Source: Antiquaquibacter metalliresistens (GTDB lineage: Bacteria > Actinomycetota > Actinomycetes > Actinomycetales > Microbacteriaceae). Taken from it: a stretch of DNA of 64,000 nt. Both the position numbers and the translations under genes were made by a program. This document shows, one piece after another, positions 1-64,000 of this stretch (position 1 is the first letter of the stretch; each line of letters begins with the position of its first letter). Location of the stretch: contig NZ_JARGEM010000003.1 of NCBI RefSeq assembly GCF_029211225.1, forward strand, positions 1 through 64,000, given 5' to 3'. Below the pieces are notes generated by a model, which was not told the origin of the DNA, ran no database searches, and saw nothing but the letters and a program-made list of their open reading frames with translations.

Positions 1-336
1 CTTTTGTCGGTTCTCACCTGACCATCGCACGATGGCTCACCACGTCCACGACGTGACACTCGAGCCCGAGAACTACACCACCCCATGGGACGTCACCGCC
101 CGCCGAGCAGGCCCCGCCGAGCAAGGCCCGCCGAGCAGGCCCCGCCGGGCCGGGCTCGCAGGGCGAACCCGACGACTGAAGACCCCCCGAGCGAACCTTG
201 GGACCCAGACGCGAGCGGCCTGTGAGCGGACCGAACGCACCTTCCACCTGAGGTCGAGCCGAGTTGGCGCGCCGTTGCAGACGGCTCGTTCCACCCCCGG
301 GCGAGAATGACCCGAACGACGAGGACGGGGGTCCAG
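1..336. other. Left-edge region without a convincing gene
   Basis: Nothing here reads as a recognisable protein. Open frames exist on both strands, but they run through a GC-rich repeated stretch and look like composition artefacts. The only structure seen is the short tandem repeat listed separately. Bases just before position 337 contain a G-run that may act as a weak ribosome binding site for the following gene. Confidence 0.6.
99..154. repeat. Two tandem 28-bp GC-rich direct repeats
   Basis: Two adjacent 28-base units (99-126 and 127-154) share the core CCCGCCGAGCAGGCCCCGCC and diverge only near the end of the second unit. Each unit is itself built from two near-identical 13-15 base halves. 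No function is apparent. Slippage in a GC-rich spacer is the simplest explanation. Confidence 0.7.
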
Positions 337-1161
337 ATGCCGGTGTTCAACAACGGAGTGCGACGCAGGGTCGATCGCATCGCGGCGATCGTGGGTGCAG
401 CGGTGTTCGTCGCCGGCATCGCGGGTATCGGATTCGGGGTGCGCGCCTCGGCCGAGACGCCGGCCCCGCAGCAGACCACGGTGGTGTCGAGCCCGATTCC
501 GGGCGATCCCGAGACGATGGTGGTGCGCAGTACGCAACCGCCGACCCGCGCCACGCTCGAGCCCCGGATTCTCGAGGAGACGACTGTCACCCAGGCCGGC
601 AGCACCGGATCGGTGGTCGTGACGACCGGTCCCGCCGTCGCGCACACGCCGGATGTCACCGTCGTCGCGATCCAGTTCATCTTGGTCACCTTCGCGGCGC
701 TGCTCGCCGCGTTCGCGACGCACGTGGTGCTGCTCGGTCGCTACGGTCCCGCCCCGCGAGCGGCGATCGCGGGCAGCATCATCGAGGTGGATGACGCGGC
801 CGCCGTCAAGGCCGAGGTCGCCGCCGCCGGCGAGGCACGCGACCTCTCCCGCCCGCTCTTCGACGCCGCCGGAGTCCCAGACACACGTCTGCGCCTGCTG
901 CAGAGCCGCATCGCCCTCGAGGTGGAGGTGCGCAAGCTCGCCTCCAACCACGACCTGCCGAGCGGGCTGACCATCCCGTTCGTCGTGAAGGGACTCGTGG
1001 ACAAGAAGAAGATGTCGCCCAAGCTCGCGTCGGCCATCATCGAACTCGGCGAACTCGGCGAACGCATCAGCCGCGGCGCGGACCTCTCGGCGGACACCAC
1101 GACCCTGCTCGCCGACGCCTACGCCCAGGCGCTCGCGAAGGTCGGCGGCAAGATCAAGTGA
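337..1161 (+). CDS. Two-pass membrane protein of unknown function
   Basis: I do not recognise a family. The 274-residue product has a basic N-terminus (NNGVRRR), a hydrophobic segment at about residues 13-32, a Pro/Thr/Val-rich extracytoplasmic linker, and a second hydrophobic segment at about residues 106-128. A charged, helix-prone C-terminal part of some 140 residues follows (SRPLFDAAG, LVDKKKMSPK). This looks like a cell-surface linker with a cytoplasmic C-terminal domain. The start at 337 is preferred over the ATG at 307 because it sits after a G-rich stretch and directly before the basic-hydrophobic signal. It converges on the permease at 1166, with only 4 bp between the stop codons. 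Confidence 0.6.
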   Translation: MPVFNNGVRRRVDRIAAIVGAAVFVAGIAGIGFGVRASAETPAPQQTTVVSSPIPGDPETMVVRSTQPPTRATLEPRILEETTVTQAGSTGSVVVTTGPAVAHTPDVTVVAIQFILVTFAALLAAFATHVVLLGRYGPAPRAAIAGSIIEVDDAAAVKAEVAAAGEARDLSRPLFDAAGVPDTRLRLLQSRIALEVEVRKLASNHDLPSGLTIPFVVKGLVDKKKMSPKLASAIIELGELGERISRGADLSADTTTLLADAYAQALAKVGGKIK

Positions 1162-1175
1162 CGCGCTAGCGCGTC
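1160..1175. other. Perfect 16-bp palindrome spanning two convergent stop codons
   Basis: GACGCGCTAGCGCGTC is perfectly self-complementary. It contains the end of the TGA of the upstream gene and the TAG of the convergent permease gene. With no loop and no T-run it is not a standard terminator, though a cruciform or weak bidirectional terminator is possible. Confidence 0.4.
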
Positions 1176-2290
1176 TCCTGCCGGGGCAGCACCACGCGTT
1201 CGAAGATCAGGATGCCCGAGGCCACCACCGGGATCGCGACGAGCGCCCCGAGGATGCCGCCGAGCGACGCCCCGCCGATCGCCGCGACGATCACGAGCGC
1301 GCCCGGCACCGCCACCGCCTTCGCCATCACGCGCGGGCTCAGGATGTAGGCCTCGATCTGCATGTAGACGAGCATGATCACGCCAGCGACGAGCGCACCC
1401 CACGGGCTGATCGGCAGCGTGGCGAGCACGACGATGGAGGTGCCGATCACGGGCCCGACCACGGGGATCAGCGCGCAGATGAACGCGATGAGGGCGAGCA
1501 ACGACGGCACGGGGCCGCCCACCAGGGTCACCACGGCGAAGGTGACCACGGCGTTCGCCACCGCGAGCAGCAGCTGGCCGGCGACGTACCTGCCGACGGA
1601 CTGCAGGATCTCGTCGGTGATCGACATGAACCCCTCCCGGCGCGATCGCGGCACCGACTGGTACACCTTCTTCATCACGAGCGGCAGGGTGAGGGTGAAG
1701 TAGAGCGAGAGCACGGTCACGACGATCACCGCGGTGACCGCCTCGCCCAGGCCCGAGCCGATCGCGAGGATGCCGCCACCGATCGTCAGCCACTGCTTGG
1801 GGTCGCTGATGAACGCGACGACCTCTTGCGTGAGCGCATCCACATCGATCCAGCTGCCGACGTTCTGCACCAGCCACTGCACCCATGGCTGGTCGGGCAG
1901 GCTCGCGGCGAAGGCCGGTGCGCCGGCGATGATGGCGCTCACCTGGGCGATGATGATGGGCACGACCGCGAGGGCGACCAGCGCGCCGATGAGCAGGCCG
2001 ACCACGACGACCCCGACCGAGGCGACCCAGCGCGGGATGCCGCGCGCGGTCGCCCACCGGATCACCGGTTCCAGCGCGAGCGCGATGAAGAAGGCCACCC
2101 CGATGTAGGCCAGCACCGTGCCCAGGGTGCTGATCGCGCCCAGGATGAGCAGGCCGATGCCGACGCCGAGGGTGCCGAGAAGGCCGACCTGCAGGGCGTT
2201 CACCTGGATGCGCCGCGTCGCCACCCGAGGGGTCGCCGAGCGGTGCGCAAGGGCGCGGGAGGGGCGCAGGGAAGGACCCGGTCGTGTCAT
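1166..2290 (-). CDS. AI-2E family permease (YdiK/PerM type)
   Basis: A 374-residue polytopic membrane protein of the AI-2E/PerM transporter family. Paired hydrophobic segments occupy about residues 33-75 and 85-118, a soluble stretch of about 60 residues follows (including DQPWVQWLVQNVGSWID), and four or more C-terminal helices end in GGILGALVAIPVVASG, the typical family ending. Length is usual. Family members export small molecules or Na+/Li+, and the substrate cannot be told from sequence. ATG 2290 was chosen over an upstream TTG. A TACTGT hexamer lies 9 nt before it, which would give an almost leaderless mRNA. Confidence 0.85.
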   Translation of the reverse strand: MTRPGPSLRPSRALAHRSATPRVATRRIQVNALQVGLLGTLGVGIGLLILGAISTLGTVLAYIGVAFFIALALEPVIRWATARGIPRWVASVGVVVVGLLIGALVALAVVPIIIAQVSAIIAGAPAFAASLPDQPWVQWLVQNVGSWIDVDALTQEVVAFISDPKQWLTIGGGILAIGSGLGEAVTAVIVVTVLSLYFTLTLPLVMKKVYQSVPRSRREGFMSITDEILQSVGRYVAGQLLLAVANAVVTFAVVTLVGGPVPSLLALIAFICALIPVVGPVIGTSIVVLATLPISPWGALVAGVIMLVYMQIEAYILSPRVMAKAVAVPGALVIVAAIGGASLGGILGALVAIPVVASGILIFERVVLPRQETR

Positions 2291-2349
2291 CGTGTGCTCA
2301 CAGTACTGGACCGCCAACCGGCTGCGTACCCCCGCGATCGGGGTCAGCG

Positions 2350-3195
2350 CTAGGCGCGATCTCGAAGCCGCACAGAGCGGTTCTGGCCGTCCTCGCGCAT
2401 CTCGGCCACGGCATCCCGCGACCGGATGAAGTCGGTGAACGACTTGAACCCGAGGGTCTTCTCGTCGAAGGAGCTCTCGAGCCGCTTCATCTGCGACTTC
2501 ACGGCGGAAGCGGCGAGCCAGTCGTCGACGTCGTCTCGGCGGCGGCCGACCTTCAGCGCGCGCTCCAGCAGGGCCGTGGCATCCTGCTGCGGGTCGCGCG
2601 CGGGGGCGGCCTCGGGCTCGACGGGCTCGACCGCCGGGGGAGCGGACTCGATGCCCGGCAGATCGGCGTAGTACGAGAACTCGTCGACGGCGTTCTTGAA
2701 GGCCTGGCTCGTCGACCCGGTGACCCCGACGGCGACCACCGTTCGGCCGAGCCGGCGCACGTTCTGGGCGAGCGGGATGTAGTCGGAGTCGCCGGCGACG
2801 ATCAGCACGTGCGTGATGTCCGGCAGGCGGAACAGGTCTTCCATCACGTCGATCGAGAGCCGGATGTCCGCACCGTTCTTCGACCCCGAGGTGGGGAACA
2901 TCTGCACCAGGTCCACGGCGCGCTCGACGAGCTGCGTGCGGTAGCGCGAGTTGGCGGGGGCCGACCAGTCCGCGTAGGCGCGGCTCAGGGCGAGGGTGCC
3001 GAAGGAGCTGGCGAAGTCGAGGATCGCGCCCAGGTCGACGGTCGCGGCATCCAGGCGTTCGGCGGTCTTGCCGGTGGCGTTCTTCGCCTTCTCCTTGATG
3101 AAGGCGCCGCGCCCGTGCACGCGGTCGTACTGCGAGATGACGATGTTGTCGAAGTCGATATAGACGGCGACGCGCGCTTCCGGAGATTCGGCCAT
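2350..3195 (-). CDS. NYN-domain (LabA/PIN-like) protein with C-terminal LOTUS-like domain
   Basis: The 281-residue product begins with an NYN fold: YIDFDNIVIS near residues 12-21 carries the first acidic pair, and VIVAGDSDYIPL around residue 125 carries the conserved GDSDY acidic cluster. NYN domains are PIN-related and often act as Mg2+-dependent ribonucleases. An acidic Pro/Glu linker follows. The last 70 residues (DDWLAASAVKSQ, LGFKSFTDFIRS) match the OST-HTH/LOTUS winged helix, which binds RNA. RNA turnover or surveillance is inferred. The gene is divergent from the esterase at 3226 with a 30-bp spacer. An ATG 18 bp upstream is an alternative start. Confidence 0.85.
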   Translation of the reverse strand: MAESPEARVAVYIDFDNIVISQYDRVHGRGAFIKEKAKNATGKTAERLDAATVDLGAILDFASSFGTLALSRAYADWSAPANSRYRTQLVERAVDLVQMFPTSGSKNGADIRLSIDVMEDLFRLPDITHVLIVAGDSDYIPLAQNVRRLGRTVVAVGVTGSTSQAFKNAVDEFSYYADLPGIESAPPAVEPVEPEAAPARDPQQDATALLERALKVGRRRDDVDDWLAASAVKSQMKRLESSFDEKTLGFKSFTDFIRSRDAVAEMREDGQNRSVRLRDRA

Positions 3196-3225
3196 GGTGC
3201 CAGTCTGACCCATAAGGTGTGGTGC

Positions 3226-4254
3226 ATGATCTCCTGGCTGCGCAAGAAACGCCACAGCATCCCGCTCGCCTTCCTGCTCGCCGGCATCATCGCGGCCATC
3301 GTCTGGGTCGTGAGCCCGTGGCCCGCCGCGCTGATGATCCGCGCCCTGTTCGAGCAGCAGGCCGACAAGACCGTGGAGGAGATGCAGCCCTACGCGCCGA
3401 AGGGCGGTCTGGATGCCACGCTCGACGTGCAGTACGCGTCCGGCACCCCGTTGGCCGCCGGGGCCGACACCACGCTCGACGTCTACTCGCCCTCGGACAG
3501 CACGGGACCGCTGCCCACGCTGATCTGGATCCATGGCGGCGCCTGGATCTCCGGCGACAAGGCGAACGTCGACCCCTACGTCAGGATCATTGCCGCCGAG
3601 GGCTACACGACCGTCGCCCTCAACTACACGGTCGCCCCCGAGGCGGCCTATCCGACCGCCCTGCAGCAGCTCAATCAGGCCCTCGCCTTCCTCGTCGAGC
3701 ACGCGGAGGAGTACCGCATCGACCCGGATCGCCTCGCGATCGCGGGCGACTCCGCGGGCTCCAACCTCACGAGCCAGCTCGCGGTGCTGACGACCAGCCC
3801 CGCGTATGCGACCCAGGTCGGGCTCGAGCCGGCACTGACGCCGGAGCAGCTGCGGGCCGTGGTGCTCAACTGCGGCATCTACGACGTCAGCGGCATCCCG
3901 AACGCGCCGGGTCTCGGCGGTTGGGGCTTCCGCATCGCGCTGTGGGCCTATCTCGGCGAGCGTGACTGGGAGGACAGCCCGGGCGACCACGAGATGTCGA
4001 CGATCGAGTCGGTCACCGCCGACTTCCCGACCACGTGGATCTCCGGGGGCAACGCCGACCCCCTCACCGAGTCGCAGTCCAAGCCGCTGGCGACCAAGCT
4101 CGAAGGCCTCGGCGTGGATGTCACGACCGTCTTCTACCCCGCAGACGAGACGCCATCCCTGCCCCACGAGTACCAGTTCCACCTGGACTTCGACCAGGCG
4201 CGGGTGGCGTTGGACTCGACGCTCGACTTCCTGGGCAACCAGCTCAAGCGTTAG
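3226..4254 (+). CDS. Membrane-anchored alpha/beta hydrolase (family IV esterase type)
   Basis: The 342-residue protein has an N-terminal transmembrane anchor (about residues 10-30) and an alpha/beta-hydrolase domain. The oxyanion-hole motif HGGAW is near residue 103 and the nucleophile elbow GDSAGSN near residue 175. The catalytic acid is probably in the WISGGNADPLT region, and the catalytic His is in LPHEYQFHLD near the C-terminus. This is the hormone-sensitive-lipase/esterase layout, active on short acyl esters; the natural substrate is unknown. The start is supported by TAAGGT seven bases upstream (leaderless pattern). It overlaps the convergent NUDIX gene by 4 bp. Confidence 0.85.
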   Translation: MISWLRKKRHSIPLAFLLAGIIAAIVWVVSPWPAALMIRALFEQQADKTVEEMQPYAPKGGLDATLDVQYASGTPLAAGADTTLDVYSPSDSTGPLPTLIWIHGGAWISGDKANVDPYVRIIAAEGYTTVALNYTVAPEAAYPTALQQLNQALAFLVEHAEEYRIDPDRLAIAGDSAGSNLTSQLAVLTTSPAYATQVGLEPALTPEQLRAVVLNCGIYDVSGIPNAPGLGGWGFRIALWAYLGERDWEDSPGDHEMSTIESVTADFPTTWISGGNADPLTESQSKPLATKLEGLGVDVTTVFYPADETPSLPHEYQFHLDFDQARVALDSTLDFLGNQLKR

Positions 4255-4700
4255 CCGCCGGCGAGCCGGGCGAGCACCGCTCGCTGTCCCTTCACGAGCT
4301 TCTCGCGCGCCTCATCGAGCCCGAACCAGGCGATGCGGTCGAGTTCCGGAAACGACTGCATGCGGCCCGACCCTGGAGGCCATTGCGTCTCGAACACGCC
4401 CGGTTCGAACGCCGCGAGATCGGGGTCGCCCTCGAGGGCGAACACCGTGATCGTCTTGCCGCTCGAGTAGGTGACCGAGCCGAGGGGCTCCAGGTCGCCC
4501 TGCGGCGGCGCGAAGCCGAGCTCTTCGGTGAACTCGCGCACCGCCGCCGCGGCGGCCGGCTCACCGGGCAGCAGGAGGCCCTTCGGGATCGACCAGGCCG
4601 CGGCATCCTTGCGACTCCAGAACGGACCGCCCATGTGGCCGAGCAGCACCTCGCTGCGGCCGAGACGGTGCAGCAGGATGCCCGCGCTCGACTCAGGCAG
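4251..4700 (-). CDS. NUDIX hydrolase, probable CTG start
   Basis: A complete Nudix box is present: G, five residues, E, seven residues, then REFTEELGF. The enzyme should therefore bind Mg2+ and cleave a nucleoside-diphosphate-linked substrate. WSIPKG precedes the box, as in Ap4A-hydrolase-like members. The first ATG/GTG in frame (GTG 4649) would begin inside the first beta strand and remove PESSAGILLHRLGRSE. A CTG at 4700 gives the complete domain (149 aa) and has GGAG six bases upstream. It sits 3 bases before the TGA of the preceding DUF1761 gene, so translational coupling is likely. The non-ATG start is an inference. Confidence 0.85.
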   Translation of the reverse strand: MPESSAGILLHRLGRSEVLLGHMGGPFWSRKDAAAWSIPKGLLLPGEPAAAAAVREFTEELGFAPPQGDLEPLGSVTYSSGKTITVFALEGDPDLAAFEPGVFETQWPPGSGRMQSFPELDRIAWFGLDEAREKLVKGQRAVLARLAGG

Positions 4701-5112
4701 GCCAGACTCCGATGATGAGCGCCATGACGAGCACGGTGACGAGCTCGTGCGCGATGTTCAGCACCGTGAGCGCGGCGGGGCGCTTGTCGAAGGCGTCGTG
4801 CGTGATGAACCTCGCCGCGGTGAAGCCGGCCCACAGGATCACTGCGGTGACGAGCGCGTTGACGAGGAACGATCCGCCGTAGAAGGCGTACGCGATGAAC
4901 GCCGCGCCGGCGAGCACCCAGGCGGTGATGAAGCTCACGATGAGCGTGACGACGATCGGGGCGATCGCGTCCTTCGCGTCGCCCGACGGCGTGACGCCGG
5001 AGAGCTTCATCCAGCGATTGCCGAACACCTTCGGGGTGTACCAGATCGAGCCCACGACCATGCTCGAGAGGGAGGCGAGCAGCACGGCGATGTAGTTGAT
5101 CTCGGGGAGCAT
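4693..5112 (-). CDS. DUF1761 four-helix membrane protein
   Basis: The 139-residue protein has four hydrophobic segments and the DUF1761 signature at the start (INYIAVLLASLSSMVVGSIW followed by YTPKVFG). The function of the family is not known. The start at 5112 has AAGGA about six bases upstream. The gene ends inside the beginning of the NUDIX gene, so the two are probably co-translated. The family assignment is good; any role would be speculation. Confidence 0.85.
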   Translation of the reverse strand: MLPEINYIAVLLASLSSMVVGSIWYTPKVFGNRWMKLSGVTPSGDAKDAIAPIVVTLIVSFITAWVLAGAAFIAYAFYGGSFLVNALVTAVILWAGFTAARFITHDAFDKRPAALTVLNIAHELVTVLVMALIIGVWPA

Positions 5113-5157
5113 CGATGGTCCTTCCGTCGGTTGGCACGCAGCCTACTCCCGGCGGAC

Positions 5158-5907
5158 TCAGCCCCGCAGCCACTCCTCGAGACCCGCGATCGGGTCGTAC
5201 CAGCCCTGCTCGAGCACGAAGGCTTGCACGGTCTTGTCGAGCCCGATGATCACGGCCACACCGACCACGATCATGACGACGCCGACCGCCTTGCGGAACC
5301 AGCCATCCGGATTCGACAGCCAACCGAGCCTGCGCACCACGGCCTGTCCCACGAACGCCACCAGCAGCAGCGTGACGGCCAACCCGATCGCATAGACCGA
5401 GATCGCGAGCACCCCCTCCGCGAACGAGACCGGCAGCACCGCCGCCAGGACGAGGGCGTACGTCGGCGAGCAGCTGCTGAAGGTGGGTCCGAGCGCCGCA
5501 CCCAGCAGGATGTCGCCTCCGACGCTGCGCCGGCGGAACGACGCGTCGACGGCCCGGTTCGCGCGCGCCTGCAGACCGGTGGCGGTCATGACGCGCTCCC
5601 AGAGCGCGGGCCACAGCATGGTGACACCGAACAGCACGACGATGCCTCCGGCGATCACCTGCCAGACCACCTGCGGCACGCCGAGCAGCACGGTGGTGGC
5701 CTTGAGCAGCAGGGTGAACGCCACCACCGACACGGCGAGGCTCGCGGCGATCACGATGGGGCGCGCCCACTCCCGTTTCGCCGCCTCGGCGTCTGCGGAG
5801 GTGCGCGCGATCGAGCCGCCCACGATCACCGGCAGCAGCGGAAGCACGCACGGGGCGGCGACGGTGAGCACACCGGCGGCGAACGCCAGCAGCAGTAGGC
5901 TCAGCAT
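5158..5907 (-). CDS. ccdA: CcdA/DsbD-type thiol-disulfide transporter
   Basis: A 249-residue, six-helix membrane protein of the LysE-superfamily CcdA group. The two redox cysteines are visible in AAPCVLPLLPVIVGG (about residue 20) and FSSCSPTYALVLAAVLP (about residue 145), each placed in a helix as expected. CcdA passes electrons from cytoplasmic thioredoxin to extracytoplasmic thiol proteins. The gene directly follows a membrane-anchored thioredoxin with one base between TGA and ATG, so the two form a redox pair. No ResB/ResC cytochrome c genes are nearby, so the partner is probably the adjacent thioredoxin. Confidence 0.9.
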   Translation of the reverse strand: MLSLLLLAFAAGVLTVAAPCVLPLLPVIVGGSIARTSADAEAAKREWARPIVIAASLAVSVVAFTLLLKATTVLLGVPQVVWQVIAGGIVVLFGVTMLWPALWERVMTATGLQARANRAVDASFRRRSVGGDILLGAALGPTFSSCSPTYALVLAAVLPVSFAEGVLAISVYAIGLAVTLLLVAFVGQAVVRRLGWLSNPDGWFRKAVGVVMIVVGVAVIIGLDKTVQAFVLEQGWYDPIAGLEEWLRG

Positions 5908-5908
5908 C

Positions 5909-6388
5909 TCAGAGCATCGCGTCGATGACGGCGTTCAGGTGCGGGTCGTCGTAGGCGATGTACGACTGCAGCGGGGAGCCGGCGGCATCCACCTCCACGA
6001 AGGTGGTCTGCAGGGTCACGCCGTACTGCTGGCGCAGTGCCTGGTTGCTGTCGTAGTCGACCTTGACGATCGTCACCCCCGCGGGCACGCCCTGGGCCAG
6101 GATGTCCGCCTCGACCGAACGGCATTGCGGGCACCACGGCGCGTGGAAGAACAGCAGCACACGACCTTGGGCGTCGGCGATCGCGGTCTCGCTGTAGTCG
6201 ACGTACGCTCCTGGCGTGGCGACCGCGGTCGCCTCCGGCGTCTGCACCGGGGTCGGGTCGGGCGTCGTCGTCGCGCTCCGACTCGGCAGGCTCTGCGGCG
6301 CTCCGTCGCGGGTGACCGCGAACGCCACGAAGACGCCGCCGATCACGACGACGATGGCGACGATGGCGACGAGGATCCGCTTGTCCAT
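5909..6388 (-). CDS. Membrane-anchored extracytoplasmic thioredoxin
   Basis: A 159-residue protein with an N-terminal transmembrane helix (about residues 5-25), a Ser/Thr/Pro linker and a thioredoxin fold. The active-site motif FFHAPWCPQCRSVEAD is at about residues 82-97. The WCPQC active site and the outward anchor suggest reduction or isomerisation of secreted-protein disulfides. Translation appears coupled to the downstream ccdA (TGAG ATG). The cis-Pro region (VTLQTTFVEVD) has no clear Pro before the strand, which is a small departure from classical thioredoxins. Confidence 0.88.
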   Translation of the reverse strand: MDKRILVAIVAIVVVIGGVFVAFAVTRDGAPQSLPSRSATTTPDPTPVQTPEATAVATPGAYVDYSETAIADAQGRVLLFFHAPWCPQCRSVEADILAQGVPAGVTIVKVDYDSNQALRQQYGVTLQTTFVEVDAAGSPLQSYIAYDDPHLNAVIDAML

Positions 6389-6453
6389 TCCGAGAGCATG
6401 CCATGCATCCTTGGGAAACGCTGAGCGTCGGCGGTGCCGGTTACGGTGGCCGG

Positions 6454-7254
6454 GTGCCGGAGCCGGTCGATGCGTGGTGGCGCCGCCGCCAGTTCTCGCG
6501 CGGCGCCGAGATGCCCTATGTCGTCGGGCAGTACCGCGAGCAGTGGCAGCAGTACCCGGTGCTCGTGCGGCAGTTCCACCCCGACCTCAACGGCGGCATC
6601 GTGCTCAGCCAGGTGCCGCCGGCGGCGGATGTCTGGCTGCTGTGGCAGTGCGACGCCGGGCATCGCTTCGTGGCGACCCCGTTCGAGCAGCGGCAGCGCC
6701 CGGGCCGGTCGCGCCGGCGCTCCAGCTGGTGTCCGGAGTGCGCGGCGGGTGCGGGCGGGGCGGCACCGGTTCGGCGCAAGCAGCGGTTGTGCACGCGATC
6801 GGAGGCGGCGCGGCATCCGATCGGCGACGCTTTCGTGAGCGAGTGCGCGCCGCGCGCCGCCTCCGCGGCCGAACCGCGACTGCGGCAGCTGCTGGCCGAC
6901 CGGCTGGAGTTCGATCCGGCGCCGAACGCGATCCGGCTGCGGCAGCCGTTCTTCGACCACCTCGAAGCCTGGCCGGACATCGTGCTCAGCGACCTGCGCG
7001 TCGCCATCGAATACGACACCACCGGCCGGGAGGGACTCGATCACGTCGGCAGGCGGGAGGAGTCCGACCGCCGCAAGGATCGGGCCCTGCGCTTGGTGGG
7101 GTGGGAGGTCGTGCGCGTGCGCACGGGCAAGCTCGCGCCGCTCGGTCCTTTCGACGTGGTGGCCAGCGGGGTGTCGGGTGCCGTCGTGGGGCGCGTGGTC
7201 GAACGGCTTCGTGAGATCCGGGGCGATCTGATCGTCGCCGCGTACTCCCGCTGA
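6454..7254 (+). CDS. Zinc-ribbon protein with a Vsr/DUF559-like nuclease core
   Basis: The 266-residue product has two recognisable parts. Residues of about 60-105 form a treble-clef zinc ribbon of the DUF4379 type: WQCDAGHRF, a basic loop RSRRR, then WCPEC. The C-terminal 90 residues resemble a PD-(D/E)XK endonuclease core (WPDIVLSDLRVAIEYDTTGR, later DRRKDRALRLVGWEVVRVR), with candidate residues D, E and a downstream basic helix. A DNA-cleaving role is plausible but not shown. GTG 6454 is chosen because TACGGT lies six bases upstream; ATG 6403 would leave only 14 bp to the divergent thioredoxin gene. Confidence 0.7.
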   Translation: MPEPVDAWWRRRQFSRGAEMPYVVGQYREQWQQYPVLVRQFHPDLNGGIVLSQVPPAADVWLLWQCDAGHRFVATPFEQRQRPGRSRRRSSWCPECAAGAGGAAPVRRKQRLCTRSEAARHPIGDAFVSECAPRAASAAEPRLRQLLADRLEFDPAPNAIRLRQPFFDHLEAWPDIVLSDLRVAIEYDTTGREGLDHVGRREESDRRKDRALRLVGWEVVRVRTGKLAPLGPFDVVASGVSGAVVGRVVERLREIRGDLIVAAYSR

Positions 7255-7285
7255 GCCCCACCCCGGTGGCTGGCGCCCCTGACGC

Positions 7286-8128
7286 TCAGTCCTCGGCGCG
7301 CAGCCGCACCGCCTCCGCGCGGAGGTCGGCTGCGTGCCGTTCCGCGCGGTCGCGCTCACGGCCCAGCGAGCGCAGGTCTCGGTCGGTGTCGCGCAGCTCG
7401 TCCTCCACGGCGGCGACCTGCTGCTCCAGCTCGGCCAGGCGTGACTCGAGCCGGTCGCGGGTGGACTCCACTTGCTCGACGCGGCGCTCGAGGGCGCGCA
7501 CCGCGGCATCCGCTTCGTCGGCCCGCTTCTCCGCGTCCTTCGCGGCCCGCACCGCCGCGAGGTCGCGCACGGGCGCGCGCCTGGCCTCGGCTCGGGGCGC
7601 GGAGATCATGGATGCCTCAGGCGCCGCCACCGCGTCGGTCAGGTCCACGGGCTCCACCCCGGTGGCCTCGAGCGCACGCTGCAGCCTGCCGCTGCGCACC
7701 GCCGCCGCGGCCGCCGGATCGCTGAGCGCCGCCTGCAGCGTCTGCGCGACCTCCTCCGTCACCGCGGTCGTGAGGGTGTGCCGTGCCGCGCTCGCGAGCG
7801 CCGCCGCCTCCCGGGCGAGCGCCTGCACGAGCGCGCGGCGTTGCCTGGTCAGCTCGGCGAGCTGGTCGCGGTCGAGCTCCTGCTGCGCCTCCCGCATCGC
7901 CCCACCCAGTTCCGCGAGCTGCTCCAGTTCGCCGGGGCGCTCGCGGGCGAGCAGGTTCACGGCCCAGGCTGCGGGGGAGGGCCGGCGCAGCGACATCACG
8001 CGCTCGGCGAGCTCGAGATCCTTCGTGTCCTTCACGTCGCGCGCACGCGCGTTGCGGGCCGCCGTGAACTCGGCCGGGGTGAGCGCGTAGAGCTCATCGG
8101 CGATCTCGGCAAGCGTCAGCACGGCCAC
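7286..8128 (-). CDS. Coiled-coil protein of unknown function
   Basis: The 280-residue product is rich in Ala, Arg and Glu. The N-terminal 130 residues contain a conserved-looking segment (PAEFTAARNARARDVKDT, RRPSPAAWAVNLLARERP). The C-terminal 100 residues form a long heptad-type coiled coil (RRVEQVESTRDRLESRLAEL). I know similar proteins as uncharacterised actinobacterial coiled-coil proteins. Two GTG codons are adjacent; the second (8128) lies six bases after TAAGCT and is the likely leaderless start. Confidence 0.75.
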   Translation of the reverse strand: MAVLTLAEIADELYALTPAEFTAARNARARDVKDTKDLELAERVMSLRRPSPAAWAVNLLARERPGELEQLAELGGAMREAQQELDRDQLAELTRQRRALVQALAREAAALASAARHTLTTAVTEEVAQTLQAALSDPAAAAAVRSGRLQRALEATGVEPVDLTDAVAAPEASMISAPRAEARRAPVRDLAAVRAAKDAEKRADEADAAVRALERRVEQVESTRDRLESRLAELEQQVAAVEDELRDTDRDLRSLGRERDRAERHAADLRAEAVRLRAED

Positions 8129-8148
8129 CACAGCAGCTTAGGAGCAGG

Positions 8149-8382
8149 TCAGCGGCCTTCGCCGCCCCCGCCTTCGCCGCCGCCGCTGGCGACCTTGGTG
8201 AGCCCGGCCGCGGCGTGCGCCATCTTCGAGCCGGTGCTCTCGGACTGCACGATGAACACCGGCACCGCCGCGCTCGCGACGAAGTGCTCGCCGGCCAGGT
8301 CGAAGTCCTTCTCGCGCTTGGCGACGATCCTGCCCTGCAGGTCGTCCCAGCTCACCCGGTCGCCGATCCTGAAGTCCGCCAT
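8149..8382 (-). CDS. DUF2945 small tudor-like protein
   Basis: A 77-residue protein beginning FRIGDRVSWDDLQGRIVAK, the DUF2945 (hypervirulence-associated TUDOR-like) signature, with later VFIVQSESTGSKMAHAAAGL matching the end of the family domain. The last 10 residues are Gly/Glu-rich. The family has no established biochemical function. The start is supported by TAGCCT six bases upstream (leaderless pattern). Confidence 0.8.
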   Translation of the reverse strand: MADFRIGDRVSWDDLQGRIVAKREKDFDLAGEHFVASAAVPVFIVQSESTGSKMAHAAAGLTKVASGGGEGGGGEGR

Positions 8383-8410
8383 GGGCTCAGGCTAGCCCTC
8401 CGCCCGGTGG

Positions 8411-10780
<2,370 letters not shown>

Positions 10781-10832
10781 TTTGCCAGATGCTCCGGACA
10801 AGCGCGGTGCAAGTCCCCGAGGGGCGTAGCGG

Positions 10833-11873
10833 TCAGTCCTTCGCGGCGAGCACGCGCGCGGTCTCGCGCGTCGCCGAGGTGTTCTTCACGCCGGCGCGGG
10901 AGCCCGCGAGCTTCGCGGCGATGTGCTCGGTGACGGTGATGGGCTCGTAGATCGGGGCCTCGCCCTCGGGAACGCAGGTCGCGAGGGCGGCGATCACGGC
11001 ATCCGCGTTGCCGTCGTGGAAGTACGCGGCGCTGCGGCGACGCATGATGGTGCCGTCGACGATCGGGGGCTTCACACGGTGCAGCGTCGACATCCAGCGC
11101 TCGTTGGTCCAGCGCGCCGTGAGGTCGCCGAGGTTGATGAGCAGTGCGTTGTCGGCGGGGCTCACGTCGTTCCAGCTGCCGTCGGCGCCGAGCACCTGCA
11201 GGCCCTTGACCTGATCGGCCCACAACACCGTGACGATGCCGAAGTCCGTGTGCTCGCTCATGCCGATGAGGTCGCCGTCGAGATCGATGGTGCCGGGCGG
11301 CAGTGCGTAGTTGTTCATGCGCAGCACGTCGATGGAGTGGTCGGTGAACGCGTCGAAGAATCGCGGCGGCAGCCCGAGCGCGGCGGCGAAGATGTCGGTC
11401 ATCGTGCGCGAGACGCGCTGCGCCTCCGCGAAGTAGCGCTCGACCTTGAGCCGGAAGTTGAGCGTGTCGGGCCACACGTTCTCGGCGTAGTCGGTGTTGC
11501 TCTCGAGGTCCAGCCCCGGGTAGTCGGAGGCGGCCGAACCCACGTTGAACGCCTCGAAGAAGTCGTTCATGCGGCTCGCGGACTCCACCCCGAGCGACAG
11601 GGAGAGCGTCTCCGCCTTGGGCGGGCTGTAGCCGCGGTTGATGCCCTTGGGCGTCACGTACTGCCGCTTGGAGTCGAGGTCGTCGGCGAAGAAGTCGTCC
11701 ATCGCATCGGCGAGTCCGTCGGTGACCGAGGTCGGGATGCCGTGCCCGAGAATCTGGATGAACCCCACCTCCCGGCACGCGGCGTCGATCTGCGCGGCCA
11801 CCTCGGCGCGCTCGGCGCGTGTGCCCTCCCCGACCCAGGGCGAGATGTCGACTGCGGGAACGTGGAATGCCAT
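10833..11873 (-). CDS. Isopenicillin-N-synthase-like 2-oxoglutarate/Fe(II) dioxygenase
   Basis: The 346-residue enzyme shows the DIOX_N start (FHVPAVDISPWVGEG), the iron ligands in SEHTDFGIVTVLW (HxD) and STLHRVKPP (distal His), and the RxS co-substrate motif in MRRRSAAYFHDG. Plant-GA-oxidase and IPNS-type enzymes share this layout; the substrate cannot be inferred from the neighbours. The start at ATG 11873 is supported by TACCGT seven bases upstream. Confidence 0.87.
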   Translation of the reverse strand: MAFHVPAVDISPWVGEGTRAERAEVAAQIDAACREVGFIQILGHGIPTSVTDGLADAMDDFFADDLDSKRQYVTPKGINRGYSPPKAETLSLSLGVESASRMNDFFEAFNVGSAASDYPGLDLESNTDYAENVWPDTLNFRLKVERYFAEAQRVSRTMTDIFAAALGLPPRFFDAFTDHSIDVLRMNNYALPPGTIDLDGDLIGMSEHTDFGIVTVLWADQVKGLQVLGADGSWNDVSPADNALLINLGDLTARWTNERWMSTLHRVKPPIVDGTIMRRRSAAYFHDGNADAVIAALATCVPEGEAPIYEPITVTEHIAAKLAGSRAGVKNTSATRETARVLAAKD

Positions 11874-11919
11874 GGCCACCACGGTACGCGCCGAGTATTT
11901 CGGGCGGGTTAAGCTTCGC

Positions 11920-12126
11920 CTACGGCAGGGGCGTCGTGTCCTCGGGCAGGGCGTCGTACCAGTCGGGCTCGGTCGCCGGAGCCTGGGAGCGCCGCGTGCC
12001 GCGCACGAACCAGAGCACCGCGCCGATCACGAGCCAGACCAGCAGGGATGCCGCGGCCAGCAGCCCGCCGACGATGCCGACCACGCGCAGCCAGCCGCCG
12101 ACCACCTCGAGCACCGCAGCATCCAT
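11920..12126 (-). CDS. Small single-pass membrane protein
   Basis: A 68-residue protein with one long hydrophobic region (about residues 9-42) followed by RGTRRS and an acidic, Pro-rich tail. No family is recognised. The start is supported by TAGGCT seven bases upstream. Gene-like codon bias and start context make it credible despite its size. Confidence 0.6.
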   Translation of the reverse strand: MDAAVLEVVGGWLRVVGIVGGLLAAASLLVWLVIGAVLWFVRGTRRSQAPATEPDWYDALPEDTTPLP

Positions 12127-12136
12127 GCCTGCCAGC

Positions 12137-13423
12137 CTACGTGGCCGCTCCGACCGACGCGCGGGCGGGCCAGCGTCCGAGCATGAGCACCGCGATGGAG
12201 AGGGCGACGCTGCCGATGATCGCGATCGTCAGGTTCATGAACAGCTCCATCACCAGGAACGAGGGCACGAACGAGATGATGGCGGCGATCGCGACGACCG
12301 ACCCGGGCGGAGTGACGGTCACCTCCTTCGGCGCCTCCCAGCGCGCGACGAGGAACGACAGAGCGAAGAGCACCGCGAACACGATGACCAGCAGCAGCGG
12401 CCTGGACCACCACCAAGCCGCACTGCCAGGGGTGGGGGAGGCGCCGGGGATGAGCAGGCCGATCCCCGTGACGATGAGGATCACCGGCAGGTGCCACAGG
12501 TAGATCGTCATGAGTCTGGAGCCGATGAGGAACACCACGTCCCGGGCCGCGTGGGTGTTCATGAGTCGCGCGAGCGCGGGGCGCAGCAGGCGCAGCACGC
12601 AGGCCTGCCCGACGGCGAGGGCGATGAGGGGCACGGTCGGCGGGTTGAGGTTGGTGAGCATGTCGGTGGAGTACGGCCCCCACGTCGTCAGCGGTACGAG
12701 CGAGGCGTAGGCGAGCACCGCGAGACCCACCAGCTGCCACCAGTGCCTGCGCCCGAACCACCCGTCCGCGTACCAGAAGCCGAGTTGCTGCACGAGAAGC
12801 CACACGAAGAACAGGTTGAGCAGCCCGATCTCGTCGACTCCGGTGGCGTAGCGCGCGGCATCGACGAGCACGGCGCCGGCGAGCAGCACCGCGAGCGTCA
12901 CGCGCGGCGCACGGGTGTGCCATCCCACCATGAAGGGAACGAGAGCCTGGCACAGCGTGTAGGCCGCGAGAAACCACAGCGGGGAGCCGGCGCCTTGCAC
13001 CGCGAGGCTGACGAGTGAGGGATCCACTCCGAGCAGTTGGGCTCCGCCGATCACGACCACGTAGAAGACGTAGAGCGGCAACGCGGGCTGCGCCAGTCGC
13101 AGGATGCGGTTGCGCACGTACTCCGCGCCGGTGCCGCCGCGGCGCACGAGGCTGCGCCACGCGGTGATGGAGGCGAACCCGCCGACGACGAAGAACAGCG
13201 GCATGATCTGACCAACCCAGGTCGCCGCGGGGAACCAGGCCGCCGATCCCACCGGGCTCTGCGTGGGGGTGAGGGCCACGAGCTGGCCGTTCGCATCGAA
13301 GCCGACGCCGACGAGCAGCAGATGGATGACGACCACGAGCACCACGCAGAACACGCGGGCGAGGTCGAGCGTGAGGTCGCGTTTGGACAGGTCGATGGAG
13401 CTCGCGCGATCGGCCGCCGTCAT
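12137..13423 (-). CDS. Acyltransferase-3 family membrane protein (OafA-like)
   Basis: The 428-residue polytopic protein begins with RDLTLDLARVFCVVLVVVIH, matching the first helix of the acyltransferase-3 family with its conserved R and H. It continues with QIMPLFFVVGGFAS and about ten hydrophobic segments, including IYLWHLPVILIVTG near residue 310. Members transfer acetyl or other acyl groups to cell-surface sugars or lipids. Its ATG follows the stop of the upstream gene (13425-13865) by one base, so the pair is co-transcribed. Confidence 0.87.
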   Translation of the reverse strand: MTAADRASSIDLSKRDLTLDLARVFCVVLVVVIHLLLVGVGFDANGQLVALTPTQSPVGSAAWFPAATWVGQIMPLFFVVGGFASITAWRSLVRRGGTGAEYVRNRILRLAQPALPLYVFYVVVIGGAQLLGVDPSLVSLAVQGAGSPLWFLAAYTLCQALVPFMVGWHTRAPRVTLAVLLAGAVLVDAARYATGVDEIGLLNLFFVWLLVQQLGFWYADGWFGRRHWWQLVGLAVLAYASLVPLTTWGPYSTDMLTNLNPPTVPLIALAVGQACVLRLLRPALARLMNTHAARDVVFLIGSRLMTIYLWHLPVILIVTGIGLLIPGASPTPGSAAWWWSRPLLLVIVFAVLFALSFLVARWEAPKEVTVTPPGSVVAIAAIISFVPSFLVMELFMNLTIAIIGSVALSIAVLMLGRWPARASVGAAT

Positions 13424-13424
13424 C

Positions 13425-13865
13425 TCAAGCCCAGACCTCGCGCACGCCGGGGTAGGCGGCGGCCTCTCCGTACTGCGTCGTGCCGCCGAACTTGGGTCGC
13501 TTGTACGGCAGCAGCACGATGAGGGCGACGCCCTCGCGGTGCTCGAGCCGCACCTCGATCGCGTCGGTGCGTTCTCGGCTCAGGCGCGTATTGGTCACCA
13601 GCGCGGTGCATCGTGCGGAGGGGGCGAGGTGGCGCAGCTGTGCTCGGGCGGCGAGGCTGATCGCCTCGGCTTCGGGATGCTTGCCCAGCTCGCTCGTGTC
13701 CAGGTCGACCGCGAGCAGTCGGCCGTCCACCGCGACGATGATGGCGAACGGATCGAACTCGCTCGCCGCCACCAGGTGCTGCTGCGCGAGCCGCAGGCCG
13801 CTGTCGAGCAAGCGGTCGATGTCCGCCTGGGCGGCAGCCGAAAGTGCGTCCCGCCACGAATGCAT
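13425..13865 (-). CDS. Conserved-looking 146-aa protein, function unknown
   Basis: I do not recognise a family. The soluble, mixed alpha/beta sequence contains LAAVDGRLLAVDLDTSELGK-like strands and ends in YGEAAAYPGVREVWA. The start at 13865 rather than 13910 is supported by TACGGT six bases upstream. It precedes the acyltransferase with a one-base gap and is probably translated with it, but nothing in the sequence suggests a shared role. Confidence 0.6.
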   Translation of the reverse strand: MHSWRDALSAAAQADIDRLLDSGLRLAQQHLVAASEFDPFAIIVAVDGRLLAVDLDTSELGKHPEAEAISLAARAQLRHLAPSARCTALVTNTRLSRERTDAIEVRLEHREGVALIVLLPYKRPKFGGTTQYGEAAAYPGVREVWA

Positions 13866-13925
13866 GGGTCCACCGTATCGGTCGAACGGTTGTGAGCCGG
13901 TCATCCGCACCGCTAAGAATGAGAC

Positions 13926-14705
13926 ATGCGAAAAGCCACGCTCACCTCAGGTCAGGTCGTCGCTGCGATCTTCGCCGGAATCATCGGTCATGCCTTCTTC
14001 GCGGCGGGCTGGTTCGGCCTCGGGGTCGTGCTGCTCGGCGGGGTCGTCACGGCGATTCTGGGCGGCACGATCGGCGGCCTCGGCGGTGCGTTCGGCAATG
14101 AGACCATCGACGCGGTGCTCGGCGGAGCCGGCGGCGTCGTGGGCGGGCTCGTGATCGGCCTCGGCATCGGTGCGGTCGTCGTCATGCTGCTCGGAGTGCT
14201 CTTCAGCTGGCTGATTCTGCGCGCCGGCAAGGTGCGCAAGCCCGCCGCGGTCACGTGGATGTCCGTGCTGATCACCGCCCTCCTCTCGCTGCCGCTGCTG
14301 CTGGTCTACGGCGCGATCGCCGGCAACGCCGCGGACGGCCAGCCGCGCTTCACCATCGTCGCGGCGATCGGCACCGCGGTCATCGGCGCGCTCGTGTGGC
14401 TGTGGATGACGTGGGCGTTCCGTGGCCCCGCATCCGAGTTCGCGGGGCAGTCGGCGACGAGCGCCGGATCGGTCGCAGCGGCACCGCCCGCCCCCGTCGT
14501 CGAGGCTCCGCCCGTCGCTCCCGCGGTCGAGGCTCCGCCTGTCGCCCCTGCGCCGGCCGCTGCTGAGGTCGTCGAGCCCGCAGCGCCGGCGCCGAAGGCC
14601 CCGGCACCCAAGTCCGCGACGGCGAAGGCCCCGGTCGCCAAGTCCGCGACGGCGAAGGCCCCGGTTGCCAAGAAGCCTCCGGCCGCGAAGAAGCCGACGG
14701 AGTAG
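13926..14705 (+). CDS. Four-helix membrane protein with Ala/Pro/Lys-rich repeated tail
   Basis: The 259-residue protein has four hydrophobic segments in the first 165 residues, with a strongly Gly-rich stretch (GGVVTAILGGTIGGLGGA). The tail is low-complexity: EAPPVAPA is repeated with small changes, then KSATAKAPVAK occurs twice in a row. The Lys/Ala/Pro tail resembles histone-H1-like or cell-wall-binding tails of actinobacteria. Function is unknown. The start is preceded by CTAAGAAT, a probable -10 region close to the ATG. Confidence 0.65.
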   Translation: MRKATLTSGQVVAAIFAGIIGHAFFAAGWFGLGVVLLGGVVTAILGGTIGGLGGAFGNETIDAVLGGAGGVVGGLVIGLGIGAVVVMLLGVLFSWLILRAGKVRKPAAVTWMSVLITALLSLPLLLVYGAIAGNAADGQPRFTIVAAIGTAVIGALVWLWMTWAFRGPASEFAGQSATSAGSVAAAPPAPVVEAPPVAPAVEAPPVAPAPAAAEVVEPAAPAPKAPAPKSATAKAPVAKSATAKAPVAKKPPAAKKPTE

Positions 14706-14741
14706 TCCGGTCGGTGCTGCGACGGGGGTAGGGTCGGCGTG

Positions 14742-16091
14742 ATGTCCCAGCAAATCGAGACCCTCGTCATCCTGGGCGCCAGCGGCGATCTCACCTCGCG
14801 CCTGCTGCTGCCGGGCCTCGCGTCGTATCTGGCGTCGCCGCGCGCCCACGAGGTGGCGCTGATCGGCGTCGATCGTTCACCGGTGACCGACGACCAGTGG
14901 CGGGCGAAAGTCAAGCAGGCCTTCGCCGGCGACTCCTCGCCACTGGCCAAGCGGGTGGTCGCGGCGACACGCCACGTGCAGGCGGACGTCTCCAACGCCG
15001 ACGACCTCACTCGTCTGCTCGGTCAGCTCAGCGGGCGCATCGCCCTGTACTTCGCCCTACCGCCGATGGTCACCGAGGCCGCGTGCCGCGCGCTCGCCAC
15101 GATCCCACTGCCGGCCGGCCTCACCCTCGCGCTCGAGAAGCCGTTCGGCACCGACTTGGCGAGCGCCCGTGCGCTCAACCGTCACCTGGAGATGATGCTG
15201 CCCGAGCAGCAACTGTTCCGGGTGGATCACTTCCTCGGCAAGTCCACGGTGCTCAACCTGCTCGGCCTGCGCTTCGCGAACCGCATCTTCGAGCCGTTGT
15301 TCTCGGCCCCGAACGTCGACTCCATCGAGATCGTCGTGGATGAGACCCTCGGTCTCGAGGGACGTGCCGGCTACTACGACTCCGCCGGCGCCCTCGTCGA
15401 CATGATCCAGAGCCATCTGCTGCTCGTGCTCGCACTCGCGACCATGGAGCCGCCGGCATCCCTGTCCCCGGACGACCTGCGCGGCGCGATGGCGCAGGTG
15501 CTGCGCGCCACCCGGCCGCTGCGCAAGAACGGCACGGCGAGCCGTCGAGCGCGCTACGGCGCCGGCCGCATCGGTTCGCGCGACCTCGCCGCCTACGTCG
15601 ACGAGGTCGGCGTCGACCCGCAGCGTCACACCGAGACCCTCGCGGAGGTCTCGCTCGTCATCGACAACTGGCGCTGGGCGGGGGTGCCGATCACGTTGCG
15701 CTCGGGCAAGGCGCTCGGTCGGGCGCGGCAGGACATCCTGGTGCGTTTCAAGGACGTGCCGCACCTGCCCAGCGGGCTCACCGGCGTGGCCGGGCCGTCG
15801 TGCCTGCGCATCTCGATCAAGCCGGCGACCCTCGACCTCGACGTCGTGCTCAACGGCGAGGGCGACCCGTTCGTGCTGGAGCGCTCCGTGCTGCACACTC
15901 AGCTGCGCGACGGCGACCTCAGCGCCTACGGCGAGGTGATCGCCAGCCTGCTCGAGGGCGACTCCTCGCTGTCCGTGCGCGGCGACGTCGCCGAGGAGTG
16001 CTGGCGCATCGTCACCCCGATCCTCGAGGCCTGGCGCAAGGATGCCGTGCCGCTCGAGACCTACCCGGCCGGCTCCGAGGGACCCGCCTAG
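14742..16091 (+). CDS. zwf: Glucose-6-phosphate dehydrogenase
   Basis: The 449-residue enzyme oxidises glucose-6-phosphate to 6-phosphogluconolactone in the oxidative pentose phosphate pathway. Visible motifs are the nucleotide-binding GASGDLTSR (about residue 12), the active-site RVDHFLGKSTVLN (about residue 160, usually RIDHYLGKE) and YYDSAGALVDMIQSHLL. The Ser after GK replaces the usual Glu, and the protein is slightly shorter than the typical 480-510 residues, so it may be a divergent second Zwf rather than the main isozyme. ATG 14742 lies seven bases after TAGGGT. Confidence 0.88.
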   Translation: MSQQIETLVILGASGDLTSRLLLPGLASYLASPRAHEVALIGVDRSPVTDDQWRAKVKQAFAGDSSPLAKRVVAATRHVQADVSNADDLTRLLGQLSGRIALYFALPPMVTEAACRALATIPLPAGLTLALEKPFGTDLASARALNRHLEMMLPEQQLFRVDHFLGKSTVLNLLGLRFANRIFEPLFSAPNVDSIEIVVDETLGLEGRAGYYDSAGALVDMIQSHLLLVLALATMEPPASLSPDDLRGAMAQVLRATRPLRKNGTASRRARYGAGRIGSRDLAAYVDEVGVDPQRHTETLAEVSLVIDNWRWAGVPITLRSGKALGRARQDILVRFKDVPHLPSGLTGVAGPSCLRISIKPATLDLDVVLNGEGDPFVLERSVLHTQLRDGDLSAYGEVIASLLEGDSSLSVRGDVAEECWRIVTPILEAWRKDAVPLETYPAGSEGPA

Positions 16092-16128
16092 CTCAGCTCG
16101 GCACCTCCTCGCCGCCCCGCCCGTAACT

Positions 16129-16193
16129 CATGGTTTGCGGCGCCACACGCCGGGAGACGGGGAAGGTCTGGCGTGTCATCCGGCCCCGCCATG
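16129..16193. repeat. Imperfect long inverted repeat after zwf
   Basis: Outer ends CATGG (16129-16133) and CCATG (16189-16193) pair, and ACACGCC (16145-16151) pairs with GGCGTGT (16170-16176). The remaining arms are only partly complementary. The flank AATTGCGCAGGAGGACGG resembles the arm of the much better palindrome at 24773. It lies between convergent genes and might act as a terminator or be a decayed intergenic repeat. Confidence 0.35.
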
Positions 16194-16246
16194 AATTGCG
16201 CAGGAGGACGGGGGCTCCGGGAGTCGCGGCCGCAGCACGAGTACAC

Positions 16247-16738
16247 CTAGCCCACGCGCATCACGTTGGCGGTGAACGCCCGCAGTCGGGCGGTGAGCCC
16301 CTCGGTGCGCTCGGCGAGCAGTTCGGCCGCGGAGCGCGTCGCGGTCGCGGGCGGCAGCTGCCGCAGCACGTGCGAGCATGCGAGATCGTCGCAGATGTAG
16401 GTGCCGACGGTGTTGCCGTCGAGGCCGGCCTGGCCCGCGCGCGGCGCCGAGAACATGGTCACGCGGTCCGAGGGACGCGCGCTGCGGCACAGTGAGCACA
16501 TCGCGGCGACGCCGGGAGGTGGGGATGTCGGTGCGGCACGCACCGCGATGCCGACGGCGCGGTCGCCGGCGATGTGCACGAGGTATCCCCGCTGCGGCGC
16601 CTGCGGATCTCGCCAGCCGAGGTACTCCCGCTCATCCCAGATCACGTCGTGCAGCGGCGGCAACGGTATGCGCGCCGCGAGCTCGGGCTGCAGGTTCACG
16701 AAGCTCGCCCTGATCTCGTCGGCGTCGAGCGGCTTCAC
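16247..16738 (-). CDS. FBP-domain (EF-G-binding-type) treble-clef protein
   Basis: The 163-residue product has the FBP family N-terminus (KPLDADEIRASFVN) and a C-terminal treble-clef zinc finger with MCSLCRS and ICDDLACSHVLR as the likely ligand pairs. FBP proteins bind elongation factor G and can rescue it from fusidic acid. Whether this protein does so is not known. GTG 16738 is preferred to ATG 16762: the family begins near this residue, and TATCGT sits seven bases upstream. Confidence 0.8.
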   Translation of the reverse strand: MKPLDADEIRASFVNLQPELAARIPLPPLHDVIWDEREYLGWRDPQAPQRGYLVHIAGDRAVGIAVRAAPTSPPPGVAAMCSLCRSARPSDRVTMFSAPRAGQAGLDGNTVGTYICDDLACSHVLRQLPPATATRSAAELLAERTEGLTARLRAFTANVMRVG

Positions 16739-16766
16739 CCTCTCCACGATAGCGCGGGGCATCCGC

Positions 16767-17408
16767 TCACTTGGTGAAGCCGGCCTCCACCATGTCGATC
16801 ACGCGCTGCGCCGTCGCGTCCACGGCATCCCGAGGCAGCGCCCGCAGGGGACCATCGATCACCAACAGCGCGAACCCGTGCACGCTCGACCAGGCGAGGA
16901 ACTCGGCGTTCGGGCGTCGGCTCGCCGGCATGAGCCCGGATGCCACCAGCCCGTCGATGGCGATGCTCAACAGTTCGAACGGGGTTCTGCCGCTCGGCCC
17001 GGCCTTCGCGCGCGAGGTCGCCCGCTCCAGGCTGGACGGCACGAAGAACGCCGTGCGGAAGAGGCCGGGGTGCTCGACCGCGAACGTGACGTATCCCGTT
17101 CCGACGGCTCGAAGCTGGGCGCGGGCGACCTGCTCCGGGGCGCCAGCGGGGATCGCGTCGAAGTGCACGTCGATCGCGGCACCGAGCAGGCCCATCGCCG
17201 CGTCGCTCACGGCGTCGAGCAGGGCGTCGCGGTCGGCGAAGTGACGGTACGCCGCGTTCGGCGACACCCCGACCCTGCGGGTCGCCTCACGCAGCACGAC
17301 CGCGTCGGGACCGCCCTCACGGGCGAGGTCGAGCCCCGCGGCGATCAGCGCCTGGTGCAGGTCGCCGTGATGGTAGCGAGGGCGCGAGCCGATGTCCGTG
17401 GCGGTCAT
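16767..17408 (-). CDS. TetR/AcrR family regulator
   Basis: The 213-residue repressor has an N-terminal helix-turn-helix (RYHHGDLHQALIAAGLDLA, then VGVSPNAAYRHFADRDALL) and a WHG-type C-terminal ligand domain. The motif VSPNAAYRHFADR is the recognition helix region. ATG 17408 has GGAGGAG just upstream. It is transcribed divergently from the VOC-family gene at 17479, with two palindromes between, so it probably represses itself and that gene. Confidence 0.9.
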   Translation of the reverse strand: MTATDIGSRPRYHHGDLHQALIAAGLDLAREGGPDAVVLREATRRVGVSPNAAYRHFADRDALLDAVSDAAMGLLGAAIDVHFDAIPAGAPEQVARAQLRAVGTGYVTFAVEHPGLFRTAFFVPSSLERATSRAKAGPSGRTPFELLSIAIDGLVASGLMPASRRPNAEFLAWSSVHGFALLVIDGPLRALPRDAVDATAQRVIDMVEAGFTK

Positions 17409-17420
17409 GCTCCTCCTCTG

Positions 17421-17461
17421 GACTGTGGTCACCAGTCTATGACAGTGTGGACGGTGTCCAC
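17421..17461. promoter_or_regulatory. Two palindromic operator candidates between tetR and VOC gene
   Basis: GTGGACGGTGTCCAC (17447-17461) is a perfect 6-3-6 inverted repeat. GACTGTGGTCACCAGTC (17421-17437) is an imperfect 17-bp palindrome with two mismatched pairs. Both lie in the 70-bp divergent spacer, and TATGAC at 17439-17444 could be the -10 of the VOC gene. This is the usual position for TetR operators. Confidence 0.6.
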
Positions 17462-17478
17462 ATGAGAAGGGAGCGGCG

Positions 17479-17871
17479 ATGCTGTTCGAGGACTCGGATG
17501 CCTTCGCTTCGATGTCGAGCAACGACACCGAAGTCTCGAAGCGGTTCTACCGCGACGTGCTCGGCCTCGAGGTGCGGGACGAGGGCATGGGCGGCCTGAT
17601 CTCCGTGCAGTTGCCCAAGGGAGGCGCGGTGCTCATCTATCCCAAAGACGACCACGTGCCGGCCACGTTCACGGTGCTCAACTTCCCCGTCGACGACATC
17701 GACGCCGCCGTCGACGAGCTCGGCTCCCGCGGTGTCGTGTTCGAGCACTACGGTCCGGATCTGCACCAGGACGCCAAGGGCATCATGCGTGGCAAGGAGG
17801 CCGGCATGGGCCCGGACCAGGCCTGGTTCACCGATCCGGCCGGCAACATCCTCTCCGTGCTCACGGCCTGA
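17479..17871 (+). CDS. VOC-superfamily (glyoxalase/dioxygenase fold) protein
   Basis: The 130-residue protein has the paired beta-alpha-beta-beta-beta units of the vicinal-oxygen-chelate fold: SKRFYRDVLGLEVRDEGMGG, then PVDDIDAAVDELGSRGVVF, ending WFTDPAGNILSVLT. Single-domain members include lyases, isomerases and resistance proteins. Control by the divergent TetR suggests a response to a small toxic compound (inference). AAGGGAG lies seven bases before the ATG. Confidence 0.85.
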   Translation: MLFEDSDAFASMSSNDTEVSKRFYRDVLGLEVRDEGMGGLISVQLPKGGAVLIYPKDDHVPATFTVLNFPVDDIDAAVDELGSRGVVFEHYGPDLHQDAKGIMRGKEAGMGPDQAWFTDPAGNILSVLTA

Positions 17872-17920
17872 GCCCGCCGTCGACACGCCCCATCCGGCGC
17901 AGGGTGGGGCGGCCGAGAAC

Positions 17921-17960
17921 GTTCGCAGAACCAAGGACGTCGTCCTTCGTTCTGCGAGTC
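17921..17960. repeat. Dispersed 40-bp palindromic repeat, copy A
   Basis: This 40-base segment matches 38024-38063 at 34 positions. It folds into a stem in which CGCAGAAC pairs with GTTCTGCG and AAGGAC with GTCCTT around a GTC loop, with a single mismatch. It lies in a gene-free spacer of about 160 bp. The substitutions relative to copy B partly preserve pairing, which suggests selection on structure. Confidence 0.7.
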
Positions 17961-18036
17961 TGCGAGGGGTCCATCGCTCGGCGGGCGAACGAACGGCGCC
18001 CGCTGCCCGGGCCGTCGCCCCTGCCAGACTGTGCAG

Positions 18037-19494
18037 GTGAACCACGAGCTCGTCGACCGCCTCGCCACCGACCTGCGCACGGCCGACTTCACCGTCGACG
18101 CGCTCACCGCGCTGTGGGGCGAGGATGCCGCGGCCGCCCTACACCGCGGCGACCGGGTCCCGGCGCTGCGCGCGCTGTCCGGCAGCGCGCTCTCTACCCT
18201 CGCCCGCGCCTTCGTGCTCGGCGTGCCGTGCGAGCGGCCGGATCTCGCGGCGGCGCTGCCCGCGCTCGGCCTCGACGGCGCCGTCGAGCTCGGGCTCGTC
18301 ACGGCCGATGGCGCGCCACGCCTCGACCTGCGGCCCTATTCCTTCGTGGATGGTCGCGGCATCGTCAACTGGTGGATTGCCTCCGACCTCGGGGAACTCG
18401 CGCTGGGGCACGCGATACCGGAGGATCACGTGCTCGGGGTGGGCGGGGCATCCATGACGCTGAGCGGTCTGATGATCTCGGCACCCGTCGCGGTCGCGCT
18501 GGACCTCGGCACCGGGTGCGGCATCCAGGCGATGCACGTCTCCCGGCACGCCGAGCGCGTGGTGGCCACGGACATCTCGACGCGGGCCCTCGACTTGGCC
18601 GCGTTCAACTGCGCGCTCAACGGGATCGGCAACGTGGAGTTCCGGCTGGGGAGCCTCTTCGAGCCGGTCGCCGGGGAGCGGTTCGGACAGGTCGTCTCCA
18701 ACCCTCCGTTCGTCATCACCCCACGCGTGGCGGGTGTGCCCGCGTACGAGTACCGCGACGGCGGCATGGTCGGCGACGGGATCGTGGCGACGGTCGTGCG
18801 CGACGTGGAATCCGCGCTCGAACCCGGTGGGATCGCCCAGCTGCTCGGCAACTGGGAGTACCCCGGTGGCCTCGAGCGGGTCGAGTCCTGGGTCTCCGAG
18901 ACCTCGCTGGATGCGTGGGTCGTCGAGCGCGAGCGTCAAGACGTCGCGCGCTACGCCGAAACCTGGATCCGGGACGGCGGCACCAGACCCGGGCCCGAGT
19001 TCGACCGTCTGGTCGGGGTCTGGCTGGACGATTTCGCCGCGCGCGGCGTCACCGAGGTCGGATTCGGCTACGTCACGCTGCGCAAGCCCCTCACGGAACC
19101 CACACTGCGCCGGTTCGAGCGGCTCGACGGTGCGACCGGGGGCTCGCTCGCCGAGCATCTGCGCACCTGTCTCGACATCCACGATCAGCTGCTGGGAGCA
19201 GACCTGTTCGCGACCAGATTCACCGTCGCACCGGATGTCACGGAGGAACGCCACTACTGGCCGGGCGCCGAGCACCCCACCGTGATCCGCCTGCAGCAGG
19301 GCACCGGGTTCGCACGCGCGGTGCCGGTCGGCACCGCCCTGGCCGCGGTCATCGGAGCCTGTGACGGCGAGCTTCCGCTCGGCGCGATCTGCGATGCCGT
19401 GGCCGACCTGCTCGGGACGGATCCGCAGGCCCTCCGCGACGAACTCGTGTCGCACGTGCGTGAACTGGCCTTCACCGGCATGCTGTTGCCATGA
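18037..19494 (+). CDS. Class I SAM-dependent methyltransferase with N5-Gln/N6-Ade NPPF motif
   Basis: The 485-residue protein has an N-terminal actinobacterial domain of about 150 residues. The methyltransferase core carries motif I as ALDLGTGCGIQAMHVSRHA (about residue 152) and the catalytic NPPFVI (about residue 225), followed by a C-terminal alpha-helical domain. NPPF/Y enzymes methylate amide or exocyclic amino groups in proteins, RNA or DNA; the layout is closest to HemK/RlmG-type enzymes. The stop overlaps the ATG of the sugar transporter by four bases (ATGA). GTG 18031 is an alternative start. Confidence 0.85.
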   Translation: MNHELVDRLATDLRTADFTVDALTALWGEDAAAALHRGDRVPALRALSGSALSTLARAFVLGVPCERPDLAAALPALGLDGAVELGLVTADGAPRLDLRPYSFVDGRGIVNWWIASDLGELALGHAIPEDHVLGVGGASMTLSGLMISAPVAVALDLGTGCGIQAMHVSRHAERVVATDISTRALDLAAFNCALNGIGNVEFRLGSLFEPVAGERFGQVVSNPPFVITPRVAGVPAYEYRDGGMVGDGIVATVVRDVESALEPGGIAQLLGNWEYPGGLERVESWVSETSLDAWVVERERQDVARYAETWIRDGGTRPGPEFDRLVGVWLDDFAARGVTEVGFGYVTLRKPLTEPTLRRFERLDGATGGSLAEHLRTCLDIHDQLLGADLFATRFTVAPDVTEERHYWPGAEHPTVIRLQQGTGFARAVPVGTALAAVIGACDGELPLGAICDAVADLLGTDPQALRDELVSHVRELAFTGMLLP

Positions 19495-20894
19495 CGACGG
19501 ATCGCAAGGTGATCGGGCTCGCGGTGGCGGGCGCGGTCGGCGGGTTTCTCTTCGGGTTCGACTCCTCCGTGATCAACGGGGCGCTCGACGCGATCAAGTC
19601 GGATTTCGGTCTCGATGCCGGGTTGCAGGGCTTCGTGGTCGCGATCGCACTGCTCGGGTGCGCGCTCGGGGCCTTCCTCGCGGGGAGGCTCGCGGATCGC
19701 TTCGGTCGCATCCCGGTGATGATCGTCGGCGCGACCCTGTTCGTGATCAGCGCGATCGGGGCGGGCTTCGCGTTCACGGTGCCCGTGCTCATCGCCGCCC
19801 GCGTGGTCGGAGGCATCGGCATCGGCATCGCCTCCGTCGTCGCGCCCACCTACATCGCCGAGGTCTCCCCGGCGGGCAGTCGCGGCCGCCTGGGCTCGCT
19901 GCAGCAGCTGGCTATCACGGTCGGCATCTTCGTCGCGCTGCTCTCCGACACCGTGCTCGCGGGCCTCGCCGGCGACGAGTCCGCGGTGCTGTGGTTCGGC
20001 CTGCCGGCCTGGCGCTGGATGTTCCTGGTGGGTGTCATCCCGGGACTGGTCTACGGCCTCATCGCGACGCGGCTGCCCGAATCGCCGCGCTACCTGGTGC
20101 TCCGCGGCGCGGACGCCCAGGCGACGGCGGTGCTCGAGCGGTACTGGAGCGGTGAGGATGCCGGGCAGGCGGTGCGCGACATCCGCGACTCGATCTCGAC
20201 CGAGTCCGCGACGACCGACGGTGCCACGCTGCGAGCGCCGCGCACCGGCCTCAAGCCGATTGTCTGGATCGGCATCGCGCTGAGCGTCTTCCAGCAGTTC
20301 GTCGGCATCAACGTGATCTTCTACTACTCGACCGAGCTCTGGGCCGCCGTCGGTTTCGTGCAGGCCGACGCGCTGATCATCTCCGTCGTCACCGGGCTGC
20401 TGAACATCGTCGTCACCCTCGTCGCGATCGCCCTGGTGGACCGGATCGGCCGCCGACCGCTGCTGCTGACCGGCTCGATCCTGATGGCCGTCTCGCTCGC
20501 GGCGATGGCCCTGGCCTTCGCCCAGGGACCGGCCGGACAGCTCGAGGGCGCGTGGGGTCCGGTCGCGCTCGTCGCGGCGAACCTGTTCGTGATCGGCTTC
20601 GGGGCGTCGTGGGGTCCGCTGGTGTGGGTGCTGCTCGGCGAGATCTTCCCGAACGCGATCCGCGCGAAGGCGCTGGGCCTCGCCGCGGCGGCGCAGTGGA
20701 TCGCGAACTTCGCGGTCACCCTCACCTTCCCGCCGCTGTCGGCCATCTCGCTGCCGCTGACCTACGGCATGTACGCCGCGTTTGCGGCGCTGTCGTTCTT
20801 CTTCGTGCTCAAGCTCGTGCCGGAGACCAAGGGCATGGCCCTCGAAGACGCGGACACCCTGCTGCAGCGGCCCGCCGCTACGGTGGTGTCGTGA
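19491..20894 (+). CDS. MFS sugar/H+ symporter (sugar porter family)
   Basis: The 467-residue transporter has 12 predicted helices and all sugar-porter signatures: FGFDSSVINGAL in helix 1, GRLADRFGRIPVM, PESPRYLV, QQFVGINVIFYYS in helix 7, DRIGRRPLLL and the terminal VPETKGM. Substrates of such proteins are hexoses, pentoses or polyols. It overlaps the methyltransferase (ATGA) and the next phosphoesterase (GTGA), so the three genes form a translationally coupled operon. Confidence 0.92.
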   Translation: MTTDRKVIGLAVAGAVGGFLFGFDSSVINGALDAIKSDFGLDAGLQGFVVAIALLGCALGAFLAGRLADRFGRIPVMIVGATLFVISAIGAGFAFTVPVLIAARVVGGIGIGIASVVAPTYIAEVSPAGSRGRLGSLQQLAITVGIFVALLSDTVLAGLAGDESAVLWFGLPAWRWMFLVGVIPGLVYGLIATRLPESPRYLVLRGADAQATAVLERYWSGEDAGQAVRDIRDSISTESATTDGATLRAPRTGLKPIVWIGIALSVFQQFVGINVIFYYSTELWAAVGFVQADALIISVVTGLLNIVVTLVAIALVDRIGRRPLLLTGSILMAVSLAAMALAFAQGPAGQLEGAWGPVALVAANLFVIGFGASWGPLVWVLLGEIFPNAIRAKALGLAAAAQWIANFAVTLTFPPLSAISLPLTYGMYAAFAALSFFFVLKLVPETKGMALEDADTLLQRPAATVVS

Positions 20895-22603
20895 GCGAGC
20901 CGATCGACCCCAAGACCGCATCCCGACGCGACTTCCTGCGCACCGGCGCGGTCGGGCTCGGCGGCGTCGTGGCCGGGGCGGCGGCGGGCGCGGGGGTCAC
21001 GGCAGCGGTGACGAGTGGCACGCGGCATCCACCGGAGTTCGCCCCTCTCGAGCCGCGCAGCGAGCCCGGGTTCGACCACGTCGTGGTGCTCATGTACGAG
21101 AACCGCTCCTTCGACAACGTGCTCGGGTTCCTCTACGGTGCCGACGAGCAGCCCGACTTCGACGGACTCAATCAGGGTTCGTACTCGAACGTCGGTCCTG
21201 GGGGAGAGACGATCGAGGCGCACACCTACGTGGGCGACACCGACACGGTGATGCGGCATCCCCAACCCGACCCGGGCGAGACCTACCCGCACGTCAACAC
21301 GCAGATCTTCGGCATCGTCGACCCGGAGACCAACGCGCGACTCTACGAGAACGAGTTGCGCGAGCCGTACAACGCGCCCGTGAAGGACTCGAAACCCACC
21401 ATGGAGGGTTTCGTCAAGGACTACGTCATCAACTACGAGGAGCTCAAGAAGGGCACCAAGCCGAGCTACGACGAGTACCGCATCGCCATGGGCAGTTTCT
21501 CGCCCGAGATGCTGCCGGTGTTCTCGGCCATCGCGCGGGGCTTCGCGGTGTACGACGCCTGGCACTGCGCCGTGCCGTCACAGACGTTCTGCAACCGCTC
21601 GTTCTTCCACGCCTCCACGTCGCACGGGTTCGTGACCAACAAAGACCTCGGCGGCTACGACAAGTGGATCGACGCGCCGCCCGCGCCGACGATCTTCAAC
21701 CGGCTGCAAGATGCTGGCCTCACCTGGCGGGTCTACTACGACGCCCAGCAGATGGTCTCGTTCACGGGCATGCTGCACGCGGCCGTGCTCGAGCCGTACT
21801 GGAAGACCAACTTCCGCTCGATGGAGCAGTTCCACGACGACGTGAAGAACGGCAATCTGCCCGCGTACTCGTTCATCGAGCCGCGCATGGTCTTCAACCA
21901 CAACGACATGCACCCGCCGTTCGGCACGCTGCGCGAGGGGGAGTACGAGGGCGAGAAGGTCTTCAACAGCGCGCTCTCCGATGTGCGCGCGGGCGAGGCC
22001 CTGCTGCACTCGGTGTACGACTCGCTGCGCAAGGCGAAGTCCGCGAAGGGCTCCAACGCGATGAACACCGCGTTCCTCGTGACCTTCGACGAGCACGGCG
22101 GCACCTTCGACCATGTGCCGCCGCCCTCCGCCGTGCCCCCGGAGGCGAGCGCGCCCGCCGGCGAGATGGGCTTCACCTTCGATCGACTGGGATGCCGCGT
22201 GCCGGCCATCCTCGTCAGCGCCTACACCGCCGAGAACACGATCATCCACGACGAGATGCACCACGGCGCGCTGATCGCGACCCTCAACCGCCTCCACGGC
22301 CTCGAGCCGCTGACCCGCCGGGATGCCACGGCCAACAACGTCTTCAATGCCGTGAACCTCACCACGCCCCGCCAGCCGTACGCCTGGCCGGTCACGCATC
22401 CCGCCTACGTGCCGCCGAACCCGGAAGACGTGCCAGCCCCGCACGAGGAACACAAGCACCGCCCGCTCTCGACTCCCGCGCAGGGTCTGCTCGGCATCCT
22501 GCTGGCCAAGTACGAGCCCAACCTGCCCGTGCCGCAGACCTACGGCGACGCCTACGACGTGCTCGTCAAGCACGGCAAGGGGTTGTTCGGAGTGCGGGAC
22601 TAG
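20891..22603 (+). CDS. Tat-exported phosphoesterase (phospholipase C/acid phosphatase family)
   Basis: The 570-residue protein starts with a twin-arginine signal (SRRDFLRTGAVGLGG followed by an Ala/Gly-rich hydrophobic core). The PF04185 domain follows, with its diagnostic HVVVLMYENRSFDNVLGF (about residue 62) and later TFDEHGGTFDHVPPP, which carries metal or catalytic residues. These enzymes hydrolyse phospholipids or phosphomonoesters outside the cell. The GTG overlaps the sugar-porter stop by four bases and the gene overlaps the convergent GNAT gene by four bases. Confidence 0.9.
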   Translation: MSEPIDPKTASRRDFLRTGAVGLGGVVAGAAAGAGVTAAVTSGTRHPPEFAPLEPRSEPGFDHVVVLMYENRSFDNVLGFLYGADEQPDFDGLNQGSYSNVGPGGETIEAHTYVGDTDTVMRHPQPDPGETYPHVNTQIFGIVDPETNARLYENELREPYNAPVKDSKPTMEGFVKDYVINYEELKKGTKPSYDEYRIAMGSFSPEMLPVFSAIARGFAVYDAWHCAVPSQTFCNRSFFHASTSHGFVTNKDLGGYDKWIDAPPAPTIFNRLQDAGLTWRVYYDAQQMVSFTGMLHAAVLEPYWKTNFRSMEQFHDDVKNGNLPAYSFIEPRMVFNHNDMHPPFGTLREGEYEGEKVFNSALSDVRAGEALLHSVYDSLRKAKSAKGSNAMNTAFLVTFDEHGGTFDHVPPPSAVPPEASAPAGEMGFTFDRLGCRVPAILVSAYTAENTIIHDEMHHGALIATLNRLHGLEPLTRRDATANNVFNAVNLTTPRQPYAWPVTHPAYVPPNPEDVPAPHEEHKHRPLSTPAQGLLGILLAKYEPNLPVPQTYGDAYDVLVKHGKGLFGVRD

Positions 22604-22881
22604 ACCGCGCCGAGCAGGTCCCGCTCCTCCGGGTGCTTGCCCAGGTACGCCACGAGCATCGGGCACGTCGCCTTGAGCCTGAGCCCGCGAGACCGGATGT
22701 CCTCCAGCGCGCCCCGCAGCAGGCTCGTTGCCAGGCCGCGGCCCTCCCATCCCTCGAACACCTCGGTGTGCAGGATGTCGCGCACTCCGTCGTGGTCGCG
22801 GTACTGGCTGAAGCCGACGAGTTCGTCGTCGAGGGTGATCTCATAGCGGTGCTGTTCGGCGTTGTCGATGACCCGTTCCAT
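22600..22881 (-). CDS. Small GNAT-type N-acetyltransferase (NATD1/YidJ-like)
   Basis: A 93-residue minimal GNAT protein. EGWEGRGLATSLLRGALEDI carries the acetyl-CoA loop (Q/RxxGxA type), and CPMLVAYLGKHPEERDLL is the standard ending of the PF14542 group. Family members are uncharacterised small-molecule or protein acetyltransferases. The start at 22881 has GGAGGG upstream; an in-frame codon at 22899 is less likely. Confidence 0.87.
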   Translation of the reverse strand: MERVIDNAEQHRYEITLDDELVGFSQYRDHDGVRDILHTEVFEGWEGRGLATSLLRGALEDIRSRGLRLKATCPMLVAYLGKHPEERDLLGAV

Positions 22882-22954
22882 CCCTCCATGCTCACACATG
22901 GCGCGTTCACGGTTCTCTCATCAAGCTCGGAGCGGGGTCTGCGACGATTCCGAT

Positions 22955-23365
22955 ATGTCCCGCGCGCGCTTCCTCACCAGCGTGATCGCGGCAGTGTACT
23001 TCGGGGCGATCATCGGCCTCACCTTCGTGCCCGGGTCCGCCGCGAACCGTTCGTCCCCACTGTGGCCGTTCGTGCTCTTCGTGCCGGTCGGGGTGCTGCT
23101 GCTCCTGCTGCTGGGCACCCGTCGGTGGTGGACGGCGCTCGGCTTCGGTGCGCTCGGCGCCGCGTGGGTGGAGGCCGCTCAGACCATCTGGATGCCCGTG
23201 GGGTATGCCGACGCCTGGGATGTGGTCTGGGCATCCGTCGGTGTCGGTACGGGCGTGCTGCTGGCGGTCGTCGCCGTGCGTCTGCGCAACCGGTCGATGC
23301 GTTCTCATGGGGCTCCCAGCATGATCGCGCAGGCTGGTGGCAGGGAGATTCCCAGGGCCGAGTGA
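22955..23365 (+). CDS. VanZ-like membrane protein
   Basis: A 136-residue protein with four hydrophobic segments (FLTSVIAAVYFGAIIGLTFV, LWPFVLFVPVGVLLLLLLG and two more). The acidic WVEAAQTIWMP and DAWDVVWASVG, between helices three and four, match the conserved E and D of VanZ-like proteins. VanZ confers low teicoplanin resistance; most homologues have no known role. The start at 22955 gives the expected length. Confidence 0.75.
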   Translation: MSRARFLTSVIAAVYFGAIIGLTFVPGSAANRSSPLWPFVLFVPVGVLLLLLLGTRRWWTALGFGALGAAWVEAAQTIWMPVGYADAWDVVWASVGVGTGVLLAVVAVRLRNRSMRSHGAPSMIAQAGGREIPRAE

Positions 23366-23430
23366 GCCTCCGACGCGTTCCATCCGTCGGATAGCAGCCA
23401 TCCGGTATCCGCTGAGCACCCGCCCGAGGG

Positions 23431-24171
23431 GTGCCTGACCCTGACCGTGTCGTGCCGATGTTGCGCGACGTGCGCCCGTGTGCGCGAGATCCGAAAGCTC
23501 CAACTGTGCTCCGTCGTTCCCCCGATTCGTCTTCGCCTGCCCGCCGCATCAAGCATCACCTCGGTGTGCTCAACGCCCAACGCGGCCTCGTCGTCTTCAC
23601 GGCGTTCGCCGCCGTGGCCGCGTTCACCGCGCTTCCCGCGGCCTCCGCCGCGCTCACCCCTGAGCCGGTCGCCGTCATGGCGGTGCAGACCCTCAAGGTG
23701 CCGTCCACGGCGCTCGAGCCGCTGGTGCAGCGGGACGCCTTCGGTATCTCCAACTACAGCGTCGTGCAGTGGCCCGTCGCGCCCGGCACGGAGATCACCA
23801 GCTACTTCGGCTATCGCTCCTGTGACGGATGCTCCACCGATCACCTCGGCATCGACTTCACCCCCGGCGCCGGCACTCCCGTGCCCGTCATCGCGGACGG
23901 CGTCGTCACCGAAGCCGTCTACGAGGGCGTCTACGGCGTGCACGTGATCGTGCAGCACGAGATCAACGGCGTCACCGTCAGCACCCTCTACGCGCACCTG
24001 GAATCCGGCTCGATGGCGGTCTCGGTCGGTCAGCAGATCAAGCGCGGCACGATCGTCGGCGCGGTCGGCTCGACGGGACAGTCCACCGGTCCGCACCTGC
24101 ACTTCGGGGTGCTCATCGGCGAGGACTACATCGACCCCTATCCGTGGCTGCTGGCCAACGTGAACATCTAG
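23431..24171 (+). CDS. Secreted M23 (LytM-type) peptidoglycan endopeptidase
   Basis: The product (up to 246 residues) carries a hydrophobic export segment (GLVVFTAFAAVAAFTALPAA), a linker, and a peptidase M23 domain. Zinc ligands are visible in CSTDHLGIDFTPGAGTPV (HxxxD) and in TGPHLHFGVL (HxH). These enzymes cleave peptide crosslinks in the cell wall or activate amidases. The N-terminal 50 residues before the export segment are weakly coding, and starts at GTG 23431, ATG 23458 or GTG 23566 are all possible. I saw no clear riboswitch in the leader. Confidence 0.85.
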   Translation: MPDPDRVVPMLRDVRPCARDPKAPTVLRRSPDSSSPARRIKHHLGVLNAQRGLVVFTAFAAVAAFTALPAASAALTPEPVAVMAVQTLKVPSTALEPLVQRDAFGISNYSVVQWPVAPGTEITSYFGYRSCDGCSTDHLGIDFTPGAGTPVPVIADGVVTEAVYEGVYGVHVIVQHEINGVTVSTLYAHLESGSMAVSVGQQIKRGTIVGAVGSTGQSTGPHLHFGVLIGEDYIDPYPWLLANVNI

Positions 24172-24215
24172 CCGGTTCACGGCATCCGTCAAGCTGGAAT
24201 CCCTAGCGTGATGCC

Positions 24216-24743
24216 ATGAGAACCGACGACGACATCGCGATCGAGCGCTACCGCTACCTGCTGCGCACGGCACCGCCGGAGACCATCGAGCAGGTGCACG
24301 CGGAGGCCTTCGAGAAGCTGACCCCCGAGCAGCGTCGCAAGGTCTACGAGGAGCTCAGCCGCAATGCCCTGCCCGGCGAGCAACCGCGCGGTGAGGACGC
24401 CCAGTCGCTCGCGTCGGCGGCGACCCGCTCCGAGTTGCGCCAGCCAGGCACGCTCGAGCGCTCGTTCCAGGGGCCGAGCTTCCTCAGCATGGTCGGCAGC
24501 TCGCTGCTCGGCACCGTCGCCGGGTACGTCATCGGTTCTGCGATCGTCTCCGCCTTCATGCCGGATGCCACGCCCGCCGACACCGCGAGCGACACCGGCG
24601 CCGACAGCAGCGGTGACACCACCGGCGACACGGGTGCGGAAACCGGCGGCGACTACGCCTCGGCCGACGCCGGTGGTGGCGATTTCGGCGGGGGGGACTT
24701 CGGCGGCGGCGGATTCGACTTCGGCGGGGACTTCGGCTTCTAG
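24216..24743 (+). CDS. Membrane-linked protein with Gly/Asp-rich tail
   Basis: The 175-residue product has a charged helical N-terminus (AFEKLTPEQRRKVYEELSRN), one hydrophobic segment (about residues 95-117) and a low-complexity tail of Gly, Asp, Thr and Phe (GGGDFGGGDFGGGGFDFGGD). I know this layout from uncharacterised actinobacterial proteins but cannot assign a function. The start is supported by TAGCGT six bases upstream (leaderless pattern). Confidence 0.7.
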   Translation: MRTDDDIAIERYRYLLRTAPPETIEQVHAEAFEKLTPEQRRKVYEELSRNALPGEQPRGEDAQSLASAATRSELRQPGTLERSFQGPSFLSMVGSSLLGTVAGYVIGSAIVSAFMPDATPADTASDTGADSSGDTTGDTGAETGGDYASADAGGGDFGGGDFGGGGFDFGGDFGF

Positions 24744-24772
24744 CCGCTTCGCCATACGTGCTCGCCGCTTCG

Positions 24773-24845
24773 CCATTGCGGAGGACGACACGCCGTGGCA
24801 TCCGCACGCCGCGTGCTGCGCGCGGCGTGTCGTCCTCCGCAATGG
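24773..24845. repeat. Large palindrome with perfect 23-bp arms and nested hairpin
   Basis: Bases 24773-24795 and 24823-24845 are perfect reverse complements (arm starts CCATTGCGGAGGACGAC). The 27-base loop itself contains GCACGCCGCGTGC, a smaller hairpin. A CCGCTTCGCCAT direct repeat occurs just upstream at 24744-24755 and again at 24766-24777, the second running into the left arm. It lies in the 138-bp spacer between two plus-strand genes. There is no T-run, so it is not a classical terminator. Confidence 0.85.
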
Positions 24846-24869
24846 TGCACGCGGGCTCGGGATGCCACG

Positions 24870-24884
24870 TACCCTCGTCGGGTG
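24870..24884 (+). promoter_or_regulatory. Leaderless -10/start arrangement for the DUF3097 gene
   Basis: TACCCT (24870-24875) is followed after exactly six bases by GTG at 24882. No Shine-Dalgarno is present, so transcription probably begins at the start codon. This site decides the choice of start. Confidence 0.6.
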
Positions 24885-25709
24885 ACCGATGACCGCTACG
24901 GCTCCGACGTGCTCGCCGGCTTCCGCAGGCAGCGCGGCCCGAGCGTCGCGCCTCGGCTGAGCGTGGAGCCTGGGCTCGTCGTGGAGACCACGACGGGCTT
25001 CGTCGGCGCCGTGGTCGCGCACGCGAACGGACTCGTCGAGCTCGAGGACCGCCACGGCACGGTGCGCAGCTTTCCGCTCGGCACCGGATTCCTCGTCGAT
25101 GGCGCACCGGTGGAGCTCGTCAAGCCCGTGGCCGCCGCCGCTGGGCCCAAGCGCACGGCATCCGGATCCCTCGCCGTCGCCGAGCAGCGCGCCCGCACCG
25201 CGCTGCCGAGCCGCATCTTCGTGGAGGGCCGTCACGATGCCGAGCTCGTCGAGCGCATCTGGGGCGACGACCTGCGCATCGAGGGCGTCGTCGTCGAGTA
25301 CCTCGAGGGCGTCGACCACCTGCCGGCGGTGCTGCGCGAGTTCCGGCCGGGCCCCGCGCGCAAGGTCGGGGTGCTCGTCGACCACCTGGTGCCAGGCTCG
25401 AAGGAGAGTCGCATGGCGGATGCCGTGATGACCGAGTTCGAGCACGTGCTCGTGGTGGGGCATCCCTTCATCGACGTCTGGCAGGGGGTCAAGCCCCAGC
25501 GTCTCGGCATCGCCGCGTGGCCCGTGGTGCCGCGGGGTGTCGAGTGGAAGCACGGCGTGTGCGAGGCGCTCGGCTGGCCGCACGAGACCCAGGCCGACAT
25601 CGCTCGCGCGTGGCAGCACATCCTGTCGAAGGTGGGCGGGTTCACCGACCTCGAGCCGGCGCTGCTCGGCCGCGTCGAGGAGCTGATCGACTACGTGACG
25701 GCGGGCTAG
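24882..25709 (+). CDS. DUF3097 family protein
   Basis: The 275-residue product matches the actinobacterial DUF3097 family, with TDDRYGSDVLAGF at the start and the conserved centre RIFVEGRHDAELVERIWGDD, which resembles a TOPRIM-type strand-loop with an acidic cluster (VEGRHDAE). Further acidic motifs are VLVDHLVPGSKES and GHPFIDVWQGVKP. A nucleic-acid-related metal-dependent function is plausible, not proven. Confidence 0.88.
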   Translation: MTDDRYGSDVLAGFRRQRGPSVAPRLSVEPGLVVETTTGFVGAVVAHANGLVELEDRHGTVRSFPLGTGFLVDGAPVELVKPVAAAAGPKRTASGSLAVAEQRARTALPSRIFVEGRHDAELVERIWGDDLRIEGVVVEYLEGVDHLPAVLREFRPGPARKVGVLVDHLVPGSKESRMADAVMTEFEHVLVVGHPFIDVWQGVKPQRLGIAAWPVVPRGVEWKHGVCEALGWPHETQADIARAWQHILSKVGGFTDLEPALLGRVEELIDYVTAG

Positions 25710-25756
25710 GCGGGCACGCCGCGCACGGACTCGCTGCAGTGCCGGCTGCCGGGCCC

Positions 25757-26023
25757 CTACCCGCGGGCGCGGTGGGCGCCGTCGACCATGGCGACCGCGA
25801 CATCCCACGACAACGACTGCCCGACCTCGACGGCGCGACCCAGGTCGCTGCCGTGCAGGGCCACGTAGACGTTGCCGACGCGTTCGACGAAGCCCATGGT
25901 GTGCGTACTGGAGAGCACGCAGTACAGGTCGTCGCGAAGCAGGGCGATCGAGGGCTCGTCGGGCTGACTGCGCACCAGCTTCTCCCGTCGAGCGTCGACC
26001 CGATTGAGTTCAGATATCGACAC
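25757..26023 (-). CDS. Small protein of unknown function (88 aa)
   Basis: No family is recognised. The soluble sequence begins VSISELNRVDARREKLVRS and contains a central strand region (LYCVLSSTHTMGFVERVGNVYVAL). GTG 26023 has GGGGAGG five bases upstream, an excellent ribosome binding site, which supports a real gene. Confidence 0.6.
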   Translation of the reverse strand: MSISELNRVDARREKLVRSQPDEPSIALLRDDLYCVLSSTHTMGFVERVGNVYVALHGSDLGRAVEVGQSLSWDVAVAMVDGAHRARG

Positions 26024-26158
26024 GCGCACCTCCCCAGGGCTGACCCCTAGAACGGGGGTAGAAGTATCACACCACCCCTCGTGCGGAAATGGAAGGGCTT
26101 GACGACTCGGGGGTTAGCCCGATGGTGGCTCCCAACGAAGAGTGGCATCGTTGCCGTC

Positions 26159-26401
26159 ATGAGCATCAGCGCATCACCCGTTCTGCAGCGTCCCCGAACC
26201 GGCCGCATCCTCGCCGGCGTCTGCGCCGGACTCGCCAACCGCTTCGGCTGGAACGCGAACGTCGTCCGGCTGCTGTTCGTGCTGTCGTTCCTGCTGCCCG
26301 GGCCGCAGTCCATCGCCTACATCGTCATGTGGATCGTCATCCCCAACGAGCCGCTGCCCACCCAGGTGCAGGCGCCGGCGGCGCGCGAACCTATGGCCTG
26401 A
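26159..26401 (+). CDS. PspC-domain membrane protein
   Basis: An 80-residue protein made almost only of a PspC domain: RPRTGRILAGVCAGLANRFG followed by NVVRLLFVLSFLLPGPQSIAYIVMWIVIPNE in the next 40 residues. PspC modules sense or buffer envelope stress; short stand-alone copies are common in actinobacteria. It overlaps the convergent deacetylase gene by 11 bp. Confidence 0.88.
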   Translation: MSISASPVLQRPRTGRILAGVCAGLANRFGWNANVVRLLFVLSFLLPGPQSIAYIVMWIVIPNEPLPTQVQAPAAREPMA

Positions 26402-27212
26402 GGAACACGTCGTCGAGCGTGACGGGCACCAGTCCGCGCGCGCGGATGAGGTCGGCGAGCTCCGCGAAATGGCGGGTGACCGTGAGGAAGTTCGCGTGGC
26501 CGATGACGATGTGCTGCGGCAGCATCCAGCGCGTGGCGAACTCCATGAGCTGGGCGTCGCTGATCTCGCCGGAGTCGGCGAGCGATCCGTACCACATCAC
26601 CGGCTGGCTGTAGCCGATGCCGGATGCCACCACCGCGACCCGTTCGTCCAGATACCCGAACGGCGGCCGATAGTAGGGCCGCGCTTCGACCCCGTAGGTA
26701 TCGCGGATGAACGCGTCGTTGGACAGCAGCTCGTCCTCGATCTCGGCGTCCGAGCTGCTCGTGAGGTCGACGTGCGACCAGGTGTGATTGGCCAGCTGCA
26801 CCTGTCCGGAGGCGACGAGCGGCCGCAGGGCGTCGGCGTTGTCCGTCCAGGCGGGCCGTGAGCCGTTGAGGAAGAACGTCAGCCGCATCCCGGAGTCCTG
26901 GGCCCAACGAGCGTAGGCGGCGACGACCTCGGTGCTGGCGCCATCGTCCACGGTCAGGGCGAGCAGGTTGCCTTCTCCGGGCAGGTCGTACAGGGTGCCC
27001 CACGGCAGCGGCTCGCGCGCCAGGTTCGGCGGCAGGAAGCGCTTGGGCATCGGGAACGGGGCGGGCACGGGCCGTGGAAAGCGTCGCGGCACGCCGAAAT
27101 GCCGGGGAAGCACCGGCGGGGGAGGCGGCGCGAGCGCATCGCTGAGCACCCCACCGCCCACCGCGGCGACGGCGGCCAGGGCGGAGAGGCCGAGGAACAC
27201 TCGTCGGTCCAC
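26391..27212 (-). CDS. Polysaccharide deacetylase (NodB homology)
   Basis: The 273-residue protein has a signal/anchor (FLGLSALAAVAAVGGG), a Pro-rich linker and a NodB domain. Its motifs are LALTVDDGAS (catalytic Asp and metal Asp), NHTWSHVDLT (metal His pair HxxxH), PYYRPPFGYLDE and a late IVIGHANF. These are carbohydrate-esterase-4 residues for removing N- or O-acetyl groups from wall polymers. GTG 27212 lies seven bases after TACCGT. It is divergent from the glycosyltransferase at 27249 over 36 bp, with both -10 elements in that gap. Confidence 0.88.
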   Translation of the reverse strand: MDRRVFLGLSALAAVAAVGGGVLSDALAPPPPPVLPRHFGVPRRFPRPVPAPFPMPKRFLPPNLAREPLPWGTLYDLPGEGNLLALTVDDGASTEVVAAYARWAQDSGMRLTFFLNGSRPAWTDNADALRPLVASGQVQLANHTWSHVDLTSSSDAEIEDELLSNDAFIRDTYGVEARPYYRPPFGYLDERVAVVASGIGYSQPVMWYGSLADSGEISDAQLMEFATRWMLPQHIVIGHANFLTVTRHFAELADLIRARGLVPVTLDDVFLRP

Positions 27213-27248
27213 GACCCATACGGTAGTGCCTCGGGTAGGTTGGTCACC

Positions 27249-28070
27249 ATGGCCACGCTGCCGACCGTTTCGATCGTCATCCCCGCCTACAACGAGGAAG
27301 CCACGATCGCCGCCTGCGTGCTCGCCGCGCTCGACCAGACGGTGCCCGCCGACGAGATCATCGTGGTCGATAACAAGTCGACGGATGGCACCGCCGCGGC
27401 CGTGCGCTCGCTGCAGGCCGCGCATCCCGACGCCCCCATCATCCTGTTCAGCCAGGACGCCGTTCAGGGACTCATCCCCACGCGCAACTTCGGGCTCGAT
27501 CGAGCCCAGTCCGAGGTGGTCGGGCGCATCGACGCAGACTCGGTGCTCGAACCGACCTGGGTCGAAGAGGTGCAGAAGGCCTTCGCCGACCCGGCGGTGG
27601 CGGCCTGCACGGGCCCGGTGATCTACTACGACATGCCGCTGCGTCGCTGGGGGCACAAGACCGACGACCTGCTGCGCCGCACCCTCATCAAGATCACCCG
27701 CGACTACCACCTGCTGTTCGGCAGCAACATGGCGCTGCGTGCCTCGGCGTGGCGGCAGATCCGCGACGAGGTGTGCCTGGATGCCGCCGACGAACTGCAC
27801 GAAGACGTGGACATCTCCATCCACCTGCACGAGCACAAGCTCAAGGTCACCTATTCCAGTGGCATGGTCACCGGGATGTCGGCGCGGCGCCTGGATGACA
27901 ACCCCCGTGAGTTCACCAGCTACGTGATGCGTTTCGAGCGCACCTACCAACGGCACAAGGTGCGCAGCCTCGCCCTGCGGGCGCCGATGGCCGTCTTCCT
28001 CTCCGCCTACCCCGCACTCAAGGCGATGCGCGCCAACGAACTTCGCAAGGCGGCCAACGCCGCGCAGTGA
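27249..28070 (+). CDS. Family 2 glycosyltransferase
   Basis: The 273-residue enzyme begins with TVSIVIPAYNEEATIAACVL and shows the nucleotide-binding DNKSTDGTA and the metal-binding GRIDADSVLEPTW (DxD-type), the typical GT2 (GT-A) layout. The C-terminus has one weak hydrophobic region. The donor and acceptor are unknown; the divergent polysaccharide deacetylase suggests cell-envelope glycan work. The start is supported by TAGGTT seven bases upstream. Confidence 0.9.
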   Translation: MATLPTVSIVIPAYNEEATIAACVLAALDQTVPADEIIVVDNKSTDGTAAAVRSLQAAHPDAPIILFSQDAVQGLIPTRNFGLDRAQSEVVGRIDADSVLEPTWVEEVQKAFADPAVAACTGPVIYYDMPLRRWGHKTDDLLRRTLIKITRDYHLLFGSNMALRASAWRQIRDEVCLDAADELHEDVDISIHLHEHKLKVTYSSGMVTGMSARRLDDNPREFTSYVMRFERTYQRHKVRSLALRAPMAVFLSAYPALKAMRANELRKAANAAQ

Positions 28071-28190
28071 CCCCCGCTTTGGGGAGCACGGTCCGCCTTT
28101 CCTCGGCGACCGTGAGGAGTAGCGTCCTCGGTGCGCGCGAACGTGCGCACCACCTCAAGGCGCCTCACGGCGCGAACGGAGCATGCACAC

Positions 28191-28577
28191 ATGGGTTTCT
28201 GGGCCAACCTCTGGGATTTCCTGGGCTTCTTCCTCTGGGCGTTCGTCTTCATCGCCTACCTGATGGTGCTGATCTCCATCGTCAGCGACGTCTTCCGCGA
28301 CCACGAGCTCAAGGGCTGGGCGAAGGCGCTCTGGATCGTGTTCTTGATCTTCGTGCCCTTCCTCACGGCGCTGGTCTACCTGATCGCGCGCGGGGGCGGC
28401 ATGGCCGCGCGCAGCCAGAAGGCGCAGTCGCAGTGGCAGGCGCAGACGGACGACTACATCCGCTCGGTGGCCGGGGCCACGCCGACCGACCAGATCGAGA
28501 AGGCGAAGGCGCTGCTCGACGCGAAGGCGATCACCAAGGAGGAGTTCGAGACGCTCAAGGCCAAGGCGCTCGCCTGA
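28191..28577 (+). CDS. PLDc_N/SHOCT-domain membrane protein
   Basis: A 128-residue protein with two N-terminal hydrophobic segments (WDFLGFFLWAFVFIAYLMVL and ALWIVFLIFVPFLTALVYLI), as in PLDc_N-type anchors, and a C-terminal SHOCT module (TDQIEKAKALLDAKAITKEE). SHOCT domains are short oligomerisation or targeting helices. Function unknown. The start has GGAG about nine bases upstream. Confidence 0.8.
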   Translation: MGFWANLWDFLGFFLWAFVFIAYLMVLISIVSDVFRDHELKGWAKALWIVFLIFVPFLTALVYLIARGGGMAARSQKAQSQWQAQTDDYIRSVAGATPTDQIEKAKALLDAKAITKEEFETLKAKALA

Positions 28578-28974
28578 GCCGACCGTGACGCCGCAGTTGC
28601 GGGAGCACCGCCGTTCGTGCGCGCCGATCCGGTGCCACGAACGGCGGTTCGTTCATGGCCGGCGCCACGCGACGTCGAGGCATTCGTTTCTCGCCTTTGT
28701 GAGCGCCCGACCGCCCGCGACATAGCGGCTGGGATCGGAGAGCGAATCCTCATCTGAGTTCGCGAACAGGCTCATCGGCGCCGCTCCGCTTCGTCGCTCC
28801 GCTCTATGCGCCGAGTGTGCGGTTCTTGTGGGTCGTTAGCCCGCGCACCCACAGAAACTGATCACTCGACGGCAACGGGATGCCGCGGCGCCCCTGATCG
28901 GCGCCGCCGACGTTCAGCAGCGTCGATGCCGCAGCACCACTTCAAACGACAGCCGCACCAAACCTGTGGCATGC
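28578..28974. other. Gene-free spacer of about 400 bp
   Basis: No frame here has convincing coding character. It contains the palindrome listed at 28607-28648 and a weaker hairpin in which TGTGGGT near 28829 pairs with ACCCACA near 28850. The composition is visibly less G+C-rich than neighbouring genes. I see no tRNA or known riboswitch. Confidence 0.6.
28607..28648. repeat. Inverted repeat with 13-bp perfect arms
   Basis: ACCGCCGTTCGTG (28607-28619) pairs exactly with CACGAACGGCGGT (28636-28648) around a 16-base loop. It starts 30 bp after the SHOCT gene stop, so it may end that transcript, but no T-run follows. The preceding GCAGTTGCGGGAGCAC resembles the arm of the 24773 palindrome. Confidence 0.7.
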
Positions 28975-29481
28975 CTAGAACTTGCGCGTGAACGGCAGCG
29001 GCTTGCGCATGCGGATCAGCAGCAGCAGCGGCACGAGCACGTACGGCAGGTTGAACGCCAGGAACTTGGCCGGGTTCTGGGTCTGGAACTCCGGCTCGCC
29101 GAAGAACTCGACGCCGAACACGATGATGCCCGTGATGCCCGCGATCATGGTCGCGTAGATCACGGCGGGCAACTGAATCCAGTTCCAGCCCTTGAGCAGC
29201 GCGGGCACGAGCACGAAGTAGAACAGCATGTAGACGAAGGCCGAGAGGCCCGTGACGATGCGCATCCACACCGGCGGGTTCATGAACAGCGGGTCGGCGT
29301 CGTGGGCGTACCAGTAGTTCGAGTCCACGAGGAACTGGCCGGTGGGCTGCGTGAAGTCGATGCCGAGCGTCGGCAGCATGTCGGCGATGCAGCTCGTGAC
29401 GATGAACAGGGTGAAGAACACCGCGAACACGATGTCGATGGGACGCTTGCGCAGGGGCAGGTTCGGGATGCTCTCGGTCAC
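28975..29481 (-). CDS. EXPERA-domain (TMEM97/emopamil-binding-like) membrane protein
   Basis: The 168-residue, four-helix protein resembles the EXPERA family that includes eukaryotic TMEM97 and EBP. Visible matches are DSNYWYAHDADPLFMNPPVW, the WIQLPAVIYATMIAG helix and the last helix with LPYVLVPLLLLIRMRKPLPF. In eukaryotes these bind sterols or act on them; a bacterial role is unknown. GTG 29481 lies seven bases after TAGGCT (leaderless pattern). Confidence 0.75.
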   Translation of the reverse strand: MTESIPNLPLRKRPIDIVFAVFFTLFIVTSCIADMLPTLGIDFTQPTGQFLVDSNYWYAHDADPLFMNPPVWMRIVTGLSAFVYMLFYFVLVPALLKGWNWIQLPAVIYATMIAGITGIIVFGVEFFGEPEFQTQNPAKFLAFNLPYVLVPLLLLIRMRKPLPFTRKF

Positions 29482-29491
29482 GGCGACCAGC

Positions 29492-30409
29492 CTAGAGGTG
29501 CGGCACGATCTCCCGCGCCAGGTAGTCCAGCTGGTCGAGATCGTGGAAGTCGAGCACCTGGAAGTAGATGCGGCTGATGCCGGCCTCCCGCAGCTCGCCC
29601 AGCCGGTCGATCACCTCGGCGGCGGTGCCGCCGAATCCGGTGGCGCGAACCCGGGATGCCGTGGAGCCCGCGCGCTCGGCCCTGCGCTGCACGGCATCCT
29701 CGGTCGCACCCACGGCCGTCGTGCCCGCGATCGACATCACCATCGACGCCGGGTCGCGGCCGATGCGCTCGCACGCCTCACGCACACGTGACAGCCGCTC
29801 GCCGAGCACGTCGGGCGCGGAATAGAAGCCGTTGAACTCGTGCGCGTACTTCGCGGCGAGCGCGGGGGTGCGCGAGGCTCCCGCGCCGCCGATGATGATC
29901 GGCAGCGGCGACTGCACGGGCTTGGGCAGCGCGGGGGCATCGGTGAGGTCGTAGTGACGGCCGTGGAACGAGTACGTCTCACCGACCGGCGTCGCCCAGA
30001 GCCCGGTGACGATCTCCAGCTGTTCCTCGAACGGCGCGAAGCGCTTCGCGGGGAACGGGATGCCGTACGCCCGGTGCTCCGCCTCGAACCACCCGGTGCC
30101 GAGGCCCAGCTCCACGCGCCCGCCGGACATCTCATCCACCTGGGCGACCTGGACCGCCAGCAGTCCCGGCCAGCGGAACGTCGCCGACGATACGAGCGTG
30201 CCCAGCCGGATCGTGGAGGTCTCGCGCGCGAGTCCGGCGAGCGTCACCCAGGAGTCGGTCGGTCCCGGCCCGTGGTCGGACGCCATCGTGAGGAAGTGGT
30301 CGGAACGGAAGTAGGCGTCGAAACCGAGCGACTCGCTCGCCCGTGCGAGGGCGAGCTGCTGCTCGTAGGTGGCGCCGTTCTGGGGTTCGGTGAAGATGCG
30401 GAAGTCCAC
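29492..30409 (-). CDS. Luciferase-like (probable F420-dependent) oxidoreductase
   Basis: The 305-residue TIM-barrel enzyme has typical LLM-class strands: FRIFTEPQNGATYEQQLALA, YFRSDHFLTMA, RLGTLVSSATFRWPGLLAVQ and GLGTGWFEAEHRAYGIPFP. In actinobacteria this subgroup usually binds F420 rather than FMN. The substrate is unknown. Of two adjacent GTG codons the second (30409) is six bases after TAGGCT. Its -10 overlaps the -10 of the divergent TPP-riboswitch transcript. Confidence 0.87.
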   Translation of the reverse strand: MDFRIFTEPQNGATYEQQLALARASESLGFDAYFRSDHFLTMASDHGPGPTDSWVTLAGLARETSTIRLGTLVSSATFRWPGLLAVQVAQVDEMSGGRVELGLGTGWFEAEHRAYGIPFPAKRFAPFEEQLEIVTGLWATPVGETYSFHGRHYDLTDAPALPKPVQSPLPIIIGGAGASRTPALAAKYAHEFNGFYSAPDVLGERLSRVREACERIGRDPASMVMSIAGTTAVGATEDAVQRRAERAGSTASRVRATGFGGTAAEVIDRLGELREAGISRIYFQVLDFHDLDQLDYLAREIVPHL

Positions 30410-30435
30410 CACACGAGCCTATGCTGGTGCGCGAA

Positions 30436-30524
30436 CCACGGGAGTCCGGTGATCCGGGCTGAGAGGGAGCCAAGAGAAGCTCCGACCGTCGAACCTGATC
30501 TGGATCATGCCAGCGCAGGGAGGA
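30436..30524 (+). promoter_or_regulatory. TPP riboswitch (THI element)
   Basis: The conserved parts are all present: GGGAGTCCGG, GGGCTGAGAGGGAG (the pyrimidine-sensing CUGAGA core), a variable P3 arm, CCGACCGTCGAACCTGATC and CTGGATCATGCCAGCGCAGG (the pyrophosphate-sensing side). It begins about ten bases after a likely -10 element TATGCT (30420-30425) and ends about 37 bp before ykoE, in the leader of the thiamine-precursor transporter operon it should switch off when TPP is plentiful. Confidence 0.95.
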
Positions 30525-30561
30525 CCTCTACGAAACCCGTGCCTATCGAAAGGCACGTCGC

Positions 30562-31164
30562 ATGACGAACACCATCCCCACCTCCACCACTGCCTGGCGC
30601 GTCGTCGACATCGTCGTCGCCGCGGTCGTCGCGGTCGCCTGCGGGGTGATCTTCTTCGGCTGGAACCTCGCCTCCGACTGGGTCACCGACCCGCTCTCCG
30701 CGCTGCTTCCCGGCCTGCAGGGCCTCGGCTACGGGGTCTGGCTGATCGGGGGTCTGCTCACGGCGGTGATCGTGCGCAAGCCCGGGGCCGCGCTGTTCGG
30801 CGAGGTCGTCGCGGCGAGCGTCTCCGCCCTGCTCGGAGCCCAGTGGGGGCTCCTGACCCTCGAGAGCGGCCTCGTGCAGGGGCTTGCGGCCGAGCTGATC
30901 TTCCTCGCGTTCCTGTACCGGGTGTGGAGCCTGCCGGTCGTGATGCTCGCGGGCGCGGCATCCGGTCTCGCGATGGCGGTCAACGACCTCGTGCTCTGGT
31001 ACGCGGGCGCCGATGCGCTGTTCGCGACCGTGTACGTGATCTCGTGCGTCGTCAGCGGCGCCGTCGTGGCGGGGCTGCTCTCCTGGCTGCTCGCGCGCGG
31101 CCTGGCTCGCACCGGCGCGCTCAGCCGGTTCGCCGCCGGGCGTGAGGGCGCGGTGCGGGTCTGA
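30562..31164 (+). CDS. ykoE: Thiamine/HMP ECF transporter substrate-binding subunit
   Basis: The 200-residue membrane protein has five to six helices and the YkoE features WRVVDIVVAAVVAVACGVIF, GYGVWLIGGLLTAVIVRKPG and LWYAGADALFATVYVIS. YkoE is the S-component that binds thiamine or its hydroxymethylpyrimidine precursor in ECF transporters. It is first in a riboswitch-led operon with ykoD and ykoC. A GAAAGG sequence lies about eight bases before the ATG. Confidence 0.92.
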   Translation: MTNTIPTSTTAWRVVDIVVAAVVAVACGVIFFGWNLASDWVTDPLSALLPGLQGLGYGVWLIGGLLTAVIVRKPGAALFGEVVAASVSALLGAQWGLLTLESGLVQGLAAELIFLAFLYRVWSLPVVMLAGAASGLAMAVNDLVLWYAGADALFATVYVISCVVSGAVVAGLLSWLLARGLARTGALSRFAAGREGAVRV

Positions 31165-32591
31165 CCGCGTCATCGCTTCGCGCCGCTGAGGTGCAGGCCT
31201 CGGGCTGGGGCTGGCGGCACGCCGCCCGCCTCGCCTGGGCGACCCGCGGCCTCGATCTGCGCATCGAGCCGGGGGAGCGCGTGCTGCTGCTGGGCGCATC
31301 GGGCGCGGGCAAGTCGACGCTGCTGCGCGCCCTCGCCGGAGTGCTCGGGGCCGACGAGGGGGAGCAGGAGGGCTCGCTGACCATCGACGGCGAGGCGCCC
31401 GCAGCAGCACGGGGTCGCGCGGGGCTCGTGCTGCAGGACCCGGACTCGCAGGTGATCCTCGCCAGGGTGGGCGACGATGTGGCGTTCGGCTGCGAGAACC
31501 TCGGCGTGCCGCGCGAGCAGATCTGGCCGCGGGTTGCCGAGGCCCTCGAGGCCGTTGGGCTGGATGTCGCGCTCGACCGTTCCACGTCCGCGCTCTCCGG
31601 CGGCCAACGTCAGCGGCTCGCGCTCGCCGGGGTGCTCGCGATGCGACCCGGGCTGCTGCTGCTGGACGAGCCGACCGCGAACCTCGACCCCGCCGGCGTC
31701 GTGGAGGTGCGGGATGCCGTCGGCCGCGTGCTCGACGCCACCGACGCCACGCTCGTGGTGGTCGAGCACCGCGTCGCCACCTGGCTGCCGATCGTGGACC
31801 GGGTGGTCGTGCTCGCACCGGAGGGGGTGGTCGCGGACGGGAGTCCCGACGCGGTGCTCGGGTGGCGGGGCGCGGAACTGGCGGCGCAGGGGATCTGGGT
31901 GCCGGGGCATCCGCCCGCCCGTCCCGCCCGTCTGCCGGAGGCGGGCGAGCCGCTGCTGGAGGCCCGCGAGCTGGTCGTCGGGCGCGAGAGGGTGCCCGTG
32001 CGCGAGGGCATCGACGTCACCGCGCGGGCCTCGCAACTGCTCGCGGTGACGGGGCCGAACGGGGCGGGCAAGTCCACGCTGGGCCTGACCCTGGCTGGAC
32101 TGCTGCCGCCGGTCGGCGGTGAGTTGCGGGCGACCGACGTGCTCGCTGCCGGCGCCGGGCCGAGCCCGCACCGCTGGCGCTCCCGCGAACTGTTGACTCG
32201 CATCGGCACGGTGTTCCAAGATCCGGAGCACCAGTTCCTCGCCCGCACGGTGCGCGAGGAACTCGAAGTCGGGCCGCATGCGCTCAAGGCGCCCCGGCCC
32301 GAGCTCGTCGACGAGCTGCTCGAACGGCTGCGGCTCACCCGGCTCGCGAAGGCGAACCCGTTCACCCTCTCCGGTGGCGAGCAGCGGCGGCTGAGCGTCG
32401 CGACGGCGCTTGCGACCCGTCCGCGGCTGCTCGTGCTCGATGAGCCCACGTTCGGGCAGGATGCCGTCACCTGGGCCGAGCTCGTCGCCCTCATCGCCGA
32501 GCTGCTCGCCGAGGGCACCGGCGTCGTCGCGGCCACCCACGACGCCGAGTTCGTCGACGCGCTCGCGGGCGCACGGCTGGAGCTGTCGTGA
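31161..32591 (+). CDS. ykoD: Thiamine ECF transporter double ATPase, probable CTG start
   Basis: The 476-residue protein has two ABC ATPase halves: GASGAGKSTLLRAL with LSGGQRQRLAL and LLLLDEPTANLD, then TGPNGAGKSTLGLT with LSGGEQRRLSV and LVLDEPTFGQD. It energises YkoE/YkoC uptake. The first ATG/GTG in frame is GTG 31191, which would cut into the first beta strand. CTG 31161 overlaps the ykoE stop as CTGA and preserves the strand LRAAEVQASGW, so translation probably starts there by coupling. An in-frame TGA at 31143 rules out anything further upstream. Confidence 0.9.
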   Translation: MTASSLRAAEVQASGWGWRHAARLAWATRGLDLRIEPGERVLLLGASGAGKSTLLRALAGVLGADEGEQEGSLTIDGEAPAAARGRAGLVLQDPDSQVILARVGDDVAFGCENLGVPREQIWPRVAEALEAVGLDVALDRSTSALSGGQRQRLALAGVLAMRPGLLLLDEPTANLDPAGVVEVRDAVGRVLDATDATLVVVEHRVATWLPIVDRVVVLAPEGVVADGSPDAVLGWRGAELAAQGIWVPGHPPARPARLPEAGEPLLEARELVVGRERVPVREGIDVTARASQLLAVTGPNGAGKSTLGLTLAGLLPPVGGELRATDVLAAGAGPSPHRWRSRELLTRIGTVFQDPEHQFLARTVREELEVGPHALKAPRPELVDELLERLRLTRLAKANPFTLSGGEQRRLSVATALATRPRLLVLDEPTFGQDAVTWAELVALIAELLAEGTGVVAATHDAEFVDALAGARLELS

Positions 32592-33325
32592 ACCCGGTCG
32601 CGAAGCTCGCGGCGGCGGCCGTGCTCGCGGTGTGCCTGGTGCTGACGATCGACCCCGTCTCGGCGGGGGTGGCCCTCGTGCTCGAGCTCGCGCTGTTCCC
32701 GCTGCTGGGCATCCCGTGGGCGACATTCTGGCGTCGCACCCTGCCGGTGTGGATCGCGGCTCCCTTGACCGCGCTCACGATCGCCCTCTACGGCCGCACC
32801 TCCGGCACCGTCTACGTCGAGTTCCTGTTCGTGCGCATCAGCGACGGGTCCCTGGAATTCGCACTGGCGACGCTGCTGCGCGTGCTGGCGATCGCCCTGC
32901 CCGCCGTCGTGCTGTTCGCCACCATCGACCCGACCGACCTCGCCGACGGGCTGGCGCAGGTGCTGCACCTGCCGCCGCGGTTCGTGCTCGGCGCGCTGGC
33001 CGGGGTGCGGCTGATGGGGCTCGCGATGGACGACTGGCGCTCCGTCGCGCTCGCCCGCCGTGCGCGCGGGGTCGCCGATCGCGGCGTCATCCGCCGGTTC
33101 TTCGGCCAGGCGTTCACGCTGCTCGTGCTGTCGTTGCGGCGCGCGAGCACGCTGGCCACGGCGATGGAAGCCCGCGGCTTCGGGGCCGTAGGCCCGCGCA
33201 CGTGGGCGCGCGAGTCGCGGTGGGGCGCCCGGGAGTGGCTGCTCGTCCTCGTCGGCGCGGCCATCGGCGGCATCGCGCTGACCGCGGCGATCCTCACCGG
33301 AAACTGGCGGCCCCTGATTGGCTGA
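32588..33325 (+). CDS. ykoC: Thiamine ECF transporter T-component
   Basis: The 245-residue membrane protein has five to six helices and two Ala-Arg-Gly-type coupling motifs, ARRARGV and AMEARGF, that contact the ATPases in ECF transporters. It completes the YkoEDC module. Its GTG overlaps the ykoD stop by four bases (GTGA), a sign of tight co-translation. Confidence 0.92.
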   Translation: MNPVAKLAAAAVLAVCLVLTIDPVSAGVALVLELALFPLLGIPWATFWRRTLPVWIAAPLTALTIALYGRTSGTVYVEFLFVRISDGSLEFALATLLRVLAIALPAVVLFATIDPTDLADGLAQVLHLPPRFVLGALAGVRLMGLAMDDWRSVALARRARGVADRGVIRRFFGQAFTLLVLSLRRASTLATAMEARGFGAVGPRTWARESRWGAREWLLVLVGAAIGGIALTAAILTGNWRPLIG

Positions 33326-33839
33326 ACGTCTGCTCATCGACGGTCGCTCCGGCTCGGGCAAGAGCGAGCTCGCGACCGCGCTCGCCGAGCACCTCGGCTG
33401 GCAGCTGCTGCGCCTCGACGACGTCTACCCGGGCTGGGACGGGCTGGATGCCGCAAGCCGATCCCTGCCGCGGATCCTCAGCACCGGCCGCTGGCGCCGC
33501 TGGGACTGGGCCGAGGGGGCCCCGGACGGGTGGGGCGAGCTCGATGCGGACGGGCCGCTCATCGTCGAGGGTGTCGGGGCGTTGAGCAGGGCATCCCGAC
33601 CGCTCGCGACGGCCGCGATCTGGGTCGAGCTCGACGCGGACACCCGCAAGCGGCGCGCGCTCGAACGCGACGGCGCCGTCTACGCCCCGCACTGGCAGCG
33701 CTGGGCGGCGCAGGAGGAGGCGTTCATCGCCCGCGAGCATCCGCAGCGTCTGGCCGACTTCGTGGTCTCCGGGCGGTCGGCGACGCGCGCGCTGCGCACG
33801 GTTCAGCGTCGGCTCAGCCGGTGGTCCACTTCTGGGTGA
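33318..33839 (+). CDS. P-loop kinase-like protein in the thiamine operon
   Basis: The 173-residue protein starts LLIDGRSGSGKSELATALAE (Walker A) and continues LRLDDVYPGWDGL and ADGPLIVEGVGALS, which resembles uridine-kinase/AAA-type P-loop phosphotransferases. The TTG start at 33318 overlaps the ykoC stop. Because it is the last gene under the TPP riboswitch it may act on a thiamine-pathway metabolite, but this is inference; orphan homologues occur elsewhere in actinobacteria. Its 3' end overlaps the convergent lipoprotein gene by 26 bp. Confidence 0.75.
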   Translation: MAERLLIDGRSGSGKSELATALAEHLGWQLLRLDDVYPGWDGLDAASRSLPRILSTGRWRRWDWAEGAPDGWGELDADGPLIVEGVGALSRASRPLATAAIWVELDADTRKRRALERDGAVYAPHWQRWAAQEEAFIAREHPQRLADFVVSGRSATRALRTVQRRLSRWSTSG

Positions 33840-34395
33840 TCGTCGACCCGCGCGGGTGCACCGTCAACGTGGTGCCGTCGCAGGTGAGCTCGAGTCCCAC
33901 GGTGTCGTCGAAGGCGATGTTGGGCAGGCCGAACGGCACCTGCTCGAGCTCGGCGCCGCCGCTCTCGGCCTTCGTCTCGACCTCGACATCGTCCGTCCAG
34001 CGGCGGGGGATCGCGACGTCGGCGTTGATGTACACCTTGCCCTCCGCGCTGCCGACCTGCGTCTGGGTGATGGTGGTCGGCGCCTCGGCCGTGCCGGTCG
34101 TGACCGTGATCGCGAGGTCGCTGGTGACGCTCACCACGCTGTCCATGCCCCAGTCGATCGTCTTCGTTCCGGCGGCATCCACTGCGGTGACGGCGTGGTC
34201 GCGCTGCAGCACCGCCAGCAGCTGGGTCGCGAGGTCGGCGGTGTCGAGGGTCCAGGTGTGGCCCATCGTGCAGCGTGCGACATCCGAGAGCACGACCTCG
34301 TCGGCGGGTGGCTCCAGCAGAGCGCAGCCGGAGAGGCCGCCCATGAGGAGGGTCGCCGAGGCGGCGACGAGCGCGGTGCGTGATCTCGAGAACAT
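33814..34395 (-). CDS. Lipoprotein (DUF4333-like)
   Basis: The 193-residue protein has a lipoprotein signal ending in the lipobox LSGC (Cys near residue 24). About 55 residues later a secreted domain contains VARCTMGHTWTLDTADLA and ends ELTCDGTTLTVHPRGS, with the paired Cys typical of small actinobacterial DUF4333-type folds. Function unknown. GGGGAGG precedes the ATG. Confidence 0.75.
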   Translation of the reverse strand: MFSRSRTALVAASATLLMGGLSGCALLEPPADEVVLSDVARCTMGHTWTLDTADLATQLLAVLQRDHAVTAVDAAGTKTIDWGMDSVVSVTSDLAITVTTGTAEAPTTITQTQVGSAEGKVYINADVAIPRRWTDDVEVETKAESGGAELEQVPFGLPNIAFDDTVGLELTCDGTTLTVHPRGSTITQKWTTG

Positions 34396-34480
34396 GGCCC
34401 TCCCCGGTCATGATCGTGGCAACCTGCATCCTACGGCCTCGCACCTGGCGACCGGCTCCACGCCGCCCGCCTGCGCGCCG

Positions 34481-34831
34481 TCAGCCCCAGCCGAGCTCGT
34501 GCAGTTGCTCGTCGTCGATGCCGTAGTAGTGGGCGATCTCGTGCACCAGGGTCACGTGGATCTGGTCTTTGAGGTCATCGAGATCCTCCGCGATCGCGAG
34601 CAGCGGTTCGCGGAACAGGATGATGCGATCCGGCAGCTCCCCGAAGCCGTACTGGCCGCGGTCGGTGAGCGCGACACCGTCGTAGAGCCCGAGCAGGTCG
34701 AGCGAGCCGTCTTCGGGCCGGTCCTCGGTGACGAAGATCACGTTGTCGAGGCCGTCGACCATGTCGTCCGGCAGCAGGTCGAGCTCGTCGATCACGAGGC
34801 GTTCGAATTCCTCGGCGCTCAACTCAGGCAT
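34481..34831 (-). CDS. Zincin-like metallopeptidase (PF06262)
   Basis: The 116-residue protein carries VTLVHEIAHYYGIDDEQLHE, an HExxH zinc site with a downstream acidic residue, and the family start EEFERLVIDELDLLPDDMVD followed by DNVIFVTED. These compact zincins are widespread and uncharacterised. The start at 34831 (MPEL) fits the family; ATG 34840 is an alternative. It overlaps the DUF2017 stop, and the order clpS - DUF2017 - zincin is typical for actinobacteria. Confidence 0.87.
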   Translation of the reverse strand: MPELSAEEFERLVIDELDLLPDDMVDGLDNVIFVTEDRPEDGSLDLLGLYDGVALTDRGQYGFGELPDRIILFREPLLAIAEDLDDLKDQIHVTLVHEIAHYYGIDDEQLHELGWG

Positions 34832-35402
34832 CCGCGGCATCCCGTTCGTCGAGGGACGACGACACGCAGTCGACGAGGGAGCCCTGCAGGTAGCCCAGCC
34901 AGTCGTAGATCGTCAGCATCGCCAGATCCGATTCGTCGTCCGCGCGCCCCTCGTCGCCGTCCTCCACGATCTCCAGTCGCGCCGCCAGGGTCAGCCGCAG
35001 ATCGGTGAGGGTGCGCAGCCACGCCTGCACGGCGGCCTCGTCGAGTCGCACGACCACCGGGCTGCGCTCCGAGTCGAGGTCGGCGGCGACGCGGCGCGCG
35101 TTCTGGATCTTGCGGTCCACGATTCCGCGCTCGGTGAGGTGCCGGTGCTCGGATGCCGCGTCCGGGTCTTCCAGGTAGGCGTCGGGCAGCAGCCGAGCCA
35201 GCGCCGGGTCGAGGGGAGCGTGCTCGCCGCCGCCGATGCCGGCCTGCGCGTAGAGCATCGCCGCGGCATCCCCCTGCACTTGCTGAGTGGTGCGGTCGAG
35301 CAACATGGCGACGAGTTGGCCGCTCAGGTTGCGCAGTGCCGCCGCTTCGTCGGCGGTGAGCCGTGCAGTGACGCCGCCGCCGTCGCGAACGAAGGGGATC
35401 AT
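34824..35402 (-). CDS. DUF2017 family protein
   Basis: The 192-residue acidic protein matches DUF2017, with [20 protein letters not shown] and the late [20 protein letters not shown] segment as markers. It is encoded between clpS and the zincin with an ATGA overlap to clpS, a conserved arrangement that suggests a link with ClpS/ClpAP proteolysis. No biochemical function is known to me. Confidence 0.87.
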
Positions 35403-35689
35403 GCGTCGGCCTTGCTGAGCGTGGCCCAGAGGCCGTAGTCGTGCATCGCCTCGACGTGCCGTTCCATCTGCTCGCGCCCGCCGGTGGCCACGACGGCCCG
35501 GCCCTCGTGGTGCACGAGCAGCATCAACCGCTCGGCCTCGGCCGCGGAATAGCCGAAGTAGCTGCGGAACACGTAGCTGACGTAGTTCATGAGGTTCACC
35601 GGATCGTTCCACACGATGGTCACCCACGGTCGATCCGGGAGGCCGAGCCGGTCGAGATCCTCCACGGGACTCTCGACGAGCTCGGCCAC
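35399..35689 (-). CDS. clpS: ClpS, N-end rule adaptor for Clp protease
   Basis: The 96-residue protein has the ClpS core: [20 protein letters not shown] (N-degron pocket Asn and Asp) and [20 protein letters not shown] (ClpC/ClpA-binding side). It delivers proteins with bulky N-terminal residues to the Clp protease. GTG 35689 has AGGAGG six bases upstream. It is first in a three-gene overlap operon with DUF2017 and a zincin. Confidence 0.95.
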
Positions 35690-35703
35690 CGGCTACCTCC
35701 TGG

Positions 35704-35777
35704 GGTGATCGACGGGACTCGAACCCGCGACATCCGGCACCACAAGCCAGCGCTCTACCAACTGAGCTACGACCACC
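35704..35777 (-). tRNA. tRNA-His (GUG)
   Basis: On the minus strand the sequence folds into a full cloverleaf: acceptor GTGGTCG/CGATCAC, D-stem GCTC/GAGC, anticodon arm CTGGC TTGTGGT GCCGG with anticodon GTG, and T-arm GCGGG TTCGAGT CCCGT. The genome encodes the extra G at -1 opposite C73, the identity mark of tRNA-His. It sits between orn and clpS. Confidence 0.97.
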
Positions 35778-35807
35778 ATGCGCTGCGAAGCAGCGACGAC
35801 AAGTGTA

Positions 35808-36428
35808 TTACAGCCCTGGAGTGAACCTGGTCACGATCTGCGCAGAGATCGCCTGCACCTCGTCGGTGGTCGGTCCGGGTTCCGGTACGAACGCGGCGGC
35901 GCGGTAGTAGGCGAGCTCGCGGATCGACTCGCGGATGTCGGCGAGGGCGCGGTGGCCGCCGTCTTTGACGGGCGCGTTGAAGTACACCCGCGGGAACCAG
36001 CGCCGGGAGAGTTCCTTGATCGACGACACGTCGATGCTGCGGTAGTGCAGGTGCGCATCCACGCGCGGCATGTACTTGGCCAGGAACGTGCGGTCGGTGC
36101 CGATCGTGTTGCCCGCCAGGGGCGCCGATTGCGGGGTCGGCACGAACTTCAGGATGTACTCGTTCACCGCGAACTCGGCGTCGGCCAGCGAGACGCCGTT
36201 CGGGATGTCGTCGAGCAGGCCGCTCTCGCGATGCATCGCGGTGACGAAGTCGCCCATGTTGTCGAGGGCGGCCTGATCGGGCTTGATCACGATCTCGAAA
36301 CCGGGGTCCACCGGCACCAGGTCGTAGTCCGTGATGACCACGGCGACCTCGACGAGCTCGTCGACGGTGATGTCCAACCCCGTCATCTCGCAGTCGATCC
36401 ACACGAGCAGGTCCGAGCTTGAAGACAT
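35808..36428 (-). CDS. orn: Oligoribonuclease
   Basis: The 206-residue DEDDh exonuclease begins LLVWIDCEMTGLDITVDELV (first D and E), has NTIGTDRTFLAKYMP and RSIDVSSIKELSRRW (third acidic residue), and HRALADIRESIREL (general-base His and last Asp). Orn degrades 2-5-nt RNAs and linear di-nucleotides to mononucleotides and is generally essential in actinobacteria. TAGACT lies six bases before the ATG. Confidence 0.96.
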   Translation of the reverse strand: MSSSSDLLVWIDCEMTGLDITVDELVEVAVVITDYDLVPVDPGFEIVIKPDQAALDNMGDFVTAMHRESGLLDDIPNGVSLADAEFAVNEYILKFVPTPQSAPLAGNTIGTDRTFLAKYMPRVDAHLHYRSIDVSSIKELSRRWFPRVYFNAPVKDGGHRALADIRESIRELAYYRAAAFVPEPGPTTDEVQAISAQIVTRFTPGL

Positions 36429-36437
36429 GCCCGCAGT

Positions 36438-37217
36438 CTACTGCGGGGGTGTGATCGCGATCAGGCCGGGGAGCTTGGGGTCCCGCCCGTCACCGGTGGA
36501 GCGGCGGCGCAGGCGTCGAGCGAGCCAGGGCAGGGCGTGTCGTTGCATCCACCCCACCGTGCCGAGCGACGTGCTCGACGGCGCGGGTGCGGTGCGCGCG
36601 CCGAACTCGTAGTAGGGAACCCCGAGCGCGTGCGCCGCCTTGCTCGCGAGCAGCCGATGGCCGGCCGGGGTCAGGTGCACGCGGTCTTCGGCCCACATCG
36701 CCGAGGACTGCAGTTCACGCGCGCCCCAGAGGTCGAGCGTGAAGGTGCCGTGCGTGCGGGCGATGCTCCACAGGTTGGCGTTGAACACGGCGGCCCGCCC
36801 GCGGAACGGCTTGAGGAAGAAGGCGAACCGCGGGTCGAAGCAGGTCGCCAACAGTACGTCGGCGCCGGCCGCCCGCAGTTGCGCGACACCGCTCTCCACG
36901 TCGGCGGCGAGGGCATCCGGGTCGGCCTTCGCGCTCATGAGGTCGTTGCCCCCGATGAGGATGGATGCCAGGTCCGCCTGCAACTCGATGGCGCGAGGCA
37001 CCTGCTCCTCCACCACGTGCCGCACGCGGCGCCCGCGCACCCCCAGGTTCGCGTACTCGAAGGGGTTGCCGCGCAGCCGAGCGTTGCCGTCGAGGATCGT
37101 CGCGAGCCGGTCCGCCCAGCCGAACCACGGCTCCCCGGAGCCGATGATGGGATCGCAGAAGCCCTCGGTGATGGAGTCGCCGAGTGCGACGTACCGGTGC
37201 CACTGCGTGAGGCTCAC
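36438..37217 (-). CDS. SGNH/GDSL hydrolase
   Basis: The 259-residue esterase shows all SGNH blocks: VALGDSITEGFCDP (nucleophile Ser near residue 15), GVRGRRVRHVV (Gly), LIGGNDLMS (Asn) and EDRVHLTPAGHRLLA (Asp and His). No signal peptide is visible. Such enzymes deacylate sugars, lipids or arylesters. It starts at GTG. Confidence 0.9.
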   Translation of the reverse strand: MSLTQWHRYVALGDSITEGFCDPIIGSGEPWFGWADRLATILDGNARLRGNPFEYANLGVRGRRVRHVVEEQVPRAIELQADLASILIGGNDLMSAKADPDALAADVESGVAQLRAAGADVLLATCFDPRFAFFLKPFRGRAAVFNANLWSIARTHGTFTLDLWGARELQSSAMWAEDRVHLTPAGHRLLASKAAHALGVPYYEFGARTAPAPSSTSLGTVGWMQRHALPWLARRLRRRSTGDGRDPKLPGLIAITPPQ

Positions 37218-37355
37218 GAGACCAGTGTGTGGATGCCACCCGGCGCGGGCCAGTGCGCCGCGGGCGGTATCACCGGATGTGCACCCAGTGTTCCCGCGCG
37301 GTACACCGGGCGGGAGCCGTTCGCCGCGGGGGCCCCGGGATCGTAGGCTGGGGTC

Positions 37356-37628
37356 ATGAGCGAAAACCCCACCCTCGCCAAGGGCGACGAGTACATCGTG
37401 TTCTACTCCGGCGGCCCCTACGACGGTCAGTCGGACACGCGCATCTCCACCGATGGCACGTGGGAGACCGAGATCACCGTGATCGCCGCATTCGACGGCA
37501 AGGAGACGCAGCTCGACTACGTCGGGCCGGTCGCCAAGCAGGTCGGCGAGCAGGTGCAGGTCACCTACACGTGGGACCAGCCGGACAGCGACCCGATCGA
37601 GGCGCTCGACGAGCGCGGCGAGGTCTAG
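37356..37628 (+). CDS. Small acidic protein, function unknown
   Basis: A 90-residue, strongly acidic, beta-rich protein (KGDEYIVFYSGGPYDGQSDT, VTYTWDQPDSDPIEALDERG). I do not recognise a characterised family. The start is strongly supported by TAGGCT six bases upstream. It is followed 36 bp later by a thioredoxin-like gene. Confidence 0.65.
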   Translation: MSENPTLAKGDEYIVFYSGGPYDGQSDTRISTDGTWETEITVIAAFDGKETQLDYVGPVAKQVGEQVQVTYTWDQPDSDPIEALDERGEV

Positions 37629-37664
37629 GGGAATCGTCGGACGACCGCGCCGGTTGGCCTAGGC

Positions 37665-37925
37665 GTGAAGGTCTCGTTCTATTCCTCGGCATTCTGTGAA
37701 CCGTGCATGATCACGCGCTCGGTGCTGGCGGAGGCGGCGCGGCTCGTGCCCGCGGCATCCGTGGTCGAGCTGGATGTGGCGCGGTCCGAGCCGCAAGCGC
37801 AGGCCGACGGCATCCGCGTGACCCCGACGGTGATCATCGCCTCGGATGACGGCACCGAGGTGTTCCGCGCCGAGGGCGCTCCCACGCTGAACCAGGTGCT
37901 CGTCGCGCTGGCGAAGGCGGTCTAG
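37665..37925 (+). CDS. Short thioredoxin/glutaredoxin-fold protein
   Basis: The 86-residue protein has a CxxC active site in FYSSAFCEPCMITRSVLAEA (about residues 10-13) and the cis-Pro region GIRVTPTVIIASDDG. It is a minimal cytoplasmic thioredoxin-fold oxidoreductase. The GTG start at 37665 is the only sensible one. No partner is obvious. Confidence 0.82.
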   Translation: MKVSFYSSAFCEPCMITRSVLAEAARLVPAASVVELDVARSEPQAQADGIRVTPTVIIASDDGTEVFRAEGAPTLNQVLVALAKAV

Positions 37926-38023
37926 GCCTTTCGGTTCGATCGCGCGGCCCGCTTCGGCGGTCCCGTCCGCGTCGATCGCTCTGCCCGGCTCTGCGGCCGG
38001 TGGCTCACGCCCCCCCCGCAGAC

Positions 38024-38063
38024 GTTCGCAGAATCAAGGACAACGTCCTTGATTCTCCGAGTC
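38024..38063. repeat. Dispersed 40-bp palindromic repeat, copy B
   Basis: AGAATCAAGGAC pairs perfectly with GTCCTTGATTCT around a 3-base AAC loop, a 12-bp stem. The 40 bases match copy A at 17921-17960 at 34 positions, and both copies begin GTTCGCAGAA and end CGAGTC. It is in the 262-bp spacer upstream of tRNA-Arg. Confidence 0.75.
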
Positions 38064-38187
38064 CCTTTGACGCAAGGGGCGGGCGGGCAAGCGGCAGGTG
38101 CGATGGGACCGGAGGGGTCGGCCGCGAGGTGCTTGGGGGCCGGGAGCGGCCGAAAGCGGTATTCTTGGGCCGCGCATGGAGGGTCCT

Positions 38188-38259
38188 CCCCCCGTAGCTC
38201 AGTGGAAGAGCACGCGGTTTCTACCCGCATGGTCGGGGGTTCGAATCCCTCCGGGGGGA
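38188..38259 (+). tRNA. tRNA-Arg (UCU)
   Basis: A full cloverleaf: acceptor CCCCCCG/CGGGGGG with A73, D-stem GCTC/GAGC, anticodon arm CGCGG TTTCTAC CCGCA with anticodon TCT, five-base variable loop TGGTC, and T-arm GGGGG TTCGAAT CCCTC. It begins with C1:G72 and has a C.A mismatch at 27-43, both slightly unusual. CCA is not encoded. A possible -10, TATTCT, lies at 38160-38165. Confidence 0.93.
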
Positions 38260-38278
38260 CTCTCGCTACAGTGATCGC

Positions 38279-38677
38279 ATGAAGCGCCTGATGATGCTCT
38301 CCGTCGCTGCGCCCGGCGTGGCCATGCTCCTTGTCGGATGCACCGCTACCGGTCCCACCGTCGCGACCTTCGAGGTCGCCGGCCAGCAGACCTTCAAGAT
38401 CGAACTCGCGACGCCCGAGCTCATTCAGCACGCGAAGGATCTGATGGCGGGTTCGGAGGAGGGGCGCATCCCGGTCGGCACGATCGTGCGAGACGACCCG
38501 AGCGTCAACGCACCATGGTCGTGGCACATCGATCCGGCCACGCTCGAGTTCGCCGACGCCACCATCGAGGTGTGCGACGGCCTGCCCGAGTACGTCGAAG
38601 ACGGCACGCTCACCTCGGACACCTACTGCCCGTGGTCGGCCGAGGTGATCGAGATCACTGGGCCGGGTGCGGATTAG
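38279..38677 (+). CDS. Lipoprotein with a BP74-like domain
   Basis: The 132-residue protein has a lipoprotein signal with lipobox LVGC (Cys near residue 21). The mature part resembles the BP74 N-terminal domain: FEVAGQQTFKIELATPELIQ, then WSWHIDPATLEFADATIEVC and YCPWSAEVIEI. The two Cys are expected to pair. Proteins of this type are secreted and poorly understood. TACAGT lies six bases before the ATG, only 7 bp after the tRNA-Arg gene. Confidence 0.75.
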   Translation: MKRLMMLSVAAPGVAMLLVGCTATGPTVATFEVAGQQTFKIELATPELIQHAKDLMAGSEEGRIPVGTIVRDDPSVNAPWSWHIDPATLEFADATIEVCDGLPEYVEDGTLTSDTYCPWSAEVIEITGPGAD

Positions 38678-39268
38678 CTAGCGGTCGACGGTCACCGGCA
38701 CGGCTTCGGTCTGCTGGCTGGCCGCCCACTCGCGCTGCTTGGTGGTGAGTTCGTCCTCCGCGCTCGGAGTCTCGTACTTCCAGGCCGCCAGGTCTTGGGC
38801 GAACAGGCGTCGTGCCTTCGCGGGCTTGTTCTGCCAGGCGATCAGGCCGTCCTGCAGGTCGGCGAGGTCCTGCTCGGCCTGAAAGCTGAAGTTCGCGGAG
38901 TTCTGGCGCAGGGTCGCGAGGTGGTGCGCCGCCCAGTCCGCGGCGAGGGCCGCGCCATCGACGGGCAACAGGCGCACGCGCACCTCGGCCTCGCTGGCCT
39001 GGTGGTCGACGTGATCCTTCTCGCTCGCCGAGAGCGTGCTCCAGGTGGCCGCCTTGCGTCCGGCCGCGAGCAGGGATGCCACGGCCGCCGCCTTGTGCTG
39101 CCGATCCTGCTGCGCGATCAGCCGCTTCGTCGAGCCGCGCGCGATCAGCCCGGCGATGAGGCCCGCGGCGAGGATCGCGATGAAGGGCAGGATCGCTCCG
39201 GTGATGATGCGCCAGCCTTCGCTCGAGCCCGCCCACCTGACGATGTCGTTCCACCAGTCCTGGATCAT
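38678..39268 (-). CDS. Single-pass membrane protein of unknown function
   Basis: The 196-residue product has one N-terminal helix (ITGAILPFIAILAAGLIAGL) followed by a long charged helical region (KRLIAQQDRQHKAAAVASLL and similar). No family is recognised. The start is supported by TACAGT six bases upstream. Its stop abuts the stop of the convergent BP74-like gene. Confidence 0.65.
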   Translation of the reverse strand: MIQDWWNDIVRWAGSSEGWRIITGAILPFIAILAAGLIAGLIARGSTKRLIAQQDRQHKAAAVASLLAAGRKAATWSTLSASEKDHVDHQASEAEVRVRLLPVDGAALAADWAAHHLATLRQNSANFSFQAEQDLADLQDGLIAWQNKPAKARRLFAQDLAAWKYETPSAEDELTTKQREWAASQQTEAVPVTVDR

Positions 39269-39335
39269 GCAGGCACTGTAACCCCGGGCTCGCGCAGCGA
39301 CGGTCAGCGACAGGCCGGTGCGGCGAACCCACGGC

Positions 39336-39581
39336 TCAGAAGCGGAAGCAGTCCATCGCGTCGTCGAAGCGCCAGAACTCGCCGACGGCGAGGAATCGGC
39401 GCTGCCGTGGCAGCATGCGGCGGGCGCCGAACCGATCGCCGGCGGCGGTCGTGGTGCGGTCGACGTATCCGAGCACCTCGCCGTCCGCGCGGGTCACGCG
39501 CCACAGGTCGTCGTGCAGTTGCACGCTGACGACGCCCGAGCGCGTCGCGGTGTTCAGCGGGGCGAAATCCAGAACGGTCAC
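39336..39581 (-). CDS. Small soluble protein of unknown function (81 aa)
   Basis: A compact beta-rich sequence (SGVVSVQLHDDLWRVTRADG, GYVDRTTTAAGDRFGARRML) ending EFWRFDDAMDCFRF. I do not recognise a characterised family. GTG 39581 has AGGAGAGG seven bases upstream, so it is very probably expressed. Confidence 0.7.
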   Translation of the reverse strand: MTVLDFAPLNTATRSGVVSVQLHDDLWRVTRADGEVLGYVDRTTTAAGDRFGARRMLPRQRRFLAVGEFWRFDDAMDCFRF

Positions 39582-39619
39582 GATCGATCCTCTCCTGTGC
39601 TGTGCTTGCACATTCGAAG

Positions 39620-40570
39620 CTATGTTCGACCACCGACATCCGGATTCGCGAGCGCGAGGTCGGCATCCACGACCCGTCCGCGGCGAGCGGTCTGGGCCAG
39701 CACGATGCCGGCGAGCACGACCGCGGCGCCGACCAGTTGCACCGGACCGAGCCGCTCGCCCAGCCACAGCCAGGCCACGGCGAACGCGAAGATCACCTCG
39801 GAGGAGGCGAGCACCCCGGCGGCGGTGGCCTTGAGCCGCCCGATGGCCGAGAACGACAGCAGGAACGGCAGGAACGAGCCCATCACCACGAGCCAGGCGA
39901 GCGGCACCCACAACGGCAGCACGACCTCCGCGAGATTGCCGGTGAGGGAGACCGGGTGCGTGAGGATCGCGGGATCGATCGCCCACCATCCGCTGAAGAA
40001 GGCCCAGAACAGCGCCGCGAACCCGCCGGTCCAGAAGGCGACCGCGAGCGGGCTCGTGGCGGTGACCTGACGTTCGCCGACCAGGAAGTAGATGGAGAGG
40101 GTGAGGGCCGCGGCGAGCGCCATGATCACGCCGAACGGGTCGAGGTGGCTCGCCCACACCTGCGCGACGAGCGCCAGACCGGCCAGCACGAGGCCGATCG
40201 CGATCCACAGACGCGCCCGCACCTGCTCCTTGAAGAACAGGAACGCCACGAGCGCGACGATGAGCACGGCGAGGTACTCGAACAGCAGGGCGATGCCCAC
40301 CGGCAGCAGCTGCACCGCATAGGCGTAGGTGACCTGCAGCAGGGCCACACCGAAGACGCCGAGCACGGCCATGATGCCGATCTGCTTCAGCGGCAGGCGG
40401 AACGCCGAGCGGTCGACGACGAGCAGGATGGCGCCCGCGATCAGGAAGGTGCCGAGCGTGCGGAACTGGGTCACCTGGGTCGGGCTCAACCCGCTCTCGA
40501 TCACGACCTTCGTGACGCTGCCGTTCGCGCCGAACAGCAGGGCCGCGAGCAGCCCGAAGAGATAGCCCAC
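39620..40570 (-). CDS. EamA/DMT family transporter
   Basis: The 316-residue protein has ten hydrophobic segments in two EamA repeats (each near 140 residues), starting MGYLFGLLAALLFGANGSVT. LPVGIALLFEYLAVLIVAL and LKATAAGVLASSEVIFAFAV are the conserved end-of-repeat helices. Such proteins export amino acids, purines or other metabolites. Its GTG lies one base after the stop of the upstream aldo/keto reductase gene, so the two are co-transcribed. Confidence 0.9.
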   Translation of the reverse strand: MGYLFGLLAALLFGANGSVTKVVIESGLSPTQVTQFRTLGTFLIAGAILLVVDRSAFRLPLKQIGIMAVLGVFGVALLQVTYAYAVQLLPVGIALLFEYLAVLIVALVAFLFFKEQVRARLWIAIGLVLAGLALVAQVWASHLDPFGVIMALAAALTLSIYFLVGERQVTATSPLAVAFWTGGFAALFWAFFSGWWAIDPAILTHPVSLTGNLAEVVLPLWVPLAWLVVMGSFLPFLLSFSAIGRLKATAAGVLASSEVIFAFAVAWLWLGERLGPVQLVGAAVVLAGIVLAQTARRGRVVDADLALANPDVGGRT

Positions 40571-40571
40571 C

Positions 40572-41579
40572 TCAGCGGCGCATGCCGGTGCCGTGCACCG
40601 CGAACGGCTCGATCGCCGCGATCTCCTCGGCTGTCAGGGCGGGGGAGTCGAGGGCGGCGAGGTTGTTCTCCAGCTGGGCCACGCTCGAGGCACCGATGAG
40701 CGCACTCGTGACCTCGGGAATGCGCAGCACCCAGCTCAGCGCGAGCTGCGCAAGGCTCTGTCCCCGCGCCTCGGCGATCGCCGTGAGCCCGCGCGCTCGG
40801 TCGAGGTACTCGTCCGTGATGTTGCGCGCGTCGATCCAGCGTCCCTCCGCGGCACGCGAGTCCGCGGGGATGCCCGTGAGATACCGATTCGTCAGCATGC
40901 CCTGGGCGAGCGGCGAGAACACGATGCTGCCGATGCCGAGCTCGTCGAGCACGGGGAAGAGTCCGTCTTCGATGTGCCGGTCGAACATGTTGTAGCGGGG
41001 CTGGTGGATGGTGAGGGGCACCTTGTGCTCGGCCAGGGCCGCGAACGCCGCGCGCGTCTGCTCGGGGTTGTAGTTGGAGATGCCCACGTAGAGCGCCTTG
41101 CCGGCGTGCACGGCGGAGGCGAGCGCCCCCATCGTCTCCTCGATCGGGGTGTCGGGATCGGGCCGGTGCGAATAGAAGATGTCGAAGTACTCGAGGCCGG
41201 TGCGCTTCAGGCTGGCATCCAGGGAGGACAGCAGGTACTTGCGCGAGCCCCACTCCCCATAGGGCCCCGACCACATGTCGTAGCCGGCCTTGCTCGAGAC
41301 GATGAGCTCGTCGCGGTAGGGCGCCAGGTCTTGCGCGAAGATCGTGCCGAAATTGGTCTCGGCGGAGCCGGGCGGCGGTCCGTAGTTGTTGGCGATATCG
41401 ATGTGCGTGACGCCGAGGTCGAAGGCGCGACGGATGATCGCCCGCTGCGTCTCGAGCGGTCGGTCCGCGCCGAAGTTGTTCCAGAGTCCGAGCGAGATGC
41501 GGGGCAGCTTGAGGCCGCTGCGACCGGTGCGGGCGTAGGTCATGGAGTCGTAGCGCGTGGTGGCGGCGTCGTAGGGCAT
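40572..41579 (-). CDS. Aldo/keto reductase (YghZ/MgrA-like)
   Basis: The 335-residue TIM-barrel oxidoreductase has THIDIANNYGPPPGSAETNF (catalytic Asp and Tyr), the catalytic Lys in LIVSSKAGYDMWSGPYGEWG, and DIFYSHRPDPDTPIEETMGA with the catalytic His. The WSGPYGEWGSRKYLL segment is characteristic of the L-glyceraldehyde-3-phosphate reductase subgroup, which detoxifies aldehydes with NADPH. TAGGCT lies six bases before the ATG. Confidence 0.92.
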   Translation of the reverse strand: MPYDAATTRYDSMTYARTGRSGLKLPRISLGLWNNFGADRPLETQRAIIRRAFDLGVTHIDIANNYGPPPGSAETNFGTIFAQDLAPYRDELIVSSKAGYDMWSGPYGEWGSRKYLLSSLDASLKRTGLEYFDIFYSHRPDPDTPIEETMGALASAVHAGKALYVGISNYNPEQTRAAFAALAEHKVPLTIHQPRYNMFDRHIEDGLFPVLDELGIGSIVFSPLAQGMLTNRYLTGIPADSRAAEGRWIDARNITDEYLDRARGLTAIAEARGQSLAQLALSWVLRIPEVTSALIGASSVAQLENNLAALDSPALTAEEIAAIEPFAVHGTGMRR

Positions 41580-41672
41580 GGGTTCAGCCTAGGGAATGCC
41601 ACCGATGGTGGAACGGTTGTTCTCTTTGGTGGCCCCACCGCATCCCCTCCAGTAGAAAGTTAGGCTCACCCC

Positions 41673-42200
41673 ATGCACACCTTCGTTCTCGCCGGCGGCT
41701 GTTTCTGGTGTCTCGACGCCGTCTATCGCACCCTCGACGGAGTCAAGGACGTCGTCTCCGGCTACACCGGCGGCACCACCGTCCACCCCTCCTACGAGGC
41801 CGTCTGCACCGGCACCACCGGTCACGCCGAGGCCGTCGCCGTCACGTTCGACCCGGAGGTCATCCCCGACGACGTGATTCTCGACGTGTTCTTCAGCCTG
41901 CACGACCCGCGCCAGCTCAACCGTCAGGGCAACGACGTCGGTACCCAGTACCGCTCCGCGATGTTCTACGCCGACGACGAGCAGAAGGCTCAGTTCGAGG
42001 CGGCGCGCGACCGTGCCGCGGAGTATTGGGATGGCGGCATCGTCACCGAGATCGCGCCGCTCGGAGAGTGGTACCGCGCCGAGGAGTACCACCAGGACTT
42101 CTTCGCGAAGAACCCGGGTCAGGGCTACTGCATGGCGGTGGCGCTGCCCAAGGTCAACAAGATCCGCAAGTCGTTCGCGAAGTACGTGCTCGCGTCGTGA
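41673..42200 (+). CDS. msrA: Peptide methionine-S-sulfoxide reductase
   Basis: The 175-residue enzyme has the GCFWC active site (AGGCFWCLDAVYRTLDGV, about residue 10) and the family motifs GYTGGTT, PSYEAVCTGTTGHAEAV and QGNDVGTQYRSAMFY. It repairs S-sulfoxide methionine using thioredoxin. A later Cys (GQGYC) is the likely resolving residue. TAGGCT sits six bases before the ATG. Confidence 0.96.
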   Translation: MHTFVLAGGCFWCLDAVYRTLDGVKDVVSGYTGGTTVHPSYEAVCTGTTGHAEAVAVTFDPEVIPDDVILDVFFSLHDPRQLNRQGNDVGTQYRSAMFYADDEQKAQFEAARDRAAEYWDGGIVTEIAPLGEWYRAEEYHQDFFAKNPGQGYCMAVALPKVNKIRKSFAKYVLAS

Positions 42201-42262
42201 TCGCCTGAAGGTTCCCTGTCGAGGGGTTCCTTCTCGCGGCATCCCGGCGTAGCGTCGCCGGT

Positions 42263-42475
42263 ATGAGTGAAACGACACTGACCGGGCAGACCTGGGTGGC
42301 TTTCGGCTCCAACGGCGCCGTCGGATCCATCCACCGCACGAGCGAGGGATTCACCTTCAAGCGGCTCGGCGATGATGCGTTCCGCGGCACCTTCGACACG
42401 CTCGACGGGGCCAAGGGCGCGCTCCACGCCGCGTTGCCTGCCGGTTCCGACTGGCCGGATTTCCGCGAGCACTAG
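42263..42475 (+). CDS. Small protein of unknown function (70 aa)
   Basis: The sequence (WVAFGSNGAVGSIHRTSEGF, ending DWPDFREH) has a predicted beta-sheet face and no recognised family. TAGCGT seven bases upstream supports the start. Its last codons are inside the 98-bp repeat that is duplicated downstream of the island, so a fragment of this gene (FREH and stop) also exists near 43586. Confidence 0.65.
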   Translation: MSETTLTGQTWVAFGSNGAVGSIHRTSEGFTFKRLGDDAFRGTFDTLDGAKGALHAALPAGSDWPDFREH

Positions 42476-42552
42476 GTCTGCTCCACAACCGACACCGACG
42501 GCGCCGCTCCTCCCCAGAACCGGGGGAGGACGGCGCCGTCGTCGTGTGTGCT
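42455..42552. repeat. Left 98-bp direct repeat of a small island
   Basis: Bases 42455-42552 are identical to 43580-43677 except at one position (T42460 versus G43585). The repeat spans the last codons of the preceding gene and the complete terminator hairpin. It bounds a 1,027-bp insert that holds two minus-strand genes. Confidence 0.93.
42496..42541 (+). terminator. Strong hairpin terminator, left copy
   Basis: CGACGGCGCCG (42496-42506) pairs perfectly with CGGCGCCGTCG (42531-42541), and CTCCTCCCC pairs with GGGGGAGGA inside it around a short loop. No T-run follows, as is common for actinobacterial terminators. Confidence 0.8.
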
Positions 42553-42736
42553 ACGCGCCTCGGCGCCTCAATAGGACGGTCACGATGAAGCCCACTGCTG
42601 CGACCGCGGCCGTAATGAACAGGGTGGTGACGTTCATCGTGATCAGATACGCGAGTACGCCGACCAGCGCGAGTGCTGCGGCGACGAGGAGGCCCACCAG
42701 CCAGGGGCGTCGATTGGCCAGGTTTCCTTCAGTCAT
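42551..42736 (-). CDS. Small two-helix membrane protein in the island
   Basis: A 61-residue protein that is almost all membrane: WLVGLLVAAALALVGVLAYL and TLFITAAVAAVGFIVTVLL, with a terminal RRRGA. It could be a small immunity or accessory protein for the secreted product encoded next to it, but that is a guess from size, order and topology. GGAGG lies about six bases before the ATG. Its TAG stop touches the repeat boundary. Confidence 0.7.
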   Translation of the reverse strand: MTEGNLANRRPWLVGLLVAAALALVGVLAYLITMNVTTLFITAAVAAVGFIVTVLLRRRGA

Positions 42737-42777
42737 GAGTTTCCTCCAAGGTGCGACATCGACTACTGAGCGAGGTC

Positions 42778-43407
42778 TTATCCACCGGACTTCTCCGTGA
42801 CCCCGTTCCAGAGCCCCTTGATCTGAACCCACTGGTTGACACACGAGGGGGCAGGGATGTCATTGCAGAAGAGACCCATAGTGTACGACGTGTGACCACC
42901 GTTGGGCCGGCCGCCTTCCGTTGAATAGGCGTCCCAGTCGTTGACCACGCCGTTGAAATACCACCCGAATCCCGAACCCGTAGTTATGTAGTCACTGATC
43001 GCGGAGACAGACAGGCCAGTGGCATTGAATGACTTGTGCATCGTGATCCGGGTAAGTGCACCGCCGAACGCGTTGTACCAGATCTGGTCGTGCGAGGTCG
43101 AGACTACTGCGAGAGGCACAGGTTCCCCCTGAGCTTCCAGGGTTGCCGCTTCGTCCTCCGTCGGCTGACGTGTCGACTGCTCGTACTGTTGTTCAGTCGT
43201 GACTGGTATTGACTCGACGAGGCCAGCGTCCCACGCTGCGCGCGCCCATGTCTCGTCAACTCCGAGTGCCATGGCTGCGGATACGAGTTCTTCCTCGGTC
43301 CACCCGTTCACCGCTGCATCGTCTGCGGCGGCGGGCAGTGCCGGAATTGCGACAAGCACGACGCCAACCACGATCGACGCCAGAGCTTTCTGCTTTCTCG
43401 ATCCCAT
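42778..43407 (-). CDS. Secreted protein of unknown function in the island
   Basis: The 209-residue product has a clean Sec signal (SIVVGVVLVAIPALPAAADD). A middle region (WTEEELVSAAMALGVDETWA) comes next, then a C-terminal domain rich in aromatic, Gly and Ser residues: ALTRITMHKSFNATGLSVSA, GWYFNGVVNDWDAYS, and LFCNDIPAPSC with the only Cys pair. It does not match a family I know. AAGGGAG lies eight bases upstream. Base composition is visibly lower in G+C than flanking genes, which fits acquisition together with the repeats. Confidence 0.75.
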   Translation of the reverse strand: MGSRKQKALASIVVGVVLVAIPALPAAADDAAVNGWTEEELVSAAMALGVDETWARAAWDAGLVESIPVTTEQQYEQSTRQPTEDEAATLEAQGEPVPLAVVSTSHDQIWYNAFGGALTRITMHKSFNATGLSVSAISDYITTGSGFGWYFNGVVNDWDAYSTEGGRPNGGHTSYTMGLFCNDIPAPSCVNQWVQIKGLWNGVTEKSGG

Positions 43408-43579
43408 AAGGCGATCTCCCTTCTCTTCGTGTGATGTTTCCTATGGAAAGGCTCACAGGTGCGCCACCCCGTGTTCAGTCGTGACAAGTGACGACTGTCG
43501 CGATGGCGAGATTCGACGTAGCGTTGAAAGGCTGGGCTATTCAGACCAATCGGAATCGCGGTACCCAGTGCGACGCACC

Positions 43580-43677
43580 CCGGAGTTCCGCGAGCACTAG
43601 GTCTGCTCCACAACCGACACCGACGGCGCCGCTCCTCCCCAGAACCGGGGGAGGACGGCGCCGTCGTCGTGTGTGCT
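43580..43677. repeat. Right 98-bp direct repeat of the island
   Basis: The second copy (97 of 98 bases identical to 42455-42552) includes the tail FREH-stop of the small gene without the rest of it, plus the terminator. Removing one repeat and the insert would join msrA - small gene - terminator directly to the ssb leader. Confidence 0.93.
43621..43666 (+). terminator. Strong hairpin terminator, right copy
   Basis: Identical hairpin to 42496-42541. It is followed about 30 bp later by another inverted pair (GGATCCCGGG near 43697 and CCCGGGGTCC near 43729, one mismatch), so the leader of ssb contains two successive hairpins. Confidence 0.78.
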
Positions 43678-43784
43678 GTCCACACTGGTCGAACGGATCC
43701 CGGGGCGGCTTCCCGGCACGAGTGCCGCACCCGGGGTCCGACCTTTCGACCACGCAGATCCTCGACCAGCCAGGGAGCCAGCTC

Positions 43785-44282
43785 ATGTCCGACACCATCA
43801 CCCTCACCGGCATCGTGGCCACCGAACCGCGCCACCTCGTCACTAAGGAGGGACTGCCGATCACTTCGTTCCGGCTCGCCTCCGCGCAACGGCGTTTCGA
43901 TCGCGCGCAGGAACGCTGGATCGATGCCGACACCAACTGGTACACGATCACCACCTTCCGGCAGTTGGCGATCAACGCGGCGGGCTCCCTCCTCAAGGGC
44001 GAGCGCGTGATCGTGACCGGCCGTCTGCGCATCCGCGAGTGGGAGAGCGGGGAGCGCACCGGCGTCAACGTGGACATCGAGGCGGATGCGATCGGCCACG
44101 ACCTGCTGTGGGGCACCTCGAAGTTCACCCGCAGCATCGCCTCGACCGCGAAGGCGGCCGATGCCGCCGCCGAAGCCGCGACCGGCCAGACCGAGTCCCA
44201 GCCGAGCGAGGCGACGGAGTCCGCCGTGGCCTCCGAACGTTCCGCTCCGTACGACGAACCGGTCGCCGCACTGCCGTACTGA
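43785..44282 (+). CDS. ssb: Single-stranded DNA-binding protein (divergent paralogue)
   Basis: The 165-residue protein has an N-terminal OB fold (ITLTGIVATEPRHLVTKEG, WYTITTFRQLAINAAGSLLK, RVIVTGRLRIREWESGERTG). The C-terminus is Ala/Glu/Ser-rich and ends VAALPY instead of the usual acidic DDDIPF-type tip. It is therefore probably a second, specialised SSB rather than the replication SSB. GGGAG lies about eight bases before the ATG. Confidence 0.9.
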   Translation: MSDTITLTGIVATEPRHLVTKEGLPITSFRLASAQRRFDRAQERWIDADTNWYTITTFRQLAINAAGSLLKGERVIVTGRLRIREWESGERTGVNVDIEADAIGHDLLWGTSKFTRSIASTAKAADAAAEAATGQTESQPSEATESAVASERSAPYDEPVAALPY

Positions 44283-44335
44283 CCACCGGCTCACCGTAGA
44301 ATCCTCATGACGGCCGCCTGGCCGACGGAGGACTC

Positions 44336-44809
44336 ATGCCCAGCACTCGCGCACCGCTCGCGGTCACGGCCGTGGTCGCGGTGCTCGCGCTCGCCGGTTG
44401 CGTGCAGGGCCCACCGGCGCCGACCCCGACCGCGGTGCCGACCCCGTCGTCGAGCCCCACCAGCGTGACCAATGAGCTCAACCCCGTGCTGCGGCCGGGA
44501 GCGTCTGCGGCGGCGAACCAGCAGTTCTTCGACGCCACCAACCAGGCACTGCAAGCGGCGGCGGGCAAGTCCGACGGCCGCACCATCGTCGACAACCTCG
44601 TGAACGCGGGTTTCGTGAAGGCCGACATGGAGGTCACCTACGACTCCACTGCGCTCGGCATCGCCGCCGACTCGATCATCGTCTCGGTGCGCATCGGCGA
44701 CGAGTGCCTCATCGGGCAGTTCGCCCCCTCCTACTACCGGGGCGACCTGGTGCCCCTGCTGGGCACCGGCAAGTGCCTGGTCGGGTTGCAGCGTCCGATC
44801 GACTGGTAG
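44336..44809 (+). CDS. Lipoprotein (DUF6993-like)
   Basis: The 157-residue protein has a lipoprotein signal (LAVTAVVAVLALAGC, Cys near residue 22), a Pro/Thr/Ser linker, and a domain with ANQQFFDATNQALQAAAGKS, VNAGFVKADMEVTYDSTALG and a later pair of Cys (DECLIGQF and GKCLVGLQ) likely forming a disulfide. Function unknown. GGAGGACTC precedes the ATG, and TAGAAT (44316-44321) is a likely -10. Confidence 0.78.
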   Translation: MPSTRAPLAVTAVVAVLALAGCVQGPPAPTPTAVPTPSSSPTSVTNELNPVLRPGASAAANQQFFDATNQALQAAAGKSDGRTIVDNLVNAGFVKADMEVTYDSTALGIAADSIIVSVRIGDECLIGQFAPSYYRGDLVPLLGTGKCLVGLQRPIDW

Positions 44810-44830
44810 TCGCCTCCGTAGAATGGGCCC

Positions 44831-46513
<1,683 letters not shown>

Positions 46514-46538
46514 CGCGGACCGGCTCGCGGTGCCGCCG

Positions 46539-48116
46539 TCAGTCGGCGAGCACCGCGAGTTCCCGCAGTTGCACCTTCATCACCTTGCCGGTCGAGGTGC
46601 GTGGGAGCGCCTCGACGAGGTGGAACCGGTCGGGCACCTTGTACCCCGCCAGCAGGGAGCGCACATGCCGTTCGAGCTCGGCGGATTCGATGACGATCTC
46701 GGCGTGCAGCACGACGAACGCCACCGGACGTTCCCCCCACTTCTCGTGCGGCACCGCGACGACCGCAGCGTCGGCGACGGCGACGTGGGAGAGGAGGGTG
46801 TTCTCGACCTCGATGGAGGAGATGTTCTCGCCGCCTGAGATGATCAGGTCCTTCGACCGATCTCGCACCTCGAGATAGCCGTCGGGATGCATCACGCCCA
46901 GGTCTCCGGAATGGAACCAGCCTCCCCGGAACGCCTCCTCGGTGGCGGCATCGTCGCGGAAGTAGCCGAGCATCACGTTGTTGCCGCGCATGACGATCTC
47001 GCCGAGCGTCTCGCCGTCGGCGGGCACGTCGTGCATGTACTCGTCGACGATCCGTACGCCGCCGGACTGGATCATAGGAACACCCTGTCGGGCCATACGC
47101 GCTGCGCGCTCGCCCGCGGGTAGCGCGCTCCACGCGGTTTGGTACTCGCAGGTCGTGTAGGGGCCGTAGACCTCCGTGAGGCCGTACGCGTGCGTGACCG
47201 AGGCACCGAGCGCCTCGAGCTTCTCGATGGTGGTCGGGGAGGGCGGTGCGCCACCGGTCATCATCGAGAGTGCCTCGACCGGGTGGGCTTGGGGAGCGTC
47301 GGCGACGATGCTCAGGACGGTGGGTGCACCGCTCAGGTGGGTCACCTCGAACTCGTCGATCGCCGACCACACGGCATCCTCCCGCACGGTCCGCAAACAG
47401 ACGTGCAGGCCGGCGACTGCCGTCACCGACCAGGGCGCGCACCATCCGTTGCAGTGGAACATCGGCAACGTCCAGAGGTAACGCGTGTCGGCGGTGAAGC
47501 CGGCGTGATGGATGAGACCGAGGGAGTTGAGATAGGCGCCACGGTGGCTGTACATCACGCCCTTCGGCTTGCCGGTCGTGCCAGAGGTGTAGTTGATGGC
47601 GATCACCGCCTGCTCGTCGTTCACGATCCACGGCAAGGGGTCGAGAGCCTCCCCTTCCCGCACCAGTGCCGCGTACGTGTCCGGCCCAGCCTCGGCGTCC
47701 TCGCGGATGACGACGACAGTGATCGAGTTGGAGAGTTCGGTCGCGGCAGATCGCGCCACGTTCTCGAACTCCGCATCGACGAGGAAGATGCGTGCCCCGG
47801 AGTGCTCCAGGATGTTGGCGATCTCGTCGCGTGAGAGGCGCGTGTTGATCGTGACGAGGGTCGCCCCGGCAAGCGGTACCGCGAAATGCGCGACCAGCAT
47901 CTGGGGGATGTTGGGTGCCAGAACCGCCACGCGATCGCCGGGTGCAACACGACGATGCAGCGCGCCGCCGAGATGCTGCGCTTCCGCGGCGAACTGCGCG
48001 TAGCTGTACTCGCGTTCGGCGTATCGAAGCGCGGGCTTCTGTGGGTGCACCCTCGCCGCACGTTCGAGGAAGACCAGCGGAGTGAGGTTGACGGTGTTTG
48101 CTGTCGACGGTGACAT
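46539..48116 (-). CDS. AMP-dependent acyl-CoA synthetase
   Basis: The 525-residue enzyme has the ATP-binding NYTSGTTGKPKGVMYSHRGA, the VTHAYGLTEVYGPYT acyl pocket motif, FHSGDLGVMHPDGYLEVRDR, DLIISGGENISSIEVE and the catalytic Lys in PRTSTGKVMKVQL. The long IVNDEQAVIAINYTSG lead-in is common in medium-chain or methylmercaptopropionyl-type ligases. It should activate a carboxylic acid to a CoA thioester. It is last in the minus-strand operon headed by the GntR regulator, 19 bp after the FAH gene. Confidence 0.92.
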   Translation of the reverse strand: MSPSTANTVNLTPLVFLERAARVHPQKPALRYAEREYSYAQFAAEAQHLGGALHRRVAPGDRVAVLAPNIPQMLVAHFAVPLAGATLVTINTRLSRDEIANILEHSGARIFLVDAEFENVARSAATELSNSITVVVIREDAEAGPDTYAALVREGEALDPLPWIVNDEQAVIAINYTSGTTGKPKGVMYSHRGAYLNSLGLIHHAGFTADTRYLWTLPMFHCNGWCAPWSVTAVAGLHVCLRTVREDAVWSAIDEFEVTHLSGAPTVLSIVADAPQAHPVEALSMMTGGAPPSPTTIEKLEALGASVTHAYGLTEVYGPYTTCEYQTAWSALPAGERAARMARQGVPMIQSGGVRIVDEYMHDVPADGETLGEIVMRGNNVMLGYFRDDAATEEAFRGGWFHSGDLGVMHPDGYLEVRDRSKDLIISGGENISSIEVENTLLSHVAVADAAVVAVPHEKWGERPVAFVVLHAEIVIESAELERHVRSLLAGYKVPDRFHLVEALPRTSTGKVMKVQLRELAVLAD

Positions 48117-48135
48117 GGAGGATCCGCTTTCGAGG

Positions 48136-48981
48136 TTAGGCGGGCACGAACACCTGGCGTTGTCTGCCGAGCCCCTCGATCTCCACCTCGACCACATCGC
48201 CCGCGGAGAGGTAGGGGAATCGACCGGAGAGCGCGACTCCTTCGGGCGTGCCGGTGAGTACGAGATCGCCGGGCTCGAGCACGAGGTACTGACTCAGGTG
48301 CCAGATGATCGTGTCGACATCGAAGATCATGTCCGCCGTCGAGGAGTCCTGCCGAACATCGCCATTCACCCAGCTGCGCAGGCGAAGGTTCCGGTGATCG
48401 ATCTCATCCGGGGTCACGAGCCACGGCCCGGTCGGGTTGAACCCGGCGGCGCACTTGCCCTTGCTCCACTGCCCACCGGACACCTCGAGTTGAAACTCCC
48501 GCTCCGAAACGTCATTGGCCGTGACAAACCCGGCGATGTGGCTCGCGGCCTGGGCGGGGGAGTCGAGGTAGCTGACCCGGGACGCGATCACGACGCCGAG
48601 TTCGACCTCCCAGTCGGTCTTCTGGCTGCCACGTGGGATCGCGACGTCATCATCCGGCCCGACCACGGTGTTGGGGGTCTTGAGGAAGACGACGGGAGCG
48701 CTCGGCGGGGCGGATCCGGACTCGGCCGCGTGGGCGGCGTAGTTCATGCCGATGCAGATCACTGCACTCGGGCGGGCGATCGGCGCCGCGAACCGGCGGC
48801 CGGCCGGCTGCACCTCGGCGAGTGCGCCCGACGCGAGTGCGGCACGCACACGTTCAAGACCACCGGACTCGAAGAACGATCCGTCGATGTCCGCGGTGAT
48901 GCCGGAGATGTCGAAGAGCTGGTCGCCGACGCCCACGACGGGCAGTTCGTGGCCGGGGCGGCCGATTCGAGCGAGTCGCAT
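48136..48981 (-). CDS. Fumarylacetoacetate hydrolase family enzyme
   Basis: The 281-residue enzyme has the N-terminal FAH cap and the catalytic core: ICIGMNYAAHAAESG, the metal ligands in QKTDWEVELGVVIASRVSYL (E, E), FVTANDVSEREFQ (D) and the ending VLTGTPEGVALSGRFPYLSA. Members hydrolyse C-C bonds of 2,4-diketo acids or act as oxaloacetate decarboxylases; in deoxysugar routes they split 2,4-diketo-3-deoxy-rhamnonate or -fuconate. The ATG overlaps the ADH stop (TGATG). Confidence 0.9.
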   Translation of the reverse strand: MRLARIGRPGHELPVVGVGDQLFDISGITADIDGSFFESGGLERVRAALASGALAEVQPAGRRFAAPIARPSAVICIGMNYAAHAAESGSAPPSAPVVFLKTPNTVVGPDDDVAIPRGSQKTDWEVELGVVIASRVSYLDSPAQAASHIAGFVTANDVSEREFQLEVSGGQWSKGKCAAGFNPTGPWLVTPDEIDHRNLRLRSWVNGDVRQDSSTADMIFDVDTIIWHLSQYLVLEPGDLVLTGTPEGVALSGRFPYLSAGDVVEVEIEGLGRQRQVFVPA

Positions 48982-50024
48982 CAGTTCACCTCGGCGACGG
49001 AAGAGAGCAGCAAGGTCTTGTTCGAGCCACCGGATCCATCGGCGATCGACTTGAACGCGTCCGGTCCCTCGCCGAGTGCGAGCGTGCGGTCGATGAGCAG
49101 ATCGAGCTCGGGATGTCCCTCGCCCACCCACTGCGCAGTGCTCGCGAAGTGCGCCTCCGAGTAGCAGTACGAACCGATCACCACGCGCTCGGCGACGGTG
49201 ATGCCGTAGGGCTCGATGGACATCTCCTTCGCGCCCATGCCGACGAGCACGACTCGCGCCCGGGTCGTCGAATGCTGGAGTGCTGCCGCAAGGCTGGGCG
49301 CGATGCCGACGGCGTCGACGACCGCCGTCGCCTTGCCACCGAGACGCTCGGTCACGCTCGTTTCGAGCAGCTCGGGGGACGTGGTCGCGAATCCGAGCTG
49401 TTCGAGCAGCTCCCGTCGGGCCTCCACGGGCTCACTGACGAGGATCGCGGTAACACCCGCGCGCCGCGCGCCGAGGGCTGCGGCCTGGCCGATGGGACCG
49501 CCGCCGATGATGAGCATCCGGTCGACGGGGCTCGGGTCGGCGCGCATCACCGCGTGGTAGCCGACGGCGAGCGGTTCGACGAGGGCCCCGTGCAGCACCG
49601 GCATGCCTGGCTCGAGGGCGACGACGTTCCGGGCGGGCACGGCGATAAGGCCGGCGAAGCTGCCGTCGAGCGTGGGTTCGACCCCGATGACGACGGAGTC
49701 TGGGCACACCTGGGTCTCGCCCTCGAGGCAGAACTCGCAGTGGCCACAGGCGACGATCGGATTGACCGTCACGAGCGTTCCCGCGCTGAGCTCGGCGCTG
49801 CCGACCGCGACGCGCCCCACGGTCTCGTGCCCCATGACTTGGCCGCGAGTTCGCCGGCCGGTCTCACCGCTGTACCCATGCACGTCAGAGCCGCAGATCC
49901 CGGTGGCGATGACCTCGATGAGCACTTCGCCCTCACCCGCGATCGGATCGGGGCGCTCCATGATCGTCATGTCCCATGGCCCGTTGAAGCCCAGCGCTTG
50001 CATGTGTTGCTGTCCTGTCGTCAT
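48981..50024 (-). CDS. Zinc-dependent alcohol dehydrogenase (MDR family)
   Basis: The 347-residue enzyme has the catalytic-zinc Cys and His (ATGICGSDVHGYSG, MGHETVGRV), four structural-zinc Cys (VACGHCEFCLEGETQVC) and the Rossmann motif MLIIGGGPIGQAAALGA. The layout matches sorbitol/threonine/galactitol-type dehydrogenases. Its overlap with the FAH gene suggests it makes or uses the substrate chain for that hydrolase. GGAGG precedes the ATG. Confidence 0.92.
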   Translation of the reverse strand: MTTGQQHMQALGFNGPWDMTIMERPDPIAGEGEVLIEVIATGICGSDVHGYSGETGRRTRGQVMGHETVGRVAVGSAELSAGTLVTVNPIVACGHCEFCLEGETQVCPDSVVIGVEPTLDGSFAGLIAVPARNVVALEPGMPVLHGALVEPLAVGYHAVMRADPSPVDRMLIIGGGPIGQAAALGARRAGVTAILVSEPVEARRELLEQLGFATTSPELLETSVTERLGGKATAVVDAVGIAPSLAAALQHSTTRARVVLVGMGAKEMSIEPYGITVAERVVIGSYCYSEAHFASTAQWVGEGHPELDLLIDRTLALGEGPDAFKSIADGSGGSNKTLLLSSVAEVN

Positions 50025-50061
50025 CGCGACCGGGACCTCCGGTCGCAGCGTGGTGGAACCC

Positions 50062-50844
50062 CTAGGTGCCCGCGCTGACGCGGCCGCCGGGGAAGCGAGT
50101 GAAGTTCTCCGGGTCGTACAACGGAAGGATCACGTCGGCCGTGCGGCGAACACGCTCGTACGCGGAGAGGATCTCGTACATGTTCTCGTTGATGCCGAGT
50201 GGGATGTTCTCGGTGACGTTGCGAAGGTGGAAGTAGCTGTCGGAGATCGCCACGACGCCGATCTCCGTGTCGACCTCGACGACGAGCGAGGCGCGGTGAT
50301 GACCGCCCGACCACCAGGTGCGCAGGCCCGGGGCGATCTCGTCCTCGTCCTCGAGCAGGCGAACACGCGGCCAGGCCGTGGTGACGAGGGGCGCGAGGAT
50401 CTCGTCCGGGATCGACGTGGAGCGGTTGTCGTGCGGATGATCGTGCGTGGTGTGGAAATGCACCCAGCCTCGCTTGGCGATGCAGATCGACGCGTTCTCG
50501 AACGCCAGCACGTTGCTGACCGTGTAGAGCTGCAGCGGGCTCAGGATGATGTGCGTCACCTCGTCCGGCGAGACCCCGTGCGCGGCCAACTGGTCGAGGA
50601 TGAACTCCCCTTCGCCGCGCGCCAGGCGCGCCTTCTCGCCGAGGAATGCGGCCCAGCCGGAGTTCATCGGTTCGAGGTCGAGCGCCGGCCCGGTGTTGAC
50701 GAGTGCAACCACGCCGTTGCCTCGGATCAGCACTGATTGGAACGTGAGCGGGAACCACTCTTCGAAGGCGTTCATCCAGAACAGCTCAGGACCGGGGATC
50801 ACGCTCGACCCGACGGGCATGGTGGTCACCTCGTACGACATCAT
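50062..50844 (-). CDS. Metallo-beta-lactamase-fold protein lacking the first metal motif
   Basis: The 260-residue protein aligns by eye with AHL-lactonase-type MBL proteins: VVALVNTGPALDLEP, then EVTHIILSPLQLYTVSN where active enzymes have THxHxDH, then FENASICIAKRGWVHFH and a late GGHHRASLVVEV. In place of the three metal His residues the sequence reads SPLQLYT, so the usual dinuclear site cannot form. It may be a binding protein or a diverged enzyme. The start overlaps the GntR stop by four bases (ATGA). Confidence 0.75.
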   Translation of the reverse strand: MMSYEVTTMPVGSSVIPGPELFWMNAFEEWFPLTFQSVLIRGNGVVALVNTGPALDLEPMNSGWAAFLGEKARLARGEGEFILDQLAAHGVSPDEVTHIILSPLQLYTVSNVLAFENASICIAKRGWVHFHTTHDHPHDNRSTSIPDEILAPLVTTAWPRVRLLEDEDEIAPGLRTWWSGGHHRASLVVEVDTEIGVVAISDSYFHLRNVTENIPLGINENMYEILSAYERVRRTADVILPLYDPENFTRFPGGRVSAGT

Positions 50845-51551
50845 GCGTCCGATCCCGGCTTGTCGGTCTCGCCCTTGTCCAGTCGGGCCAGCTCCTCGCG
50901 AACCTGGCGCAGGTGCAGGTGCATCGCCGCGGATGCGCCGATCGCGTCGCGTGAGCGCAGGGCGTCGACGATCTGGTCGTGCCACATCACGGCACGATCG
51001 ATGGCACCGGGCACGGCCGCGGACGCCGAGCGAGTGCGCTGACCCAACCCGGTGATCGAGCTGTGCATGGAGACCAGGATGGCGTTGTCGGTCGCGCGGG
51101 CCACGGCGTCGTGAAACGCGATGTCGAGTTCCGCGTGCTGTTCGGGGGAGTCCTTGACGGAGGCGAGCCGCTGGTTGATGTCGAACATCTCATCGATGGC
51201 TTCATCCGAGGCGCGGGTCGCGGCGATGGAGGCCAGTCGCGGTTCGAGCAGCTCGCGAGCTTCCTGCAGCAACGAGAAGTACTCTTCGGCGTTGGTGACC
51301 TCGAGAAACTCCTGATCGAGGACGTGCCAGTGGTACTTCGGAGCGACGGTGGCGACGCTGCCCTGTCGAACGACGATGAACCCCTTGGCGTCGAGCGCCT
51401 GCAGCGCCTCCCGCACGACGCTGCGCCCGACTCCGTACGACTCGCACAGCACGGACTCGGGTGGCAGTGGGGCACCGGGTTCGATCTCGCCGGCACCGAT
51501 CTTGCGAAGGTAGTCACTCACGATGGCGTTGCTGAGTCGAGCCCTGGCCAC
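50841..51551 (-). CDS. FCD-domain GntR (FadR subfamily) regulator
   Basis: The 236-residue regulator has a winged helix (SYGVGRSVVREALQALDAKG) and an FCD domain with AELDIAFHDAVARATDN and later HDQIVDALRSRDAIGAS and MHLHLRQVREEL, which supply the metal/carboxylate-binding Asp and His residues. FCD repressors usually sense an organic acid. GTG 51551 has AAGGGAGG four bases upstream and is preferred to ATG 51593. It heads the minus operon and faces the dehydrogenase gene across 191 bp. Confidence 0.92.
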   Translation of the reverse strand: MARARLSNAIVSDYLRKIGAGEIEPGAPLPPESVLCESYGVGRSVVREALQALDAKGFIVVRQGSVATVAPKYHWHVLDQEFLEVTNAEEYFSLLQEARELLEPRLASIAATRASDEAIDEMFDINQRLASVKDSPEQHAELDIAFHDAVARATDNAILVSMHSSITGLGQRTRSASAAVPGAIDRAVMWHDQIVDALRSRDAIGASAAMHLHLRQVREELARLDKGETDKPGSDA

Positions 51552-51651
51552 GGTGCCTCCCTTCCCATCTTCTGAACGCGAACGTGTTGTCATGCTCCGA
51601 TTGTGGTGCAGTCGCCCGCGGTCGGTCGGCGGCGCCGCTCGGTTCGGGATC

Positions 51652-51680
51652 AAGTTAGCCACAGTTCAGACAAGTGTCAA
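51652..51680 (-). promoter_or_regulatory. Promoter of the GntR operon with internal operator
   Basis: On the minus strand TTGACA (51680-51675) and TAACTT (51657-51652) are 17 bases apart. The spacer begins within CTTGTCTGAAC; the ten bases ACTTGTCTGA (51675-51666) recur in the ABC promoter. On the plus strand TTGACC (51683-51688) and TAGGCA (51707-51712) may drive the dehydrogenase operon. Confidence 0.7.
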
Positions 51681-51742
51681 GATTGACCCCCGAACTTCGC
51701 CTATGTTAGGCATTGAATCACCGAACCTATATGAAGGGTGTC

Positions 51743-52687
51743 ATGAACCGACCAACAGTGCTGTTGACCGATAGCGACCTCGGAGACCGCGAACTCGAGG
51801 TGGGGTGGCTCGTCGAAGCCCTGGGTGCGGAGGTCGTGGTGGCCGACTGCACCACGGCAGACGACGTGCTCCGGGAGGTGGAGAAGCATCACCCGGATGC
51901 CATCGTGACGCAGTGGGCACCGATCGATGCCGCGGCGATCGCCGCAGCGAGCGGCACCTGCCGGATCATCAGCCGCATCGGCATCGGAGTCGACATGATC
52001 GATCTCGCTGCGGCCGCCGAGGCGGGCATCCCGGTTCGGAACGTGCCGTACTACTGCACCGAGGAGGTGGCCACGCATGCGGTAGCGATGGCCCTTGCGC
52101 TCTGGAGGCGCCTGCCGCAGCTCGACGCCGAGGTGCGAGCGGGCATCTGGAATGCTGCAGCGCACGCCGAGCACATCAATCGCCTCTCGAGTGCCACCGT
52201 GGGTCTCATCGGCGGCGGTCGCATCGGCCAGCTCGTCGCCAAAGCCTTCGAGGCGTGGGGAGCGACGATCATCATCGTCGACCCGGCGCCGCCGAGCGAC
52301 CACTACGAGCGCGTCACGCTCGATGAACTCGCGCGCCGTGCCGACATCATCAGCCTCCACGCGCCCCTCATGGAATCGACGCGCCACCTCGTTGGCAGGG
52401 ACTTCCTCGCTTCGTTGGAGCGGCATCCCGTGATCGTCAACACCTCACGCGGCGCGCTCATCGATGTCGAGGCCGCCGTGGACGCCGTGAACTCCGGGCT
52501 CGTGAGGGGGCTCGGCCTCGACGTGTTCGAGGAGGAGCCCTTGGCCGCGGCCCACTCCGTGCGCGACGCCAAGAACACGTTGCTGGCACCCCACGCCGCG
52601 TGGTGCTCGCACGAGGCGCTGCCCGATCTGCGTCGCGGTGCGATCGACAATGTAGTGGAAGCGTTGCGCGGCTCCGGGTCGGCGTGA
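51743..52687 (+). CDS. D-2-hydroxyacid dehydrogenase family protein
   Basis: The 314-residue NAD(P) oxidoreductase has the cofactor motif VGLIGGGRIGQLVAKAFEAW, the catalytic Arg in VNTSRGALIDVEA, Glu in DVFEEEPLA and His in LLAPHAAWCS. It interconverts a 2-hydroxy and a 2-keto acid. The N-terminal motif YYCTEEVATHAVAMALALWR is usual for the glyoxylate/phosphoglycerate branch. GAAGGG precedes ATG 51743; it is the first gene of the plus-strand operon. Confidence 0.92.
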   Translation: MNRPTVLLTDSDLGDRELEVGWLVEALGAEVVVADCTTADDVLREVEKHHPDAIVTQWAPIDAAAIAAASGTCRIISRIGIGVDMIDLAAAAEAGIPVRNVPYYCTEEVATHAVAMALALWRRLPQLDAEVRAGIWNAAAHAEHINRLSSATVGLIGGGRIGQLVAKAFEAWGATIIIVDPAPPSDHYERVTLDELARRADIISLHAPLMESTRHLVGRDFLASLERHPVIVNTSRGALIDVEAAVDAVNSGLVRGLGLDVFEEEPLAAAHSVRDAKNTLLAPHAAWCSHEALPDLRRGAIDNVVEALRGSGSA

Positions 52688-52715
52688 TGGTGCCATCCTC
52701 TGGAAGGGAGACAAG

Positions 52716-53525
52716 GTGAGCGCTCGGGAACTCGAGGGTCGCGTCGCGGTCGTCACTGGCGCGGCGTCTGGTATCGGCGCCGCAACCGCCGAGGCATTCG
52801 CCGCGGCAGGGGCGAAGGTGGTGCTCGTCGACCTGAATGAGGCCGCCCTCGCCGACCAGGTGCACCGTATGACGTCGGGCCAGGCGGGCGACCTGGATGC
52901 ACGCGCGATCGACATCACCTCCGAGGACGAGGTCGCCGCAATGCTCGACGCGGTGGGTGCCCGCTGGGGGAGGATCGACCACGTCGTCAACTGCGCTGCG
53001 AGCTTCATCAATGCTGGAGTCGACGCCACGCGATACGAGTGGTCGAGGTCGCTTGATGTCAACGTCATCGCCTCCGCGATGCTCACGGCGCGGGCGAGCG
53101 CCTGGATGCAACGGGGCTCGACGGTCGTCAACATCGCGAGTATCTCCGCCCACGTCGCACAGCCCCAACGCTGGACCTACAACGCGACGAAGGCGGCGAT
53201 CCTGGCTTTGACCCGTGGTCAGGCGCTCGATCTCGGTGCGCTGGGCATCCGCGTCAACGCGGTGAGTCCCGGTTGGATCTGGACCCAGGAGGTCGAGAAG
53301 GCCGCCGGAGGCGACCGCGCGCGATGGGAGCCCCAGTGGGGCCGGTTCCATATCCTCGAGCGGCTGGGGGAGCCGTCGGAGGTCGCCGATGCCGTTCTGT
53401 TTCTGAGCGGTCCACGTTCGTCGTTCATCACCGGTACGGAGCTGATGGTCGACGGAGGCTACTCGGCCTTGGGGCCGGAGGGCCACGGTGATACCGCACA
53501 GTTCGCGGGGAGTGACGCGCACTAG
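52716..53525 (+). CDS. Short-chain dehydrogenase/reductase
   Basis: The 269-residue SDR has GAASGIGAATAEAFAAAGAK (cofactor), VNCAASF, the catalytic Ser in VNIASISAH and the YNATK Tyr/Lys pair, ending FITGTELMVDGGYSALG, so it is a classical SDR with all catalytic residues. In deoxysugar pathways homologues oxidise L-rhamnose/L-fucose or 2-keto-3-deoxy sugar acids; the exact substrate is not determined here. GGGAG lies five bases before the GTG. Confidence 0.92.
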   Translation: MSARELEGRVAVVTGAASGIGAATAEAFAAAGAKVVLVDLNEAALADQVHRMTSGQAGDLDARAIDITSEDEVAAMLDAVGARWGRIDHVVNCAASFINAGVDATRYEWSRSLDVNVIASAMLTARASAWMQRGSTVVNIASISAHVAQPQRWTYNATKAAILALTRGQALDLGALGIRVNAVSPGWIWTQEVEKAAGGDRARWEPQWGRFHILERLGEPSEVADAVLFLSGPRSSFITGTELMVDGGYSALGPEGHGDTAQFAGSDAH

Positions 53526-53530
53526 TCTGA
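53521..53530 (+). promoter_or_regulatory. Operator-like ACTAGTCTGA at the SDR stop codon
   Basis: ACTAGTCTGA matches nine of ten bases of the motif in the GntR and ABC promoters, and TAGTCTGACAA (53523-53533) fits the FadR-type consensus TnGTnnnACnA. It overlaps the SDR stop codon and lies 60 bp before the ABC-operon -35 box. Confidence 0.55.
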
Positions 53531-53589
53531 CAACTAATCACTGTTGGGGTGGGATTAGGCGCCAATGGCCCAGAAACCGGAGGCGATTC

Positions 53590-53619
53590 TTGACACCCAT
53601 CAGACAAGTTGGTAGGAAT
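53590..53619 (+). promoter_or_regulatory. ABC-transporter promoter with internal operator
   Basis: TTGACA (53590-53595), a 17-base spacer and TAGGAA (53613-53618) form a near-consensus promoter. The spacer contains TCAGACAAGT (53600-53609), the reverse complement of ACTTGTCTGA, so a regulator bound there would cover RNA polymerase contacts. This gives the transporter its own regulated start inside the operon. Confidence 0.7.
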
Positions 53620-53664
53620 GACCCACACCGCGGGTACGCGGTCAACTCGATGAGGAGTACGAAC

Positions 53665-54594
53665 ATGGCTCGAACAGGCTCGGCCGACGGGGTGAACATC
53701 ACCCGACGCCGCAGGGGCCTCGGCAGTTCCATGTCGCGTCGCACGTTGCTCTACGCGATCCCCGCCCTCGCCTTCTATCTGTTCGCGGTGCTGGTGCCGA
53801 CGACGCAGGGGGCGACCTATGCGTTCACCGACTGGAACGGGCTGAGCAAGTCGTTCTCGTTCGTCGGCTTCGAGAACATCGTCGATGTACTCTCCGACCC
53901 GACATCGTTCAAGGCGTTGACCAACACGCTCGTCATCGCGGTCGTGTTCACCGTCGTGCAGAACATCATCGGCCTCGCACTGGCGCTCGGCGTGAACTCC
54001 AAGATCAAGAGCCGCAATGTGCTGAAGGTGCTGATCTTCGCCCCGGCCGTGATGACGCCGGTGGTGATCGGATACCTGTGGCAGTACATGCTCGCTCCCG
54101 AGGGCCCCGTCAACAACGCGCTGGACGGACTCGGTCTCGGCAACCTGAAGCAGGTCTGGCTGGGTGAGCCGAACCTCGCACTCGGATCGATCATCTTCGT
54201 GCTGATCTGGCAGTTCTCCGGGTACTCGATGGTCATCTTCCTGGCGGGCCTGCAGGGAGTGCCCGAGGAACTCATCGAAGCATCGGCCGTCGATGGCGCT
54301 GGCCCGTTCCGTCGCTTCTGGTCGATCGTGCTTCCGCTGCTGGCGCCGGCCGTGACGATCAACGTCATGCTGAGCATGATCGGCGCTCTCAAGATCTTCG
54401 ACCAGGTCTGGATCCTCACCGGCGGCGGTCCCGGTGGTACGACGCACACGCTCTCGACCCTGATGTTCCGCGAAGCGTTCACCTACGGCGATTTCGGAAA
54501 GTCCATCGCGCTCGGACTCGTGCTGTTGATCATCGTCGCGGCGATCTCGCTCGTGCAATACCGGGCGCTCATCACGAGGGAGGGGCGCAATTGA
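53665..54594 (+). CDS. ABC sugar transporter permease (MalF type)
   Basis: The 309-residue inner-membrane protein has six helices. The EAA loop ELIEASAVDGAGPFRRFWSI contacts the ATPase. The early FTDWNGLSKSFSFVGFENI region is typical for carbohydrate-uptake family 1 permeases. GAGGAG lies about seven bases before ATG 53665. It overlaps the next permease by four bases (TTGA). Confidence 0.93.
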   Translation: MARTGSADGVNITRRRRGLGSSMSRRTLLYAIPALAFYLFAVLVPTTQGATYAFTDWNGLSKSFSFVGFENIVDVLSDPTSFKALTNTLVIAVVFTVVQNIIGLALALGVNSKIKSRNVLKVLIFAPAVMTPVVIGYLWQYMLAPEGPVNNALDGLGLGNLKQVWLGEPNLALGSIIFVLIWQFSGYSMVIFLAGLQGVPEELIEASAVDGAGPFRRFWSIVLPLLAPAVTINVMLSMIGALKIFDQVWILTGGGPGGTTHTLSTLMFREAFTYGDFGKSIALGLVLLIIVAAISLVQYRALITREGRN

Positions 54595-55412
54595 AGCGCT
54601 ATACCTGGCGCACCGGCATTCTCGAGATCGTCATGATCGCCGTCGGGGCGTTGTTCGCGTTCCCGCTCTATGTGCTCGTGAACATCTCGCTGCGCGACGC
54701 GAACGATCCTGCTTCACCCATCCAGTTCACGACCAACGTCACCGTCAAGCACTACGTCGACGCGTGGGCGACCGCGGGTCTCGCGCAGGCAATGGCGAAC
54801 AGCCTCTTCGTCACGATCGTGAGCATCGTCGCCATCGTCGTCTTCTCCGCTCTCGCGGCGTATGCGTTGGTGCGGGTCACATCCCGGCTGTCGACGATCG
54901 CCTTCTGGCTGTTCGTCGCAGGTTTGCTGCTCCCGTTTCAGATCGCGATGATCCCGCTCTACTTCACGATTCGCGACCTCGGCCTCCTCGGAAACCTGTG
55001 GTCGCTGGTCATCTTCTACATCGGGGCGCAGATGCCCTTCTCCGTGTTCCTCTACACCGGCTTCCTTCGCGCCCTCCCTCGGGACTACGAAGAAGCCGCC
55101 TGGATGGACGGCGCGAGCGTGAGCTACGGCTTCTGGAGGGTCGTCTTCCCGCTGCTGCGCCCTATCACGGGAACGGTCATCATCCTGAACTCGATCACGA
55201 TCTGGAACGACCTGCTCACGCCGCTGCTGTACCTCAGCGGAACCCCGAACGAGACGATTCCCGTGGCCATCATGGGGTTCGTCGATCAGTACGTCTCGAA
55301 TTGGCCGCTCATCTTCGCCGGATTGGTCATCGGCGTCGCGCCCATCCTGATCGCCTTCTTCGCACTGCAGAAGTCGGTCATCAAGGGCTTCGCCAGCGGT
55401 CTCAAGGGTTGA
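54591..55412 (+). CDS. ABC sugar transporter permease (MalG type)
   Basis: The 273-residue partner permease has six helices and the EAA loop DYEEAAWMDGASVSYGFWRV. It begins at TTG 54591, overlapping the first permease. Together the two form a heterodimeric channel. No ATP-binding gene is present in the cluster, so a shared MsiK-type ATPase from elsewhere is expected. Confidence 0.93.
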   Translation: MKRYTWRTGILEIVMIAVGALFAFPLYVLVNISLRDANDPASPIQFTTNVTVKHYVDAWATAGLAQAMANSLFVTIVSIVAIVVFSALAAYALVRVTSRLSTIAFWLFVAGLLLPFQIAMIPLYFTIRDLGLLGNLWSLVIFYIGAQMPFSVFLYTGFLRALPRDYEEAAWMDGASVSYGFWRVVFPLLRPITGTVIILNSITIWNDLLTPLLYLSGTPNETIPVAIMGFVDQYVSNWPLIFAGLVIGVAPILIAFFALQKSVIKGFASGLKG

Positions 55413-55453
55413 GGGCTGGCCGAAGGATCGCGAGCCGTCGGCCAGCCCTCAAC
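55408..55453 (+). terminator. Perfect 16-bp-stem hairpin between permease and binding-protein genes
   Basis: GTTGAGGGCTGGCCGA (55408-55423) pairs exactly with TCGGCCAGCCCTCAAC (55438-55453) over a 14-base loop. It overlaps the permease stop codon and lies 50 bp before the solute-binding gene. It has no T-run. It may attenuate read-through or protect an mRNA end, letting the binding protein be made at a different level from the permeases. Confidence 0.7.
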
Positions 55454-55502
55454 GTTCAACACCATCCCGAAACGCATGTCAAACACATACAGAGGAGTAT
55501 CA

Positions 55503-56783
55503 ATGACACAGCGACGCATTCACGGTATCGCGGCGATGAGCCTCGTTGCCGCGCTCGCGCTCGCCGGTTGCAGCACCGGCGGGACCGAACCCAGCGAGAA
55601 CGAGACCGGAGCCGGCGTGCTCACGGTGGCGAGCATCCCGAACTATCAGACCTCACTGCCCGCGGCGATCGAGGAGTTCGAGAAGCAGAACCCGGACATC
55701 ACCGTCGAGGTCGAGTTCGTCGAAGTCGCGGCTCTGCACACGCAGCTGCGTACGCAGCTCGCCGCCGGGACCGCGCCCGACGTGTTCACCGCCTACCCCG
55801 GCAATGGCACGCCCACGGCCATGGAGGTACTCGTTCCGGAGGGATACCTCATGGACCTCTCCGACCTGGCGCTCAACGAGCGACTGCCCAGCGGCATGGA
55901 CGCGGTCACGAAGGTGGATGGCAAGCGCTACATCCTCCCGCTCACCCTTGGGGCGATCGGCGGGATCTACAACGACGCGGCGCTCGACGAGGCCGGTCTC
56001 ACCGCGCCGACGACGTGGAGCGAGCTGCTCGACTTCTGTGTCGATGCTCGCGCCGCGGGCAAGGTGGCCTACGCCTACGGAGCTCAGACGGGCTGGCAGA
56101 ACCAGTTCCCGAGCTTCCCGCTGTCCGCGTCGCTCGTGTACGGCGTTGACCCTGACTTCGACGAGAAGCAGGGTGCCGGCGACGTCACCTTCTCCGATTC
56201 GGCCTGGGTCGATGTGCTCGACAAGGTGCAGGAGATGCAGGCCGCGGGATGCTTCCAGGACTCGCCGCTCGGCACTGCGTATGAGGGCGCCGTCGACATG
56301 GTGGCGAAGGGGAACGCGCTGTCGATGGTCTCCGTGACGTCGACGTTCGCGGCGGTTGGAGCTGCGGCACCCGAGGGCACCACGTTCACGTTCCACGCGA
56401 TCCCGGCCACGGACGACCCGGACGAGACCTGGATCTCCGCCGGAGGCAGTGGCGGCTACGCGATCAACGCGGCGGCGAAGAACCCGGTCGCGGCGAAGAA
56501 GTTCCTGGACTTCCTCGCCTCGGACGAGACCATGGCTCAGATCGCGGACCTGCAGGGCGCACTGCCCTCGATCGTGAGCGACGCGTACACGGTTCCGGAT
56601 GCGCTGACCGAGATCATCGGCTACGTCGATGCCGGCAAGATCCATCCGTACAACGATCAGCTGTGGCCGAACCCGAAGGTCGCGACGGTGCTCATGGAGC
56701 AGGTGCAGCTGATGATCGGCGGCCAGGCCAGCCCGGAGGACGTGCTCGCGGCGATGGATGCCGCGTACGCCGAGGGCGAGTAG
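55503..56783 (+). CDS. ABC sugar-binding lipoprotein (extracellular solute-binding family 1)
   Basis: The 426-residue lipoprotein has a signal ending LALAGC (Cys near residue 20) and the SBP family 1 fold: AIEEFEKQNPDITVEVEFVE, LRTQLAAGTAPDVFTAYPGN and TWSELLDFCVDARAAGKVAY. It captures a sugar or glycoside at the membrane surface and hands it to the two permeases. AGAGGAG lies about five bases before ATG 55503. Confidence 0.93.
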   Translation: MTQRRIHGIAAMSLVAALALAGCSTGGTEPSENETGAGVLTVASIPNYQTSLPAAIEEFEKQNPDITVEVEFVEVAALHTQLRTQLAAGTAPDVFTAYPGNGTPTAMEVLVPEGYLMDLSDLALNERLPSGMDAVTKVDGKRYILPLTLGAIGGIYNDAALDEAGLTAPTTWSELLDFCVDARAAGKVAYAYGAQTGWQNQFPSFPLSASLVYGVDPDFDEKQGAGDVTFSDSAWVDVLDKVQEMQAAGCFQDSPLGTAYEGAVDMVAKGNALSMVSVTSTFAAVGAAAPEGTTFTFHAIPATDDPDETWISAGGSGGYAINAAAKNPVAAKKFLDFLASDETMAQIADLQGALPSIVSDAYTVPDALTEIIGYVDAGKIHPYNDQLWPNPKVATVLMEQVQLMIGGQASPEDVLAAMDAAYAEGE

Positions 56784-56800
56784 TCACTCGTAGTACAGCA

Positions 56801-56831
56801 GATGGGGCCCGGTCGGTGACCGGGCCCCATC
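56801..56831. terminator. Bidirectional hairpin terminator
   Basis: GATGGGGCCCGGTC pairs exactly with GACCGGGCCCCATC around GGT, and the stem extends imperfectly outward (ACAGCA with TGCTGT). It lies between the convergent solute-binding and acyl-CoA dehydrogenase genes and can end both. Confidence 0.88.
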
Positions 56832-56844
56832 GTGCTGTGCGCTG

Positions 56845-58047
56845 CTATCGCCGCAACTGAGCCTTGCCGTATGCGGAGAGATGCACCTCGTCCGGACCGT
56901 CGATGATCCGCATCGTGCGGATGGAGGCGAACATCTCCGCGAGCGGGAAGTCCGAGGACACGCCGGCGGCCCCGAAGAGCTGGATGGCGCGGTCCATGAT
57001 CGACTGCACCGCGCGAGGCACCGAGATCTTGATGGCCTGGATCGCGGAGTGCGCCGCCTTGTTGCCCTGCGTGTCCATGAGCCACGCGGCCTTGAGCACG
57101 AGCAGCCGGTTGGCCTCAATCGCGATGCGCGACTCGGCGAGCCACTCCCGCACGACGCCGTGGTCGCCGAGAGCGCGGCCGAACGTGGCGCGCGACATGG
57201 CCCGCTCGCCCATCAGATCCAGGGCGCGCTCGGCGGACCCGAGGGCGCGCATGCAGTGGTGGATGCGGCCCGGTCCGAGCCGCGCCTGGGCGATCGCGAA
57301 GCCGTCGCCCTCGCCGGCGAGGCGGTTCGACACCGGCACTCGCACGTCTTCGAAGAGCACTTCGGCATGCCCGCCGTGGTCACGGTCGTCGTAGCCGAAG
57401 ACGCTGAGGGGACGCACGACGGTGACTCCGGGGGTGTCCCGTGGGACGAGCACTTGGCTCTGTTGGCGATGGCGGTGCGCCTCGGGGTCGGTCTTGCCCA
57501 TGACGATGAAGATCGCTGCATCCGGACTCATCGCCCCCGTCGTCCACCACTTGCGACCGTTGATGACGTAGTGGTCGCCGTCGCGGCGGATGCTGGTCTG
57601 GATGTTGGTGGCGTCGGACGAGGCCACCTCGGGCTCGGTCATGCAGAACGCGGAACGGATGCGCCCGTCGAGCAGCGGCTCGAGCCACTGGCGCTTCTGC
57701 TCTTCGGTGCCGAACTCGTCGAGCGCGGCCATGTTGCCGGTGTCGGGTGCTGCGCAGTTCATGGCGATCGGAGCGAGCTTGAGGCTGCGCCCGCTCAACT
57801 CGGCGAGCGGTGCGTACTGCAAGTTGCTGAGTCCAGCGCCACCGTCGCCCGGGTGGAACAGGTTCCAGAGGCCGCGGTCGCGTGCACTGCGCTGCAGCTC
57901 GCCGACGATCGGCTGAAAACTCCATCGTTCGGGGTTCGCTCGCAGTTGCTCCTCGAGCACGGGCTCGGCCGGGTACACCTCCTCGTCGAGGAATCGCTGC
58001 ACCTCGCCGATCAGGCGGGTCGTCGTGGCGTCGTATCCGAAGTGCAT
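56845..58047 (-). CDS. Acyl-CoA dehydrogenase, ACAD11-like
   Basis: The 400-residue flavoenzyme has the family motifs FCMTEPEVASSDATNIQTSI and LGPGRIHHCMRALGSAERAL and ends IIDGPDEVHLSAYGKAQLRR. From memory, the long runs NCAAPDTGNMAALDEFGTEE, YVINGRKWWTTGA and RPLSVFGYDDRDHGGH resemble the dehydrogenase half of animal ACAD10/ACAD11, which process phosphorylated 4-hydroxyacyl-CoAs. The matching kinase half is the adjacent gene at 58050, two bases away. Substrate is inferred. Confidence 0.9.
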   Translation of the reverse strand: MHFGYDATTTRLIGEVQRFLDEEVYPAEPVLEEQLRANPERWSFQPIVGELQRSARDRGLWNLFHPGDGGAGLSNLQYAPLAELSGRSLKLAPIAMNCAAPDTGNMAALDEFGTEEQKRQWLEPLLDGRIRSAFCMTEPEVASSDATNIQTSIRRDGDHYVINGRKWWTTGAMSPDAAIFIVMGKTDPEAHRHRQQSQVLVPRDTPGVTVVRPLSVFGYDDRDHGGHAEVLFEDVRVPVSNRLAGEGDGFAIAQARLGPGRIHHCMRALGSAERALDLMGERAMSRATFGRALGDHGVVREWLAESRIAIEANRLLVLKAAWLMDTQGNKAAHSAIQAIKISVPRAVQSIMDRAIQLFGAAGVSSDFPLAEMFASIRTMRIIDGPDEVHLSAYGKAQLRR

Positions 58048-58049
58048 CG

Positions 58050-59108
58050 TCAGGCCTTCCGTTTCATCAGGGAGTTGAGGCCGCGCTCGGCGAGTCCGGG
58101 CACGAGACCTCCGATCGTGTCGAAGCCGGTACCCACGGTCTGACCTCGGGTGTGGCGGTAGTGGATGCCCTCGAGCACGACGGCGAGTTTGAAGCTCGCG
58201 AACGCGAGGTACCACGAGAGGTCGGGTACTCGTCTGGCCCGGCACCGGGCGTAGATATCGACCAGCTCCGGGAAGCTGCTGAAGCCGCCACCCGGTCTGA
58301 TCGCCGAAGCCAGCGGCGACTCGGCCGCGCCGGGGACGTCATGGAGGTGCCAGTAGACGCCGAGCAGGCCGAGGTCGGTCAGGGAGTCGCCGATGGTCGA
58401 CATCTCCCAGTCGAGCACGGCAGTCACCACCGGCCGGGCGGGTGTGCGTGCGATGAGGGTGTTGTCGAGACGGTAGTCGCCATGCACGATCGAGACCGAG
58501 GTCGTCTCGGGTATCCCGGTCGAAACGCGTTCGAACAGTGCATCGAGGGCGGGGAGGTCGCGGCTGCGTGACTGATCCAGTTGACGCCGCCAGCGGGAGA
58601 CCTGACGTTCGAGAAACCCGTCGGGACGACCGAACTCGCCGAGGCCGCGCGCCCGCCAGTCGAGGTCGTGGATGTCCGCGAGCACCCCCACGAGTTCCGG
58701 GCCGAGCATCCTGAGCTCACGAGGGCTGTACTCCGACGTCTCCGCGGGGGACCGCAGCGTCGATCCCTCGACGAGATCCATCAGGTAGAACTCGGTACCG
58801 ACGCCGGCCGCGCCATCGTCGTCGTGGTGGAGCAGTCTGGTGCGCGGTACGGGGATGCCGCTGCCGCCGATCGCCGACATCACACGGTATTCGCGTCCCA
58901 TGTCGTGAGCGGAGGCGAGCACGTGCCCGAGCGGCGGACGACGCAGCACGTATGCGCGCGCGCCCCCGTGGATGGCGTAGCTCAGGTTGCTCAGCCCTCC
59001 CGTGATCAGGGTCGCGGTGAGCGGCTCGTCGGTGAGCAGGTGCGGGTGATGCTCGCGCAGCCAGCCTTCGAATCGAGTGATGTCCAGTCCGGGGAGGTCG
59101 CGAATCAT
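58050..59108 (-). CDS. APH-fold kinase, ACAD10/11 N-domain-like
   Basis: The 352-residue phosphotransferase has TLITGGLSNLSYAIHGGARA (ATP-binding strands), YVLRRPPLG, the brenner-type motif SIVHGDYRLDNTLI (catalytic Asp) and AVLDWEMSTIGDSLTDLG (metal Asp). This resembles the kinase half of ACAD10/ACAD11 and LvaA of levulinate catabolism, which phosphorylate a hydroxyl on hydroxyacyl-CoA. It overlaps the upstream aldo/keto reductase (ATGA) and precedes the dehydrogenase by two bases. Confidence 0.88.
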   Translation of the reverse strand: MIRDLPGLDITRFEGWLREHHPHLLTDEPLTATLITGGLSNLSYAIHGGARAYVLRRPPLGHVLASAHDMGREYRVMSAIGGSGIPVPRTRLLHHDDDGAAGVGTEFYLMDLVEGSTLRSPAETSEYSPRELRMLGPELVGVLADIHDLDWRARGLGEFGRPDGFLERQVSRWRRQLDQSRSRDLPALDALFERVSTGIPETTSVSIVHGDYRLDNTLIARTPARPVVTAVLDWEMSTIGDSLTDLGLLGVYWHLHDVPGAAESPLASAIRPGGGFSSFPELVDIYARCRARRVPDLSWYLAFASFKLAVVLEGIHYRHTRGQTVGTGFDTIGGLVPGLAERGLNSLMKRKA

Positions 59109-59983
59109 GTCGTGGTCACGCTTTCGTTCAGGTCGTGCTCGATCGCCGCCACGTCGTCGGCGGCGAGTTTCAGCCGTGCTGCCCGCATCGAGGATGCGAG
59201 GCTCTGGGGTCTGCTGGCACCCGTCAGGGCGATGAGGGTGGGGGATTGCGCGAGCAGCCACGCGAGCATCACGGTCTCGATGCTCTCGCCGCGCTCGGTC
59301 GCGATGCGTCGTGCGGTGGCAGAGATGTCGATCAGCGGCGCAGGGCGTCGGGCGCCGCCGAGGGGGGAGTAGGCCAGGAACGGTATGGACTCGGCGGTGC
59401 ACAACTCGAGTACGGCGCGATCGCCGCCGTAGGGGGAGAACGGGTTCTGCACCGCGTCGATGGAGCTCTCGTCGCGAGCGGCGCCCAACTGCTCGATCGT
59501 CACGTTGCACACCCCGATCGCGCGCACGGCTCCGTCGTCGCGCAGTTGCGCGAGGGCTCCCACGCTCTCCGCGATCGGCACCTGGGGATCGGGATGGTGC
59601 AGAAAGTACAGGTCTATCGCGTCGACACCGAGTGCACGCAAGCTCGCCTCGCAGTCTCGGCGCAGGGCGTCGGGGCTGGCATCGATGCCCCAGCCGTCGG
59701 GGCCGCGGAAGTGTCCGCCCTTCGTGCCGACGATCACTCCGTCGCGGAGGCCCAGGCGGTCGAGAGCGCGTGCGATGATCGTTTCGTTGTGGGCCTCTTC
59801 AGCAACCGCGGTGTAGGCGCGTGCGGTGTCGAGATAGGTGGCGGTGCCCTCGCCGCAGGCGAAGTCGATGATCTCGCACACCCGCTCGAGGGAGTACGGT
59901 TCGGCGATCGACCAGCGAGCACCTCCGAGCGCGATCCGTGAGACCGATCGATCGGCGAGCGCCGCCATCGCTTCATCACGCAT
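59105..59983 (-). CDS. Aldo/keto reductase
   Basis: The 292-residue oxidoreductase has TYLDTARAYTAVAEEAHNET (catalytic Asp and Tyr), IVGTKGGHF (catalytic Lys) and LYFLHHPDPQVPIAESVGAL (catalytic His). It is the first gene of the operon with the kinase and dehydrogenase and overlaps the kinase gene by four bases. It could interconvert a keto and hydroxy group on the same intermediate. No strong ribosome binding site is seen before ATG 59983. Confidence 0.9.
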   Translation of the reverse strand: MRDEAMAALADRSVSRIALGGARWSIAEPYSLERVCEIIDFACGEGTATYLDTARAYTAVAEEAHNETIIARALDRLGLRDGVIVGTKGGHFRGPDGWGIDASPDALRRDCEASLRALGVDAIDLYFLHHPDPQVPIAESVGALAQLRDDGAVRAIGVCNVTIEQLGAARDESSIDAVQNPFSPYGGDRAVLELCTAESIPFLAYSPLGGARRPAPLIDISATARRIATERGESIETVMLAWLLAQSPTLIALTGASRPQSLASSMRAARLKLAADDVAAIEHDLNESVTTT

Positions 59984-60079
59984 GTCATATATGTTGCCAG
60001 AATTTGCTCCCCTATACTCGTGAAATCGCGCAGTTTGCGTCAACTTATCGGATGAGTGCCGAGATTCGAAGGAGAACCG
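59984..60079. promoter_or_regulatory. Divergent promoter region, AKR operon and rhamnosidase gene
   Basis: This 96-bp spacer is much richer in A+T than its surroundings (CATATATG, GAATTTGCTCCCCTATACT). On the minus strand TTGACG (60041-60036) could be a -35 box, but no clean -10 is 17 bases away. I do not find the ACTWGTCTGA motif here, so this pair may have another regulator. Confidence 0.45.
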
Positions 60080-62740
60080 GTGTCCAGCACAACTGAGAGC
60101 ACAGTCGAGATCGCGCTGGCCGCGTCGCACCGCAGACAGCCGCTCGGCATCCCGGCACATCGAGGTGTGATGCTGTCGTGGAGCATCTCGGGTGAGTTCG
60201 CGCTCGATCGTGCACGAGGGGTCGACGTTCGCGTCGGCGAGACGGCCGAGAAGCTCGACGACGATCCGGTGTGGTCGGTGTCCGGAGTGCAGTCGTCGAG
60301 CGTTCGATACGGCGGACTCGAACTGCGCTCGCGAGACGTGCGCTACTGGCAGGTCACCGCGTACGCGGTCGACGGCACGGCGTTCCGCAGTGAGGTCGCC
60401 CGCTTCGAGGTCGGCCTCGAGGACGAGTCGGACTGGAGCGCGACATGGGTCTCGGCGCCGCTGCTCGAATTCCGGCGGGAGACCTGGGATCCTGCGCCGC
60501 TGCTGCGTCAGCGCTTCGAGCTCGATGCACTCCCCACCGCGGCGCGCCTCTACGCGACGGCACTGGGGATCTACCGGCTGTGGATCAACGGTGTACCGAT
60601 CACCCACGACGCCCTCTTTCGCCCGGGGTGGACGGACTATCGCTACCGAGTGCTGCACCAGACGTTCGACGTCGCGAGTGCCCTGCGCCTGGGCGAGAAC
60701 GTCGTCGCGGTCGAACTCGCGAAAGGCTGGTACGCCGGACGCCTCGGTCTGCAACGGGAGCCCGCGTTCTACGGCGAGCAGCCGGCGCTGCGCCTGCAAC
60801 TCGAGGCCGACGGTGCAGTGGTCGCGGCCACGGATGCCCAGTGGCGCTACTCCTACGGTGCGATCGTCGCGACCGACATGCTCGTCGGCGAGACGCAGGA
60901 CCTCCGGCAGGCGCAGCCGGGGTGGGATGCCCCCGGCTTCGACGATCTCGCCTGGCGCAACGTGACTGAGCGCGCGGACCTGGACGTCGCCGTCACGCCG
61001 CAACCGCACGATCCGGTCACGACGTACCGCGAGATCGAGGGCACCCTGGTGCGGGCCCACGCCCGCGGTCCCGCGGTCTACGACTTCGGTCAGAACATGG
61101 TCGGGTGGACGCGGGTGCGCAGTCGCACGTTGCCGAAGGCCGACGTGATCGTGCGTCACGGCGAGATCCTCACTCCAGACGACCTCGTGTGGCGCGACAA
61201 CCTGCGCGGTGCGTTCCAGGAGGATCGCTACACGACCGGGGACGATGCGATGCACGTGCTCGAACCGCGCCACACCCTCCACGGCTTCCGGTTCGCCGAG
61301 GTGTGGGGCATCGCGCCCAAGGAGCCCTATCTCGCGCTCGAAGTGCCGGACGACGTGCGTGTCACCGCCATCGCGGTGGGCGGTGGGCAGCGCGCGGTCG
61401 GGTCGTTCGAGTGCTCGGATGCGGCACTCACCTCAGTCGCGAGCCTCGTCGAGTGGACCGTTCGAGACAACTTCATCGAGGTGATCACCGACTGTCCCCA
61501 ACGCGACGAGCGTCTCGGCTGGCTCGGCGACGCGGGGGTCATCGCACAGTCGGCGGCCTACCACTTCGACATCGCCGCCTTCGTCGCGAAGTTCACCAGG
61601 GACGCGGCGGACTCGCAGACCGAGGACGGCGCCATCCTCTCCTACGTGCCGCCCGTGCCGCCCGGGACGTTTCGCGAGGGTGCGCCGGGGTGGGCGGACG
61701 GGTACGTGCGGCTCGTGCACCTCGCAGCGCAGCGCTACGGAGACCTCGCGACGGCCGAGGAGCACTACGACCACATCGCTCGCTATCTGAAGTGGGTCGA
61801 TGATGCGAACCCGAGTGGCATCCGTACCGAACGGGTCGGTGCCGACTTCTCCGATTGGCTCTCGCTGCCGGAGGATCCGAACGAACCGCCGCACCCCGGA
61901 TACGCCTACACGGGTGCCCGCTCGACGAGCTCGAAGCGCGTCGTCGCCACCGCGCACACCATCCGGTCGCTCGACCAGTTCGCCGACATCGCGCGACGGC
62001 TGGGGCGCCACGAGGATGCCGCGCGCTACAGCGCACGCGCCGACGAGGTGAGGGCGGCCTATGCCGCGGCCTTCGTCGACGCCCGGGGACGCATCGAGGG
62101 CGACACGCAGACCGTGTACGCCCAGGCGATCGGCTACGACGTGCTGCGGGGCGACCTCAGAGCACGGGCCGTGGCGCGGTTGGCCGAAAAGGTGCGGGAA
62201 CTGGGCCACGTGACCACGGGCATCCATGGTGTCGAGCACATCATCCCCGCCCTCGCACGCAACGGCCATGCCGACCTCGCCGCCGGGTTGCTGCTGCGCG
62301 AGGAGATGCCGAGTTGGAAGCACATGGTGGCGATGGGGGCCACCACCGTCTGGGAGAAGTGGGACGGCATCGCCGCGGACGGCACGATGTCGACGGCCGA
62401 GATGAACTCCTTCAATCACTGCGCGCTCGGCGCGGTCGGGGAGTTCCTGTTCGAGTCGGTTGCCGGTCTCGACGCGCGCGAGGCCGTCCGCGACGGCGTG
62501 CTCACCGTCGCACCCCTGTACCTCGACGGGCTCGACTGGGCTCGCGCGCGCCACGAGAGCGCAGCGGGACCGGTGGAGTCGTCGTGGCAGCGCGATGGCG
62601 GCGCCGTCGCGCACGAGATCGCGGTGCCCCCCTCGATGGTGGCTCGATATGCGGCCCCCGTTGGGTACCGCCTGTCGGGCGGCGGCGTCGCGGCGGAGTT
62701 CGCAGGCGGTCGACACATCGTGAGGCTCGAGCCGGTATAG
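60080..62740 (+). CDS. Alpha-L-rhamnosidase (GH78)
   Basis: The 886-residue glycosidase has the N-terminal Bac_rhamnosid domains (WQVTAYAVDG, ALGIYRLWINGVPITHDALF, AKGWYAGRLGLQ) and an (alpha/alpha)6 barrel with the catalytic acidic cluster DCPQRDERLGWLGDA (about residue 470). MGATTVWEKWDGI (about residue 755) carries the second acidic residue. It releases terminal alpha-L-rhamnose. There is no signal peptide, so the substrate is probably imported first. GTG 60080 has AAGGAG five bases upstream. Confidence 0.95.
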   Translation: MSSTTESTVEIALAASHRRQPLGIPAHRGVMLSWSISGEFALDRARGVDVRVGETAEKLDDDPVWSVSGVQSSSVRYGGLELRSRDVRYWQVTAYAVDGTAFRSEVARFEVGLEDESDWSATWVSAPLLEFRRETWDPAPLLRQRFELDALPTAARLYATALGIYRLWINGVPITHDALFRPGWTDYRYRVLHQTFDVASALRLGENVVAVELAKGWYAGRLGLQREPAFYGEQPALRLQLEADGAVVAATDAQWRYSYGAIVATDMLVGETQDLRQAQPGWDAPGFDDLAWRNVTERADLDVAVTPQPHDPVTTYREIEGTLVRAHARGPAVYDFGQNMVGWTRVRSRTLPKADVIVRHGEILTPDDLVWRDNLRGAFQEDRYTTGDDAMHVLEPRHTLHGFRFAEVWGIAPKEPYLALEVPDDVRVTAIAVGGGQRAVGSFECSDAALTSVASLVEWTVRDNFIEVITDCPQRDERLGWLGDAGVIAQSAAYHFDIAAFVAKFTRDAADSQTEDGAILSYVPPVPPGTFREGAPGWADGYVRLVHLAAQRYGDLATAEEHYDHIARYLKWVDDANPSGIRTERVGADFSDWLSLPEDPNEPPHPGYAYTGARSTSSKRVVATAHTIRSLDQFADIARRLGRHEDAARYSARADEVRAAYAAAFVDARGRIEGDTQTVYAQAIGYDVLRGDLRARAVARLAEKVRELGHVTTGIHGVEHIIPALARNGHADLAAGLLLREEMPSWKHMVAMGATTVWEKWDGIAADGTMSTAEMNSFNHCALGAVGEFLFESVAGLDAREAVRDGVLTVAPLYLDGLDWARARHESAAGPVESSWQRDGGAVAHEIAVPPSMVARYAAPVGYRLSGGGVAAEFAGGRHIVRLEPV

Positions 62741-62751
62741 CCTCGTCTGCG

Positions 62752-63225
62752 ATGACTCGACTCACCATCCCCATGCCCCTGCGTTGGGGCGACCAGGACG
62801 CCTACGGACACGTGAACAACGCCACGATGTTCCGACTGCTCGAAGAGGCGCGTATCCGCGCGTTCATCCTCGACGAGGGCGGCTCCGGGCAGTCGCCGAT
62901 CGCGGCCCTGCCGGCGAGTCCGAGCGCGCAGATCTGGACCCTCATCGGCGGGCAGCAGATCGAGTACCTGCGTCCCGTGCCGTACCTGCGCGATCCGCTT
63001 CGCATCGAGCTGTGGCTCGGGCACCTCGGGGGCGCCAGCATCGACATCTGCTACGAGGTGAAGTCCCCGGCCGGGGTGCAGCCCGAGGTCACCTATGCGC
63101 GCGCGCTCACGACGCTCGTGCTCGTCGACGCGGACACGGGCCTGCCGCGACGCCTCGACAGCGAGTTGCGCGCGCTCTGGGAGCCATACCTGGAGGCGCC
63201 GATCGCCTTCCGCAAGCGGGGGTAG
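62752..63225 (+). CDS. Hotdog-fold acyl-CoA thioesterase (4HBT family)
   Basis: The 157-residue protein begins with PMPLRWGDQDAYGHVNNATM, the 4-hydroxybenzoyl-CoA-thioesterase/YbgC motif with its catalytic Asp and His/Asn, and continues IEYLRPVPYLRDPLRIELWL. It hydrolyses acyl-CoA to acid and CoA. It follows the rhamnosidase by 11 bp and precedes a convergent TesB gene by 9 bp. Confidence 0.9.
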   Translation: MTRLTIPMPLRWGDQDAYGHVNNATMFRLLEEARIRAFILDEGGSGQSPIAALPASPSAQIWTLIGGQQIEYLRPVPYLRDPLRIELWLGHLGGASIDICYEVKSPAGVQPEVTYARALTTLVLVDADTGLPRRLDSELRALWEPYLEAPIAFRKRG

Positions 63226-63234
63226 CCGCGGCGC

Positions 63235-64000
63235 CTAGAAGCCGGGCACCCGCACGGTGATCTCCTGTGCGACGCTCGCGATCAGCACGCCGTCGCGCGT
63301 ATAGATGCGGCCCTGGCCGAGACCGCGGCCGCCGACAGCGGTGGGCGACTCCTGCACATAGAGCAGCCAGTCATCCACTCGTCCGGGGCGGTGCAGCCAC
63401 ATCGCGTGGTCGAGGCTCGCGACCTTGAGCCCGGGCGTGGCCCACGGCACCCCGTGCCGCCGCAGCACCGACTCTTGGATGCTGAAGTCGCTTGCATAGA
63501 CGAGGGCGGCCTGGTGCAGGTTGCGGTCGTCCGGCATGGGGCCGACCGTCTTCATCCACACCGCCTGGGTTTCGGTGCGCTCGCCCTCCACCGTCAGGTA
63601 GATCGGGGATGGCACGTGCCGCACGTCGAACGAACGCTCCATCGCCCACGCCCGAGCCACCGGGTGCTCGACACCGGCGAGAGCGTCGGCGGTGCTCGGC
63701 AGGGTCTCGGGGTCGGGCACGTCGCGCGGCATCTCGACCTGGTGGTCGAGACCGGGGTCGTCGTCTTGGAACGAGGCGATCATCGAGAGGATCGGCAGGC
63801 CGGCCTGGTAGGCCTGCGTGCGACGGGTGGAGAACGAGCGGCCGTCATGGATGCGGTCCACGGAGAACGTGATCGGCAGTTCGAGGTCGCCGGGTCGCAG
63901 GAAGTAGCCGTGCATGGAGTGCGCGTGCCGTTCGGGGCTGATGGTGCGCTGCGCGGCGACGAGTGCCTGCGCCATCACCTGACCGCCGAAGACGCGGCCG
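63235..64000 (-). CDS. tesB: Acyl-CoA thioesterase II (TesB), 5' end beyond the window
   Basis: The visible 255 residues include RVFGGQVMAQALVAAQRTIS at the window edge, SMHGYFLRPGDLELPITFSV (first hotdog), SLDHAMWLHRPGRVDDWLLY with the catalytic Asp, and a late GRGLGQGRIYTRDGVLIASV (second hotdog). About 35 N-terminal residues are missing. TesB double-hotdog enzymes release free acids from medium- and long-chain or hydroxyacyl-CoAs. Confidence 0.93.
   Translation of the reverse strand, partial: GRVFGGQVMAQALVAAQRTISPERHAHSMHGYFLRPGDLELPITFSVDRIHDGRSFSTRRTQAYQAGLPILSMIASFQDDDPGLDHQVEMPRDVPDPETLPSTADALAGVEHPVARAWAMERSFDVRHVPSPIYLTVEGERTETQAVWMKTVGPMPDDRNLHQAALVYASDFSIQESVLRRHGVPWATPGLKVASLDHAMWLHRPGRVDDWLLYVQESPTAVGGRGLGQGRIYTRDGVLIASVAQEITVRVPGF

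What the first reader, a model, noticed from the sequence alone, without database searches (positions are those of the whole stretch)
42455..43677. About 1-kb island bounded by 98-bp direct repeats with 97/98 identity
The repeats include the last codons of a small gene and a whole terminator hairpin. Copy 2 contains only the gene tail, so the island appears inserted at, or duplicated around, the terminator upstream of ssb. The insert has lower G+C and two genes of minus orientation with strong Shine-Dalgarno sequences, unlike the leaderless neighbours. No integrase or transposase is inside, so entry by recombination across a shared terminator or by an integrase in trans is inferred.
Basis: partly seen in the sequence, partly recalled or inferred. 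Interest (0 to 1): 0.75.

Follow-up and report, generated by a model that had tools for sequence, protein, structure and literature searches.

The report
Gene cassette with duplicated insertion site
In a bacterium related to Salinibacterium, a small foreign-looking two-gene piece of DNA sits in front of the gene for the single-stranded DNA-binding protein, flanked by two near-identical copies of about 100 bases of the host's own sequence, which looks like a duplication made when the piece was inserted without a transposase of its own.

Summary
Confirmed: 42455-42552 and 43580-43677 are direct repeats, 97 of 98 bases identical. They bracket 1027 bp of foreign-looking DNA with two minus-strand genes; none of 630 windows of that size is as low in G+C. 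All 17 genus relatives in which the upstream small gene was found have ssb next to it with no insert (gap 167-281 bp); 9 genus genomes gave no match. Joining the outer flanks through copy 2 restores that arrangement. An insertion that duplicated about 98 bp of host sequence is thus well supported; entry by a shared terminator or by an integrase in trans is not. No third copy was found in the genome. A second island, in another genus at the same interval, has an unrelated 104-bp repeat (93%) and other cargo. This fits "insertion with long target duplication", described for Helicobacter pylori restriction-modification genes (passages in PMC1643837, PMC3031569; primary paper not held). Most likely mechanism, inferred: fragment capture at a staggered break, fill-in, end joining; Ku is encoded in both genomes. 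Cargo function is unknown. In passing: an uncatalogued hairpin upstream of ssb.

The parts
42263..42475 (+). small conserved gene, 70 aa, upstream partner of ssb
   Evidence: homologues in 131 of 398 family genomes, own included
42455..42552 (+). repeat copy 1: last six codons of the small gene, stop, spacer, hairpin; carries the codon GAT (Asp)
   Evidence: 16 of 17 genus relatives have Glu and one Ala at this codon
42496..42541 (.). hairpin in copy 1, likely terminator between convergent genes (no T run, not scored by the terminator scan)
42553..43579 (.). unique insert, 1027 bp, G+C 0.597
42551..42736 (-). 61-aa protein with two hydrophobic stretches (by eye); its TAG stop is built from one insert base (42553) and two repeat bases (42551-42552)
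42778..43407 (-). 209-aa protein with signal-like N-terminus (by eye), helical part and beta-rich C-terminal part; no family over a curated cut-off
43408..43579 (-). upstream region of the 209-aa gene, probably its promoter (inferred)
   Evidence: no sigma-70-type match found
43580..43677 (+). repeat copy 2: displaced gene tail with the codon GAG (Glu), spacer, hairpin; continues into the ssb upstream region
43621..43666 (.). hairpin in copy 2
43691..43741 (+). conserved hairpin upstream of ssb, left intact by the insertion (side observation)
43785..44282 (+). ssb, single-stranded DNA-binding protein
   Evidence: PF00436 E 1.9e-17

Best explanation
A 1027-bp fragment of foreign DNA carrying a gene for a probably secreted protein and a gene for a small membrane protein was inserted between the small gene and ssb, and the insertion duplicated about 98 bp of host sequence (shown by comparison with relatives). 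This is the pattern called insertion with long target duplication. The most likely mechanism is inferred, not shown (about 0.35 on its own): two nicks or a staggered break about 100 bp apart, capture of a linear fragment, fill-in of the long overhangs and end joining by Ku and its ligase, which leaves one host copy on each side. Copy 2, on the ssb side, keeps the Glu codon usual in relatives; the copy now read by the small gene differs by one base. The repeats should now make the cassette deletable by homologous recombination (inferred). The cargo may be an effector with its membrane partner (weak inference).
For: Near-identical direct repeats at both ends. Empty sites in 17 of 17 genus relatives in which the small gene was found. 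Outer flanks joined through copy 2 align end to end with the four relatives used, whereas the copy 1 side departs from them at the junction. The insert is compositionally foreign and its larger gene is sporadic: 2 of 398 family genomes. The repeat's spacer has no match at E 0.01 in the 17 genus relatives, so the second copy was probably made in this species or a very close one. The stop codon of the 61-aa gene straddles the left junction, as expected of a captured fragment rather than an element with its own ends. No recombinase family listed for the cargo; no inverted repeat of 12 or more joining the two ends of the insert. Independent second case with the same topology and similar length: L051, 97 of 104 columns identical, from the end of the upstream gene to the first codons of ssb, with no direct repeat in the same-genus sites L050, L052 and L069. 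Ku found in both genomes.
Against: No strain-level empty site. Ku is only permissive. A 100-bp duplication needs very long overhangs; I know of no bacterial demonstration (recall). Both cases fall in the same interval, which random capture does not predict, although the second was found by looking there, and the neighbouring ssb-to-ABC interval also varies (16 of 93 above 880 bp). The spacer is not wholly private: one locus of another genus, L118, is 76% identical over 68 positions. A gene tail plus hairpin is also a usual type of integrase site (recall). Two other inserts at the interval have no repeats.
Confidence: 0.55

Rival explanations
1. Site-specific integration of a non-autonomous element: the 98-bp copies are attL and attR at a gene 3' end, moved by a tyrosine integrase in trans.
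For: Repeat lies at a gene 3' end with a strong hairpin. Seven Phage_integrase-domain matches in the genome, six over the cut-off. The gene tail is restored by copy 1, and the copy attached to the gene body is the one with the base not seen in the 17 genus relatives.
Against: No integrase in the island and no third copy found in the genome. The spacer has no match in the 17 genus relatives, so attP would have to match a nearly private sequence over 98 bp. The parallel island has an unrelated repeat that ends inside ssb.
Confidence: 0.15
2. Homologous integration: a circular or conspecific DNA molecule already carrying the 98-bp host segment integrated by a single crossover, or an unequal crossover with later loss of other sequence left the insert between two copies.
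For: Gives the same product; the single base difference could mark a second allele. A circle integrating at a homologous flanking repeat is the model discussed for transposed Arabidopsis genes in PMC2869330 (passages).
Against: Needs an earlier event that joined the cargo to the host segment. No such molecule was found: the 209-aa protein and the insert DNA had no match among plasmids, the 209-aa protein and the whole island none among phages, and no relative of the protein was found in IMG/VR by pattern search.
Confidence: 0.2
3. Vertical locus: both genes were ancestral here and the hairpin region was duplicated later.
For: Would also give two copies.
Against: The 17 genus relatives with the small gene lack the genes at this place; in the family sample only one 34%-identical homologue of the 209-aa protein was found outside the own genome.
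Confidence: 0.03
4. Assembly artefact: a separate molecule sharing the 98 bp was joined wrongly.
For: The genome is in 34 contigs; reads are not available.
Against: The second case has 7 differences between its copies, which a wrong join at a shared sequence does not predict; in the window the copies differ by one base.
Confidence: 0.05

Closest known systems
Insertion with long target duplication (Nobusato et al. 2000, Helicobacter pylori)
   Same: Genes inserted with a long direct duplication of the target, found by comparing related genomes (passages of citing papers PMC1643837, PMC3031569, PMC3154945, PMC4978471).
   Different: In the passages read the cases centre on restriction-modification genes; here the cargo is a secreted and membrane protein pair in Microbacteriaceae, and DUF4760 in the second case. 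The primary paper is not held, so its repeat lengths and non-restriction cases, if any, were not seen.
CIME-type or satellite islands with attL and attR but no integrase (recalled)
   Same: Small cargo between direct repeats at a gene 3' end.
   Different: No third copy of the repeat in the genome, and the second island's repeat is unrelated.
Tandem duplication by fill-in of overhangs and end joining in human and mouse cells (PMC8355091, abstract and section list seen)
   Same: Proposed chemistry: complementary 3' overhangs, fill-in and end joining leave a duplication.
   Different: Uses Pol alpha-primase and the CST complex in animal cells; about tandem duplications, not captured foreign inserts.
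IS captured in a break during a large duplication in Pseudomonas fluorescens SBW25 (PMC11708052, passages)
   Same: A DNA piece sits between two copies of a duplicated host segment; the authors propose insertion into a break.
   Different: The duplicated segment is about 60 kb and the piece is a known IS.

Membership tests
Insertion with long target duplication | long direct repeats derived from the target flank the insert | tested here: met
   98 bp, 97 identical; flanks joined through copy 2 match four relatives
Insertion with long target duplication | empty site with one copy in related genomes | tested here: met
   17 of 17 genus relatives in which the small gene was found; genus level only, no conspecific held
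Insertion with long target duplication | no transposase or integrase and no terminal inverted repeats in the insert | tested here: met
   (inverted repeats of 12 or more)
Insertion with long target duplication | restriction-modification cargo (called frequent in the passages read, not taken here as defining) | tested here: not met
   no such family listed for the two proteins
Integrase-dependent island or CIME | recombinase gene, or a related element with the same att core in the genome | tested here: not met
   none in the island; no third copy of the repeat found
Integrase-dependent island or CIME | precise excision between the repeats | not testable with these tools
   needs an experiment
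Bacteriocin with immunity protein (for the cargo) | known bacteriocin domain and growth inhibition | tested here: inconclusive
End-joining capture | Ku present in the host | tested here: met
   PF02735 over cut-off in G000 and G1178; LigD was not searched

The most novel reading that the evidence does not exclude
Microbacteriaceae have a so far undescribed route of gene-cassette mobility that inserts one or two genes (0.6-1.0 kb) with a target duplication of about 100 bp and no dedicated recombinase in the cassette, acting repeatedly beside ssb, possibly because single-stranded or hairpin DNA there is open to nicking.
Probability: 0.12. Interest if true: 0.75.

Novelty: new member of a known kind. 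Interest (0 to 1): 0.4.

Why it matters
How single genes enter bacterial chromosomes without transposases is poorly understood. Two cassettes with different cargo and repeats of 98 and about 104 bp at one conserved interval give a testable example of insertion with long target duplication in Actinobacteria, with cargo other than the restriction-modification genes named in the passages read.

Tried and rejected
Relatives of the 98-bp repeat by DNA: none in 26 other genus genomes. The 209-aa protein had no match in plasmids or phages; the insert DNA none in plasmids and the whole island none in phages. Pattern searches found no relative of the protein in viral contigs (with the single sequence, with alignment A1) or in GTDB contigs.

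Profile searches of the order sample (3 of 396 genomes, own included) and phylum sample (3 of 396, own included) added only weak partial hits. L031 (162 aa) shares the motif G-W..G...Y...G.H...G.F (by eye) and was used as a third row for folding, but its kinship is uncertain.

Families: weak matches below curated cut-offs or without one were set aside: best TIGR02396 E 0.039 and phrog_20698 E 0.016 for the 209-aa protein, NF045951 E 0.0054 for the 61-aa protein.

Hotspot idea: 17 of 123 small-ssb gaps exceed 300 bp, but the neighbouring ssb-to-ABC interval varies similarly (16 of 93 above 880 bp), so no hotspot is claimed. Inserts without direct repeats at the same interval: L067 (HSDR_N-like protein, just below its cut-off) and L098 (trypsin-like protein). 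An extra small gene is present in the L050, L052 and L069 group; L113 has an extra minus-strand ORF. In the survey scan only L051 and L070, the same MAG, had direct repeats.

Other repeats of the scan: own 100211/101143 are palindromic intergenic repeats (83.8%) around a membrane-protein gene; the G1178 pair lies within two clpP-like genes.

Integron cassette: the repeat was looked at by eye for attC core sites, none seen; no tool test. Rows dropped: small-gene matches of four genomes that were weak, partial or near contig ends (G138, G092, G098, G289) were not fetched for the survey; L024-L032, L054, L081 and L179 were left out of it as not being small-ssb sites; 14 of 161 loci had no ssb in the stretch held.

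Full report
What was checked. In 464 kb of the same contig only one other pair passed a scan for direct repeats of at least 35 bp and 80% at 150-8000 bp spacing, and it is 83.8% identical. The assembly holds no third copy. Chance is excluded.

Anatomy. Copy 1 starts within the tail of a 70-aa gene (42263-42475), passes its stop and a spacer and contains a very stable hairpin. The hairpin lacks a T run and was not scored by the terminator scan. Then come 1027 bp of unique DNA with two minus-strand genes: a 209-aa protein with a signal-like start and a 61-aa protein with two hydrophobic stretches (both features read by eye). Copy 2 then leads into the region upstream of ssb. The stop codon of the 61-aa gene is made of one insert base and two repeat bases, so the junction lies right at its end. 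None of 630 windows of the insert's size in the 64 kb is as low in G+C. Twelve of the 17 genus relatives have a sequence-identical named record; 8 of those 12 titles say Salinibacterium, the others Leifsonia, Rhodoglobus or unnamed actinobacteria.

Empty sites. The small gene was found in 18 of 27 genus genomes, own genome included. In all 17 others ssb follows after 167-281 bp with no insert; the remaining 9 were not tested. A wider survey found the small gene in 131 of 398 family genomes. Of 161 loci examined, 147 had ssb downstream; these give 123 distinct sites, of which 106 have a gap of at most 300 bp. When the window's outer flanks are joined through copy 2, the product aligns colinearly with the four relatives used, whereas the copy 1 side departs at the junction. 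At the one variable base copy 2 has the codon for Glu seen in 16 of 17 genus relatives (one has Ala); copy 1 has Asp. Across the family Asp is seen in 11 of 123 sites, so this base alone proves no direction.

Cargo. The 209-aa protein has no Pfam or NCBIfam match over a cut-off, only weak PHROG matches (best E 0.016) and no PADLOC match at E 0.01. It has a relative at 34% identity in one other genome of 398 in the family, where an ORF of 83 aa that looks like a membrane protein follows it in the same order; the membrane proteins themselves are not significantly alike. It was found in 1 of 16 genomes of that second genus. Two structure models (mean pLDDT 68.8 and 72.4) show an N-terminal helical part and a beta-rich part without a convincing match. 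A secreted effector with a membrane partner is a guess.

A second, independent case. In L051 (MAG RYN_99) the same interval holds an island of other content. Repeats at 3520-3622 and 4221-4324 are identical at 97 of 104 alignment columns and run from the last codons of the upstream gene to the first codons of ssb. In the left copy the ssb start codon is lost, as expected of a dead copy. The gene between them is a DUF4760 protein (E 1.8e-12). Same-genus sites L050, L052 and L069 (identities of loci) have gaps of 415-416 bp at this interval, without the island and without direct repeats. This repeat is unrelated in sequence to the window's (by eye). In 420 kb of that contig the only other pair found lies in clpP-like genes. 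Two further inserts at the interval, in L067 and L098, have no direct repeats. Because the neighbouring interval is about as variable, I do not claim a hotspot.

Explanation. A duplication of about 100 bp of host sequence on both sides, no recombinase in the cargo, no shared sequence between the two cases and an insert edge that lies at the end of a gene together favour capture of a fragment at a break with long staggered ends, filled in and joined. The spacer part of the repeat has no match at E 0.01 in the 17 genus relatives, but five other family loci match in part, best L118 with 76% over 68 positions. Ku is encoded in both genomes, which permits but does not show this; LigD was not searched. 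An integrase in trans is less likely for the reasons given under rivals, although seven integrase-domain matches, six over the cut-off, exist in the genome. Homologous integration of a molecule that already carried the host segment gives the same product and cannot be excluded.

Comparison with what is known. Passages of PMC1643837 and PMC3031569 describe insertion with long target duplication as a pattern seen on comparing Helicobacter pylori genomes, frequently with restriction-modification genes, and cite Nobusato et al. 2000, which is not held; a later survey by the same group is not held either. I therefore file the event under that known kind, with different cargo and host. A search for the term gave 19 papers, one for long target site duplication with bacterial genome 5, and one for Salinibacterium with genomic island and direct repeats none. 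Passages of six papers were read and the abstract of one more; the rest were seen as listings only. In what was seen no Actinobacterial case appeared.

Side result. Between copy 2 and ssb lies a hairpin (43691-43741) whose loop CCGGCACGA is largely kept while both stem arms change. The loop motif was found upstream of ssb in 60 of 123 distinct sites by a pattern search, so loop constancy is partly by selection. All 48 sequences that I aligned (window plus 47 of those 60) fold into a hairpin with 12-21 pairs around the loop. Own arms pair at -35.4 kcal/mol on average against -23.3 for permuted arms, best of 2000 permutations -25.5; the own partner is the best of all in 28 of 48, and in 17 of 19 when arms more than 60% alike are thinned. 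A pair count on 38 distinct model-aligned rows gives 13 of 16 pairs with double changes, 0 of 500 shuffles as high; that alignment is fitted to the model and includes one match (L231) inside a Fic-like gene. Folding of the plain alignment gave no pairs for all 48 and 10 pairs, 6 with double changes, for a subset of 19. No Rfam family matched there at E up to 5. In 884 kb of two genomes only the window site scored below E 0.1. A search of 327 order genomes with strict filters, which lose weak matches, found only the own site and L231. This may deserve a study of its own.

Noticed in passing
window 43691-43741 (+) and the corresponding site upstream of ssb in 60 of 123 distinct family sites: Hairpin of 12-21 pairs with conserved loop CCGGCACGA and covarying arms, 45-100 nt before ssb; no Rfam match. 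Possibly the 5' stem-loop of the ssb mRNA or a protein-binding site. In L113 an extra ORF lies between hairpin and ssb.
   Followed up: partly
L051 3520-4324 (L070 and L081 are the same MAG): Second island at the small gene-ssb interval with 104-bp direct repeats at 93% and a DUF4760 gene.
   Followed up: yes
L067 and L098, small gene-ssb gap: Accessory minus-strand genes at the same interval: an HSDR_N-like protein (240 aa, just below the Pfam cut-off) and a trypsin-like protein (406 aa), without direct repeats.
   Followed up: partly
own contig C23 100211-100284 and 101143-101215: Near-perfect palindromic intergenic repeats (83.8% alike) on both sides of a membrane-protein gene between a trigger-factor-like gene and a clpP-like gene; a 12-base piece recurs at 177249 (gene names by eye).
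   Followed up: no
window 43190-43203 and 43472-43485: 14-bp exact repeat TGTTCAGTCGTGAC inside the 209-aa gene and in its upstream region; the only two on the + strand of the window.
   Followed up: no
L037 and L040 (MAG RM56_bin.064): Two diverged copies of the small gene-ssb region near the ends of two contigs of one bin, perhaps strain variants.
   Followed up: no
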